NCBI GenBank assembly: GCA_008933995.1 | Contig: WARS01000037.1 | Coordinates: 434,001-498,000, forward strand | Source of the DNA: Datnioides undecimradiatus | Taxonomy: Eukaryota; Chordata; Actinopteri; Lobotiformes; Datnioididae | Direction of reading: 5' to 3' | DNA length: 64,000 nt | Shown: positions 1 through 64,000 of the stretch, one piece after another | How positions within the stretch are numbered: position 1 is the stretch's first letter | How the letters are laid out: every line of letters starts with the position of its first letter | Program-made: the position numbers and the translations under genes | The notes under the pieces: generated by a model | What the model saw: the letters and a program-made list of their open reading frames with translations, nothing else | Told to the model about the DNA's origin: nothing | Database searches by the model: none

Positions 1-333
1 CCATATTTGTACAAGTATCTCTTTATAGTGGAATAGTGTACCACAACTCCAGTGTCTGCCAGATCTTTCTGGAGGGATCGTGCAGTCAAACGTGGGTTTT
101 GACTTGCTTTTCTCACAATCCTGCGAGCTATTCTGTCTGATATTTTTCTTGGTCTTCCAGATCTTGCTTTAACTTCCACTGTTCCTGATGACTGCCATTT
201 CTTAATTACATTCCGAACAGAGGATATTGGCATCTGAAAACGCTTTGCTATCTTCTTATAGCCTTCTCCTGCTTTGTGAGCGTCAACTATTTTTCAGTTT
301 CAGTTTTCTAGACAACTGCTTAGAAGAACCCAT
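1..333 (-). pseudogene. Tc1-like transposase, N-terminal part, frameshifted
   Basis: The minus-strand ATG at 331-333 opens a reading frame starting MGSSKQLSRKLKLK, a typical start for Tc1-like transposases. One extra A in the run at 290-294 shifts the frame and gives an immediate TGA at 283-285. Skipping that base restores an open frame to the window edge, covering the paired helix-turn-helix DNA-binding region (segments such as GYKKIAKRFQMP and a GRPRK basic linker). The catalytic DDE domain lies outside the window. As read, this copy cannot make an active transposase. The one-base insertion is seen directly; inactivity is inference. Confidence 0.85.
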
Positions 334-699
334 GGTGCTGATTGTTGGGGCAAGGTCAGATGAGTCTGGGCATTTAAAACCTTTGAGATTGACATCACCT
401 GCTCTTTCCAGACGATGATTGAAAACAATCCATGACACTGTCAGGTCTCAGCTTTCCAAAGGGGGCGGTGCATGCTATAAACTCTGCAGGGTGCCCAAAC
501 TTTTGCAGATGCTTTTTTCCCTTTTCTGTTATTTTCAGAGTGTTAAACAAATGAAAGAAGATCTGACTTTTTAATATGTTATAAGAATGTCTAATCTGTA
601 ATTTGATGCCTTTTGGAGATTTTTCCATCTTTCCTTGGCTTCTTTATGCACATTAAAATAAATTTTAACCAGGGGTGCCCAAACTTTCGATCCCCACTG
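1..699 (-). mobile_element. Tc1-like transposon, IR/DR type, truncated by the window edge
   Basis: The outer end lies at 699, next to a TA dinucleotide at 700-701, as expected for Tc1/mariner insertion. The terminal motif (minus strand, CAGTGGGGATCGAAAG followed by TTTGGGCACCCC, 699 to about 671) recurs in part as an inner copy ending in AAAAGTTTGGGCACC near 488-506. Two direct repeats inside one terminal region are the IR/DR layout known from Sleeping Beauty-like elements. A transposase gene follows on the minus strand from 333. Only one end is in the window, so total length is unknown. The element sits in an intron of the calcium-channel gene or just past its visible exons. Confidence 0.85.
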
Positions 700-1332
700 T
701 AGATTTTTAATACCTGTTTCAAGATTATACCAGCCAAAGTATGAAAGTATGATGGAAAACAGATGATATGGCACAGAAATATTTATTACTATATCACACA
801 TTTTGCAGTACTTCCCAGCAGTATATCTCAATAATAAACCAAGTAAATACTCCTAAAGTGTAAATCAATTGTGTAAAAAGGCCTGTATCACTGTCCAGTT
901 AAAAACAGTTAACTATGTAAATTTAAAAAAAAGCCAAACAAAACCAGAATTAAAGAGACTGATTGTGAAATTGTTCCCGTGTGTGTTTGGGTGCCTTACT
1001 TATTCTGTGGAGAGAGGACGTAGAATGACCAGTCTTCATGCTTTTGGCACCAGCAGAGCACTTTCTGGATAAAGTTCAAAGATTTCTGTAGAGGTAAATA
1101 GTTATATGTCAGTCACTTATCTCTATCAAACCAAGAACAAAATACTTAAACCTAACAGGTATGCTTTATCAGTGAAATGCTGCTACAAAGAGGAGCAGAA
1201 AAGAGACAGAAAGGTGCTTTGATTGTGTCACTTTTACTTTCTGATGCATTACCATGTACAAAACCCTCTAAAATGGTCACTCGGGATTAATCCCAAACCA
1301 GACATTGAAAACTATCAATTTTCAGGACTTAC
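450..1332. other. Intronic/edge sequence left of the channel exons
   Basis: Apart from the Tc1 end up to 699, no exon with Cav3 similarity was found between 700 and 1332. The next channel exons (start of the II-III linker and domain III) must lie outside the window. The sequence is AT-rich without other recognised structure. Confidence 0.5.
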
Positions 1333-4300
1333 ATTGCCATTATTAGTGTCTGTAGCTGGGCATTCCTTCTCTGTGGTTACGTTAATCTTAGTGGACAAGT
1401 TGGACCCAGAGCTAGAGAAAGGGCTGTCTTCACTAGGACTTGAAGGGCCCTGAAACAACACAAAACAGGGTTGGGCAAAGGTTTGTAAAGAAAGGTGGGT
1501 ATGTTTGGGCAATAACAGCATCAAACTGTAACTCTCAACAAACAAAAGGTGAACCAAGTGTGTATGCAACTGCTTGAGTGTGTCATACTTAAAAGCCACG
1601 GGTATGCTTTTCAATTAACATCCAGCTCTTTAAGAAAACTAAGACAGAACTTCCTACCCTATCCTGGAAGCTCTGAACCACTATGCCCACAAGTATATTG
1701 AGAAGAACATGTTTTCCAAACACAATGAGCACAACAAAGTAGAGGGCAGCCCATGGGGAGGTAGCAGCCATGGCGTTGTATAGCACCAGATTCCAGTCTT
1801 CCAGAGTCAAAATCTGGATCGACAAATGTAATAAATGAGAGTAAGAAAGTCTGTAAAATTTAGGTACATTGGATTGATGATGGCACTAACAACGAAGTCA
1901 AAAACCAACCTGGAACACAGTAACCATGGACCACAGTAAAGTGTCAAAGTTTTTCCTCTCAGTGATGTCATCTCCGTTGTGTGTTTTGAAGCTGAATTTG
2001 TGATAGAACAGCTGCATACCCAATACACTGCAAAGAAACAACAAATTGCAGTAAGGTACATGTATGTTTGCATAATCCAGTTTAATAACAGAACACAGTG
2101 TGTATACATGCCTAAAAATCAAAGTGGTAAACAGCAGGAGACCGCAGAGCACAGCTGCCTTCTCTATGGTAGTCTTCAGCACTAGCAGTTGTCTCTTCAG
2201 GTAAGGGAGGAAGTGAACAAGCCTCACAAATCGCAGCAGACGAAATGCACGCAGAACTGACAACCTGCCATCAGCTTTAGCAATTACCTCCCACAAACTA
2301 GAAACCACAGAGGCACATATTTACTGGATGAAGCATTAAGTAGAGGTCCAAAATCAGATTGAATGGGATCATATTACCTGAAAATAACGATGACAAAGTC
2401 AAAGATATTGTTGAAGTCCCTAAAGTATGTCCATGAGAGACCCACCAACTTTAAGACCATCTCAAAGAAAAATAGAATGGTGAAGATGATGCTGCTGATC
2501 TGTAACACATGTGTCATTTCCTTAGGCTGTAGGGAGAGGAGATGGAAGAAGTTGAGAGAGCAAGATAGCACAGTGGGAAAGAGAGAAAGAGGGAGGTTAA
2601 AGTAAGATTAAGTAAAGATGCAAAGAGATGTTAGGGATGAGTGAAGAGACAGTGATTAGTACAAAATATGAAAGTAAAAAAAGTCACACAAAATCAGGGT
2701 CTTTGAAACAGCTTTAGCTCTAGCTTGGAACCTTTCATCTGCTATGGTCTGCCATTATTCACCCTAATAACCTCAAATGTATAAAATTATGGAAAGGATA
2801 AATAGTAAATAGTAAGGCAGACGCCTTGTCACCTGCTCATGGTGCTCTATGGCCATGGTGAGAACACTGAGGAAAACAGCAAACATTATCAGTTGGTTGA
2901 ACAGTTTACTTTTGATAGTCCTTTTTACTTTGCTCTTTAAAAGTACCCAGACCTGAAAATGGAAGACAGTTATTAGTGAGGCAACAATATTTCTGGTGGG
3001 TGTGGTGCAGTAGAGAGCTGTTGACTAGTCTCACCAGTGCAGACTTATAATAGGTGCTGCGTTCATTGGGGTACACCTTGTTCTTCTGGCTACTGAGAAA
3101 GGGACAGGGGAGGATTAACATCAACAACTGAAAACAGACCACCTGTTTCTGTGTGTTTGCATTTTGAATGCATCATTTAGCAATTGGCTCACAACAACAT
3201 TTTCAGTGTGTCAATCTTACAAACACAAGTTAGCTTATTCTGTGCTCAGAAAACAACAGATTTAACTGCCTGTAACTATGTGTAAAATCCTTTAGAAACA
3301 GTGACGCAGGCAGATCAGCAACCACTTTGAACTAAAGGTATATTCAACTTTAGTTATAACACTCATCATTTGTGAATTACTCAAAAACACAAACATACAT
3401 TGACATTACTATACATAGTTATGGACACAGATATCATTGCAAACTACAATTCTGGATGCAAGCACTCAAAAGTTTTAGGTGCTAAAACACTTAACCACAT
3501 AAAACACTAACCTGTTGTGTCTAGAGGAGATCCTTTGTAGCAAGTAGGTGAACCTGTCACAGAACATAGACAAAATACCAGCACGCTGGTCTCCTTGCTC
3601 TCCTGTATCTCTTTGCATGTTCTCTGAAAACTGGGTGGCGATGACGACTGCACACACATTCATCATGATGAAGGACCCCATCTGGTTAGAGAAGTAATGG
3701 GTGACTAATTAGAGTAAGGGATCAAAAACTTTGAGGAAGTGCATAAGCAACACAAATGTTTTTAACTTGTGTATTTCTGCCCTAGATTAAACGTGGCACT
3801 GACAGAGAAATGTGTTCTTGGATGTTGTTCAGTTGTCTCTTGGAGGAAACAATTGCTGTTATCAAATATTTTGGTTATCTACAACAAAAACAAAGACAAC
3901 TGGCTACTTACAACAGTAACGAGAATGAAAAACATACAACTCCAAAAGGAATGAGCATCCATAACATAAAACATGATCTCTGACCATCCTTCAAGTATGA
4001 CAACCTGGGAATAGAAATAGAGTGATAAAAACAAAATATTACTATGTGGCAAAATTTTAACAACATTCAGAGAAGCTTTTAGTGAAGTAAAGGAAAACGT
4101 CAGATGAAAGAACAAACTATCTATTGTGATGATGGGTTCTCCATTCATAGGAAAGCTAAACTCACTTATGATTCTGTGATTAGAGAACAGGAATATAGCT
4201 ATACAGACATGATAAAGGAAACAATCCCACACTGTCTGTTTTTGCTTCACCATGTTCACAGTCAAATGGATTTCTTCACATATCAATGGTTTTCTTACCT

Positions 4301-6861
4301 GGAATATGGCTATCCAGGCAAAGCCGATGTTATCAAAGCTGATAGCTCCCATGTAAGGGTTGAGGTCCCCCGCACGACAGACACTGTAGTACATGTTCCA
4401 GTTTACACAGCTGTTGGCACTGGCCCCACCCACCGTAGGAACAAACTCATTTGCAGCTGAAGCATTGTGTGGAGCAGCTAATGTGCAGGTTTCCCCATTC
4501 TTACGAGAAGGTGGCACATCATGGCACCGCTGCATCCCATTCTTGTTGTCAGGTGAACAGATGAATGGGATTTTTTCACCATATTTGGACATGTAGTATG
4601 GACTTAGGGACACATTGTACTTTCTGGATAGAAAAAGAAGGAATGACAGCTTATAACTGCTAAAACTGAAATGTTATAGATGTTATTACATGTTGTTTTG
4701 GGGTTTTTTTTTAGATTTTACATTATAGAATTGTTTGTCCTGTGTGTTTAAATCATTTTTACATACTAGTCATATTGGTATTACAGCTTCACAAAAATAT
4801 AAAACTGAGTCAAAAACTGAGACACACAAAGACATACCAAAACTGTCCAAAAACATGATGTAGGATTTTTTTTTATCAAGTATAACACTAACGAGCTGAC
4901 CAAGTAACACAGTTCACAAATTACATGACATTTACTGCACTGATTTTATTTTCTTATTTTCAGATAAAAGTGGTACTGTCTTGCTATACATTGTTACATA
5001 TTACAATAGGAATAGTATTCTTGAAGATGATAGTTCCTTAAATGTTTTTCTTTACTTGCCAAGTGCAATAAAGCACAGTCAAGGTCACCTAATCCTAATC
5101 CTTAGTGATTAGTATCAATCAAAATGTTAATTTAGTTGCTGAAGTCTTTCATGCAGAAAATGCCAAAATATTTTCCTTCTTGCTCATATTCTTGACTCAC
5201 AAATTTGCGTATTTGCTGTTTCATGGTAAATTGAATGTTTAAATTTTTTGGACAATGAGTAGCATTATCTGGAGGCCATTTGTACAATTTGTAGCCTAGA
5301 AAGAAAAAGAAAGAATAAGTATTCTTACATGGAAATGTCCTCCACCAGGAAGCAGCGATTACGCAGTTGACCTGCCCAGAGCTGTACTCCCACAACGCTG
5401 AAGACGTGGATAACAAAGACGCAGAGGATGAGGACATTTGCAAGCATGGGCAAGGTGTCTACGAGTACTGTCACCAAGCCTCGCATACCTACATAGATGA
5501 ACACAAACCAGAACTTGTTTTGACCAATACTTTGTGGGACACACGGGCATATACTGCAGTATTTAAGCACACAAGTTACAAGGTGACATCCACACAGATA
5601 CACATAGTTACCAGACAAAAAGTAAGGAAAAAAAAATAAAGCAGCGACTTACTTGGTACTCTGCCAATCAGTCGCAGTGGCCCCAGTATTTGAGAGATTT
5701 GAAACTGGATGCCAAGGGAAGCAAGGAAGTAATCCAGCAGCCTAAAAGGATGGTTGCAAGGTTGGTTGGAAGATTTTCCTTTGCGTGGCTTTCACTTACA
5801 AAAATGGAAATGTAAGCATTCCAATACTGAACACTATATTGGTATTAAATGTTTTCTAAGGTAAATGCTCTGGCTTATCTGCATACAAACAAGAAAATCA
5901 AGTGATTTTTCTGCATGAGTGGGAAGCGTTGTGGGATACTGACTCTATAGAGTTGACAAGGAAGTCGACCTTGTTCCAGTTGTTGCTAAGGTAACTTCCT
6001 TTATAGCCAAAGGCACCCAGGCCCACCATCTTTATGGCCATTTCCACCATAAAGAATGTAAAAATAAAAGCCTCTGATACCTGGACCCACACAATAAAAA
6101 ATACACAGTTAATCATACAACAGCAATGTTAATGCTAAAATAAGTGATCACAGCACATGTTTTCAGCTGCACTGCAATGACGTAAACTGAGGTAAACACT
6201 GCTGAACAGTGTTGACACAGGACACGGGAAACCTACAATTTTTATTTTTATCTAAAGTAAACTAAACATGTGTTCATGCACCAGTAACTTTTCACTACCA
6301 ATACCCCAAGCATGCAGGAATCTAACCTGTATGACGAGTGTCTTCTCTTTGTATGGCTTGTACATGCCCAGAGTCACACAGTTGATCAGAGCTATCAGTA
6401 TGGATGCGTAATTCAACCATGTGAAGGAAGAGGTTAAGGATAAAACGTCATTCATATAATTCATCACTAGACAAAAGTCAGATGATAGAGGATTACATAT
6501 TGGGAGCACGGAATCGGACTAATAATGGCTATATTTATTTAATATTTTTATATGCAATATCAACAGACACACGTACATAAAGAGATCTTTTGATTAAACC
6601 TTTACATACAATCAGAAAAACACAAAATAGACAATCTTATACTTCAGGCAGTGAGAAAGGATATGGGCTGCAAATCAATTGCAGACACCAGTTTCGGGGT
6701 CTTGTAGTTTGTTTTAAGCAGAGGCAAACCGCAGAAGCCAGTGCAGGGTAGGGCAGCTGCTCCTCCTCTGTGATGACACAGCTGGGTTTGTGAACTCCTT
6801 GTTCAAGTATTGTAAGTTCCATATCCTGCTGCTGCTTCCTCTGTCCCTTACAGTCAGTCAT
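1333..6861 (-). CDS. T-type (Cav3-like) voltage-gated calcium channel alpha-1 subunit, domains I-II, partial
   Basis: Fifteen coding exons, 5' to 3': 6665-6861, 6327-6420, 5944-6080, 5653-5741, 5329-5488, 4299-4623, 3912-4004, 3512-3681, 3035-3089 (or 3092), 2833-2952, 2378-2526, 2112-2297, 1910-2027, 1658-1813, 1333-1449. They give about 722 residues with every phase consistent. The N-terminus has the Cav3 signature LPYPALA followed by RPRNWCL. The domain I filter is LEGW (E339) and the domain II filter LEDW (E636), matching the Cav3 EEDD pattern. S6 of domain I ends VVIATQFSE. Domain II S4 keeps its charges ([17 protein letters not shown]). Domain I S4 reads [13 protein letters not shown], with three gating arginines missing. 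The I-II linker is far shorter than in Cav3.1-3.3. Domains III-IV would lie left of position 1. It is closest in motifs to Cav3, but I cannot assign it to cacna1g, cacna1h or cacna1i. Confidence 0.9.
4624..5328 (-). other. Long intron between channel exons 5 and 6
   Basis: This 705-nt intron separates the S5 exon of domain I from the extracellular pore-loop exon. It is AT-rich. A stretch open for about 50 codons (5150-5298) follows a pyrimidine-rich AG, but its phase does not fit the flanking exons, so it was not called. Confidence 0.5.
6421..6664 (-). other. U12-type AT-AC intron (channel intron 1)
   Basis: On the minus strand the intron begins ATATCCTTTC at 6664 and ends TTCAC at 6421. The U12 branch-site sequence TCCTTAACC lies at 6440-6432, about 13 nt from the acceptor. 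Joining 6665 to 6420 restores the Cav3 segment CSPW-LNYAS in frame; no GT-AG pair does so. All three signals match the minor spliceosome consensus almost exactly. Minor introns at fixed places are established for voltage-gated Na+ and Ca2+ channel genes. Confidence 0.9.
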
Positions 6862-7158
6862 GATGAAGTTCAAGCACAGACACTCTGGGGGGAGTTAAAA
6901 AGAAATAAGTCAGAAAGAGATGGGGGGCAGGAGGATTGTACAGAGGGAGAGTGGAAAGGGGAGATGCACAGACATGCACCAGGAGGAGTGTGTGGGGTTG
7001 CAAACAGAGGATGCTCAGTGAAGTATTAGCATCAGTTAAGTATTCAGTCTAGTTTTATGATGGGGTCTAAAAGCAAGTTACAATATTTACCATTAATTAA
7101 CACATGTATTAATTTTAACACACAAGAGTGCGCACTAGCACAATTCATAAGTTAAAGT

Positions 7159-7488
7159 GAGTGGGGGGGAACTTGGCCACAGAGGACAGCTGCTACTATA
7201 ATGCTAGCTAACGCAAGTCACATGAGTTGCTTTTAGCCTACTGTAAACTATTGTCATTTAGCTAAACCAGTCCATTTGTATATGTTTTTGTGAAATCTTT
7301 CTCGTTAAATTGCGCTGGCTAACTTTGTCAAGTGCCAACTGCTAAACTCAGGTGTTGTGGTTCAAATGCACTACGCCAAGTGAATCAAGCGGTTGAATAT
7401 TTGACAGTAAACGGCCGTTGAAACGCGTCACATTTTGTAACTTCTGTGGGAAATTAAACATTACCACTGCCAAGGTTATGATATAAAG
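7159..7488 (+). repeat. Tandem duplicated non-coding block, unit 1
   Basis: This block has two modules. 7159-7269 starts near AACTTGGCCACAGAGG and ends GCTAAACCAG. 7270-7488 starts GTCCATTTGTATAT and ends near GGTTATGATATAAA. Both modules recur in the same order and orientation in unit 2 with only scattered differences. No coding potential was seen. It lies upstream of the channel gene and downstream of the gene at 9931-13130. Confidence 0.85.
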
Positions 7489-7490
7489 GA

Positions 7491-8379
7491 GAGTGGGAGG
7501 AAACTTGGCCACAGAGGGCAGCCGCTATTATAATGCTAGCCAACTCAAGTCACGAGATGCTTTTAGCCTACTGTAAACTATCTTGTTGGATGCTATAATC
7601 TTTGCAGTGTATTGTCACTTAGCTAAACCACAAAAATAAGCTTTAAAGTGAGAGTTGCTCATTTCACCATGACTTAGCTAAGCTGGTCTTGCTGAAATAA
7701 TTTTAATTGTCTAGCTAGCTAACCAGCAGTTTAAAAGATAAGTTAAACCTGTAGATACACACTTTTAGTATTACACAAAATATTGCGCCACAATAGTATT
7801 TAAATGTGCTGTCAATTTATGTAGCTTCAGTTTCATCTGTTACGTGTCTGGTCCTGGTCGACCCTGTAGTCTGTTCCATGTTAGCTAGCTAACGCTGGCC
7901 AATCCTCCTGCATTACAAAATCAGACATCGATAGGTAACATTGAGGTGTTAACTTGTACTTTACAGTCAGACCAAGGTAGCTCAAACAATTTAAATAAAT
8001 GAACCTTTCTGTATCTAATTTGTGGGGTCAATGTTGTGTTTTGGCAGCTGTCAAAATGTGTTTGATGGCTCGATTATCAATGACATGTTTAAATTAAGTT
8101 ATGATAAGCCTTGCACTTACCAGTAGAATAAAAAGGTCGATAACTTGGCTTCAGTGTTGTCCATTTGTATATATTTTTGTGAAATCTTTCTTGTTAAATT
8201 GCGCTGGCTAACTTTGTCAAGTGCCAACTGCTAAGCTCAGGTGTTGTGGTTCAAATGCGCGACGCCAAGTGAATCAGGCGGTTGAATATTTGACAGAAAA
8301 CAGGCCGTTGAAACGCGTCACATTTTTTAACTAACTGTGGGAAATTAAACATTACCGCTGCCAAGGTTATGATATAAAA
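7491..8379 (+). repeat. Tandem duplicated non-coding block, unit 2 with about 530 extra bases
   Basis: 7491-7629 matches the first module of unit 1 and 8159-8379 matches the second. Between them, 7630-8158 has no counterpart in unit 1. Either unit 2 gained an insertion or unit 1 lost this segment. The two second-module copies are offset by 889 bases and are highly similar over about 220 bases, which suggests a fairly recent duplication. Confidence 0.85.
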
Positions 8380-8501
8380 GAATGTCTATATAATGTCCGG
8401 CTTTGGTGTGATTTTATGGGTTTAAAATGTGAAAATTGTTGCCGTTAATGTATGCCGTAGACCTGTGATAATACACTGTTTCAAGTGTACCCATCTTGGT
8501 C

Positions 8502-8515
8502 GTTGCCAAGGTAAC
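8502..8515 (+). promoter_or_regulatory. RFX X-box-like palindrome
   Basis: GTTGCCAAGGTAAC is an exact inverted arrangement of two RFX half-sites with a two-base spacer. It lies about 1.6 kb upstream of the channel start codon and 1.4 kb past the stop of the 191-residue gene. The motif is seen directly; binding and target gene are unknown. Confidence 0.5.
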
Positions 8516-8715
8516 GGTTGTTACCGTGACCGTCCCATGTGAATAACAAAATCCATCTTTTCCCATTAAAATCTCAAATGATATAACTAGCATTTGATTA
8601 TTTATACAAATGAGCACAATATAGTTAATTAAAAAAAAAAATTAGAATAAATAAGAATCCTATATATACAGGACAATTTCATCTCAAGAGGGTTGTAAAA
8701 CGTTGCATGACAACC

Positions 8716-9930
8716 TGTATGCAGATGTGATCCTTTTCTTTTAGTGTAAAGAAGTGCACATATGGTCTGAAAACATTAAAATTAATGACCCATCCATTCA
8801 CAAAACAGATGACAGCGATATACTTTGCAGATCAACTTCTTAGTCCCACATAATGCATCAAACACATGTTCAGCAGCAATTCCCAAGAAATTAACATGAA
8901 GCTCTTGTTTCTACATGGGATTCAGATATGTCTATATTCTTGTCAGTGTAGTTTGTTGGAAAAATCAGATAAACATCCAATTCTTATTAATTCAAGTATT
9001 ATTTTTATTAAAGTGATTATTCCAGTAGTACCTACTTGCTGTGGGAATTTGCAAAGCTATGTATTATAAGCCTATATGTGATTACACTTTTTATCCTTTA
9101 AATGGACGCCATTTAACCAAACACCTGTCATAACATTAAGTGTTGATTGGACACACTGCCTCATTGCAACAACATTACAAACTTGCTGGAAATTCATGTG
9201 GGATCTAAATATCTTTATTCAGTTTAGTGCAATTTAGTGCCTTTTATTTTGTCCTGTAAAGTCTTGTTTATGTTAGTATTTAGAGATACTGCAATCATCT
9301 GTTACACAAGAACACAAGAAAGTGTCCAACATTTGATACATTTGGCCTCCTCTCTCTCAGCAGATAACTAAAAGATAAGAATCAAGGAAACATGAGTAAA
9401 ATTCATTTCACTGGCTGACAGGTGCATCTGACCCAGTAGAGCTCAAAGACGATAAAGTTTTAATGGTGAGGCCCAGACTTTATATTAGTACACTATGGCA
9501 TTTAAGGCTGTGTGGCTCACTTCTGCTTATTGCTACCAGTCATTAACAGAAAAGACAGTATTGGGGTTTTTTTTTCATTTATTTCATTCATCTTATGGTA
9601 GACATAACATAAGTTTGTATTACAGTAAACATTAAGTCATTTGTTTCACCCTCCAGTAGTCAAACCATAGGACTGTCATTTACACCAAAGTGACACTCCA
9701 AATGTCTCATTACATCTACAGGCAGAACAATTCTGTTTTCAAAATGATCTTTATAAGATATACATTGATATGAATACTTGTAATCAAACCTAAACAACAG
9801 TGTAGCTATACAAATAAATAGTAAAAGTCTAGATGATAATCCATCCTCATATGGTAACATAATAAAATCTGAGTGTGACACAGATGTTCCACAGATGGTC
9901 TGTGTTTTTGTCAGAAATGTGGGTGTTAGT
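8716..9930. other. Intergenic/3'UTR stretch
   Basis: No gene was seen. The part next to 9931 probably includes the 3' untranslated region of the minus-strand gene at 9931-13130. The rest is AT-rich unique-looking sequence. Confidence 0.4.
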
Positions 9931-12900
9931 TTACCACAGTGGAGCTCTGGTCAGGACCCCCTTCCAGCTGCGAGAATCTGCCACCTGCAAGATAGTGTGT
10001 GTAGATATCAAAGTGAAAAACATCAGCATTCAGTGAGGAGTATAAAAGATGCGGACACAAGGCAAATACCTGCAGCTGAATACTCAACTTTTAATTCAGA
10101 GAAATGGCATTAAGCAATACTGGTGAATTAGACTAATAATCCCAAATGCTGTTTGAAAGACATCAGCTTTATGAGTAAGATGTTTATTAAGGTAGGCGTA
10201 AATGTACTGATAATGTAGTAACAGAGATGAGCAACATAGAAACTGTACACTGATTAAAATCATCTGAGAGAAGTTTAAAGCTTATTATGTTTAATCAGAA
10301 TGACTCACCTGCATTTTCTTATGAAGAAACCTCAACTTCTGGCTGAGACTTTCAATCTCCTGAGACAGAGCAGAGAGGCCAATGCTCAACGGCTTGGTGG
10401 GATGCATATGAATGAAATGTACCTCTTTATAGTAAATGAATCATGATACAAACTACCACATACATATTGTCACATTTTTACCTATAGAATCATTAACAGA
10501 CGCAAGCCTGGCTGTGTTGTGGTTAATGCCATGTACATTTTTAGGGCTCCGACAAAGTTTAGATACCTGGCTTAGTTTTTCATTACGTCTGAGTTTGATC
10601 TGAGGCAGAAGCTCTTCCAGTCTCTGAATCTGAAATAAAACATGAAATCTAAAGTCATTTCTGGTAGGCAATTAAAGAATAAAATCACATGAAGAAGAGT
10701 AAATTGCTCAAGCATAAATTAGTGCATTTCTAGTAAAACTAAAAAAAAAAAATAATGGTGGACTAATAATCTTTGATGGAAGAAGAGAGAAAACTGTTCA
10801 CTGGTCAGTCTTTAGATGTCTTGTTTGGATTGTATTATTTTGTTTCTACTTGAAAATCAAAAGGCAAATCATAATTTACAATAACACTAGAAGACTGACT
10901 CATAATTCCTATATTGATATTAAAATACTATTTTAAAGCACGGATGGTTGAGTTTTTTTAGGAAACAGAGAGCTGAATGGTTTGTTGTTTTTTTTTTGAT
11001 CATAGTTTTTTTTTGTGGACTATGAATGTGTCAGTGTTGTATCAGCTCTTGTGGACCATTCATTCTGCACCATTATCAAATCACTAGTTATTGTAGTACT
11101 GTTACATAGTATTTGTGTCTTACTCTCCGGTCAATAGTTTGCAGCCTGGTCTTCAAGCTCTTGTTGATCACAGTCATGGGAAGGTTTCTGGGCTTCGGAC
11201 GCACTGTGAACAGAAAAGTCACAACAGACATTTGAACTTTTCTTAAGGTGGAGTTGGTCTTTGACCTAAGTAATGAGTAAGACATGGGACATTAAGGTCT
11301 AAGTGAGCTTTTGAGTTGCTGGCAGGCAGAACCACGTAAACGGTTTTCCCGTTTCCAGTCCATATGCCCTGCTAAGCTACTGTAACCAGCTCTTGGCTGT
11401 AGCTTCATAATTAGTGTACCGGTATCAATATTCTTATCAAACGTATCTCAAGAAAGTAATAAGTGTACTTTCCAAAATAAATAATCTAATAACTGTGTTG
11501 TGTAAGGTCAAAGTCCAAATGAAAGGTGATGACTGTCAAGATGCTGATCCATTGTTTTAGAAAACACTGTCAAACTGAACAAAACTGGGGTCCGCTCTTA
11601 CCATGCTGAAACATTTTGACTACCTCAAGCACATAAGGCCTGTGGGGGAAAAAGTCACCAGTCAACATCAATAAATGGAGAATGCATTGAATAATTGTAA
11701 ATAAATACATTATTACTTAATTGTCTACAGTCAAGACTGCTCACATGTGCTTGCTGTTAGCAGGAATCAAGCTGTTCAGAGGGATGAGACTGCCACGATG
11801 GTTTCTTATCTGCAAACAGATGAAAGCAGAAGTTATCCAGCCTCACTGTGTTTTTAAAAGGCTAACCTGATATTGGTGGTTTCAGCTTCAACCAAAAACT
11901 GATTTTTATTTCATTCAACAAATTGTGTAGGTCTTTGCATTTTCCTTTCAGTCATTCAGAAATTGTCCTGCACATTTAACATGTGGTCTAAGTAGCTGTT
12001 GTACCTTGAATATGACATCAGAGGAGCTCAGCCCGAAGGAGGTGCTGATGATCTGAAAAGAAATACAATATAAAAAGAAAAAACAATCCATAGTTTCATG
12101 TAATGTGTGAGTGACAGGTGGCATATATCTATTACACATCCACAGAAAAAGTAATAATGCACTGTGGTCAAAACAGCTTCCTTTTTCCGTTAGGGCTGTA
12201 ATTCTTAAAAATGGATTCCCAGCATATTTTTATGAATCAAATTATGTGCAGGTGCATTAACAGAAGACTATAACTTACCTGCGTGATCATGGTGATGTCA
12301 GCTGCCGGAGGAATGGACACTTCTCGAAGAGCCACTACTCTGTCATCTGCAATGGATACAACAGGAGATGCTGTAAGCTTTAGTCATGAGATGTTGAGAT
12401 AAGCCCTTACGGATCTTTAATGAGCCATCATTGAGAAAACATTTAAATCCATCTAATGAAAAATGTGAACAATGCTGATGACTGGGTTCATAATTCTGAT
12501 TGCTTATTACAAAGATGAAAGATGACTATTAATAACTCAGCAGCCAGAGATCATGCATATATTTGCAAAGCAAAGGCTGTACTTTTTAATTGACTGTTAA
12601 ATTATTTGCTAACCAATAAAAAGACATTACTTACAAATGCACACACCTGCCATAGAGCTGACAGGAATCATTCTGTTTTACAGTAATCCCATAGTCAGAT
12701 TAAACAGATGTTTCGTTGCCTTTATAAATCTCTACATCTGACATGTGGGTGGTGATTGAGAGGCTTCTAACACTCAACAGTCAAATTCAGCTGTCGCTCT
12801 CCTCTCAGACCATTGATGGATTCAGTAGCTACTCCTGAGCATTTGCTTAAGTAAAAACAGAAATCTTCATATATAAATAAAGTGTGCATGTAGGAGGTCT

Positions 12901-13130
12901 GTGGATAAAATGAGCGTATAATCTCCATTTAGTCTTTAATAGGTTAAAGAAGCTGGTTGCCATGGAGACAGACGCACACAACGACTCCACTAGAGGCTCA
13001 AAAATCATTGCCTATAAAGTCGAGAAAAAAAACAACTCACGGAAACCTACGAACCGTTTTTATCAAGCCGTCTCAGAGCGATCCAGGCCTTTGATACTCG
13101 TGGTGATTTGTCAAAACTGACGTTGGACAT
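9931..13130 (-). CDS. Unrecognised 191-residue protein, N-terminal small alpha/beta region plus coiled coil
   Basis: Nine coding exons, 5' to 3': 13055-13130, 12279-12346, 12005-12052, 11745-11809, 11602-11639, 11124-11203, 10567-10629, 10309-10392, 9931-9984. Together they are 576 nt, an exact 192 codons with stop. The start MSNVSFDKSPRVSKAWIALR is the first in-frame ATG, 44 bases below an ETS-type site. Residues about 30-100 alternate predicted strands and helices (VVALREVSIPP, VIFKIRNHRGSLIPLN, PYVLEVVKMFQH), which could be a beta-grasp-like fold; this is inference. Residues about 108-175 are charged and heptad-like (RLQTIDRRIQRLEELLPQIK), so a coiled coil is likely. I do not recognise the family. 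X-box-like motifs in intron 1 and downstream hint at ciliary expression. The exon 8 acceptor is the least certain junction. Confidence 0.75.
11341..11490 (+). repeat. Degenerate copy of a teleost long-inverted-repeat element (right half)
   Basis: The segment carries the recurring pattern of this family: TTTCCAGTCC, then CTGCTAAGCTA, then GGCTGTAGCTTCATA, then a TATCAA/CTTATC block ending TTTCCAAAAT. The same order occurs at 35735-35870, 52256-52960 and 54145-54310. It lies in intron 5 of the 191-residue gene. It is non-coding and probably a non-autonomous DNA element. Confidence 0.6.
12956..12969 (+). promoter_or_regulatory. RFX X-box-like motif in intron 1 of the 191-residue gene
   Basis: GTTGCCATGGAGAC differs at two positions from the classic X-box GTTGCCATGGCAAC. 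It lies about 160 bases downstream of the start codon, within range of proximal X-boxes of ciliary genes. Function is inference. Confidence 0.4.
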
Positions 13131-13173
13131 TTTAATGTGACAGCAACAGCGGTGAGGAGCTAGAGGAACTGCG

Positions 13174-13181
13174 ACTTCCGG
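13174..13181 (-). promoter_or_regulatory. ETS-type site upstream of the 191-residue gene
   Basis: ACTTCCGG on the plus strand (CCGGAAGT on the coding strand) lies 44 bases upstream of the start codon, a position and sequence common in TATA-less vertebrate promoters. The match is exact; use as a promoter is inferred. Confidence 0.4.
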
Positions 13182-15251
13182 TCACGGACTTTCACAATAG
13201 GGCTACACTCCGGTGTGTTTATCACGCCACAAGTGTCCATGCTCACGCAGTGCAGCGGGAAATTCAACATTAACGTTTACATTTACTCATCACTGTAAAT
13301 AAACCCAAACTCTTTTTAACCAATCTATATTTAGGCTACTTGTACTGCACTACATTTAGCGTGGAAGTATTGTAAATTGACAATAATAATAACAACACCA
13401 ACATTAATAATAATAACAATAATAATAAGAAGAAGACGAAAAAATAAAAGTATGAAAACAAAAACAAAAATGGCAATAAGGGTAAGGATGTAAAATCATT
13501 AGATTTCATTTATTCTATAACAGAGCATAACAACAATAAACACAACATTAAACAATTTAAATAAATTAAAGAGGATCAACAGATAAAAAAACATTTTGAA
13601 TAAAATAAAATGAGTTATGGTACTGGGTGGTGTTTTTCTTTACATACAGATATAATCAAAAAATGAAATGTCATGCATTGTTGTACTGCAACAGCATGTG
13701 AAGCAGTTACTGTTAAACTGATTTGCTACTTGTCAGCTGTTCTTTATTTGGCTAGAATTCTCCAAAAGAAGACCTGTTGTGGAGTGAGACATGTAGCGGA
13801 CACAGATTTTACACAGAAATGCAGCTTTAAAGATCAGCTGCTGCAGAGAGGGGCCCTAAATCAAAGTCAACAGGAGTGATAAACCACAAGTGCAACTCAA
13901 GTCACTCTGGACAGTGACAACATTATAATTGCTGCTCCCACTTCTGCTGTAGTTTGGATTATATTTGAAAAGAAGCTTAATTTAATTGTAAAAGAAGTGC
14001 ATGGAATCAAACACTCACATCACTGCAGAAAGGTCTGACACACACAGGATATTGTGACTGTGCAACTGTTGATGATCGAAGTCTAGATTGATCCTCTTTT
14101 TTAATGACAAGAATGAGCCATGTGAGTTAAGAGATGATCTGTGATTTGGTTCTGTTGTAGATGGACTTTACAAATTGTTCCAAAGTTTATTTGTTTTTTA
14201 GTTTTTCTTTATGTATGCCAGGCTGGCTGCCCAAGTTATGACTGACCAACAGTATGTTTGTGTTGAAAGAAAAGTACTACTGTACTACTTCCCTTGCTGG
14301 TACTCCAACTCTGTGCTGAAGGATCTAAGAATAGAGCACATATATTAAACACTAAAGATAGGGGAGAGGCTGTTGAAAGGCACTGTAAGAGAAGCCTTAT
14401 ACCAACCCGTCCTCTGCTATTTGCACATTTAACAATTTATGAGTTCAGCTGCCTCAGAACAACCATATAAAAACCCATGCAGTTTGCTGTAGTATGAGTG
14501 GAATGAGTTTCACTTAAGCTCTCAGTGCAGCCTCCACAGAAGAGTGGCTGGTCTTACTTTATCAGCCAGAATCATTTAAACCTTTGGGTCAGAAGAACTT
14601 CTGTACATTCAGAGGTGTAATGTTTACCTCGTCTGACAAATTGTGACCTCGACAACACTGTAACCATGAAGGATGTACCCATGAGTCATTAGGAACTCTG
14701 TGTTCTGGGGCTTCTGTGCTGCTGCACCCTCACTGTCACCACTTGCATTACTTACTCATAATCTTGTCCCTTCTCCATTGGTTCTACACCCTGGATGCTA
14801 TTAGATCAAAGGGACTGTAAATGGATAATATGATTGGGTAGGTATCTGACACGAGAACTGCTGCTACAGTATATATAAGGAAATTGTTGACATTAAAACA
14901 TTAAAACAGACATTTTAACCTGCTTGATAGACAAAGATAGACTGTAGAATACAGGTATTATTGAACTGTGGACACTTTCAGTCACTTTCAATATATTGTA
15001 TCCATCACAACCCCAAGGCAAACATTACGCTTTGTCACTCTTGAACACTCTCCAGACTAATTTGAATCAATCTGCTCCCTGCTACTTTTGTTGGCAGCAG
15101 AGTCCTCAAGCTGACCTGCTGTTTTGCTGCTACTGTGTGTGTGTTTTTAAAGGGCTGTTAATGCGGGGATGAGTGTGTACAGTGTCATGCCAAAGAGCTA
15201 AGAATAGCATTGGCCAAGTATCATGACTACAATGTTCTGGATATGTGAGTA

Positions 15252-15284
15252 AGAGAGAGTGAGAGAGAGAGAGAGAGAGAGAGA
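15252..15284 (+). repeat. (GA)n microsatellite
   Basis: A short GA dinucleotide tract, imperfect at its left end. Confidence 0.9.
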
Positions 15285-15939
15285 TACCAGTGAGAATGAA
15301 GATGATATTACAAGTGATAAAATGAAAGTGGGACAAGATGTAAACAGCTGGAGCTTTGTACTGTATGTGTTGCAGAGGCAGGGTTGGTATTAAACCAGCT
15401 TGGTCTGGCATGATGTGTCTGTCGGGTCTGCATAGATGTTTAAATATCTTAGTTGGCTGATCTTTTTTATGTGAAGCACCATATGTACATTTTAAGCATA
15501 GGAACTCTCGATCTTGGAGTACCCCATAGGTACACATGAAAACTATTTCATTATCATTTGTGTCATGGCCATTTAAAAAGACAACTGAACACCATCAAGA
15601 AAAGACTCTTAGGGTTTTGGTTTTGTTTTTTAGCCAACATGCCTCTAATGATGACAATATCTAGGGATTGTGATCTGCCTGAGGAAATTAGGTCAGATGG
15701 ATCAGGGATCTCCCCTTCAAACAAAACTTTTATCTGAAAGCTTTTCCTGGTTTAAGTGAAGTTTATCTCTTTTAAAATATTATGTTTTCCTCTTATTCCA
15801 TTTTATCTGTATTAATTTAAATCTAGTAATTTTATGAGTCATCTCTTTTAATTTTCTGCCTTTGTGAAGCACTTTGGCACTTTAATTTAGAAAACGGTCA
15901 TATAAATCATTATTATTATTATTGTTATTATTATTATCA

Positions 15940-16250
15940 CTAAATGTTTCTATTTGTCTGTCAGTCGGTCAGTGTATCTAGAATGAAATATCTCAAAGAC
16001 AGTTGGAAAGATGTTGATGATGTTTTATACAGACATGCATGTTCCAAGGATGTATCCAGATGACTTTTATTGATCTCCTGACCTAATCTAGCACCCCAAG
16101 CACATCGGTATTTTGTCTTATCCAGTGAAACCATCTGTTTGATGCAGTGGAATGAATGTAAGCACAGACATGCACGATGCCCAAAGGATGAATGTTAATG
16201 ACTTTGAGGATCCCCTGGCTTTTCCTCTAGATCATGTTTCAGTTTGTATA
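15940..16250 (+). repeat. Teleost interspersed repeat, second family
   Basis: The segment reads CTCAAAGACAGTTGGAAAGA, then TACAGACATGCATG, then GGATGAATGTTAATGACTTT and finally GATCCCCTGGCTTTTCCTCT. This phrase order is characteristic of a repeat widespread in teleost genomes. Related copies are at 41235-41470 and 42595-43040. It has no coding potential. Confidence 0.65.
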
Positions 16251-18256
16251 GTGCTTTGCTTTTTCTTTGCAGCGTGCAAGTTTCTTTCGTGTTAACTATA
16301 CTTACATATTTGTCCCCTTAGCCAAAAATCTTTCAGTATATTAGGAAGCCGTTCAGTTTTGTATGCTGCATCCATGCGGTATGTTCTTGCAGTGCCTCTG
16401 CTGGCAAAGACATCATGTCAAATTCCGTCCACCTGTGTGTTGTGTTGTAACAAGGTAGGCACTGTACCTTGTGCTGGAAGGTACAGTGGTACAGAATGTT
16501 AACTATGAGGGTACTCAACAACTTCAGGCTGTGCTGTTTTGTTATTTGGTGTGTGTGTGTGTGCCAGAGAAGTTTGGCTGCAGTTACTTCAACAATAAAA
16601 ATAGTAAGTATAACCTCGATTGTCAATAAATATAACCACAACGTGTGTCAGTTCAGGCATTCTGGGCACTCAGCCCATTTGGATTTTACAAGATTTAAAT
16701 GTAGACTTTATGCTCAATGACCTGATGATATAAATTGGCCCTTAGCCTTTCAGTGTTATAAATACAGTCCCAGAACGTGATATGTTTCTAAAAGTTGCAG
16801 CTGTATGTGTGTGCCAAGGGAGACCCTCTTTCCTTTGCATGCAACCAGCACAGTACGTGAGCTATGTCACCAATGGAAACACTCGCAGCCACTATCTGTG
16901 AAGCATACGTACAGTATGTGTGGTACTTTGTGTGTGTCACATCTTAAGTTACAGTACAATTTCTTTTATTATTATTTTTTATATGGCAGTTCTTTTAATT
17001 TTTAATTTGATGCAGTTCTTTTTGTCTTTTTTCCTCCAAGATCATTGCTGATTGCTATTGTTTATTTTTGATTATAATTATTTTCAATTATTTCTTATGT
17101 ACCTTGGCCATTACGCCACACACCTGTCCCTGTAAAATAATAATAATAATTCTATAATCTTCTATGGAGGGTATAAAGCAAAATGCCAAAACTCTGCTCC
17201 ATTAAAACATTATGCCTAAATTTGGTTGATTCTGTTCATGAATTTTACAATAAACAAATCAGTGTTTTTCAGCCTGTGCCATTATAGACTAAAAATGACT
17301 TATTTTAACTAATTTTCTGTATTTTTTAATGTATTTGCATGTTGCATGGTTCAGTATGTGACAGCGTGCATTCCAGTAGTGTTTCCACTGCACTGTTTCC
17401 ATGGACTACTGGGCTGGAGACAGCTAGTAGCGTGGTTGTAACATAAGAATGCTGTAGAGATTAAGGGGCGTGACAAGCACATGGTGTGGAAGGGTGGAGA
17501 AATGGCTTAGTATGGAGTTGTCAACAAAGCGTCAGCCGGGGGCAGTCTCATGGTCCTGACACTGTAGAAGCTTCCTGTGGTAGAATTAAAGCCGATAGAA
17601 ATGTTAAGGTACATCACAGATTTTGTCTGTGGTAGACTTGTGTATGATAAAGTGAAGTGCAATGATATAGTAGAAGACAAGTAGAGACTTGGAGTTGGGT
17701 AATGATGCCTTGCCAGTGTATTGATAACAGATTCATTTTGTCTAATCTGTTGCTCTGTCAATTGCTGGTTCAAGGGAGTTCAAGTTGACTGCAAACTGCA
17801 AACTCTAACTTGCCACGACCTCTAACCTCCCTGCAGGCAAAAGACAAACAGCAAACAAATAGTGTATTTCATAAACAGACTTCCCTGATATCATCTTCAT
17901 GTGATGTGAACAGAAATACTGAATCTAGTAGCTCCAGGTCTGTGGCCTGCTGTTTGTTCACTGGGGGCCGGCCTCAGTCCCCCCCATAACAGGCCATGGA
18001 AATTCTGACGTTAGATGCTAGCGCTCCTTATAAGCACCTGTCCTTCCGCGTCACGCCAAGCTCCCAATATGAAAAGCGTGTGATTGTTTTCCGAATGAGA
18101 GTGTGCGTAGATAGTAGACTAGGACTATATAGCCTCCATGGAGGTTCTTTTCTTCATTCAACCCTGAGCAAGACCTGGTAGGACACTGCACGCTAGGAGT
18201 TACACACTGCACGTCCAGGAATAGAGGGAGTTTGTTGCACCATTCCCTTTAATAAC

Positions 18257-21200
18257 ATGGAGGTAAGCCAATATTTATTTGTACCTGATTTACCATTCTG
18301 TGCAACTCTTATGACTTCTATGACTTTACTTTAACCTATAAGTTTGAATAATGAAGTGATAGACTGCTTAAACTTTGCACATAAACTTAAATGTAGAAAA
18401 CCTTTAAATAAAATTTGTAGCATAAGTGAAGACTGCTTGTTCTTGTACACACCTAGATGTAACAGATGGTCTATGCCTGTTATTTTCATTAAGCAAAAAT
18501 CATAACATAAGTCAGCATAGAGTAACATGCAGTGCCTCACAAACACTTGTTTAATATTTGAGTGGCAACACATGGTGCATGTTAGAACAGAGATAGGCAA
18601 TTTTATTTCAACTTTTGAATGTGATTCTTCTTTTTAATCTTATCATCGGAGCAGCAGTAACTGCTACTGACTAAGCTCTGTACTCTCCAGGTGACACCCT
18701 ACATCCAGAAAAATGGTGGCCATGCTGCATCATTGTTGGCGAGTCTGAACCGCCAAAGAGAACAAGCTCTGTTCTGTGACTGTGTGGTCAGACAGAGTGA
18801 GAGCCCAGGTCAGCTCTACCTTGCACACAGGTGAGCAACATAAACTGTCCTTCGCAAACAAACACACCAAGTACATATTAATAAAATTCTTGTTTATATT
18901 GGTAGTTGTGTATTGTACAGCATCACATATCTAATTGTTCTTTGCTCTCCCAGGTGTGTCCTGGCAGCTTCTAGTCCAGTATTGGCATCTATCTTGTCCT
19001 CTAGTGGTGCCCTGGTGGAACTGCAGGCTCCATGTCTGTCTGACTCTGTCCTGGCGCTTCTTTTGGACTACATTTACACAGGAGCTTTGCCAAGCACTCT
19101 TACCAAGCAACATTATTACAGTCTACTCACTGCTGCCTGCCACCTACAGATGGATGAACTGCAGGAGACTCTGAGGACTGAGGTGAATGCAGCAGGCAGT
19201 GTGAACACTTCCACAGGAGCAGAGAATCAGCCATATAAAGACAATAACAACACTAATAGTAACACTTTGAACACTTGCAGTAAACATCTGCCATTATCAG
19301 GCGTTTTCAGTGGGAATGCTCGGGAACAAGAAGAACAATATAGTGATGATATGGATACATGCACAAGTGGCAGTAAAAATGGTGCAAACCCTGTTAAAAA
19401 TGTAGGTTCTGGTTGTATTGCGTCTGAAAGCACTAGGAGTGGTGTAATTAAAGGTAACTGCAGACAAGTAAATTATCTGACACCTCAGGATTTGATTCAA
19501 AATATCCCTTGCATCGCCAAAGTGCATGGGATGTCTGGAGTGGACAAAGGGGGAAACGAGGATCAGTTTCATTTAGATGGCACTGTAAAATCAGAGACTT
19601 GGCAGATGAGCACAGAGGAAGAGTTTGGGAGGACATTTGAGAAGAGGGGGGGCTTGTTTTTAGACTCCACTGCCGAGGTGCAAGAGGAAGAAACAAGCAA
19701 AGCGGACAAGATGCAGCGACCATGTTTAACAGTGAAAAGTAAAGCAGAAGAGACGCAAACTAGCAGAAAAGAGGAGGATAAGATCAATCACTTCCCCTTT
19801 CTTCATCTCTCAACCTCATACCTGAAGGACAATCTTTCTCCCTCACAGTGCTCCCCTTCATCCTGTCCCTCATCAACATATCCGTGCTGTGGAGCAGTGC
19901 CTGTTATTCGTCACAGCAGTACAGCCACTATGGTAGAAGCCACTACAATACCTTCGCACCATCCAGTTTCTCAGACCCCTGACTCACAATCAGGAAGTGC
20001 AGACAGTGACACAGCTGTTGAAGATTTCACCACCAAACACAAAAATAATCATGGAGCACAGAGTCAGGATTTCAGAAACAATAAAAACCACACTGGAACG
20101 CAAAGTTGTGATTTCAAGAGTAGATCAGATCAATGTGGAATACAGGATTTATGTTACAAATCCAGCAATGCAGATCACATTGAATATATGGGCAATGGAT
20201 TATCCCACATTACAGGTGAGGATGATTACCATGCCCACCGTGATTCAATTCAGAATAAGAATCAAACAAACACTTTTAGGGATGATTCAATGATGCTGAA
20301 TAAAAATTGTAGCTTTTTCCCTAGAGGACTGAAGTATAAAACTGATCTCAGCTCTGGTGATTTCCCCTCCAAACATCAGCAACTGGATTGTTCCAACTGC
20401 CACAATGTCTCAGCGGAAACTGCAGCAGAGGAGCAGCCCATTCACTCACGAGATCTGAGAGCTGTAGTTTCACTTCCTGTGCAAGACTCAGGTGCAGGAA
20501 GTGATTCTCACTGTAAAGATTTATGTCTTGAGGGAGAAATGAAAAAGGCCCACAGTTACTCAAGCATGTGTCCAGCAGGAGTGGGCAGACAAGACAGCCA
20601 CGGTGACCTCTATGGATCTATGAAAGATTGGTACCCAAACTTGCAAAGAGCTGAGAGGAGAACAACATATGTGGCTCCCACCCAGCGGGAACATGATGAC
20701 AAAGACACAGCTATAGATAATGTCACTGTCCACACATCTGTGGAACATGACAACACTCTCACTTTTACAATGCCTCTGGACAGCAACATGTCGGACCCTA
20801 CATATAATGTTGTGATGAAGTCATACAGCGGGCAGCTTCATTATCACTGCCTACCCAAGGAGAACACACACTTATCACACGCAGACTCTGATCACAAACA
20901 CTCCCACCCAACCCACCCTAATTATTCAGACCAGTCCAGTGATGATGAGGAGGTTGGTCCCTTTGACAGTGCAGGTCTTAGTCCTCTAAGGCAGCACTTT
21001 ACTCCTGCAGACCAGGTTCTACTGCTAGACATTAGCGCTAAACCTGCAGAGCTGCTTGTTTCCTACAGACATAGATCTGACAAACAAGAGAGATGGATTG
21101 CATTTGGCCAGAAGGACACATTTGGAAATGGGCTTGCAGATAATGACAGAGAGCAACGGCATGAAGCAAAATCTGCAGCAGAGGATGGTGAGAAAAAAAT

Positions 21201-21714
21201 TATATCTAAGCCAAAATTCGTCAGTGAGGGATCTGATGAGGCTAAGGCTGAAACATGGGTTGACAGAACAAATGAAGAACAAAAATCTGTGGGTAAAGAT
21301 CAAAGCAGGCCAGGAGCTGAGGTTATACATAATGCTGGGTTTGTGGAGGATGACAATCACACTGCTACCTTGACAGTTTGTTCACCTCCTAGTGTGCCAG
21401 ACTTTGCACAAGCCCCTGTGTCATCTTCCTTGTCTGTCTGCATACCTTCTACCCTTTCAGCCAGCGTGCCAACAAATATATCAGCTCATCTGTCAACTCC
21501 TGTTCACCACCCTTTCCAGTGCTCTCTGTGCGACCGTTCCTTCAGCCAGCGAGGCTCTCTGAATAGACATGTGCGGAGCCACCTTGGCGTGCGGCCCTTT
21601 CCCTGCCCTCGCTGCCCTATGACCTTTTCACGCCAATACCGTGTGTCAGAGCACATGCGTGTTCACCAGCGCTGTGTGATTGGCAGTGACTTTCAAAACC
21701 CCCCTTCTTCTTAA
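18257..21714 (+). CDS. BTB/POZ domain protein with two C-terminal C2H2 zinc fingers
   Basis: Three coding exons: 18257-18262 (ATG GAG only), 18691-18830, 18954-21714, together 2907 nt or 968 residues plus stop. Residues about 10-125 form a BTB domain (CDCVV, LAHRCVLAASSPVLASIL, LLLDYIYTGALP, LLTAACHLQMDELQETL). Residues about 130-895 are a long, low-order, Ser/Asp/His/Asn-rich linker with an acidic patch (SDQSSDDEEVG). Two fingers end the protein, about 905-925 and 933-953 (FQCSLCDRSFSQRGSLNRH and FPCPRCPMTFSRQYRVSEH), joined by the linker LGVRPF. This is the architecture of BTB-ZF transcriptional regulators acting in the nucleus through BTB dimers and corepressors. I cannot name the orthologue. 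The start is supported because exon 1 supplies ME directly before VTPYIQKN, and all phases match. Confidence 0.9.
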
Positions 21715-23787
21715 ATTTGAAAAAATGATGGGTATCTATGCCCTCCTGGGGCCAGTTAACCCTGATAATGCTGCAATGATGCTGCACAAAATTGCCCATT
21801 CCAAATAAGGAAAAAAGTGTACAGGTAGTGCATAAAATGTGAAAAAAATATTATAATCCTAAATCAGTATTTTTTTTTGTTAGCAATGCCCAACATGACT
21901 TGAGAAGGATGTGATAAAACCACAGATGATTATGACCCAATGTTCCTCTCAGATTTGCAGAGCTTTCAATGATCTTTCATCTCATTATATTAGTTTGGTT
22001 TGGTCCTGAACTTTGCTGTTTCGTGTCAGCCATAGAAACATTTGTCTGCTAGACGTTTAACTCAGCAACTGTCTTTTTACAACCTTGCCATATGAACTCA
22101 ATAAATCCCTCATTGCAGGTTGGAGTTGCACCATATCTGCTTGAAAGGTTTGCTCATATGTTACCCATTTATAAACATAAAAGGTAACAATATTTGAGTG
22201 TTGTGTTTTCAAAATATTGGTAGCTAATTCTTCGTCAGATTGACATTGTGAGTTCATTCCATTTAGTGCTCCACGGCGCGTGTATTCATTAGGCACAACA
22301 GTGATTAATCACAAGTGTCTTTTCAGCAAAGGCTTTTTGAAACAGTCATCTGTGTCATCAATGTAACTCATATTCTGTGTTAGGACTATGCGTGGGGTGT
22401 CAAACTCTTTGTTTTCTTGATTTGTAACTAATTATCATTTATTAGTGATTATTTAATTAATGATGAATTATAAAAAGCAATTGATAAAAATATTATTAAA
22501 CATAACTTCCATTCCTTTATTTATGCATGTAAGTGTTTGCCTTTGTTTATGGGAAACTTTCATCAGTGTAATCTAGAGGAGGTTCAAATTAGAGCTGCTT
22601 ATTTTGTAACTGGGACAGCAACATGGTGATTGAGCTACAGTTTTACATGTCTTTATATGATAAGATGTGATAAATTAGATCTTTAGACATATTAGATCAT
22701 CATGGATAATTAGATCCATTTTTGTTCTAAAAAAGGTAAATTTCAATATGATGTTTGGTATCAAAAAAGAAAAGCTATCACATTTATAACCACAATCTGC
22801 ATCATAATGAGCTTCAAATGTGTTTGATTGTTGTGTGATTTATGGGGGGGGGTTTTGTTACTCAAAGTGAAAATTCAGGTTTTTGAACTTACAGACATTT
22901 TAAACTGTAGCCTGTTTTCCTAAAATGCCATTAAGTGCAACCTGGAAGGGCAAAGACATGTTGTGATTTGATTAACATTGCACTCCCTGTTCTCTCTGTT
23001 AACAGAGAAATTTATTAGTGATATGTCTCACACACTGTGCTCTGTAAGTGAGGACAATATGTTGGGTGTCATAGTGTTACTTCATGAACTGAAACATGAG
23101 CTGACGTGGTTTAAAAAAAAGTATCAAGGGCATCCATGAGACATATTCTGTCTCGTCTATGCCAAACTTCTTCTGTAACGGACAGAGAGGTGGAAATGTG
23201 CCCTGTTGTTCTGTGTTCAGATAATAAAAACAATGGAGCAGTGTACCAGAGGTCACATGTTTATGGTTGGACTTCTTCATATTACATCTTTATGTTGAGA
23301 TGTTTTCACTCTACTATTGCAAGAAAACACTCACATAAAATGCTACAGACTTAACATTACTGTGTGTTTTCATTTGTCAATGATCCAGTTAAAGATGCAC
23401 ACCATTAATAAAATATTGGTTCCAAAAAAAGGCTTGAAGATGTAAGCATAAATTTGCAAATCCTCTGTGTTACATATTTGTTAATAGATAATAATGACTG
23501 GATTATGACTGGAACAAAAAAAAGTCTACACTGATGTTAATAATTGAATAACAAGATATTCAAATCCTGTTTAAACACTCAATTCCTGTCTCAGGTTAAA
23601 AGTAACCCTTTCAGGCTAATTTGACATTTTTGGAATACACTGTTTGAACTACTGAATAAAATTTTGATATGTAGGCCTGTGGATTTACAGCCCACCATGG
23701 TTAAATAATGATCTCGGGTCACTTTCATATTCAGGAATCACATGTCATATACCCACACAGAGAAATGCTTTGCTGTCTTTGTTTGCT
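21715..23787. other. 3'UTR and intergenic stretch between convergent genes
   Basis: This is the likely 3'UTR of the BTB-ZF gene followed by the 3'UTR of the minus-strand MS4A-like gene. Possible plus-strand AATAAA signals are at 22100-22105 and 23407-23412. No other gene was seen. Confidence 0.45.
22100..22105 (+). promoter_or_regulatory. Possible polyadenylation signal of the BTB-ZF gene
   Basis: AATAAA, 386 bases after the stop codon. It is the first canonical signal downstream. Alternatives exist further on, for example at 23407. Confidence 0.35.
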
Positions 23788-25611
23788 TCACATTTCTTCT
23801 CTTTGCTGAATGTTTTTCACTTCCTCTTGTACTTGTAATTCAACTGGCGTTTCAGTTGCTGTGGTGGTCATCACTATAATAGCCTAAAAAGAAGAAAAAG
23901 AAGTCAAGTTGGCACTGCTTAAGCTTAGCAAATGTTATGCATGCACCGTTTCTGTGTCTTTTCACCTGACTCTTGGAGGAACGCAGGGCAGCCCCGGCCA
24001 AAGTTGTCATTACAATGAAAATAATTGTACCACATATACTGTGAGACAGCCAGACCACTTCTATAGACAATACCATGACCTGGACAAACACAAGTACACA
24101 CACATAAGTCAAAAACACGGGAGAAACACATGAAGAAATGCAAAACAATCAGCACTTTTAATAAAGCAATTAATTGAGATGTGATGCCACATAGGGATTC
24201 CAATTTGGTTGTATTTAACTGAGTGAAGAGAGGAAGTAAAGCAAGTTTTTATTGTAGTAAGAAGAAGCTGAACTTGACAGCACTGTTAATGTGTCTTTTC
24301 TAAACACCAGCTCTTTTATATGCTGGGAAAATCTTGGAGCCCATCAATAAATTTAAGTGTATAACACATATTGCGTAATGTTTGTCAGTCTTCTAGAGGC
24401 ACTAGTTCTAAAAAGCTGACTACTTTTCACCTGGTACCAACATTTTATAGCAAGCCAAGATACACAAGCTGCGCGTTGCTTGTGAGATTTTTCACTGTCA
24501 TTAAAGGAAGCTTCATTCAATAACTACATCTATTGGCTAAATGTTGCTTGAGATTTGTGATCAATATTAAAATGGGCACCATAATTAGAAAAAACAACAA
24601 ATATTAATAAAAGTTAAATCACCTCATGTAACCATGGTCCTTCTTCAATCTCTGTGGTGTTTTCAGCAGTAACCTCATAGGGGTAGTACACAATGCTGGG
24701 CAGGCAGTACAGGATAAACCAAAGTACCCCCAGCAGGGTCACAATACTAAAAGCCAACGATATGGTTACCTGTCATATGTAGACACCAACAGACAGGTTA
24801 AGACCAAGTGATAAGGGTGCTTTTGTGTTTAAACATTTTAACAAATCAGAGAACTTCTTCGCAGTTGGACCATATACTGTCTGTAGCATGTTTTGACATC
24901 TGCTTAATAAACACGCATATAAAAAATATCTTTAAAACAGAAGTGAGCTTACAGTTTTCTTGGTCGGGTTGTGCTCTGTCACAATATATATGATCCCACT
25001 TATGCTGAACTATGACAGGAGGTGGAAAAAAGCAGTTTTATTATGTGTTCATATGTTTCAGGGTACCACAGTGCTGCATTAGGTTGTAATGTAACTTACT
25101 GCATTAAGTTACATTACAACTGGTGCTGGGGCCTTTCTAATGAAAATAATTAGTTAATAATTAAATTTCTTTCAGCCCTCAATTAAATCCTGTACAAATT
25201 TGATTTTTGGTGTTTTGATGAATAATGATCTTGTCATGTTACCAACCAGGATCCCCAGCCAAATGATAGGATGGATAACTGTCCGTATGTTATCAAGAGG
25301 CTTTGTCATTAAAGTGACACTGACAATGAAGAAAGATGAGCCCAAGACCAGCACGACGATCTACGAGAAAATCAAAGAAAACTTCAAGCATGAACTCCCC
25401 ACACCTGTTTTATTGTTAAATGATTACTGCAATACAGCACAGTTAATACTTATTAAATAGTAATTTGACTTTGTGTGTGTGTGTGGGTGCATCTCACGCC
25501 AGCAATCTTGGGTTGGCCCTTCATGAAGCGATGTAAAGGTTTGCTGCCTCCCACTGTACTGCCTTGAAGTCTTGCATTATTCCCACTTGCAGGGTACAGC
25601 TCAGCAGACAT
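23788..25611 (-). CDS. MS4A/CD20-like four-transmembrane protein
   Basis: Six coding exons, 5' to 3': 25498-25611, 25247-25360, 24953-25009, 24623-24769, 23966-24079, 23788-23883, together 642 nt or 213 residues plus stop; all are phase 0. The cytosolic N-terminus ends in the family motif FMKGQPKIAG directly before TM1 (about 39-58). TM2 is about 66-88, TM3 about 96-120 and TM4 about 150-178, followed by a short Glu-rich tail. The loop between TM3 and TM4 has an N-glycosylation sequon (ENTT). Four spans, the K-G-x-P-K motif and one exon per TM element fit the MS4A family, whose members modulate receptor signalling and ion flux at the plasma membrane. The ATG lies exactly at a splice acceptor, so an upstream non-coding exon is expected; a candidate ends at 26865. 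Which MS4A member it is cannot be told. Confidence 0.85.
25083..25120. repeat. Perfect inverted repeat, 16-bp arms, 6-nt loop
   Basis: Arms 25083-25098 and 25105-25120 are exact reverse complements (GTTGTAATGTAACTTA), with loop CTGCAT. It lies in intron 2 of the MS4A-like gene, about 75 bases upstream of the exon 3 acceptor. Confidence 0.9.
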
Positions 25612-26594
25612 CTAACAGGCAAGCAGACAAAGGACACAAACAGATTAAAAATGCATGTGCTTTGTCCATTTTTCACTAAAGGGAACCAAGTTAGATGTCA
25701 CTTTGATTTTACAGATCCTGATTGGTATGTTAATTCTTGTTTGATCAATGATCTGATCTGATCGGTCTGATTCTTGTTTTAGTAGAAGTCATATACATTG
25801 AACACAAAAGCATGTTGGTTTAGCAGAATTTTGCTGCAATGGGCAGTATTTTCTTCTATGATAATGAAGATCAAACATCTATCTGAGCCCCAGTCGGATG
25901 TTTGCTGTTTTATATTTGTTATTGATTGGTTTGGTCTGATTAGTTGTGTCTTTTTCTGGGAAATTGTGGCTGTAACTGGTTGCACGAAAAACACCATCCA
26001 CTGACTCTGAACTTTAAAACGTTGTTTCATGTAGACACACCTCTACTGTGGCAATAAAAATCACTTTGGTCCTGTGATCATTTTCAGTTTGATCCCAGGT
26101 GTATTTTTGAAAGCTTTAGCACACTTTATTTATAAAGGAAACATTAAAATGAGAATGAATGTGCAAGAAATCCAAAAATGTGCTGTTGATAAATCCAGTC
26201 AAATACAGGCAGTATAACCAATTACATCACACTGACTGTTTTATGTAATGCATTTTACTTTATAATGTAAACATCACATTTCTCACACATTCTTTAATCA
26301 ACCCTTTCATGCATGAATTATGAAAACTTCAGCCAGGATTGGAAAAAAAAGGAAAAAAAAATAAGTTAATTTTTTTGTTTGTCCACAACTAAAGAAATAT
26401 GCTGTTACAGTAAAGTGAACATATTTTGACATATTCTAACACGGTTCAACCTATACATATACAAGAAAATGGCTTTTGAATAGCTGTCCACTGGAGTGAC
26501 CACTATGCGTGAGATAACAACAGCTCCCGTTAAGCCCTGGCAGCAAGCTAATATTTTAACTTAAAAATACCATGGTGTGAAAACTTTTTGGCTT

Positions 26595-26596
<2 letters not shown>

Positions 26597-26630
<34 letters not shown>
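26597..26630. repeat. (TA)n microsatellite
   Basis: 17 perfect TA units. Confidence 0.95.
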
Positions 26631-26636
<6 letters not shown>

Positions 26637-26865
26637 AAAACAAAACAAAATGCCGATAAAAACTGAGTTTGAGCTTGTCCAACGACTCCGTTATGTGTAA
26701 ACAGATGTGGACAGAGCAACAGAGGCGAGGTCCAGAGTTTAGGACTTCGGTCTGTCTGTATGTTAGACATCGCAGAGAGTTCAGACAAATCCTGATGTTG
26801 ACAAGAAACGAAACTGATGACAATTTAATGATAAAATGCTAATTATTGACAAAACCCACTTTACC

Positions 26866-26960
26866 TGCGCTCCGCTGAAGCTGCAGAGATTTTAAAAAGT
26901 GTTGGTGCGAAGCCAAAAACGATTGCTTCGCACCAACACTTTTAAAAACTTTTTAACGAT
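26866..26960 (-). promoter_or_regulatory. Candidate non-coding first exon and promoter area of the MS4A-like gene
   Basis: On the minus strand the sequence reads GAGCGCAG then GTAAAG, a good splice donor after 26865, 1.25 kb upstream of the ATG exon. The exon's 5' limit cannot be seen. If the exon is real, it may contain the hairpin at 26895-26943. Confidence 0.4.
26895..26943. repeat. Perfect inverted repeat, 19-bp arms, 11-nt loop
   Basis: Arms 26895-26913 and 26925-26943 are exact reverse complements (AAAAGTGTTGGTGCGAAGC). The stem is GC-rich toward the loop, and the adjacent A/T-rich bases continue the symmetry imperfectly. Confidence 0.95.
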
Positions 26961-29900
26961 CGGCCTGTCGGCAAATTACATAACAATATGACGTATAATC
27001 TTTAAGCCAAGTGCCAAAAAACACTATTACGAACAAAACAGGCGTTGAAAACAAAAGGAGAAGCAGACCTTCGCAGTCCAACGTTCGTTGCTGTAGTTCG
27101 TTTGATCTAGTGACGACTTTCACATCTGGTACAGCGTGATGGGGGATTCATGAACGATCTGTTCATTTTGAACACAACCACAAGTGTGTGCTTATTTAAA
27201 ACCATGATTGAAAGCAGTCATTGGGATTACAAAGGATATACTAATGATTTTGGTGATATGAAATAAATTGTTAAACTATTAAGTTTTTGTGTTTTTTCTG
27301 TCTTTTCCCTTTCTATATAGATAGATAAATAAACCAAAAAAATATTTATCTTTGTTATTAATCATATTAATTATTAATCTTTATTATGAGCTATAAGTAT
27401 ACAGCTCATAGAGGTCCTTGTCAGGTACACACTTCAACACTGTAACACATGATTTTGTGGTGAAACAACAATTTTTTCTGTTATCTGGATGGAGCAGTTT
27501 CATTGAATTACAGATTGCTGTTTGAGTTCTGGTGTTAATCTTCTGCTGTCAATAAAACATTTCACACACAACCTAAAATTAGTTGTAATGTATCTGTAAC
27601 TAGTTAACCATGTGTTATATTATTTAGAATGCACATTATAAGAAGCATTGCTGATTACTGTGTTCATCTCCTAGTGGGATTGTGTTGTGTGTAAGATTTG
27701 GTCCTTTTGCTATATACACATTGTGTGATATAAACAAACTTGCCATACCTTGCCTTTTGTGAAAGAAGAGAACAAAGAACCAACAACCTGAGCAATTCTT
27801 ACTTTAACAGTCCAAAATGGTCAACTCCTAAAAGAGAATCAAACTTTCCTTACAGCTTTTTTTAGCTGTAGAAAAAAAACAGTGCAGTTTCCCCAAAACT
27901 GACACAGCTGTGTGCTTTTGTGTTGCTACATTATGAGCAATGGGAATGGATTGCAGGCAAGTGTGAGCATAAAGAGCTGAAGGGAATGAGCAGAGCTAAA
28001 AGAGGAGGGTTTCATTTAAAAGGCGGCTTGGTCATTAAATCAGGGACAGCTGCATGTTTGGTTTTTAAACAAAACAATATGGGAGAGACTTAAAGTTTTC
28101 TTTTCTCCTCCATATCTCATATTTCTCTTGTAAAAGCAGTAGTAAAAATGCATTCAAAATTGCAAATTCTGGTAAGTAAAAGTGCAGTCATTAACAACAA
28201 AATACATTTTAAGAAAAAGAAAGAAAACAAAAACTGCTTTGCTGGAGCCAAAATGAAGAATGACACAAAGTAACAATCACCTTTGAGTTTATTGAAAAAT
28301 GTGTTCATTGCACAGATTTATTCGAACTACATTGTTATCAATAGCTGGCACTGCACACTGCTCAGTAGACTCTTGCTTAGCCCCCAGACAGAACCATTAT
28401 GTGGGACAAAAGACTGGATCAATATCCATGTCAACACAGAGACAGACTGGATACATGGTCAAGACTTTTTAAAGAGCTTTCACAGAAAGTATTGGGTGAT
28501 AATCACCAAAAAGATGATTTATTTTTTTAAAAAATGGGAAGAGCATTAAGTTCAATAAAGAAATATCATCACCATTCACTTTCAACTTCCATATATCCCG
28601 CAAATAAAATCTTATAATGATGAGATAATTACAAAAAACTGTTGCGTTATGTTGAGGAAACTAGGGCTGAAGTTTGATATAATTATCTGATGAAATGACA
28701 GTGTGCGTCTTTGATATACTAATAACACTTAATTATGTCAAAACCTAAAACCGTCACAATGACAGTTTTATCTTATAATTGTGGAAAAATTATAGTATGA
28801 TTATTAGATATGAAAGCCAAATTATTTAATATCCTTATCCTTTTCCTTTTTTTAAAGGTAGTTACATCCTTGCAAAGCTCAAGTGATGTTACAGTCGTGT
28901 TAATATGCATCTTAACATTACAACAGCATGCATCGTTTGCGCCTTTCTATCACACAAATTAGGCTGGACTCCCCAAAAAGCATGTGAAGGGTAACTATTT
29001 TAGATCAGATTAAAGGTTCCTTCCTGATCAGTTTTCTTGTGGGCAAAATCAATCACAGTACAGCATAAAACAGATCTAGCCTATGCACATAGAGTATACA
29101 ACAGTATTACAGACTCGGTCACAATCAGTAAGAGGGCTTGTTCACAGTATTCTGGCATTTTGATTTCACTTTTTTCAATATAGGACACATTAAATTCAGA
29201 GTACAAATATCCTTGTTATATTCTAAAATCTGCTGAATTCCTTTAATTTTTTCATATTATTTAAAAACTGTAGGGCAGTAGAAACACTGTTTTCTTTTTC
29301 TTGAAGCTATCAGACCTTTCGAAATGAACAGAGGAGGTTTTATGTTTGTTGGTGATACTTTTCTGCATGAAATAGGTATTTTCAAACAACACATGATGCC
29401 TGTACAATATACCAGAGGCACCAAATATAACAAAACAATGTAGGAGCTGACATTACATCATGAAAGAGGCATTAAATCCACCTTTGTGCTTTCCCTAGTA
29501 TACCTTCATGTTGATCTATTGTTTCAGTGGTCTTGTGGTGAAACTGCCGCTTCTCAGTGCAACACGCAGCTAGTTTAAAAAGACATTTATAGTAAAGCAT
29601 AAAATGACTGCAAGTGTATTGAGCACCAGTTACGAAGTATTTACACAATACATCAGCCCTCAAAAAATGAGCAGAACTTTTTTCATTTAAAAAGTTGACT
29701 TCATTCGGTCATAAAAATGAAAAGTTATTTGTTATTTACAGTGGTTTTCCCTACTTTAAGTTATACATGTGGTAAAAAATAAACAGATGGGTATCTATCT
29801 CACAAACATCTGATAAAGAATGAAAATGTACAAATGACCAAAAAAAAAAAAAAAACAAAAAAACCCCCAAAACATAGTTAATGAGGAGAAAAACCTTACA

Positions 29901-31293
29901 GCCTCTGAATATACTGCATTTAATTCTCCATGACAGGACAGATTAGTGCCATACATGATCTGTGCAGTAACATTACACAACTGAAAATATACGACCGTAG
30001 TCCTATATGAGCTTATACAGTCATTGCATTGATGAGCATTAGTCGTTAGACTAACATACACTCTGAGTGATTTATATGCTACAATTCTAGCACATCACTG
30101 ATGTTAATTCATTTTCACATATAAAAACAGACAGAAGGAATACAGACGGAAGTTATTTGCATTGTCCTGCATTTATCTTGAGTATTATCATAGAACACTA
30201 GTCAGACAAAGCGCCAGAGCCACGTCTTTTACAGGCGCATTTCGCTCAACCTGCAAAGGAGTTTGATGCAGATGATGACTGGATACACTGTCTGTGCTAT
30301 TTTTGCATGTTCTGGATGGTTTCAATGTAACGTGATGTAATGTGACGTGGTGTTTCTGGTGCAATGTGCTGTGCTGTGTCTACTCCACCTGAGGTCTGAC
30401 AAGAATACTACAGCCATATACCTTTAACCAAAACTCCTAGTCTCTACTCACTATTTGGTAAATATACTGCATGTGATGGGTTAATTGAGCCATTATTCTT
30501 CCCTAAACAAGTTAAGATATAATTGATGCACCATAAGGCTGATTTGAAAAATTGAACCGCATATAAACACACATTTTAAGGTGAATTGTGGAGACCTGTT
30601 GCTGCTTCAACTGGCAGTTAATTACTTTAAGACAGGCAAGTCTAAAATACATTTTTTGTTAAAAATTGGTGATACCAGCAGGGACACTGAAGTCACTGTG
30701 GTGCAATTTGTTATATGTTTCGTGTCATCCACCATAAATATGAATAGAACAACATTTATTTATTGTTCTGCAGTTATGTGTTAAGTGTATGTATAAACAT
30801 ATATGTTTAGAGTGTCTCTGGTGAGTCACTGCACTTGGACTTGCAGTGCACTTGCAGCTTGTGATACATGAGCTGTTGGAATTCATAATTTCCTTTTCTT
30901 TTTTTCTGTATAAAATTTTTTTCTTCTTTTTAATGGACCCCTTTGTCTCCTTGTGTTCTCACTGCTGAATAATGACATGTATGTTATGCATGTTTGGTGT
31001 ATGTTGCTTATGTGGGAAATGAAAACACATTCATCTACTTTGATTCAGCAGACTTGGTAAGTAACATCTTTGAGCCTTATCAGGTATAGGTATGCCAGGG
31101 AAAACTTGAAGCTGATTCCCACACAAGTCTTAAATAAGTTTTTGATTCTAAAATAATCTGCATCTTCAGTCTTAATCAGGATGGTCGGCTTCATTATGAA
31201 TCACAGAACCACTGACCACAGTGTCGCATCTGGCTGTGATGTGGAGAAAAACTGGAACTCAGTATCCTCAGTGCTAGACTTCAAAGGGTTTCC
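26961..31293. other. Intergenic region and probable long lpin1 3'UTR
   Basis: No open frame with recognisable protein. The part right of about 28290 may be the lpin1 3'UTR; a minus-strand AATAAA lies at 28293-28288. LPIN1 transcripts in other vertebrates have long 3'UTRs. Left of it is AT-rich sequence without recognised features. Confidence 0.4.
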
Positions 31294-32487
31294 TCAGCTT
31301 GTCTCAAGTGGCTGTGTGTCTGCCTCTTCCTGGTTGGTACCATCAGGAAGTTGTTCGCCCCAGTAGTTGCACTGGTCAAATGTGTCAGAGCAGGGGAAGT
31401 CTCCCTCATCTTGAACCAGGACCGGGAAGACATGGTCGACCATCTCACACAGACGCCCAAAGCTGATCAGGAGACAAAGAGACACTCTAACATCTGTGTA
31501 CATATCTGTCCAGAGTCAGACTACATGGATAAAAATCAAGTGAAACAGCAAGTATATCTTACGAGGAGATGTTGGTTTTGGCATGTTCCTGTATCAGCTC
31601 TCCCTTGGGATTAACAGTGAATATCCTGTTCAGAGGAACACCCACCTCCTTATATGAGTATACATCCTGAAATAACACACACACACAAACCATCAGCATC
31701 ATCACCAAAACCAAGAAGTGTCAACACTATGACAATATTGCATTTTTCTTAAGAAACAAAACATTTCAGTTTAATGTCATCCTTCCCCTTTTTGCAGAAA
31801 ATGTGCAATACCCTCACTCACCGTGGCTCTGTTACCAAAAGCAGCGTAGAAAGGTTCAGTGTTTGGGTAGAAAAGATGCTTTATGTCTGTGAGACACTCA
31901 ATCTTAAATTTTTCCGGTTTCTTCTCGATCACCTCCCTGCGCAACATGAAATCAAACACGTTACACATGCACAAGGAAAGACGTCCAGTTTTAAGTATTC
32001 AGAACTTTTTTTTGCACTCATGTTAAAATCAAAATATTAACAATATTTGTATATATAAAGAGCAACATCCTATATTTAATATCTGTAACTGATTATCATT
32101 TTACATTGTAAGGAAGAAAATGTATCATCACTGATTGCTGAGTCTCTGAACTTGACTCTGTAGCCTTTGTACATGCTGTTCTTCTCTAACAATGTAAAGA
32201 AATGATTACATTGCTGTAGAACTGTTCCTGATAATAAAGATCATCAACTTAGCTAATGTTTACTACTATATTTTCAGTTTTGTTCTTAAGACTTCAGCTG
32301 CAGCATTTTAGGTGTGGTGTGTGTCTGACCTGTGCAAGGCAGAAAACAGGCTGCTGGGGCTAAGCAGCACCGGGCCCATTGGCAGCATGGTTCCCCTCTC
32401 ATTGACCCAGTGCAGGTAGCCTCGCGTCATGTCGGCCATACCAATGGCCCTTGCAGAGCAGTACATGAATTTGTATCCATTCCTGTG

Positions 32488-32541
<54 letters not shown>

Positions 32542-33244
32542 CTTGTACACTATATTTCAAATAAGACAGTGAATACTTAAATAACAGTGACCAGCTGACC
32601 AACACATATTTCACTTAAAGGAAAATAAAAATAAAATAAACAGTAATCCAAACAATGCTATGAGGTATATTTGTTTCATAAAAGCTAATTTAGACAGATT
32701 TCTCTGCACTCACTGGCTGACTTTGTGGTAGAGCTGTGCGATACCCTGGTGGGTCCAATCTTTACCCAGTGTGGGGAGGATGTGACCCAAGGTGTCTGAC
32801 CTACAGCATTACACAGAAGAGGGAAAACCACACAATCAATAAAAATATACTTCTTTATAATAAATATAGACAGAAAACCCCAAACCAGATCTGTGTAAAG
32901 GCTGACATCTACTGGTGGCAAGCTGAACCTGACTAGAGGCTTGTTTGTCATATCAGGTACATTTCACCTGTTGGCTAATGACAGTGACAGTGGCACATCT
33001 TGCTGCCCTTTACCTTGTTATGGTCCCATCTATATCAGAGATAACTATCTTGTCATCCCAGCTCCAAAGATATATTGTGCCATGGCAACGACAGGTGCCC
33101 TGATACTGAGTGGTCACGCTGAACACAACATCATTAGGGCCCTCCTTCAGCTGCAGGCTTGCCTGTAATCACAGACACAGTTTGAAAGAGGGGAGGTTAA
33201 AAAGCTTTCCTGTTTTGTATTCAATGTCATGCTTGTTATATATT

Positions 33245-33305
<61 letters not shown>

Positions 33306-36300
33306 ATGAGATCACAGAAGAGCTACCATAGACTAAACTAAAGTTGTAATTTTTAACTGCAGGAATTTCCCCATTAAACTGTAGGAACATATACCAGTTG
33401 CTCTGAGGTGAGCCGAAGAGTCTTCTTATAACAGACGTTGCCAGAATTCATGAGGAGCTCAGACTGACAGGATCCTGACACCTGATTGGACGATCTGTGG
33501 TCCTCATCACTAGATGATGACTCATCCTTCATCCTGAAAAATCAATCAAAACAACCAATTTGGTGTAAGATTAAAGTGTGGAAATTGATAAGAACTGGGG
33601 TGTCATAAGGACAAAGATATGTTGTTTTAAAGTCCGAAGTCACCTGTTCACTGAGGACATTGTGAGTGAGCTCTCTCCTCTGTCCCCTCCTGCCTCTGTC
33701 ACTGATTCCTGAAATGCACAAAGGTCCAAAGATGAAGATGAGGAGCAAAAATGGCTCCAAGTCTTTGCCTCCTTCCCTCCACTTGAGGCTAAGGACCAAT
33801 TATATCTGTGTGCTTACTGATTTGGAATCACTGTTCCTGCTCCTCCATGAGAACCACCAGCGTCCACCTTTCTTTGGCATCTTCTCCTTCACGATGTTCT
33901 CCACTGAGGCCTGGAGACAACCGTGCAAACACAACTCAAAACTGACTGAAAATGTAACTCAAAACTGACAGAAAAAAACTCAAAACATCATGGAGCAGAA
34001 AACATATACCTATAGATGAACAGAAATCAACAACCCAAAACACAAAGTAAACCATAACAAACATCACATTTAAAACCACACTGAACTACAATGGAAACAG
34101 CAAAGTAAAGCTAATAAGGTAAGTAAAGTAAATGGCACACAAGCAAAAAGCAAATAATGTAAAGTAAAACCTGAAAGGAAGAAACTTTTGAGGTTTGTGA
34201 CTGGATAGCAGTAGGAAAATGTAAGGTAGAAATGCAACAAGACACACGACAAGGAGAGAGTGAGAGACATGCAAGACAGGTAGTGGCAGATAGGCAGATT
34301 GAAATGGTGATACAGAATGACAACAACATGCCTTTACCAACAACCAAGCAAAGCGCAAAAACATCATACGGGCTGTGAAGGGCTGGAGCCAAACAGACCA
34401 GGGAGGCAGTATGAGAAGAGGCCAAAAGCAGAAAACACGTAACTCAAACACCAACACTTAGTACACACAAACATCGGATGGATGGTTGGAGAAAAAAAAA
34501 ATGAAAATAGAAAGGAAAAAATAAAAAAGGGGGGGGGTAAAGACATGACATTATTAAAGTGTTAGGAAAACAGTTGAAAAGCCATATTTCACTGTGGTAT
34601 AAAACTAGCAGCTTTGATGTAAGCTTCCCCGATGTGTGTTCATAATCAGCCAATTTCATTTACTGACATATATCATACTGCAGTACAACTGAAATGGTTA
34701 AGTATTGCTTATAAGAGTTGGAAACAAATGTGAACACACATTATCCGGTAAGCATTATCATGACATAATGAGTGGGCGCTGGCAAATGGCAACACTGAAC
34801 CAAAGTGAAACATCAGATTAACAAGAATTAATTGCAAAATGCTGGGAGTGCACTGAAAGTGATGCAGCGGGGGAAGGGAGGTGCAGAGCACTAAAAGACA
34901 CCAAACACCACCTAAAATAAACAATGATGACATAATCAAATTAAAATAATTAAAAAACATAACATACATTCTGAGGTATTTATACTTATGTAATTCTATT
35001 GAGGTTTTTCATACTAATCCAATATTTTACAGAAATGCTGCACATTTTACTCAAATGTAGAAAACATCTCATTGATTTATAAAATACAGTGTACATTACA
35101 GCTTTATGTAATACTACAACATGAAACTGCTGCTTATACACTAGTATATGAGTCATATTAATCTAGTAATATACAACAATAAGAGGGTTTATTCTGTTGC
35201 ATAATGGGTACTTTTACTTTTCCAACGATTGAGGCTACTTGTATTTAAATAAACGCTTCTTCCACAACTGATGCTGTTAAACTGATGACATAGAACATAC
35301 ATTTAACTGGAAACAAGAAAACGGATGAGAGCACATATTTGTGTATCACTGGTCTTACCTGCGGCAGTGGTTTCTGATAGACTTGCATGGCCAGCATGAC
35401 AGGAGCTGCTGTGTTCCAGTTGTAGTACCTACACCAAACGACAGAGAGCAGTATAAACACGTCTGCATCTTAGACTTGAACCCGAAAAACACAGCTAGAT
35501 ACGTGGATCAATACTGTCATATGTCAGTATGTTAAATACAAAGAGCAGTAGCTTCCTGGAGTCTTTGCTTGTAGCCTGACAACCTTATAATAATGACAAG
35601 GCTTTAGGAAGTTGCTGCATCAGGCCAAGAAATGGTCCAGCACATTAAACAAACATAATTTGGAGATGTTGTACTAATTAAAAAGATTTAACTATCTTAA
35701 TTAGTGAACTTTAGGGGGTGTTGAGAGGCAGATATTGTTACCTTTAGACAAAGTGACTAGCTGTTAGCCAGCTGCTGGGACTAGCTTTATAGTTATTGTA
35801 CAGATATGGCAGTGTCTTTAATCTTCTAATCTAACAAATGAGTTTCCCCAGAAATGTCAAAGATACCTTTTAAAGGCTCTGTTTGTTAATGAAGGATTGT
35901 GCCACCCCAGTATTAGTGATTAAGTGAAGGACATTAAAGTATGAGATTATTTTCCAAATATGCCTTTTACATTTTTTTGTCATAATCTTTGCACTCAGCC
36001 TAAATGTGGAACCCACTTTGGTATTTAATATCAGACAGTAATACATACTTGTTTCCTATCTTGACCACCAGGTTAGGGTCGTCAATAATAGAGGGGTTTT
36101 CAGAGAACTGCTGGTAGGAAATTGCCCTCTCCTGGAACTGCTCTGTAGCATGAAACCACACATACAGTAAAAAATCAGCAAGAACACACACAGATTGTCA
36201 GAGAGATGTTTTTAAAATTAAAATAGTTTATTCATACATTAGCAATGTAATTTTAAATGAGAAGTTTAATTTTATCATCAGTGCAACCTATTTTTTTCTG

Positions 36301-39300
36301 TCTGTCATTTCCTCCTTCCTTATTCTTCATCCTACCTCTTGTGATCTCCCTGTTGTCAGTGAGTCCTCCGCACAATGAGATGGCAACATGAGGCAGGTCC
36401 CCTATTTGGTCGGACAAACTGTCCACGCCGCTGTCCATCCCACTGCTGCCAACTGACTGTGGGGACTGGTTGGCACTCCGCACCCCCATCATCATCAACT
36501 CTGAGTCTCCCCTCATGGAGCTACTGCCTCCATCACTGAGGAGAAAGGGAAACAGAGAAACTTTAATACTATTAAAGAGATCTTGTGGTCAAATAAACAC
36601 CAGTTTAATGTGGCATAAAGTACCTACATAAAGTGTAGATGATTGTTTCAAATAGCAGCAGTGTTAATGTTCATCGGCCATCTGCAGCCACTACAATATT
36701 TCATTTTAATACATACTTAAGTATTTAGAACAAAGCAGTGGTGGTATGGTAGCCACCAGAGACTTGGGGTGGGGTATATGTTGTACTCAAACAAACGTGT
36801 GGTACACCTACACTACTCACAATAAGTTAGGGATATTGTGAGAGACTCAGTGGATGTCATACATACGGTGTTTGTTTCACTTCAGAGATTTTTGGGATAG
36901 GGAGGCAATTGTATTGGGGTGATAGACACAGAACTACTGGCAGAGTTCGTGACAGATCCAGGAGTGGAGCCCCACGAGTGACAGGTTGCAACGATGACCA
37001 GTACCTAAGGACCTATGCACTCAGACATCATTATGCAACTGCCACACAGCTGCAGGCCCATTTACGAGATGTGAGGGGTACTAGGGTTTCCAGACAAACC
37101 ATTCGCAACCGACTCCACCGCTTTGGCTTGAATGCCAGGCGACCGTTGCAGGTGACTCCACTGACACCAAGACACCGCTGTGAACGTTTGCAGTGGGCAC
37201 AAGACCATGTGACCTGGACAATGCAGCAGTGGTCTACCATCCTGTTCACTGATGAGTGTTGGGTCACCTTGCACAGAAATGATGGTCGTCAGCGTTGCTG
37301 GAGAAGGCGAGGTGAGCGATATGCTGAGGTCAACATGGTCCCCAGGGTTCGCTTTGGTGGAGGAGGTGCAACAGTCTGGGCAGACATCACCAGTCAGCGC
37401 AAAACAGATTTGGTTATTGTAGATGGCTCAGTCACTGCATGTTCTTACCTCAGAGACATCATAGAACCCATCATCATCCCCCAATTCCACCAGCACACCC
37501 CCAACTTTCTGTTCATGGATGATAATGCTCCACCACATCGTGCCAGAATTGTCACAGCTCGACTTCAGGAAGTCGGAGTGCCTCATATGGTATGGCCAGC
37601 AATGTCCCCTGACCTGAACCCCATAGAGCACGTCTGGGACCAGCTGAAGCAGAGACTGGATGATCGTACCCCACCCCCACGTGACCTGGCAGAACTGCGT
37701 GTAGCACTTGTGGAAGAGTGGAACGCATTGCCTCAGAACAACATCATGAGGCTAGTGAGGAGCATGAGACGTCACTGTCAAGCTGTCATTGCGGCAAATG
37801 GTGGAAACACCCGCTACTGACATTGTCAATTTTTGTTATTTGGGGCTATCCTTGTTATTGTCTAAATTTTTGGGGTAATAAATATTAAACTAATGAAAAT
37901 GGTGTTTCTTCTCAGTCATTATTAGTAATATCAAAGGGAACTTTTACTTATTTCATTAAAATTCAGACCAAATAGGAAAAGCACTCATGTAAATAACAAT
38001 ATCCCTAACTTATTGTGAGTAGTGTACATTGTCTTATTTCTGAACCTTTTAGGGAAGTAGAGAGCAGCTACTTCAGGCTCCAGCTCTGTAATGTCATCCA
38101 GGTATATTCCATCAGTACCCAGGTGTTGACTTCTCTTTTCTAATGAGACACAACATCAAACGTTATCAGTAACAGACAAAAAACGATACTAAAACATCTG
38201 GAAAGTTTGAGTTCCAGGTACTGATACCTTTCTTCTTCGATGGCGAGTCAGTTCTTCTGATGGGACTTCCTCTATTTACACCTTCATCAAGATGATCAGG
38301 GAGAATCCTGGGAGACATTGAGCAAGCTGTTAAACCCTCCATCTCTGCACATGATGGTCCAACACTTTCGACTTCTCTCCCTGAGGAAAAAAACATAAAC
38401 AAACAGGTCACAAGGATACAGTGGTACACAAGGTTACAGTTTCATACTATCTCTCTGAAATCCAAAAATCAATACATTTACAGTTAAAATCAAGCTATCC
38501 TATTGGTTTATGGTTAATTCCTGGACAGTGTAATGTTTGAACCAATCAGATGTCACATTTGCAACGACTGTAGTTCAACAAAAATGACCACTAGATGTCA
38601 CTAGAGGGCACGTGTTGCAAGTCTAACAGCGAGGCAGTGCAAATGCTTGTTTGTTTACAATCTAACTTCAACAGTGGCTATGGGGCCATTATCCTACAAT
38701 GACTCCCAATCCCAAATTCAACAACAAAACAGTTATTGACTGACACTAACTGTTGAAAGTGTTTTAGTAAAACCTGTTTGGCATTTAGCTGGACAATTGT
38801 TATTTAGTCATACTGGATATCTATAAAGCAACAGTATGCTCCATATAACTACCTTTCTCACCTCCCACTCTGCCTTCAACACTTGCTTCATTTTTACTTT
38901 CTTCAGAGTCCTTGTCTCTCTCTTGAGCAGCAGTCACCCCTGGCTGGGGATCATAGACAGAAAGGGAAGTGGGTCCAGTTTCACTGATGGCTCTGAAGTG
39001 AGTGCTGGCAGACACCGGGATGGAGACCGCTGTGGCAGGGTCCTGCTTCTGGTGGGAAGTCAGGAAGGACGGCTGTAAGAGAGAGACACACATGTTTTCT
39101 TTTTCTTTTTTCTTTACCTCATCTCTATTTCGGGAAACATGCTTGTTTGGTTTAACTGATTTAGAAGACTGCTGATAAATATGTGGCTTTAACCAGCAGC
39201 TTGTTAGCTTAGATAAGCACAAGTGGAAATAGCAAGTGTGTGTGTATGTATTACTTATGTTGTTTTTTTACACAGTTATATTGTCGGGACTCTCCTGACT

Positions 39301-41802
39301 TTTTGGGACAAAAAGGTTAAGGTAAGAGTTTGATGACATCCAAGTCCAATTTCCTTGGGTGCAGTAAGTCTCCAGGACTTACTGTCCTGGAAATGAATCT
39401 AGGTCAATGTAATGTCCTTTATAGTAATGGGAAAACAACCTGTGTATGTGTGTGTGTGTGTATGTGTTTGGATACCTGGGCAGCCTGTGGCAGCTCCCCC
39501 CAGGTCCACAGCATCTCAGGGTTGTCTTTGTTCTGGTTGGTTAGCTCTGAGTCACTCTTCGGCGTTGATGACCGTGAATCATCAGGGCTGCGAGGAAAGT
39601 GACACTTGAATTACAGTTTTAACATATAAAGTACTTATAACATACTTCAGAATACTAGCATGAAACAAAGCAGATATTCTAGTAAAAAGAGATCTTTTAC
39701 ATCATTATTGTGCTATTTCATTACTGTCATTCAGAGAGACTAAAATTAAGATGGTACCTAACAGGGGGAGAGAAGTGAGAGGTCTGCTGAGGACAAGAGA
39801 TGGACAGACCACAGGGTGGAGGGATGGAGAGAGTCTCCTTAATCACATTACTACAGGAAGATAAAAGGACAAAGAAGGACAGACAGAGACAGAAAACGGA
39901 GATGAGGAGAAGGAAACAAATAGTGAAAATCATGATTATCGTCTACTCATTGTGAGCACAGAAAATGTAATTAAAAATGCTTAGTACAACATGAGCAGGA
40001 CAAGAAGAAACTTCTACTACACAGTTACATAAGATGAGGATATTGTGTGTGGACGGTGTGTGTTTTTTGTCCAAATAATACCTCTGTGAACGGGTCCAAT
40101 CAGTGCTGGGGTGTGTGCGCGTGTTCGCTGTGGACCCCTGATCACCGTACACAGGTCTGATCACAAACACACATGTGCAGGGAGATGTCAGTCATATACT
40201 GTATACACACATACACATTATTTTACAACTTGTACACACAACATACTGTATAAATACATGGTCCAAATGCAGTAAAACAAGCAGTTATGCTCATAAAATG
40301 TCCTGAAAGGCTTTGAAACATCAATTTTAAAGTATTTATCTCATTATTACTTAAAAAAGATACTTATGAGACTTTTGCAGCTTGTTTGACAGTAAACACA
40401 AACCACATACCAGCAAGAAATTGGCATATTAACTATACTGTATAAAGCAGGACATGAAGCAGACACGCATTCTTTCATGTCTTTAAGGGTTTCAGAAATT
40501 TCCCGCACTCTGACATGTGGCAAACTTCCTAATAAAAACTTGGAAACCCACAGTAAGGACGCACTCTGAGCTATCATTTCAAAGAGACAGCAAACACTGT
40601 GGGAACAGGACAAGTCCCTGGAGCCCGTCCCACAAACAGAGCTGGTTTTTAAAGGGCTTCACACACTCGTATGTAAATACAAACATGCACACACATGAAG
40701 ACTTTCACATAAATTCCCTTATTGCCAAATTGTTCCTATTTAATTTGAGCCCTTTAGTTCACCTAAATGGTTTTACTGAATCAGCTTCTTGTTAAAAGTA
40801 ACAACTTCCTACATAAACATGCAACTTTCTGCCCAGGGAGGACAGTTTTGGTCATTTCATATAAAAAATGCCTGGATTTCTTTTTTTGCCTGGGGCTTAG
40901 TTGGAGAAAGCTGTCTTTTTCTTGCCCTAATTAGGGGTGAATCAGCATCTGATGGCAGTTGGTAGGTTGTTTGGTTGCAGTCAATCAAATCTGAACAAAC
41001 TACACCCACACAGTTCTGACGAGAGGAAGGGTGGCTGAGTACTCTACATAAATAACCCCTAAAGATGTTTTCTTTTAACTTTGATTGCTTATTTTTAGTC
41101 ATGAGTGTTTCATGTAACAGAGATATACTAAAGATTTTAGACGTTTTACAGGACACAGATGTAGAGCTTACATACAATTGCAATACAATAATTCCCTATA
41201 CTCATAATTAACCTACTTATCATAATCAAAACTCAAATCCTTACATGGTTATAGTAATGTACAGTGTGGCTTTGGACTAAATGCAAACATTAACATGCTG
41301 GTATGCTCACAAAAAACTATACAAAAGCATATTATTAGTATTAGATGCTTCTAAGGATAGCAGGAAAGTCATTAGTTCTGAATGTTTTACAAAATGTCAT
41401 TGCTATCCAACTTAGTGGTTGACATCCATAGAGCCACACCTCTAGTGCTGCTAAAAATGGTCATTTTCCAATTTGAGCATTAACATATTGTTCTCAGTTT
41501 GCAGGGTTTTCTTGTGTTCCTGTTATTCTGATTCTATTCTTTTTTCAAGAGCTGGGACAACAACTTACACACCACTTCATGCATTAAAAATATGTGCACA
41601 CAAACACACACACAGACACACAGTCACACACACTCAGAGGAGTTATTGGCAGCAGTTCATCATCAGTTCACAAACAACATTGTGACTGCTGACGAAGGTT
41701 GTTTACCACAGCAATGGAAAGGGCTGACTGGCATTTAATAACCCCCCCTCCCATCGTTGTCTCTCTCTCTCTCTCTGTCTCCTCCTCTTCCTCCATGTCT
41801 CT

Positions 41803-41864
<62 letters not shown>

Positions 41865-44800
41865 GGGAAGGCCTTTTCAAACTCCTCTAATGGTCTGCTA
41901 AAATACACAGACACAAGCACCCATAAGCTGTTGGCTCATAATACTGGAAGTGCTAATGCATTCCTACTCTTCCTGACTTTCCTGGAAGCCTAACATTTTA
42001 AGACTGAAAAAGACAATTTTTAAAAATCCATCACACACACACCTGCTGCATTCACCCTCTCCCTCCTCATCAGAACTCAAGTCGATTGTAAACATGTCCT
42101 CGTCCTCTGAGAACTCTTCCCCGCTCTCTTCTCTCCTCCCTCCTCCTCCTCCTCCGACCGCCTCTGGCCGTGCCTTCCTCCTCCTCTTCCTCCTCTTCTT
42201 GGTCATCCCACCATCACTTTGTTGCGGTCCCAGGCTCTGGACAGGAAGTGAGCTGCAGGGGATGGTGTCTATGTGATATGACAGAGCAGCATAGAAAATG
42301 AAAAAAAAAAAAGCACACAGACATTTCCACAAATTCACAAATGCCTTTGTTCAACAGGTCCTACCATGGTGACGAGAACTGCCCCTGCCAAGCTGGGACT
42401 CCATTAACTCCTCCCCTGTTGACATGATGGGTGATGTTGCAAGGTAGGATGGAACAATTTCCTGTCAACAGAGGAACATGATATGATCAACAGGAGGTGA
42501 TTCGTATTTAAAAAAAAATCATAATTAGCTTCCTACTCAACTAAGATGAATAGAAACCAAAGAAAACATCCCTCAGGACCATGATACTTTTTTACTGGGT
42601 AAATGAAAATGTTGGCACATTTGTGGCACTAGATGACAAGCCAGGGGTGCACTTATACGCACTTGTACTTCATCACTGAGGTCCATAACTGTATCTACTT
42701 AATTTCACGCCAATCCATCCAGTAGCAGTGTTTGAAATTTTAGCAAAGACAACAGTTGTGGATTGCCTGACAGATACTGCCATCCCTGAAGCCACATCAC
42801 TAGAGTGTACAACCAGCAGCTCTGTGAGTTTGTAATTAGGCCCAGTGGTGTTTATGCGAAATGCTAACATCAACACGCTAACATACTCACAATGACAATG
42901 TTAACGTGCTGATTATGAGCAGATATAATGTTTAACATAGTCAGTTAGTCATAGACTAACATTAGTCAGGGGATCGCACAAAGGGTAAATGCATGTGTGC
43001 ATTTGTGCCAAATTCCAATGCAGTCCATCTAAACTACTGAAGTATTTCAGTCTGGACGTCATCCCTGGTCATCTGTCTAGCAAAGCCAGCTTGGTTAAAA
43101 ATATGCATAATGGATGTGTTATACCAGAAAAACACAGAATTGCAGAGCAGAAACTGACTGGTACTGATTGATGTGACAGAAATGCTTTTTTTCTCGACGT
43201 GGATCTACATAATCTGGGGGGAATTTGGGTTTGAACTCAGATTAGCAAAATCACACAGATTTACTCTTCACAGTCTCGCTGCAGTGCCGATGCCAGACAA
43301 AAAAAAAAAACCCAGAGAGACGGAGAAAGATAAAGAGATGATCTGAACAGTACAGACAGACACATGCCTCACAGTGCACGTGTCATAACACAGTCCAACA
43401 AAGCCCAATTCACTTTGTTGGCAGAGGAAAAGGGACAATGCTCAGGATGTACACTGTGCCATTCTGCTCAAAGCTCTAACCTTGCTTGAAACATCCACCC
43501 CCAAAACCCATTTAAATTCATGTAAATGTTTTTGGATACATAATTCTCAATAATACTTGAATTCTATTATTTCTTTGAATAAGCATTGCAGGACAGAAGT
43601 GACGTGAAAGTACATGTATCAATCACATGACTTTTATAAAATGTGTTTTCACATCACAAATGACAAGACAGCGACAAGTGCCTTTAAGCCATGCAGCAAA
43701 CCAACAATACAGCACCTTTTCACTCACTGCAAACACATGACATGGAATATCAATAATAAAGATCATAATAGAGATTACATTTCAGACATTTTCAATCCCA
43801 TTTTCATGAGTTAAACATAAAAATAATTACACTTCATTTTTATGTTTTCACCTGTAAGGCACTTCAACAACAGCAACATAACAAATCAAACAACACCATG
43901 TGTATAACTTTGGGGTTTTTTTAACCACAGGTATTAAGAACTTCCTGATGTTCTAGCTTGAACATTAATTTGAGCTGGAATCTGTGGTTAATGTTTCATG
44001 AGTGGGATCTATTTGCCAATTCGCAAGCCCCAACAAATACTCAAGTGTAACTATACACCCTGGGGAACAGAGAGGAAGGAACAGTAACTTAGTCATTTAA
44101 AACTGGAACAATCCCTACGGTGCTAAATCTGACAGTGATTTATCCTGTGCATGCTTTTTCTGTGCGGAATAGACAATGTGCTTTACTACTGTACTGTATA
44201 TAGTGTATGTGCTGTCTGCCCATCTGTGCCTCTCTGTGTCTTGTTTGTCCTGCTCCTTTTTCACTATCTGCATGTCTATCTGATCGTCTCATCTGTCTCC
44301 CCGTCAGTTTGGACAGCGCACAGATCAGTGACAGCCTGTTTCAGAGTGCAGTCTGTGTGCAACTCACTGAACATGAAGGTGAAATTGGCAGAGCTATAAA
44401 TAGCCCTCTAGTAGTTTTCCACACTGTGGATGGAGAGTTAAGTCAAGGAGAGGATTTTGACACAAGGCCCAACAATGCAACAGACATGGTCAGAGGAAAT
44501 TTGGAAAAAAGTGTCCAAATGAATATTTATTTTTCAAAACATTAATAACAGGGACATTATATATTCTTGCAGAGTGTACTCAGATGAGCCTCTCTGACAC
44601 CAATTGATTGATTGAAAGTTGGAGAAAGGCTCCCAATCTTTGAAAGAGACAGCAAGTAATGGAAGCAGATTTAGACCAATGTAATCCTTCAGATTAGCAA
44701 TAAGATCTTCTCAGACGTTTCTGTCAATTCCTAATGGGGACACACAGCCAACTCTCATCACCCTGTGAATCCCTGAATCACTTCACAGGATCAGTTGTCA

Positions 44801-47263
44801 AAACAAACAGGAAAGGCTTAAAAATGGTTGTTTTCTGAAATATTTGCATTTGTGCATGCAACATGATCTAGTTTGGGTACGTAAAAAACTTTTTAAGCTA
44901 GGACCAGCGCATCATCACAATTTACAGACTTCAGCTGTACATGAATTGGATGTTTGTCAAGTTTTTTTTTTTCCTAATGTTATCTGTTCATAATCAACCT
45001 ACACACTATTTGCATTGTTAGTGATAGTGTCACCTTGTCACAGGACTCGGGACTGAATGAAGCCCTGGGATGAGCAGCTTTACACTGCACACTTCATTGT
45101 TTGAGTTTGCTATGTTGGACAATTCCCCCTATGTAAACACATTGCACCTCTTCTCTCCTTTCTGCTCAGCGGTTTGCTGTGTACATATCTTACAGCACAT
45201 ACAGTAACTCACATGGAGGATGCTGAAAGTGCATACATTTTTAGTTTGTGCATCCCCAGTGAGGACTGCTGAGGCCTGACCTCTGGTGCTGGTAGCAGCA
45301 GAGCAGCATGTAAGGAGTTGCTGGTAGCAATACACAGGACGAAAATGTGTGCATGTGTGTGCGTCTGTGTGTGTATGTGTGTGTGTGTGTTTGTGTGTGT
45401 GAAAGGGAGGGAGAGAGAGTAAGCGAGAGAGGGGGAACCAGCTGACCAAACAGTATCTGCTTTCTGTCAGTCCTGAGGGTTTATTGCAATAAACTACAGC
45501 CATGCAGGCCAACAGGATGCCAGAGGGAGACAGCCTTTTTGTTCAGGCTATATTTCAACTGATATGCTGGAGTCTTTATCTGCTTTTCTTTCAATTAAAA
45601 CTAATGGATGCAATTATCCATGTGTCATTTCACTTGCTAGGATCTGTGTGTTTCTTTTATTCTTCCTGTTTTTCTTTTACCTTTCTTTCTAGTCATGTTG
45701 TTTGTGCAATACGTGCACCTCATACCCGTTCCTTATTCTTTCTACGCCTTCTTTGTCCTTTTGTTATTGTTTGCTCGTCTCTCTGCAGTTTGTGGACCTG
45801 GCCTGCATGTCTTAAATGGATAATGTTTATTTGTCATATTTAGTGAGGGCTTCATCTGACAGACAGTTGCGCTGTGCCTCTAGAAAACAACACGTGGTTA
45901 TGCAGAGAAACAGGTGTTTCTGGCAGCATATTTTTCTTTCATAAGATCACCATTGGCTAATTAAATACATCCAGAACCATCTGGCTTGACAAACTTGTCC
46001 ATTTATGGTACCATTTCAGTTATTTTCAGAATAAATCTTTTATATAATTGTATTAGAAATCTTACTCACCACTGCATATCTGTTGTTTTCTTTATTTTGT
46101 TTCTTATTCTGTATTCCCTGTAACTCACTGTTACTACTGCCTTTTTTAAAATTTTTTGGGCATTTTTGAGAAGCTGTTGACTTTTGATTTTGAAGCCTCC
46201 TCTAGCAGGTATGACAGAACTGAGCCTCATGTAGAAAAGGGGCACACGTCTGTCTCCCATGGTCTTGTCTGGGCAGGAAAACATTAAAATCACAAAGACA
46301 TGTATTTGCAGATTCACTGTAGTGATGAAATCAGCACAGTGCAAGACACCAAGTATTGTACCAGTCCGTTTCAAGCACTGCCAGTATTTTAGTTCATGCA
46401 CGACCTTCACGTCAGTCAGTTATGTTCTGTCCTATATTTGTGTGTGTTTACTGACTCGGAGTAATGACTCTGTCAATCATTACTCACCAGTGTGTTCTCA
46501 GTCTCTTTGACAAAGAAGGCCTCTCCATTCTCTCCCAGCTTCATGTGCAAACTCACTGGCTCTCCATTGATCTCTATGTCCACCTGTATGACGGAATAAA
46601 GAGTCAATCCACATGTTTGAAATATCATCAACATGATAAAACAGCCTTCATTTTGAGTTTTTCTGTAACTTTTAATTTTAATAAAAACACCCATCTTATC
46701 TAACTAATAATTCGATTTTGATGTGCTCTACCATCATCCTTTTTCATTCTACTGTCATGCAGAATTGCATTACAGTTTGATTTTCATTCAGTATATGTTT
46801 ATGTGAATTTATCATGAAAAGTACCTGGTTTGAAAGCATGGCTTATACCTGTAAATGGGGATCACAACACTTTTGTGTCAGTAAAAGACCTGACTACTCC
46901 TACCACCACTGATGTCTCTTTCGTTTCCCTTTGCTTTTCTGTTGCTTTAAGAGTACAAGTGTGAGCAGCAGCCTCTGAGCTCTCAAATTACCTGTTCACA
47001 AAAACCTGTCGTACACCGAAAAAGCAAGAGTGTGACTGAAAGCACTAGAGGGGAGAACCCTATAATCTCACCACTTTCTCACGGGACCGCAGCACTCCCA
47101 TCTTGCCAAAGCGGACGTGGAAGGGGGAGCACTGCAAGGAGCCATCAGGCTGCTGCACCACGATGACATCGATACATCCAGACAGGGTTGCAGGGTTGAG
47201 TCCCCTGTACAGCTCCTTGACCTGCACAAACACCTGGCCTGCCAACTGACCCACATAGTTCAT
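31294..47263 (-). CDS. lpin1: Lipin-1, phosphatidate phosphatase
   Basis: 21 coding exons, 5' to 3': 47072-47263, 46488-46583, 42365-42461, 42043-42268, 39758-39850, 39476-39587, 38862-39072, 38228-38380, 38046-38139, 36336-36535, 36049-36142, 35359-35428, 33818-33910, 33644-33708, 33395-33533, 33014-33162, 32714-32800, 32330-32482, 31822-31936, 31563-31666, 31294-31462. They sum to 2712 nt, 903 residues plus stop (human lipin-1 is about 890). The N-LIP domain starts [21 protein letters not shown] basic nuclear signal (KKRRKRRRK) is at 152-160. The C-LIP catalytic motif DIDGT is at 688-692 and the coactivator motif LGHIL at 699-703. The enzyme converts phosphatidate to diacylglycerol at the ER and coregulates transcription in the nucleus. 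The segments [18 protein letters not shown] and SEDEDMF point to lipin-1 rather than lipin-2 or -3, and adjacent greb1 agrees. No break was seen. Confidence 0.97.
32492..32536 (+). repeat. (GA)n microsatellite directly upstream of lpin1 exon 18
   Basis: About 22 perfect units. On the coding (minus) strand this is a CT tract ending about 9 bases before the ATCACACAG acceptor of the exon starting at 32482, so it occupies the polypyrimidine-tract position. Confidence 0.95.
33248..33304 (+). repeat. (CA)n-(TA)n microsatellite in lpin1
   Basis: 24 CA units followed by a few TA units, within the 232-nt intron between lpin1 exons 15 and 16. Confidence 0.95.
33911..35358 (-). other. lpin1 intron 12
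   Basis: A 1.45-kb A-rich intron. I see no exon, mobile element or other structure beyond simple A-rich and G-rich tracts near 34490-34540. Confidence 0.5.
35735..35870 (+). repeat. Degenerate copy of the long-inverted-repeat element (right half)
   Basis: It contains CTTTAGACAAAGTGACTAGC, then GTTAGCCAGCTGCTGG, then GTACAGATATGGCAGTGTC and a TCTTCTAATCTAAC block, the same order as the copies at 11341, 52256 and 54145. It is in lpin1 intron 11. Confidence 0.55.
36811..38024 (+). mobile_element. Tc1-like transposon with intact ends and TA target duplication
   Basis: 29-bp terminal inverted repeats are exact (36811-36839 and 37996-38024; CACTACTCACAATAAGTTAG outward). Both flanks are TA (36809-36810 and 38025-38026), the Tc1/mariner target duplication. 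The element is 1214 bp and lies in the intron between lpin1 exons 9 and 10, opposite to lpin1; its right end is only 22 bases from the exon 9 donor at 38046. Intact ends suggest a fairly young insertion. Confidence 0.97.
36909..37820 (+). pseudogene. Tc1-like DD34E transposase lacking its N-terminus
   Basis: An uninterrupted frame runs from 36831 (after a TAG) to the stop at 37818-37820. It contains no ATG upstream of the conserved [17 protein letters not shown] linker; the displayed start at 36909 is TTG. The second helix-turn-helix, the GRPR-like basic linker and the full catalytic domain are present: [12 protein letters not shown] and [10 protein letters not shown], with 34 residues between the last two acidic residues (DD34E). 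The family usually has about 45-50 further N-terminal residues carrying the first DNA-binding helices; they are missing, and the repeat-to-frame distance is correspondingly short. The catalytic part is fully open, so the damage looks like one internal deletion. Loss of activity is inference. Confidence 0.85.
39130..39240 (+). repeat. Possible degenerate copy of the long-inverted-repeat element (left half)
   Basis: The sequence GATAAATATGTGGCTTTAAC followed by CAGCAGCTTGTTAGCTTAGA resembles the left-half pattern of the family seen at 52256. It lies in the lpin1 intron between exons 6 and 7. Similarity is limited. Confidence 0.35.
41235..41470 (+). repeat. Fragment of the second teleost interspersed-repeat family
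   Basis: It carries GACTAAATGCAAACATTAAC, ATGCTGGTATGCTCAC and GTCATTAGTTCTG-type phrases related to the copy at 42595-43040. Degenerate. Confidence 0.45.
41757..41859 (+). repeat. (CT)n and (CA)n compound microsatellite
   Basis: An imperfect CT tract is followed by about 27 CA units (41805-41859). Confidence 0.95.
42595..43040 (+). repeat. Teleost interspersed repeat, second family
   Basis: It includes CCAATCCATCCAGTAGCAGT, CGAAATGCTAACATCAACAC and ACTCACAATGACAATGTTAA. The repeated CTAACAT phrases and the CCAATCCATCCA block identify a repeat common in teleosts, related to the copies at 15940 and 41235. Confidence 0.6.
45346..45402 (+). repeat. (GT)n microsatellite
   Basis: Imperfect GT tract in lpin1 intron 2. 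Confidence 0.85.
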
Positions 47264-48769
47264 GGTCTGTAACTGAAGACAGAAAGGGGGAGAGAGTTTT
47301 TTCATTGATCTCAGACATCTCGCTTGTTCTTCTCTTCTGTCCATTATAAAAAGATTTTTGTTTACATTTTAAGGCCTTAAATGTACGCAGACCATCTTGC
47401 ACTGGCAGGCCAAATGACCTTTGATGGACCTTTTGGTTGCTGGAGGTCACAGTTGTGACAGATGAGAGGTCCTGTGTCATCACAAGGCCACCCTGTCATC
47501 CTGCCACATTAAAATACATTATTGATCCACTGAGACTAAATACTGCCCACACAGGCCGGCCAATTTTGCAGTCTCAGATATTTGGCAGGTTGCTGAAGCC
47601 ATAAACAACGACAGTTTTCACATGCTTGTCTCTACTCCCGCAGTGCTGCTGGTATGTTTGTGGTGGTGATTGATGCGTGGGTGCCTCAGCGAGAAAACAT
47701 TGTGTTTTTCTTGTCAGCTTAAAATAAAACTCATAGTAGAAAAGTGCCTTTTCCTCTCTGAAATGCAAATACACTTCACTGGGGACGAGAGTAATCATGT
47801 GGTGCTGTGCCAGTCGTTCTGATCCACAGCCTCTAATGCTCTCTGTCCAGAATGCCAAACATGGCCTTGGAGAGAGACACAAACAGGGAAATGCATTCAC
47901 TGGGCTGTGAGATGGGAGGCTGTTGATTCAGGAGGGAGGCCGACTGAGAAAACAGTCATGCAGGAGAATTAAATAGCACTGTTAATACTTGTTGACAGAT
48001 AGGTTGATATTTCATTCTTTTGTGCAAGCGCTTAAAGCACACTAAGACTGTAAGACTGCTTATGGTTTATCTTGTTTTGTATGTTGGCCTGTTCAATACT
48101 CCGGCTAATGGTTGCATGGCCATGGTGTTTACAGGAGAAACAACATGTATGACGTCACTGAGAGGACGTCTGACTTCTGATGCAGCAGAATCTATTATGT
48201 GCCTGAAAACATCAAGCATGTATCATTATTTATTCAAACAATGTGCCATTAGTGTTTCTTTAGCTTCAGACAAGTGCAGCATTTACCATAAGGATTGGGC
48301 AAATTACTTAGATTGAACTCCAGTCAGAAGTTGAGAAAGAATAGAGAGGAAGATAAGAGGAGGGAAAGCAGGGTAAAGGGGGGCATAGGGAGAGAAGGAC
48401 TGATAGAGAGAGTTTATCTGTCATTGCCTTTAATTGTTTTTCTCACTGTTGCTTCACCTGGTATTTGTTATTTCCATGCTAGTGTTAGTGTGTCTCATTG
48501 TGTTTTACTGTTCAGAAGCCTAAGCAGAGACAGGGACTGCAGCATTTTATTCAAAAGTAAACATGCTTGTGTCTTTTGTTTCTGTCAAAATGATAAAATA
48601 AAAGTAAGCAAGATAAGAGAACAGTCGTAGGAGAAAGAAGACTATGGAGGGATGGAAGTTGTTTGTTAATGTTAAAAGGAAATTGGAAGGAAATATACAG
48701 AATCAAAGAGAGTGTGGCTGTAGTCTGCAACACATTTCTCATTGTAAAACAGACGTTCAAACACACTCA

Positions 48770-48806
<37 letters not shown>

Positions 48807-50850
48807 ACACACACAGACTATGTGAGATCATTGTGTCCCTTAAAATCTCCACCTGCCACCTGTTTGTGCTGACTCAGACACTGGCGTCCTTTAACACTCT
48901 GTATCCATACACATTCAAACACACATACACTCACACACACACACATTGTTACAGCGTGCCTGGGGGACAGATGGCTCAATATTTTGGCAGACCGTGTAAG
49001 AACAGTCTAATAACGAGGATGAGTTTGTTAACACCCATCAATTACTGTGAATCACATTCTGGGGCTCTTCTGCGCTAATGACCAAGCATTATTCTGTTGT
49101 ACATCAGAGCCACGTGAGACGCTCATCACAGGCTTGTTCTGACCTGCCCACTGTGAGTACAAAATATACTGCAGCACTGTTATTATTACACTATTGAATG
49201 AATACACTGGGCCAAGACTGAGCCTCAAAGAACAAAAGTGTCACACGTGCTTTAAAATAAACCAACAGATACAGAAACAAACTTAAAAAATAAACAAAAT
49301 AAACCAACTTATCACTTTAGTGAAGTCTGTGGATTTCCCAGAACAACAAGGACATTGTCTCTGGAATTTAACCATATTTTATATCCACAGCTGTGTATTT
49401 CTAAAAATGTATTTCAGTGTGTGCTCCTCAGAAAAAAATCAATTCCTGTCCATTATTTGGGGTGGAAAGAGAACTTTTAGAGCCATAAATCTAACTTGCA
49501 TGGCCCACTAGTCTCGTATTGGTCCACCAAGGAGTGTTACTGTTTGACAAAGATTACATAATTACCCCTTTGTTACATTTGCCCCTTTATTTATTTATTT
49601 TCGTCTCACAAAACACACATATGCACATGTGCTCACCATTAACAAGCCATAGACCTGATATCACGGTCAACATATACCGCGTGCAGACAGTTGCGACCCT
49701 TCATACACACATACACACATACACACACACACAACCAAAGCCTTGCCCACTCTTCCAAGAAATCTCGGTTTAACAGCCAATCACAATGCTTTCCCATTAT
49801 GTAATGGCCAATCACGAGACAGTTCACAGGGTTATTCGCTGTCATTGAATGCAATTGTTGCAATGCTTTACTAAATAAACAACACAACAGCATGCCTAAC
49901 TGAACCGATGACTAAACAACTGCCGTTATTTCTGGTTCGGGTCCATTTTCTGCCACAACAAACCGGACAGAGGCTTCTTTTCTTTTATCAAAACTTGATC
50001 AATATAAAACGCCACTCTCACTACGGCCAAGACAGTGACATCACCAAATACAAACAGAGCCAGGCAGACGTGACAGAGGGGTTGAGGGATTAACACACAG
50101 ATGATGATGTGAGGGATTATCCAATTAAATCAATTTAATCTGATTGGTGCAGCAGTCTGACACTCAGTTTGATACTGACTGTTACAACTAAAAGGCACCA
50201 AGGGCATACAGAGAGCGCTGTATTTCAATGTGGTGTATGATTTAGCAATGCATTTTAAATATTTCTGACCTTATTCTCTGTAAATAAAAGACATAAACAG
50301 AAGGTCATTTTTTTGCTACGTTGTAGCAAAATAACAAACCAGACGGAATAAAATATCAACGTGACGCTGATCATTTGATCGTAGTATCATACGTGGCCTG
50401 TGAGGCGACATGTAAACATCTGCACACGGGGTGAGGCTTTGCAGTCTGCAGCTCAGCTCTGCCTTCATTCAAACAGCCGCACAACAACAAACGTGGGGGC
50501 AGACCATCAAGCGTAGGCGACTAACCACAATGCAGACTGTGCATGTATTATTCAAATATATCTGTATATATATTGACATATAGGCTGTTCGGATATTGAA
50601 TATTTGACTAACAGAAGGTTACTGTGCAGACCAGAAATCCTGCTTACATTATTTATTGATGTCGCTGTTCGCTCCGGGATCTTTCCGCCATCCAAATTTT
50701 CCACCAAACGTCCTGCACTGTGTTTTATTCCGTTACATGTCAGTCCTCAACTCGCACACACACATACACACACGCGCGTACACACAGTAACGCTTTCCTG
50801 ACATCTGATCTTGGACCTTCTTCTCTTCTGCTTCGCTATTTAAACCGCAG
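47264..50850 (-). other. lpin1 5' intron and untranslated region
   Basis: The ATG exon is preceded by a splice acceptor (TTCAGTTACAG just before ACCATG), so a non-coding 5' exon lies upstream. No coding exon was found in this interval. It contains a CA microsatellite at 48771-48814. Confidence 0.5.
48771..48814 (+). repeat. (CA)n microsatellite
   Basis: CA tract with one TA interruption near 48801. Confidence 0.9.
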
Positions 50851-50894
50851 TCAAAATATTCCTCCCACCTCCAGTGGGACCGCTGATAAAAAGC

Positions 50895-50930
50895 GATCCG
50901 ATTGGCTGAGCGGTCGCTGACGTCACACAA
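50895..50930 (-). promoter_or_regulatory. Candidate lpin1 promoter: CRE and CCAAT box
   Basis: A perfect CRE palindrome TGACGTCA lies at 50918-50925. An inverted CCAAT box (ATTGG on plus) lies at 50901-50905, 12 bases nearer the gene, in a locally CpG-richer stretch. The position 3.6 kb upstream of the lpin1 ATG exon and the orientation fit a promoter for a non-coding first exon. cAMP/CREB-family control of mammalian LPIN1 is known; its use here is inferred. Confidence 0.55.
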
Positions 50931-52255
50931 CGTTGACTGAAAATTTCTCTCCCAAAGTCAGGTTTGGATGTAACTGTATTGCTGTGATTTGACCCTGTTT
51001 CTTAATGTTTTCTTATTTTCTAAGTTTATATTGACCAGCTGACTTATAGTTTGTAAATAAACTCTTTTTATGGTCAAGAGATCATTGACATATACTCCTA
51101 AAATCACCTAGAAGCTTTGTTAAATAACAAAATAACACACATTTCTAATGACCCTTGACCCTTGGAAAAGAGCTACAGGGCATTTGGAACAATATTATTT
51201 TTTAAAAGCATGCAAAGATTAAAAACTGCAGAATTGAGGGACCCTTTTATTTATGATTTATTATCATTGATATAATGCTAAACAACTTTGTCTGGTAGTT
51301 TATAGGAAAGTAAGAAACTCTTTATTTATGATTTATTTATACCTAGGGCATTACTTATTTATGAACAGTTAATAAAGCCATTAGTTATGATTTGTAAACA
51401 CTTTATCAAACATTTTGTCTCGATGCTGGAGCTATTTTGAACAAGTAGGATTTTAAAAAAGATCTAGGTGTTTTACTCATTATTAATAATTGTAAAATTT
51501 AAGGGTGGTGACAAAAATATTTCCATTTAAAATCTTTCATTTTTCTGGCTGTTTTTTGGTCGGTTGTCATCCAGTAGGTTAGGCAAAGAGATTAATGGAG
51601 GAAATGAAAGGCTTTGAAATTTCATTATTTGCCTTTTTCAAGGAGCAAAATGTACGAAAACCCATTGAGCCAAGCTACATAATACAAGGATGTCTTCATG
51701 AAACAAATACTGCATGACGAGCTTAGATTTCACATAGCTGGCTAAATCTAAACGGCATATGTGGATCATTTCACCTTGTGTATAACAGAGAGGAGCAACA
51801 GTAGACAGGATCTTATTCTTATTCTAAAGAAATACATATCCAGTAAGTGGAGCAGTGCAGACAAGAATAGCACTGACATTCAGACAGCTCGAAGGCATCT
51901 GTAGTTGTGCAATGTACTGACTGTGTCTCAGTTTTCAAAACCCTACCCATCTGCTATGACACACTGAGGCCAGACCAAGACATTGTTGGCATGTTCATTA
52001 TTCTTAGCAGGCCTATGTTTTGATCCACAAATGGTGGACTTCACTCACTATTTACAGCGTGCACAGTTGTTAACTAAATGTAGGATATGTAGGACTTATT
52101 GACCTGTTGTGATGCACTTGTAACGTTGTAGTGTATTCATTTAGAATAAATGGTCTTACAGGATGCAACAGGTTATCTACAACAATATAAAAACTACAAC
52201 AGTCAGTGTCAGGATAAAAATACAGCAGTCTGGGAAAAAGCTTTTTGCCACAATT

Positions 52256-52960
52256 TAAAGGAATAGTTCAAAATTTTTGGAAACGTGCTTAATTATTTCC
52301 CTTCTGAGTGTTCATTGAGAAGATTCATCCTACTCTCATGTAAGTACAGTGAATATCGAGTGACATGCGATTGCCAGTTAGCTTAGCTTAGCAAAAAAAA
52401 AACCCAACCCAAATTTGCCATGTCTGTAGATGTCAAAATCAGTCTACCAGCACCAATAACTTGTAGAATTCACAGTTCTTTTATTAATTCTGCTCAAAAA
52501 CAAAACAAGCTGTATAATTTGCAAATTGTGTTTTTATAGGGTACTGTCTTGACTTGACCTGTCATGGCTCTAAGTCCATTTTCACACTGACAAACTAAAT
52601 TTAGAAGTGTCGGACAAAACCAGGCTAGCTGTTTTGGCCTGTTTTCAGTTGTTGTGCTAAGCTAAGCTAAGCTCAAACACATTATTTGTTGCACAAACAA
52701 AGGAGTGGTATCAATTTCTTGATTAAACCCATGAATAATTTTTTTTCCTTAAATGATGACACTTTTTGTTTTTAAAAAACTATTATTTGTGTATTAATGT
52801 GTAGGACTACTTCTTGGCCTGGAGTGGCGACTTGTCTTAACCATTAAAAAGGCAATAAACTAAGTGACTCACTGATATGAGCCTGGTATCACTTCTCTCA
52901 TCTAAATCTCAGCAAGAAAGGTTAAATGTTAAATGTTAAACTATCCTAATAATTATTAAT
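52256..52960 (+). repeat. Long-inverted-repeat teleost element, near complete
   Basis: The left end (AAAGGAATAGTTCAAAATTT, then GAGAAGATTCATCC and ACTCTCATGTAAGTAC, then GTTAGCTTAGCTTAGC) is mirrored at the right as inverse phrases (GCTAAGCTAAGCTAAGC near 52660, then ATGAGCCTGGTATCACTTCT and CTCATCTAAATCTCAGCAAG). This makes long imperfect terminal inverted repeats around an internal segment with no coding capacity. It is a known type of non-autonomous DNA element in teleosts. Confidence 0.65.
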
Positions 52961-53308
52961 TACTAATATGAAATAATAAAATAACAGACATGATATTTGA
53001 CACATATTCACATCATCATTATCAGTTTCTTAAACATCCTATTGTACAAAACACATGTGCTGTGTACTAAGGTAGTGTGTCTGTAACATACTTCTTGCAC
53101 ATGTACATGTTTATGAAAAGAAGAACAGTGCACTGACAGAGGTGCAGGGCCTGTAAACAGTGAACAAAACAAGATCCTGAAAATCTACGTAAGAGTGAGA
53201 AACAGACACAGAGACTAAAACTGACTAAACAAGGTGCAGAAAAGTATAATGGCAGCAAGAGATCAATCTGATAAACCAGGGACAAGCTACATTTCTATTC
53301 AAGCCATG

Positions 53309-53339
53309 CTGCAAATGCAATGCAAATGCAATGCAAATG
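53309..53339 (+). repeat. 11-bp tandem repeat containing octamer motifs
   Basis: GCAAATGCAAT is repeated about two and a half times. It creates two exact POU octamers (ATGCAAAT) at 53320-53327 and 53331-53338. Confidence 0.8.
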
Positions 53340-53628
53340 TTTACACACATTTAATATCTAAGGTAAGGTTATGTAAGGTGCTTTTCCCTGACCACAGAGT
53401 CAAATCTGGACACAGAGTTCTCACTTTGGAGAAACAAACCCCACAGAGCCTCCCCTAGCTCAGTGTCGCAGTTTTTTTGTAGCCCAATAATTCTTAGAAA
53501 CAACCACCAGAGCTACACTCCCATTCGACTGCTTCTGTTTATTATTCTAGACCTTTTTTAAGTAGAAGTAATACAAGACAGACACACACATACAGCGCAC
53601 AGTAACTTAATCAACATGCTGTCAATCA

Positions 53629-53649
53629 ATATATATATATATATATATA
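53629..53649. repeat. (TA)n microsatellite
   Basis: About ten TA units. Confidence 0.9.
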
Positions 53650-54144
53650 GGCCTTTGCACTGTGTGTCTGTTGAACATGTGATCACTAGCTCCGTCATAG
53701 TGACTGATGGAAATACACACACATAGACACACACACACTATCAGCAAGGAACAAGGAAACAAGTGTTGGGTTTTCTAAGAGCTAAGTCATTCATCAGGGA
53801 GCCACAAGTAGCCAAATCGAGGGGGAGAGGGCGGGGAGAGAGGGAGACAGAGAGAATATAGAGACAGGAGAGTAGGCTAGACAGGGAATTTGCAGAATGT
53901 TTAAGTTTGTTTGGTGGTTTGACAGAGAGAGAAAACTGGTTTATTTACTCCACTGGTTGGCGTGATCATTCAGTCAGGTGGATTCACTGAGGCTGAGGTG
54001 CACAAATTAAGTTTTGCAGTAAAAAAGTGGATATCCTACACATCTGTCATGTAAATTTCAATCAATCTATATTAAAGATTTGATAGTTCTACTTTTCATC
54101 AATACACTTCCTAAAATTTTATTACCATTACCAAATCAGATGAG

Positions 54145-54310
54145 CTTTTCCCCCAATTTTCAGTCATCATGCTATGCTAAGCTATGCTAACCCACTGCAA
54201 CTAGATACTTAAAACACATAAATGAGAGCCATAAACATCTTGTCATTTGAGCCATGCTAAGCAGGAACAGAGCAAAACATTTTCCCAAATGTCAATTTAT
54301 TCCTTTTAGA
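54145..54310 (+). repeat. Long-inverted-repeat element, right half
   Basis: CATGCTATGCTAAGCTATGC is followed by ATGAGAGCCATAAACATCTT and the end CATTTTCCCAAATGTCAATT-TATTCCTTTT. This end is the inverse of the left end at 52256, which fits one family. Confidence 0.6.
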
Positions 54311-57300
54311 CCATTATCAAAAAAGACAAAGAAAGAGGCTGCACAGCCTCCTTTTTGGGTTAAACCTTATCTAAGTGTTAGTGCGTCATGTTGGGTGCAG
54401 GTCTTTCAATTTTAACAGGAGCATCGCTGAATCAAACAGAAACATGTTTGAGTGGAAATGAAATTGTTAACACTGACACAGGAATTTCATTCATTACAGC
54501 ACATGAGGTCACATGCTTTGTTTGTTTATGTGGGTGGGTTAATATTTGCTTTCTGCATGCATGAACTGTATGTGTTTGTGAGTAAATGTATATGTATGTG
54601 TGTGTGTACAGGACGTGCGCACTGGCTGATATGTTTGTCATGGTGTGTTCCACCCTACAGTGTATTATCTCATGTCAGACACGTGACAGAGAGGAAGGAG
54701 GTGGTTTACTGGGGAAGGGGTAGCCTGGTCTCTCCCAGGAAGGGAGAGAGGTCAAGAATGCATTCATTTCATCACCACTGGAGACGGGGGTGTTTTGGGG
54801 GATGGGCTGTATAAACCAATCAGAAGGCTGCCTGAGCCACGCATTACAAATGACCTGATCGACCCGCCCCCATGTAGAGTCCCACTAGACTTGCTTCATG
54901 GCTTTAGAAAAAGGATATTGATTCCCATGTCTTCACCTATATGGACAAAATCAAATGCTGTTAGTGTGGCCACTGAATGACTAACTGGAGGACGGACACA
55001 ACAAACCCTCTTATGTAATGTGAGGTACTTGTTACGTTCCAAGTTTTATCAGCATCATAAATAAGGTCTCATTTGGCTATACAGTGCATGTAGACATTGT
55101 GTTATGTTTAGTGCAATAAAACAGGCTGTGGTGGAGTTCTTTTCACGTTGCCAGAATGCATTCAGCCAGAGGCTGTGGACAATGAAGCTTTCCTAATGAT
55201 ATGTGTACCTGCATTGATCAAATTACAAATGCATTGTATACAAATGTTTTCTTTTAGACTATATGTATCTCATTCTAAATTTAGCTTCAGCAAAAATATA
55301 CAAGAAATAAGTTCCTGTTTTATAAGATTTGTTTATGTTTATAAATATAGCAAAATGGACATGGAGAATCTTAAGCAAACATGATGTGCAACACAGTCTT
55401 TCCCTCCAAAAGCAATCTTTAAGTATATGAACCTATAAACTTTGATGCCATCAGACCTTACACATAACTTTCATGTCTTGACAGAGAGCGACAGTAGCTT
55501 GAAGGACAAAATAGAAAATGGCAACAATTAACTCCAGTTAAAGATTAACTATAGGCAGATATAATCTGAAAGAGGAAGATAAAATGTGGAGGTGCTGCCT
55601 GAGCCCACAGGCCCCTGCATGCTTGGACTATTATGTAATAGCCTCTCAAACTGTGGTGTAATATGCCTTTATAAGTACCTATGTGGGCTTGAGGTCATGC
55701 ATGAAGATGTGAGCTGTTGATTTAGCACATGGTTATACTGCACACAAACAAAGGCGAAAGCTCACATGCTCCATGCCCAGAACAGACATACAAACTGGCT
55801 GTAAAGTACACAAGGCTCACACTGCTTTATCCCACACAAGGGACATGGTCCAGTTTTCAAGGAAAGTTAACTTCAGACCTAAGGAGATGCCTCCTCACAT
55901 CTGTATCTCTTCATGCAAATGTTTTACAATTACAGATAGTGTTGCTGTTACAGTTCACTACTTCACTTTGAGACGTTTCCATCTTTGTGTATGACTCAGT
56001 TTGCAGCTCAGTATTTTTTGATCACGCACTCTTATCTACATGGGCAATCCAGGCCCACTTCCCTGCTGCTGGTTGTTTGTAGTCTAGGTATTTAAAGAGC
56101 TATTTTTGTTTTGCATCTAGTAGAAACAGTTCAGAGACAGGTAGTAAGATTGTGAAGTATGGATTGGTTAGGAGAATAAAAATGAAAAACAATATAATTG
56201 CTTTATATTGACTGTCTACTAGCCTGAATTGATATGAAGTCTTCATATCAAATTAACAAATTTTAACATTTTAACATGAACAGATTGAAATACAATATTC
56301 TTTTGAAATACAATATTCTTTGTCTCTTTACCTTATTATTCTACAGTACATATGTTATGATTTTAGTTGTGTTACCCAGGACCAGCTGTTACTGGGGCTG
56401 TCATCCTTGCTGTAGCTGCTGAAGTCTCGTTCTTGTGCTTCCATGTGGGTTAGGGCTACATGTTGCATGATCCGCAGTCCTGAGCTGAAGTAGACTCTTC
56501 AGTGAAATATGTTGAGTCTCAGAACATGGCAGGATGTCTGCAGGAATGCTTGTGAGAGGTTCAAGCAGAAATCTTCTGAAACAAGTCACGCAGGTCCTCA
56601 GTCCCTTTGAGATCTACAGTAATGTCAAAAATCAGTGTGTGCTGGTTGCTGACTAACCTTTTCTCTGGTTGGCTTTATCTAAGCTTTTTAGTCTTTGTTT
56701 AAAACTTCTCAACACTTCTTGATTCTGATTACATCTCTTCGAGATGGTGATGGAGCTCTTCTCAGAGGTTCTGAATGAGTCCTTCCTAACTGTTTGAGTT
56801 TGTAGCTACTGCTCATGAGGCATGCAGAGTGTTTTAGACTAAATTTATCAACAACTGTGTTCTGGGAAAGGACTACTTGGAGGAAATCTGAGAGGGAACA
56901 GAGATGCTAGACTCTAGTGCCCAAATGACACCATGGTGTCCCCCCTACAGACACACATACACACACACTCACACATGATCCTTTTGGCTTTGTGGCAATT
57001 GATACCAACCATTGACATTACACAATTACATTTTTCTGGTGATTTCTTCAAAAACATTGATTAATACACCATCTACGTATGTCCTGTTTGTGTTTTCATT
57101 GTGATGGTGTGCGAATTCCTACTTTACACTGTAAGTTTTTAGAAAACCAAAAGATGTTTTGAAACCATCTTGCACCACAAATAATAGATTCACCACTGAG
57201 ACTCCATGTGAGGACAGAGGGTGCATCTGAGGTCAGCCTGTCATCCACGGGGAAAGTCTGACATTTGACTCCGTCTGCTTCTGACAGAGGCTCCGTTTGC

Positions 57301-58702
57301 AGTCTCAGATATCTCCTGAACACTTGCCCTGCAGGACGCAGCTTTGCCTGATATACTTTCTATGCACTTAAATCTGTTTGAGCCAGCCTGATTTTTACGG
57401 TACAGATTCAAGCAGTTATAGCAGTGTAGAAAATCTGAAAAGATTTGTTTTATGCAAGTCACAAAAGGTTACACAAACCATCCCAGGCAGTTGAAGTTAC
57501 ATAAGTACAAGCTATTCTAGTAAGTTGGTCGTATCAGCTATAAAAACACCATGTGGAGAGCACACATTAACTATCAGTGATGGACAGAATGAGCAAGTGA
57601 GCAAACAGATGACAAATTGTCAAATTCACCCTGATTGTTAGGCTGCAAACTTCCAAAGTCCAAAATATTTGAAACACTCCTTGTCTGTGTAAATGTCTGG
57701 TTAGTTCTCTGCATAAAAGATACAAGGGCACAAAGTAAGTTTAAAATATCTGTACATTTATACAATTAAAGCCATACAAAAGTGTACATTGTAAAATGCT
57801 GCCAAAACACATTGAATTTGTGTTTCTTTGAAAGTTACAAGCACAACGAGCACAACTGTTAACCATGCAAACAGAATAGTTGTACACACAAGTAAGTACT
57901 TTTTTACATACTACAAATCTGACAAAATATATTCAAAATATTTCATTTGTAGAAACAGACATGCAAAACAAACCTCTAGCTCTGAAATCGCCCCAGTAAA
58001 AATGTTTGTTGCCAAACGTCGGCTACCATTGCACACAAATGATTGTGTTTACCCTTTTTTAATTACTCTCATGTTGTGTGCAACTGCAAGGAAGTGTGCA
58101 GAACACTGTGATATTGCAATAAAACACCCGAATACAGCTAAACCTCCAAACACATGAAAAAATATAAAAGTGGCACCATCTGAGCAATAACTGAGACAAG
58201 CGTTTTTTGTCTAACAAAAGGTGTTTTCACAGGATGAATCTCATACTGTTTTTATCACCATGCAACTCGAATGTGAGTATTTTTTATTTTGGGGGGGAAA
58301 AGTTTTTTGGGATCAAAAATTCTCAAAAAGTTGCAATTTAAGTGATTAGTGGAGTGGTGAATAAATGTTAACAGTACCATTTAATGACCAGAAGAATCTT
58401 TTCTTAACTCTCAGTATAGTCACAACTCACAAATCAATTAAGGCCACATGAAAACATGTTTTGCAAAATTATTTCCTCTTGTTTGGCCATAACACAACAT
58501 CTTCAAAGACATTTACCATCTGAATGTGTCCGCCTTGATGTTGGCCGTCAAAACCAAACCTCACCTTCAAATCCTATTTTGTCTTTAAAAACCAACGCTC
58601 TGGGTGTACTGTCACACCCTGGCACTTCTTTTGTTTGGACAGTTAAAGTGATTGCACTCCTGGCCGTGACTCTTTGTAGTCGACTGTGTTCATGTGTTTC
58701 AG

Positions 58703-61700
58703 TCATATGTGTTTTCCTGTCAGAAAGAAGAGTGGTCGGTCCTCCTTGGCGTTGGCGGTCTGGAATTCGTCGCTGAGCCTGAACCTCCACTCCTCCTCGA
58801 GCTCCAGCCTGCCCACCGTCTGCCTCAAGGAGCTACGATCTGCACTGATGACACACAGAGTTGCACCTACAGGAAAGCAGGCATAAGGGAGAGAAACACT
58901 TTAAATATGACATGGAAATCAAAATTACTGCAGGATGCCATCATCATAAACTTTTATGACTTTATTTTGCAGATTGCTGAGATATAGACTGGAAATATGG
59001 TTAGGGAGAGGTACATGACCTCACATGTGACCTCCCAGCACATTTAGGGATTGAAAATGATATCTAAGATATCATGTGCAGCTTCACCTGGACAGTCATG
59101 TTACTCAGAAATACATAATTGCATATGAATGATCTATTACACTTATTATTGGTGTATAATATGTATAATTGGTGTATAATGGCCTTTGTACCTTTGAGGA
59201 AAGAGAACTTCTTGAGGAACCCAGGGGTCACAAAGGAGTCGGCAAAACAGAGGAGCAGACCACTGAACAGCAGCCCGGTGGTGCTGATGTTGACGGAGTG
59301 TGGTCGGGAACTTACAAAACAGACTGTCACCTGCAGAAGGCAAGAAGAGTGTGACTTTATTACACTGTATAAATTACATTAACCCATCCTCCAGAGGTTC
59401 AGAGGTTAATAATTTACCACAAACAGAGAGGCTGCAACTCTGTGTGTCCATCTCTTTATGTTTGTAACAAAGTCCATATGAAGTTTTCTGTCCATCTACA
59501 TGCTTTTGTGTGTGTCTATGTGTGTGTGCGCTACATACCTCAGGTCCCAGGTTGAGATAACAATCCACAGACAGCACAGGGTGAGTGTAGTTCTTGGTGC
59601 TGAGTGGAAACAGCTTCTGGCTGGTGTGTTGGAGGTATTTTTCCAGGAGAAGCTGAGCTGGTGTGGCCAAGAAAAGGTGTTTGCTGTCTGGGGCACAGAT
59701 GTACTGCGAGGGCCCCACCGAGGTGGGAACATCTGTCATCTGGAGAAATGTCAAATACCTTTAGTATCTTTTGTCAACATAAACCTTTGTGTCTGAAATA
59801 TCTCTCATTACCTGGTGCATGCAGGCATCATTCATAGCTCTATTAACTACTGTAAATGTAGTCAGATATGCTGGTTTGATGAACTGAATGTGGGTGAAAG
59901 CCATCACAATCATACAGGTGATTAATTGTACTTGTTATTTTACTGTGTGCCAAAATGTAACTTAACTTGGATATTAATTGTTTATTTGTTTGACAGCTCA
60001 TAATAAGTGGACTGCCATTTTTCTTAATTGAACTTTTGTTTTTTAATCAAAGTCAGATTATGATTTGTTGCTTGCTACATAAGTGCTGTTATATAATGTG
60101 TACATTAGTATATGAATAAAAATATAATTATTAAGTGTTCAAATAATTCAAAGTATTCAAATCAGCTTTATTCTGCTCTGTGAGTGATATGTGGTTGTGT
60201 TTTCATGTGTCTACAGCATCTACCTTGGTTTTGATAATAAATGTCCTGTATCCTCCTATTGCTATCTGCGTCTTCATGACACTGAAGCTGTTGAAGCGGC
60301 AGATGAGCAGTCCAGCACTGTGAAGCCTCAGTGTGAAGTCCACATCATGACAGGTAAAACGGTTCTGGTCGTATTGGACGTTCTGACTCCGGTCCACATT
60401 GAGGAGAAGGAAGTCATGAAGGTGGCCTCTGGAGAAAGGCTCCCTCTGTTTGTTACCTGGATGAAACAAAATTATTTGGAACTTTTTTAATTATTTTATT
60501 ATTATATAATTATTTTAATTACAATTAATTGTTTACCGTAAAAAAAATTTACATGTAGCTAAGCAAAGTAGTTAAAAAATAACACAGATGCTGTCCGCCT
60601 AAGCTTTTAACGTTGTAATGTGAAGCTGCACACTGGATGATGAGGGTTTGTTTTCAGGAAATAAGATATAGCTTGCAAAATAGCCGCAGTCTTTGAGTTA
60701 AACAAGTAAGCACTTCAACAATGAAGACATCAGCAGAATCTGCAGAGAAAACTTTAGGGCAAATGCAAGCAGAACTTTAATTATACTGAAGTGTCCTGGG
60801 CGGTTCAGTACAACTTTAATGAAGTTTACCATGTTGTATTTGAAGTGAGACTGTGTGTGTTTTTGTAGTGATTTTTGAGCAGATATTTTGATTTGAAAAC
60901 TTGTTACCCCCCTACCTGTGAGTCCACGGCTACTCCACTTCCTGATCCCGCAGAGTCCGTAGTGGGCCAGGTCTGGACAGGCCTCCATGTGCTGCAAGAC
61001 CTGCTTTAGTGACACAGCGTGTTCCACTGGACCACTAACAGCAGCAAAAGCAAACAGGAGCCATGTTGATACAAGCTCAATATGTGAATAAACAGACTTC
61101 TAGCCATTGTAATTGACATAATTGCTCACGTAAGTAATGTGTATGTATGTACTTGCGTGCGTCCAGGTCCACTGCGTTCCACATAACACAAGAATCATCA
61201 GCCAGGATGATGAAGGGCCAGACGTCACCAGCTGGGCCCCCTCCTTCCAAACGGCGGCTGCGCTCTAGCTCCAAGTTGTGATACGAAAGCTCTTTAATCA
61301 GGAAGTGAGCAGCACCTGCGAGAAAATGGGGAATGATTATTAACGTGATAGACTATTAAATAAACTGTTGATATTGACATTTCTGCAATACATATGTCAG
61401 AGCGAGAAAGGACACCTGACATATAAAAGCAGCTACATACCTATTCCAGCTCCATTGAAGACAGTGGGTAGTACGAGCATGATGTGGTTGGGCCAGTACT
61501 TCTTATACACAGCCATCTCATACTCTTTGACCACCAGGATATGCAGATGTGAGGCTCCATCCATGGCATGGTACAGATTAAACAGACCGTGCTCATGACG
61601 ACCAGTGGTTGGGGTGAAGATTGGACTCTTGATGCAGTCTGGGCTCTGAGGAAGTGGAAAGAAGATCAAAATAATGTAAAAGACTATCATACATTTTGAA

Positions 61701-63744
61701 AAACTAATGGACCACTGTAATCAATGGCACATTGTTTTTAGACTGGTAAGTAAGTATTAACTATTTTCATAATTTAACAAGCTATTCATTTCTACACTAT
61801 CAACAGAAGAAGGATGATAATAAGGTCAGATGTTGTGATCAGAGGTTTCTTTTTAGTGCTTCAATAAATATAAAAAATCTGTAGTACGTTTCCCCTTGAG
61901 CCATAGTTTGGCTTGTAGCACCACCCAGTGGAGCTCAATGGTATAGCACTGTGGTCAACGCCACAGATAACTTCAATGCTGAGGTCCTCCTGCATTTAGG
62001 AGGGATTAACTTGTTTCTTAACAGAGTATGAATGTTTATATCAGTGATTTTATTGTGATGTTAAGAAAGATCAGTTAATACATATCATTATATATCAAAC
62101 TCATCATTTTTAAAATTTATTTAAATAGTTTCTGAGCCTAGCAGGGGTAAAAACACAGTAACATTGTGTTACATTTATTGTCAAGGTATGCTATTAATAT
62201 CTTCACTAATGCTTGTGATCTTTATCCCAAAGAACCAGTAAACTCCATGAGAAATGTTTGTTGGACTGTTTTGGATGCTGCCTCCACCAACAACAAATAG
62301 TTGTTAGAATGAGGGTGGACGTATCAGATGTATCAGAATTAGAGGGGATGTGTCAGAAAATCCCTGAAACTTTCTAAAACTGACAATCCAACATTCACAC
62401 CCACCTCACACCAGCAGTGTGAAGCTGAGAAAGTAAAGCCTGGTTTACTTTTCTTTCTCTAGCTCTTTTTCTATGTGTCACACAAACACCTTCATGCGGA
62501 TAAACAGGGAAGGAAAGAACGTTTTACCCAATCAGAGGTGAGAGGAAGTCGCATGCTCTCCAGCTGGCCTCCTGGTTGGCTGAAGCTGAAGTAATGCTCT
62601 TTAGACTTTGGGATGATGAAGTAGAGCTGGATCTCTTCTCCCAGTAATAGATGGGTGAATGTGAAGGCATGCAGTGTTGACTCGTACATCTGAACATGAG
62701 ATCGGAGAAGACATTCATTACCTCTACACATGCACCATTTAGATTTCAAAAGCAGAGTATGGGTGTCACTCATCGGACTGTGTCTTTGTTGTGCTCTGCT
62801 CACCTGGTATCTGGGGTTGAAGCCTAAGTACTGATGACACTGTTCACAGTGGTGGTACGTGTTGTAGGCTGCATATTTAGACAGTTTGATTCTTGATGTG
62901 CGTCTACGGAGGTACACGTCCTCCTGTCGCACAAGGTTTCCTTGGAAAGACAGCAGGGGCAATAGCACAATATGAAGGTGACTTTTAATTTTATTTATGG
63001 ATTTGGTTTTTTTTTGTTAGTTTTGTGTTAATGAATTTATTTGTTGTGACTGTGCCTACCTTCAGCACCTGGTTTATATCCAGGACTATAGATGGAGCTG
63101 ATGTCATCATACTTGGGGTCATGGATGGTGTAGTCAAAGGGCATCGTCTTCATAATGTCAGGGTTTGGCCAGGAAGCATTGGGTGGGTGGTACTGCACTC
63201 CCTCTGCCTGTGCACCTAAACACACAACACATTTGCAAACGTATTCATGACAGGGGAGTTAACAGCACAAACTCTTAGATACATAATATGATTTTGGCAG
63301 CAATAACAGCAAAATAGACAAGTGTCAGAGAAGCAAAAATATAGAAAATGCATGGGATTAATGGAGGCTACTGCAGCAAAAGTACTGACTGTAGTTGATG
63401 TCTTCTTCATCATAGATGTCCACCTCCATCAGCCTGATCAGCATCCGAGACAGGATACCCAGGAAGTGCAGGTACGCTCCTGTCTTACCCACCTGACAGT
63501 GGAGAGAACAAATTTAAATATATGTGCAAACACAGTAAGGCGTGAGCTTGTGTTTGAATCAAAGGAAGACATTAGCACACAAAGTACCTGTGGGGGTCCA
63601 CTGAGAAGCAGCCTGCGAGGATGAAAATTGTCACCTCGTCCTTCGGTGCGATTGCTGCTGTCCATGTGGTAGGAGCGGGGGACTGTCCACTGGCGATAGT
63701 ACAGTGACTGCTCTGTACATGTCATCATCTTACTAAGCAAAGGC
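58703..63744 (-). CDS. greb1: GREB1, C-terminal third, partial
   Basis: Twelve exons, 5' to 3': 63588-63744, 63390-63492, 63060-63215, 62804-62940, 62528-62689, 61441-61645, 61153-61315, 60916-61034, 60224-60456, 59539-59739, 59192-59330, 58703-58866, about 646 residues with consistent phases. Upstream exons lie right of the window. The C-terminus reads [20 protein letters not shown] and ends [12 protein letters not shown], highly characteristic of GREB1. The block with [19 protein letters not shown] and [20 protein letters not shown] belongs to the C-terminal glycosyltransferase-like domain; the DDS motif is a candidate metal or sugar-nucleotide site. GREB1 is known as an oestrogen-receptor cofactor reported to glycosylate the receptor in the nucleus. 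Linkage to lpin1 in matching orientation supports greb1 over greb1l. No break was seen. Confidence 0.95.
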
Positions 63745-64000
63745 CTGCACAGAAAAGATGCAAATGAATTTCTCCACATGAAACTTTCAGTGTCCAACCC
63801 ATCCAGAACACACAGAGATGAATCTACGTATGTCCATCCTGATAATAAAGAAATAACAGAGTGCTGCTTTACTGAAAGCAAAGAGAAACAAAATACTGTT
63901 AAACATCCGCAACAAGTCAGTTAAACCCTTTGCTCTGCTTTAATTACAGCAAATTGACTATTGACCATTTCTGATGAATTTGTGTGGGAGATTGTCAACA

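Follow-up and report, generated by a model that had tools for sequence, protein, structure and literature searches.

A 64,000-nucleotide stretch of the Datnioides undecimradiatus genome (C488:434001-498000, hereafter the window) carries a Cav3-like gene that runs on the minus strand of contig C488 from window position 6861 leftward beyond the window's left edge (locus L009). With somewhat better than even confidence, we read this gene as a lineage-specific, intron-retaining duplicate of a Cav3.2-like (cacna1h-type) T-type channel, which has kept its frame open while its domain I lost its sensing role and which would open via domains II and III at more negative voltages. As judged from aligned sequences, three IS4 charges, the zinc/redox parts of domain I and the putative Cav3 disulfide are gone and the gating brake is unrecognisable, and the pore and most charges of sensors II and III are kept.

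Gene model and channel family

An exon-by-exon model of the gene comprises 30 exons and 1322 codons, beginning at the first in-frame ATG and ending with the final matchable exon, with four repeats and zero stops (Table 1), in keeping with the statement of an earlier first-pass annotation of this DNA that no frame is broken. The far C-terminal exon was not identified in the model, and no long C terminus was found. The four six-transmembrane repeats, together with an EEDD selectivity filter whose acidic residues are retained in all four repeats (motif starts EGW 339, EDW 637, KDGW 973 and GDNW 1261), identify the product as a Cav3 (T-type) alpha1 subunit. Descent from Cav3 is further indicated by PDB searches, in which Cav3 chains scored 667-730 bits vs 294 for the next family and human Cav3.2 (9ayg) was the top match in all four query searches.

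Table 1. Parts of the Cav3-like gene; coordinates are those of the window unless a contig is named. C14 is a Cav3.2-like paralogue from the same genome.
Feature	Coordinates	Strand	Basis or comment
Exon 1, N terminus up to ...CSP, from first in-frame ATG	6665..6861	-	Matches human Cav3.2 N terminus
Intron 1, U12-type AT-AC; 5' ATATCCTT, branch site TTTTATCCTTAAC, 3' ..TTCAC	6421..6664	-	Paralogue comparison
Exon 2, IS1 and shortened IS1-S2 loop, without Cys123/128/133 equivalents	6327..6420	-	Alignment; Cys positions from an excerpt of PMC7196644
Exon 3, IS2-IS3; S2 Glu and S3 Asp retained, new polar NSIE in S3	5944..6080	-	
Exon 4, IS3 end, shortened IS3-S4 loop (Asp-Gly-His lost), IS4 Q157/Q160/G163/R166	5653..5741	-	
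Exon 5, IS4-S5 and IS5	5329..5488	-	
Exon 6, IS5-P extracellular loop and pore helix I	4299..4623	-	Gap-free vs C14, 65/108 identical
Exon 7, domain I selectivity filter (EGW) and IS6 start	3912..4004	-	
Exon 8, IS6 end and shortened proximal I-II loop, no recognisable gating-brake sequence	3512..3681	-	
Exon 9, rest of I-II loop	3035..3092	-	
Exon 10, IIS1	2833..2952	-	
Exon 11, IIS2-IIS3	2378..2526	-	
Exon 12, IIS4 (R,R,R,R,H) and IIS5, then GC donor	2112..2297	-	
Exon 13, IIS5-P loop; Cav3 disulfide partner Cys (FGCKF) replaced (FYHKF)	1910..2027	-	Cys889/939 from an excerpt of PMC7196644
Exon 14, domain II filter (EDW) and IIS6	1658..1813	-	
Exon 15, II-III loop	1333..1449	-	
Exon 16, II-III loop end	1000..1085	-	
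Exons 17-30, outside window	C488:432727-428088	-	Locus L009

Origin among the Cav3 paralogues

A search of the animal's own genome (581 Mb) for paralogues returned at least six places with Cav3-level matches, namely the window gene and five paralogues, among the best candidates scored. On the basis of sequence, and with labels of our own, these paralogues are designated Cav3.1-like (C465), Cav3.3-like (C22 and C481) and Cav3.2-like (C14 and C325). In a protein tree the window gene forms a very long branch whose placement was not fixed, with AU test p values of 0.059-0.495 for five clades; the best tree already had a sixth clade, with C14, C325 and human Cav3.2 (support 66/71). Placement was therefore judged from a codon model and from fourfold sites.

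The codon analysis kept the 975 columns in which the window gene and C14 are both present. It excluded exons 1, 2, 8-10, 15-16 and 30 throughout, the domain III-IV exons of C22 and C465, and exons 28-29 of C325 and C481; one paralogue exon is partly masked, and masked codons were scored as missing. Over these columns, placement of the window gene as sister to C14 was ahead of four alternatives by 65-96 log-likelihood units. Pairwise distances point the same way: for the window gene and C14, dS and dN are 0.93 and 0.27 by NG86 and 0.77 and 0.29 by YN00, and NG86 dS for the remaining 14 pairs exceeds 1.1 or is undefined. The fourfold-site transversion distance for this pair is 0.27, vs 0.52-1.17 for the other 14 pairs and 0.59 for the C22-C481 pair among them. 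The low synonymous distance to C14 led us to reject descent from an old fourth Cav3 class. If the Cav3.3-like pair dates from the teleost genome duplication, the window gene is probably younger than that event, as these distances suggest. The retained introns indicate a copy made at the DNA level. As to the surroundings, GREB1_C, the one flanking marker, matched on C488 and C476 only and not on C14, and so gave no sign of a block copy. Scans of prokaryote and virus contig collections yielded no confirmed orthologue, as was to be expected of them. Excerpts of reports on zebrafish and trout name two cacna1h genes in each, not three (PMC6471419, PMC7895799).

The domain I voltage sensor

In the full model IS4 reads F-Q157-I-S-Q160-I-L-G163-P-L-R166, which confirms both the residues and the numbering of the first-pass annotation, according to which Q157, Q160 and G163 replace IS4 arginines and only R166 is kept. 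The codons at these positions are CAA (5701-5699), CAA (5692-5690), GGG (5683-5681) and CGA (5674-5672), and those of C14 are CGT, CGA, AGG and CGG. All eight reference Cav3 sequences, comprising the five same-genome fish paralogues and human Cav3.1, 3.2 and 3.3, have the pattern R-x-x-R-x-x-R-x-x-R/K; the regular run of domain I S4 arginines that would place a channel in the Cav3.2-type functional class is missing from the window gene. The exon that carries this segment is placed as first proposed, between an AG acceptor (phase 2) and a GTAAGT donor (phase 1). Alignment likewise bore out the claims that the S3-S4 link is three residues shorter and that the S2 Glu, the S3 Asp and the pore glutamates (EGW and EDW in the model) are retained.

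Charges in the remaining sensors are mostly retained. The annotation had described the domain II S4 charges as kept, which is true of the first four arginines and not of the fifth, now a histidine (R,R,R,R,H). IIIS4 reads K,R,R,R,R. In IVS4 (R,R,R,Q,K) the fourth arginine has become Gln, and a 4-residue deletion follows. In a hand-made list of S4 charges, three of four are neutralised in IS4 vs one or two of 15 in domains II-IV (p 0.016-0.037).

Loss of control elements associated with domain I

In Cav3.2, as an excerpt of PMC7196644 describes, zinc binds to the Asp-Gly-His motif of IS3-S4, a site to which the IS1-S2 cysteines couple redox state. The window gene has lost the Asp-Gly-His motif, which C14 and C325 retain, and at the three IS1-S2 cysteine positions it has a Tyr, a gap within a 6-residue deletion, and a Thr; by its zinc motif and cysteines, too, it falls outside the Cav3.2-type functional class. 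C14 also retains all three cysteines. C325 retains just the first of them, so cysteine loss alone is no marker of a dead sensor.

The same excerpt gives Cys123 as the predicted partner of Cys939 in the IIS5-S6 loop, like Cys104-Cys889 in the Cav3.1 structure, and calls this bond unique to Cav3 (PMC7196644). At these positions, counted by 6kzo chain numbering, the window gene has Tyr and His, so that both partners have been lost together and the gene lacks the Cav3 disulfide pair. The second change turns FGCKF, retained in C14, into FYHKF; the FGCKF cysteine is present in all five paralogues.

The mammalian Cav3 gating brake is placed by part of another report in the first 55-60 residues after IS6 (PMC2495038). 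In the window gene the I-II segment from ATQFSE to VWVLLK measures 62 residues in total. An alignment of the brake region to C14 had implausibly placed gaps and gave no convincing match; a short helix could remain.

Selection across the gene

Giving the window branch an omega of its own raised the log-likelihood from -11681, under a single tree-wide omega, to -11576, with estimates of 0.495 for the window branch and 0.036 for the background (~14-fold). When the C14 branch was also freed, the estimates were 0.41 for the window gene and 0.069 for C14. An omega of 1 on the window branch was rejected (2ΔlnL 9.84). The description of the gene as a 'conserved channel' in the first-pass annotation is not supported as worded: with a branch omega of 0.50 vs a background of 0.036, it is a fast-evolving duplicate and not a slowly evolving gene.

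Constraint is unevenly spread. In a full refit, exons 3 and 4 together (IS2-IS4, 73 codons) gave an omega of 0.956 vs 0.466 for the rest, a significant difference (2ΔlnL 15.6), and exon 4 alone (29 codons) gave 1.50 vs 0.47 (2ΔlnL 18.1). An omega of 1 was not rejected for exons 3 and 4 (2ΔlnL 0.04) or for exon 4 (1.8), and was rejected for the rest of the gene (11.2, or 11.0 with exon 4 set apart). The omega profile limits come from a short optimiser run and are approximate. The IS2-IS4 exons thus carry no measurable constraint, and the first-pass picture of a conserved channel whose domain I sensor has fallen silent holds only in part. That annotation had itself named full arginines in orthologues of close relatives, combined with relaxed selection on this copy, as grounds against its reading. 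Part of this applies, as the nearest paralogue, C14, keeps all four arginines and the window copy is relaxed; yet an omega of 1 is rejected for the whole gene and also once exons 3-4 are taken out.

A regional fit with branch lengths held, in nine groups, gave omegas of 0.41, 0.36, 0.43 and 0.43 for the pores of domains I to IV, 0.62 for exons 11-12, and 0.51 and 0.53 for the domain III and domain IV sensors. Fitted in the same manner, the individual S4 segments gave 1.18 (I), 0.37 (II), 0.07 (III) and 0.72 (IV), and omega rose to about 1.95 at the III-IV linker start and to 1.18 in one stretch of the loop in exon 6. Since regional omegas at held branch lengths overstate tests against an omega of 1, the full refit was relied on. 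When 29-codon segments slid along the gene were ranked post hoc, 44 of 947 had an omega at least as high as that of exon 4, and the top 25 listed cluster at domain I S3-S4 and at the III-IV linker start.

Of 631 positions at which the available fish paralogues (three or more present) all agree, the window gene has changed 201, so substitutions are common in it. The changed share is high in exon 4 (11/20, p 0.03) and, at similar p, in exons 12 (24/51), 23 (23/47) and 26 (17/35), and is lowest in exons 6 (4/40), 21 (2/27) and 22 (3/26); 22 exons were tabulated, two of them without eligible positions, and these p values are uncorrected. The count agrees with the codon test, more weakly, and leaves exon 4 only modestly distinct. 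Taken across its length, the gene is relaxed throughout yet constrained, with the exception of the domain I sensor, the III-IV linker start and the exon 6 loop stretch.

Alternative explanations

Relaxation of the whole branch means that the loss in domain I may be the extreme of a general decay. In the strong form of this idea the gene is a redundant duplicate drifting towards a pseudogene, with constraint recently lost everywhere and the S4 changes functionally meaningless. This we regard as a serious minority possibility, and incipient decay is possible. The raised omega of the window branch, which stays well above that of C14 when both are freed, is what such drift would produce, as are the GC donor at intron 12, the deletions in the loops and in IVS4-S5, and the failure to find a long C terminus. 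Set against this are the 1322 codons, free of stops and frame breaks even though a stop would arise from ~3.6% of random substitutions and the neutral length fitted for the branch amounts to ~1.6 substitutions per codon. Neutrality is rejected gene-wide and also when exons 3-4 are left out, IIIS4 has an omega of 0.07 with branch lengths held, and the pore-loop exons 6, 21 and 22 have few changes.

A different fate would be neofunctionalisation through a gating-pore (omega) leak, in which the domain I sensor itself would conduct cations at rest, either in addition to current through the central pore or in place of it. S4 charge neutralisations create such leaks in Nav1.4 and Cav1.1, and in the window gene the S4 charge positions are neutral with the S2 Glu, S2 Phe and S3 Asp all kept; an omega of 1.5 in exon 4, inseparable from 1, would also fit. 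The retained R166, however, is the charge in the best position to block such a pathway in an up state, and we consider a leak improbable. More improbable by far is an artefact of exon choice or assembly, whereby a normal S4 is supplied by another exon or the bases are wrong. The introns flanking exon 4 are just 202 and 164 bases long, a search of 104 kb turned up no further exon encoding a domain I S4 with arginines, and the splice phases fit on both sides. The difference involves three separate codons together with a loop deletion of 3 residues, and no near-identical second copy occurs among the 75 genome matches listed.

Proposed gating of the channel

Under the favoured reading, that of a Cav3.2-like duplicate whose domain I no longer senses voltage, IS4 would not be held down by the resting field because its three outer arginines are missing, and would no longer be pulled inward at rest. 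It may instead stay parked in an up-like state, R166 lying close to the S2/S3 charge-transfer centre, whose S2 Glu and S3 Asp are both retained. Opening would then be set by sensors II and III, with IV weakened, and gating charge would be reduced. Activation at more negative voltage, and easier opening near rest, would be predicted, since mammalian IS4 neutralisation and brake deletion both shift activation negative and raise opening probability. According to the accessible parts of these studies, the IS4 mutation R180C in mouse Cav3.1 moved V0.5 from -36.2 to -41.1 mV, with less gating charge and a higher Gmax/Qmax (PMC6287678), and brake deletion shifted Cav3.1 by -18 mV and Cav3.3 by -11 mV and raised estimated Po about twofold (PMC2495038). 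Both the up-state parking and the direction of the shift are extrapolated from such mammalian Cav3.1 and Cav3.3 mutants. Domain I is called the most important sensor in Cav3.1 in an excerpt of the R180C study (PMC6287678). In a partial text of an S4-swap study, IIS4 is stressed for low-voltage activation and the domain I sensor is given a major role in closed-state inactivation (PMC5825144), so that altered inactivation is also likely here. A bolder and more tentative proposal, to which we would give rather less than even credence, is that of a natural three-sensor T-type channel: after duplication, one fish lineage would have shed every control of domain I (its gating charges, the zinc/redox module, the disulfide to the domain II pore loop, and the brake) and held on to sensors II and III and the calcium pore.

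The individual contributions of the four non-identical sensors to Cav3 opening have been argued from engineered mutants. A channel naturally stripped of its domain I sensor and partner elements, with the pore kept, would test these contributions directly. If the three-sensor proposal is true, the gene would supply a physiologically useful calcium conductance, either standing or gated at very negative voltages; if the gene is decaying instead, it shows the order in which constraint is lost among channel parts.

Comparison with known channels

The closest known system is Cav3.2 (CACNA1H, teleost cacna1h), with which the window gene shares its four repeats, EEDD filter and exon structure, including a U12-type intron 1 as in the paralogues. 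Unlike Cav3.2, it has Q/Q/G/R in IS4 rather than R/R/R/R, lacks the Asp-Gly-His motif, the IS1-S2 cysteines and the disulfide partner, has an I-II segment of only 62 residues, and shows the Gln substitution and 4-residue deletion in IVS4. NALCN, as described in part of PMC7672056, is likewise a four-repeat, six-transmembrane channel; it carries fewer S4 charges than Nav/Cav channels do and senses voltage only weakly. Its filter is EEKE, in contrast to EEDD here, and it matched at 97 bits vs 730, which places the window gene outside the NALCN family; any likeness to NALCN would at most be functional, and the two are not closely related. Mouse Cav3.1 R180C also has its outermost domain I gating charge neutralised (PMC6287678, in excerpt), but this is one engineered charge, vs three natural losses here along with those of recognisable brake sequence and the zinc/redox parts. 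A narrow search of openly licensed literature found no natural Cav3 with a neutralised domain I S4.

Splice sites

Of the 29 introns in the model, 27 are GT-AG, one (intron 1) is U12-type AT-AC and one (intron 12) is GC-AG. GT-AG joins of exon 1 to exon 2 were considered and rejected, the in-phase one bringing in 40 unmatched residues. It was comparison with the paralogues that revealed the AT-AC intron, and the doubt over a broken N terminus was consequently dropped; in each of the four paralogues inspected, a similar branch-site/AC pattern lies upstream of the exon for S1. The only weak-looking splice site in the model is the GC donor of intron 12 (AG/GCATGT), the counterpart of which in C14 is GTATGA. 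A GC donor (AG/GCAATA) was also picked by the exon finder after exon 19 of the slowly evolving C481, and such donors may therefore be tolerated.

Splice signals of the channel gene

The intron that precedes S1 in the channel gene (intron 1) is of the U12-type AT-AC class, and gene finders restricted to GT-AG introns would therefore mis-join exon 1. A similar branch-site/AC pattern precedes the S1 exon in the four displayed paralogue loci of the same genome (L034, L030, L040 and L045). Further downstream, exon 12 ends at a GC donor (AG/GCATGT), where the closest paralogue, the Cav3.2-like C14, carries GTATGA; a rival GT lies 4 bases beyond the GC donor, and its use would shift the frame.

Changes in domain IV, the III-IV linker and a paralogue

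Left of the window (locus L009, which holds exons 17-30), the fourth arginine of IVS4 is replaced by Gln and the IVS4-S5 link has lost 4 residues. At the start of the III-IV linker, omega on the window branch rises to about 1.95 in 29-codon windows, and on this branch the linker start and domain I S3-S4 are equal in evolutionary speed. The IS1-S2 loop of the other Cav3.2-like paralogue, C325 (L030), is likewise shortened; of the three conserved cysteines, it retains just the first.

Genomic surroundings

The channel gene is neighboured by a BTB zinc-finger gene, a lipin-like gene and a GREB1-family gene, which are handy markers for locating its orthologues. Intron 16 holds a frame that, judged by eye, looks like a Tc1-type transposase, and a Tc3/DDE transposase frame runs on the strand opposite to the nearby lipin-like exons; both are uninterrupted. 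Elsewhere in the genome (G000), the contig pairs C471/C472 and C473/C474 look as if they were alternative haplotypes or duplicated assemblies: within each pair, the ion-channel matches have similar offsets, and their scores are identical or almost so.

Positions of the features in the window and on contig WARS01000037.1 (C488)
Feature	Window	C488
Putative Tc1-type frame, intron 16, 273 codons, minus strand	1-293	433475-434293
GC donor, exon 12	2105-2112	
Intron 1	6421-6664	
BTB zinc-finger gene	18844-21714	
Lipin-like gene (Lipin_mid)	about 35350-36150	
Tc3/DDE frame, 329 codons (Pfam PF01498, PF13358)	36831-37820	
GREB1-family gene	about 58700-63920	
IVS4 and IVS4-S5 link		429697-429462
III-IV linker start (end of exon 23)		about 430431-430520
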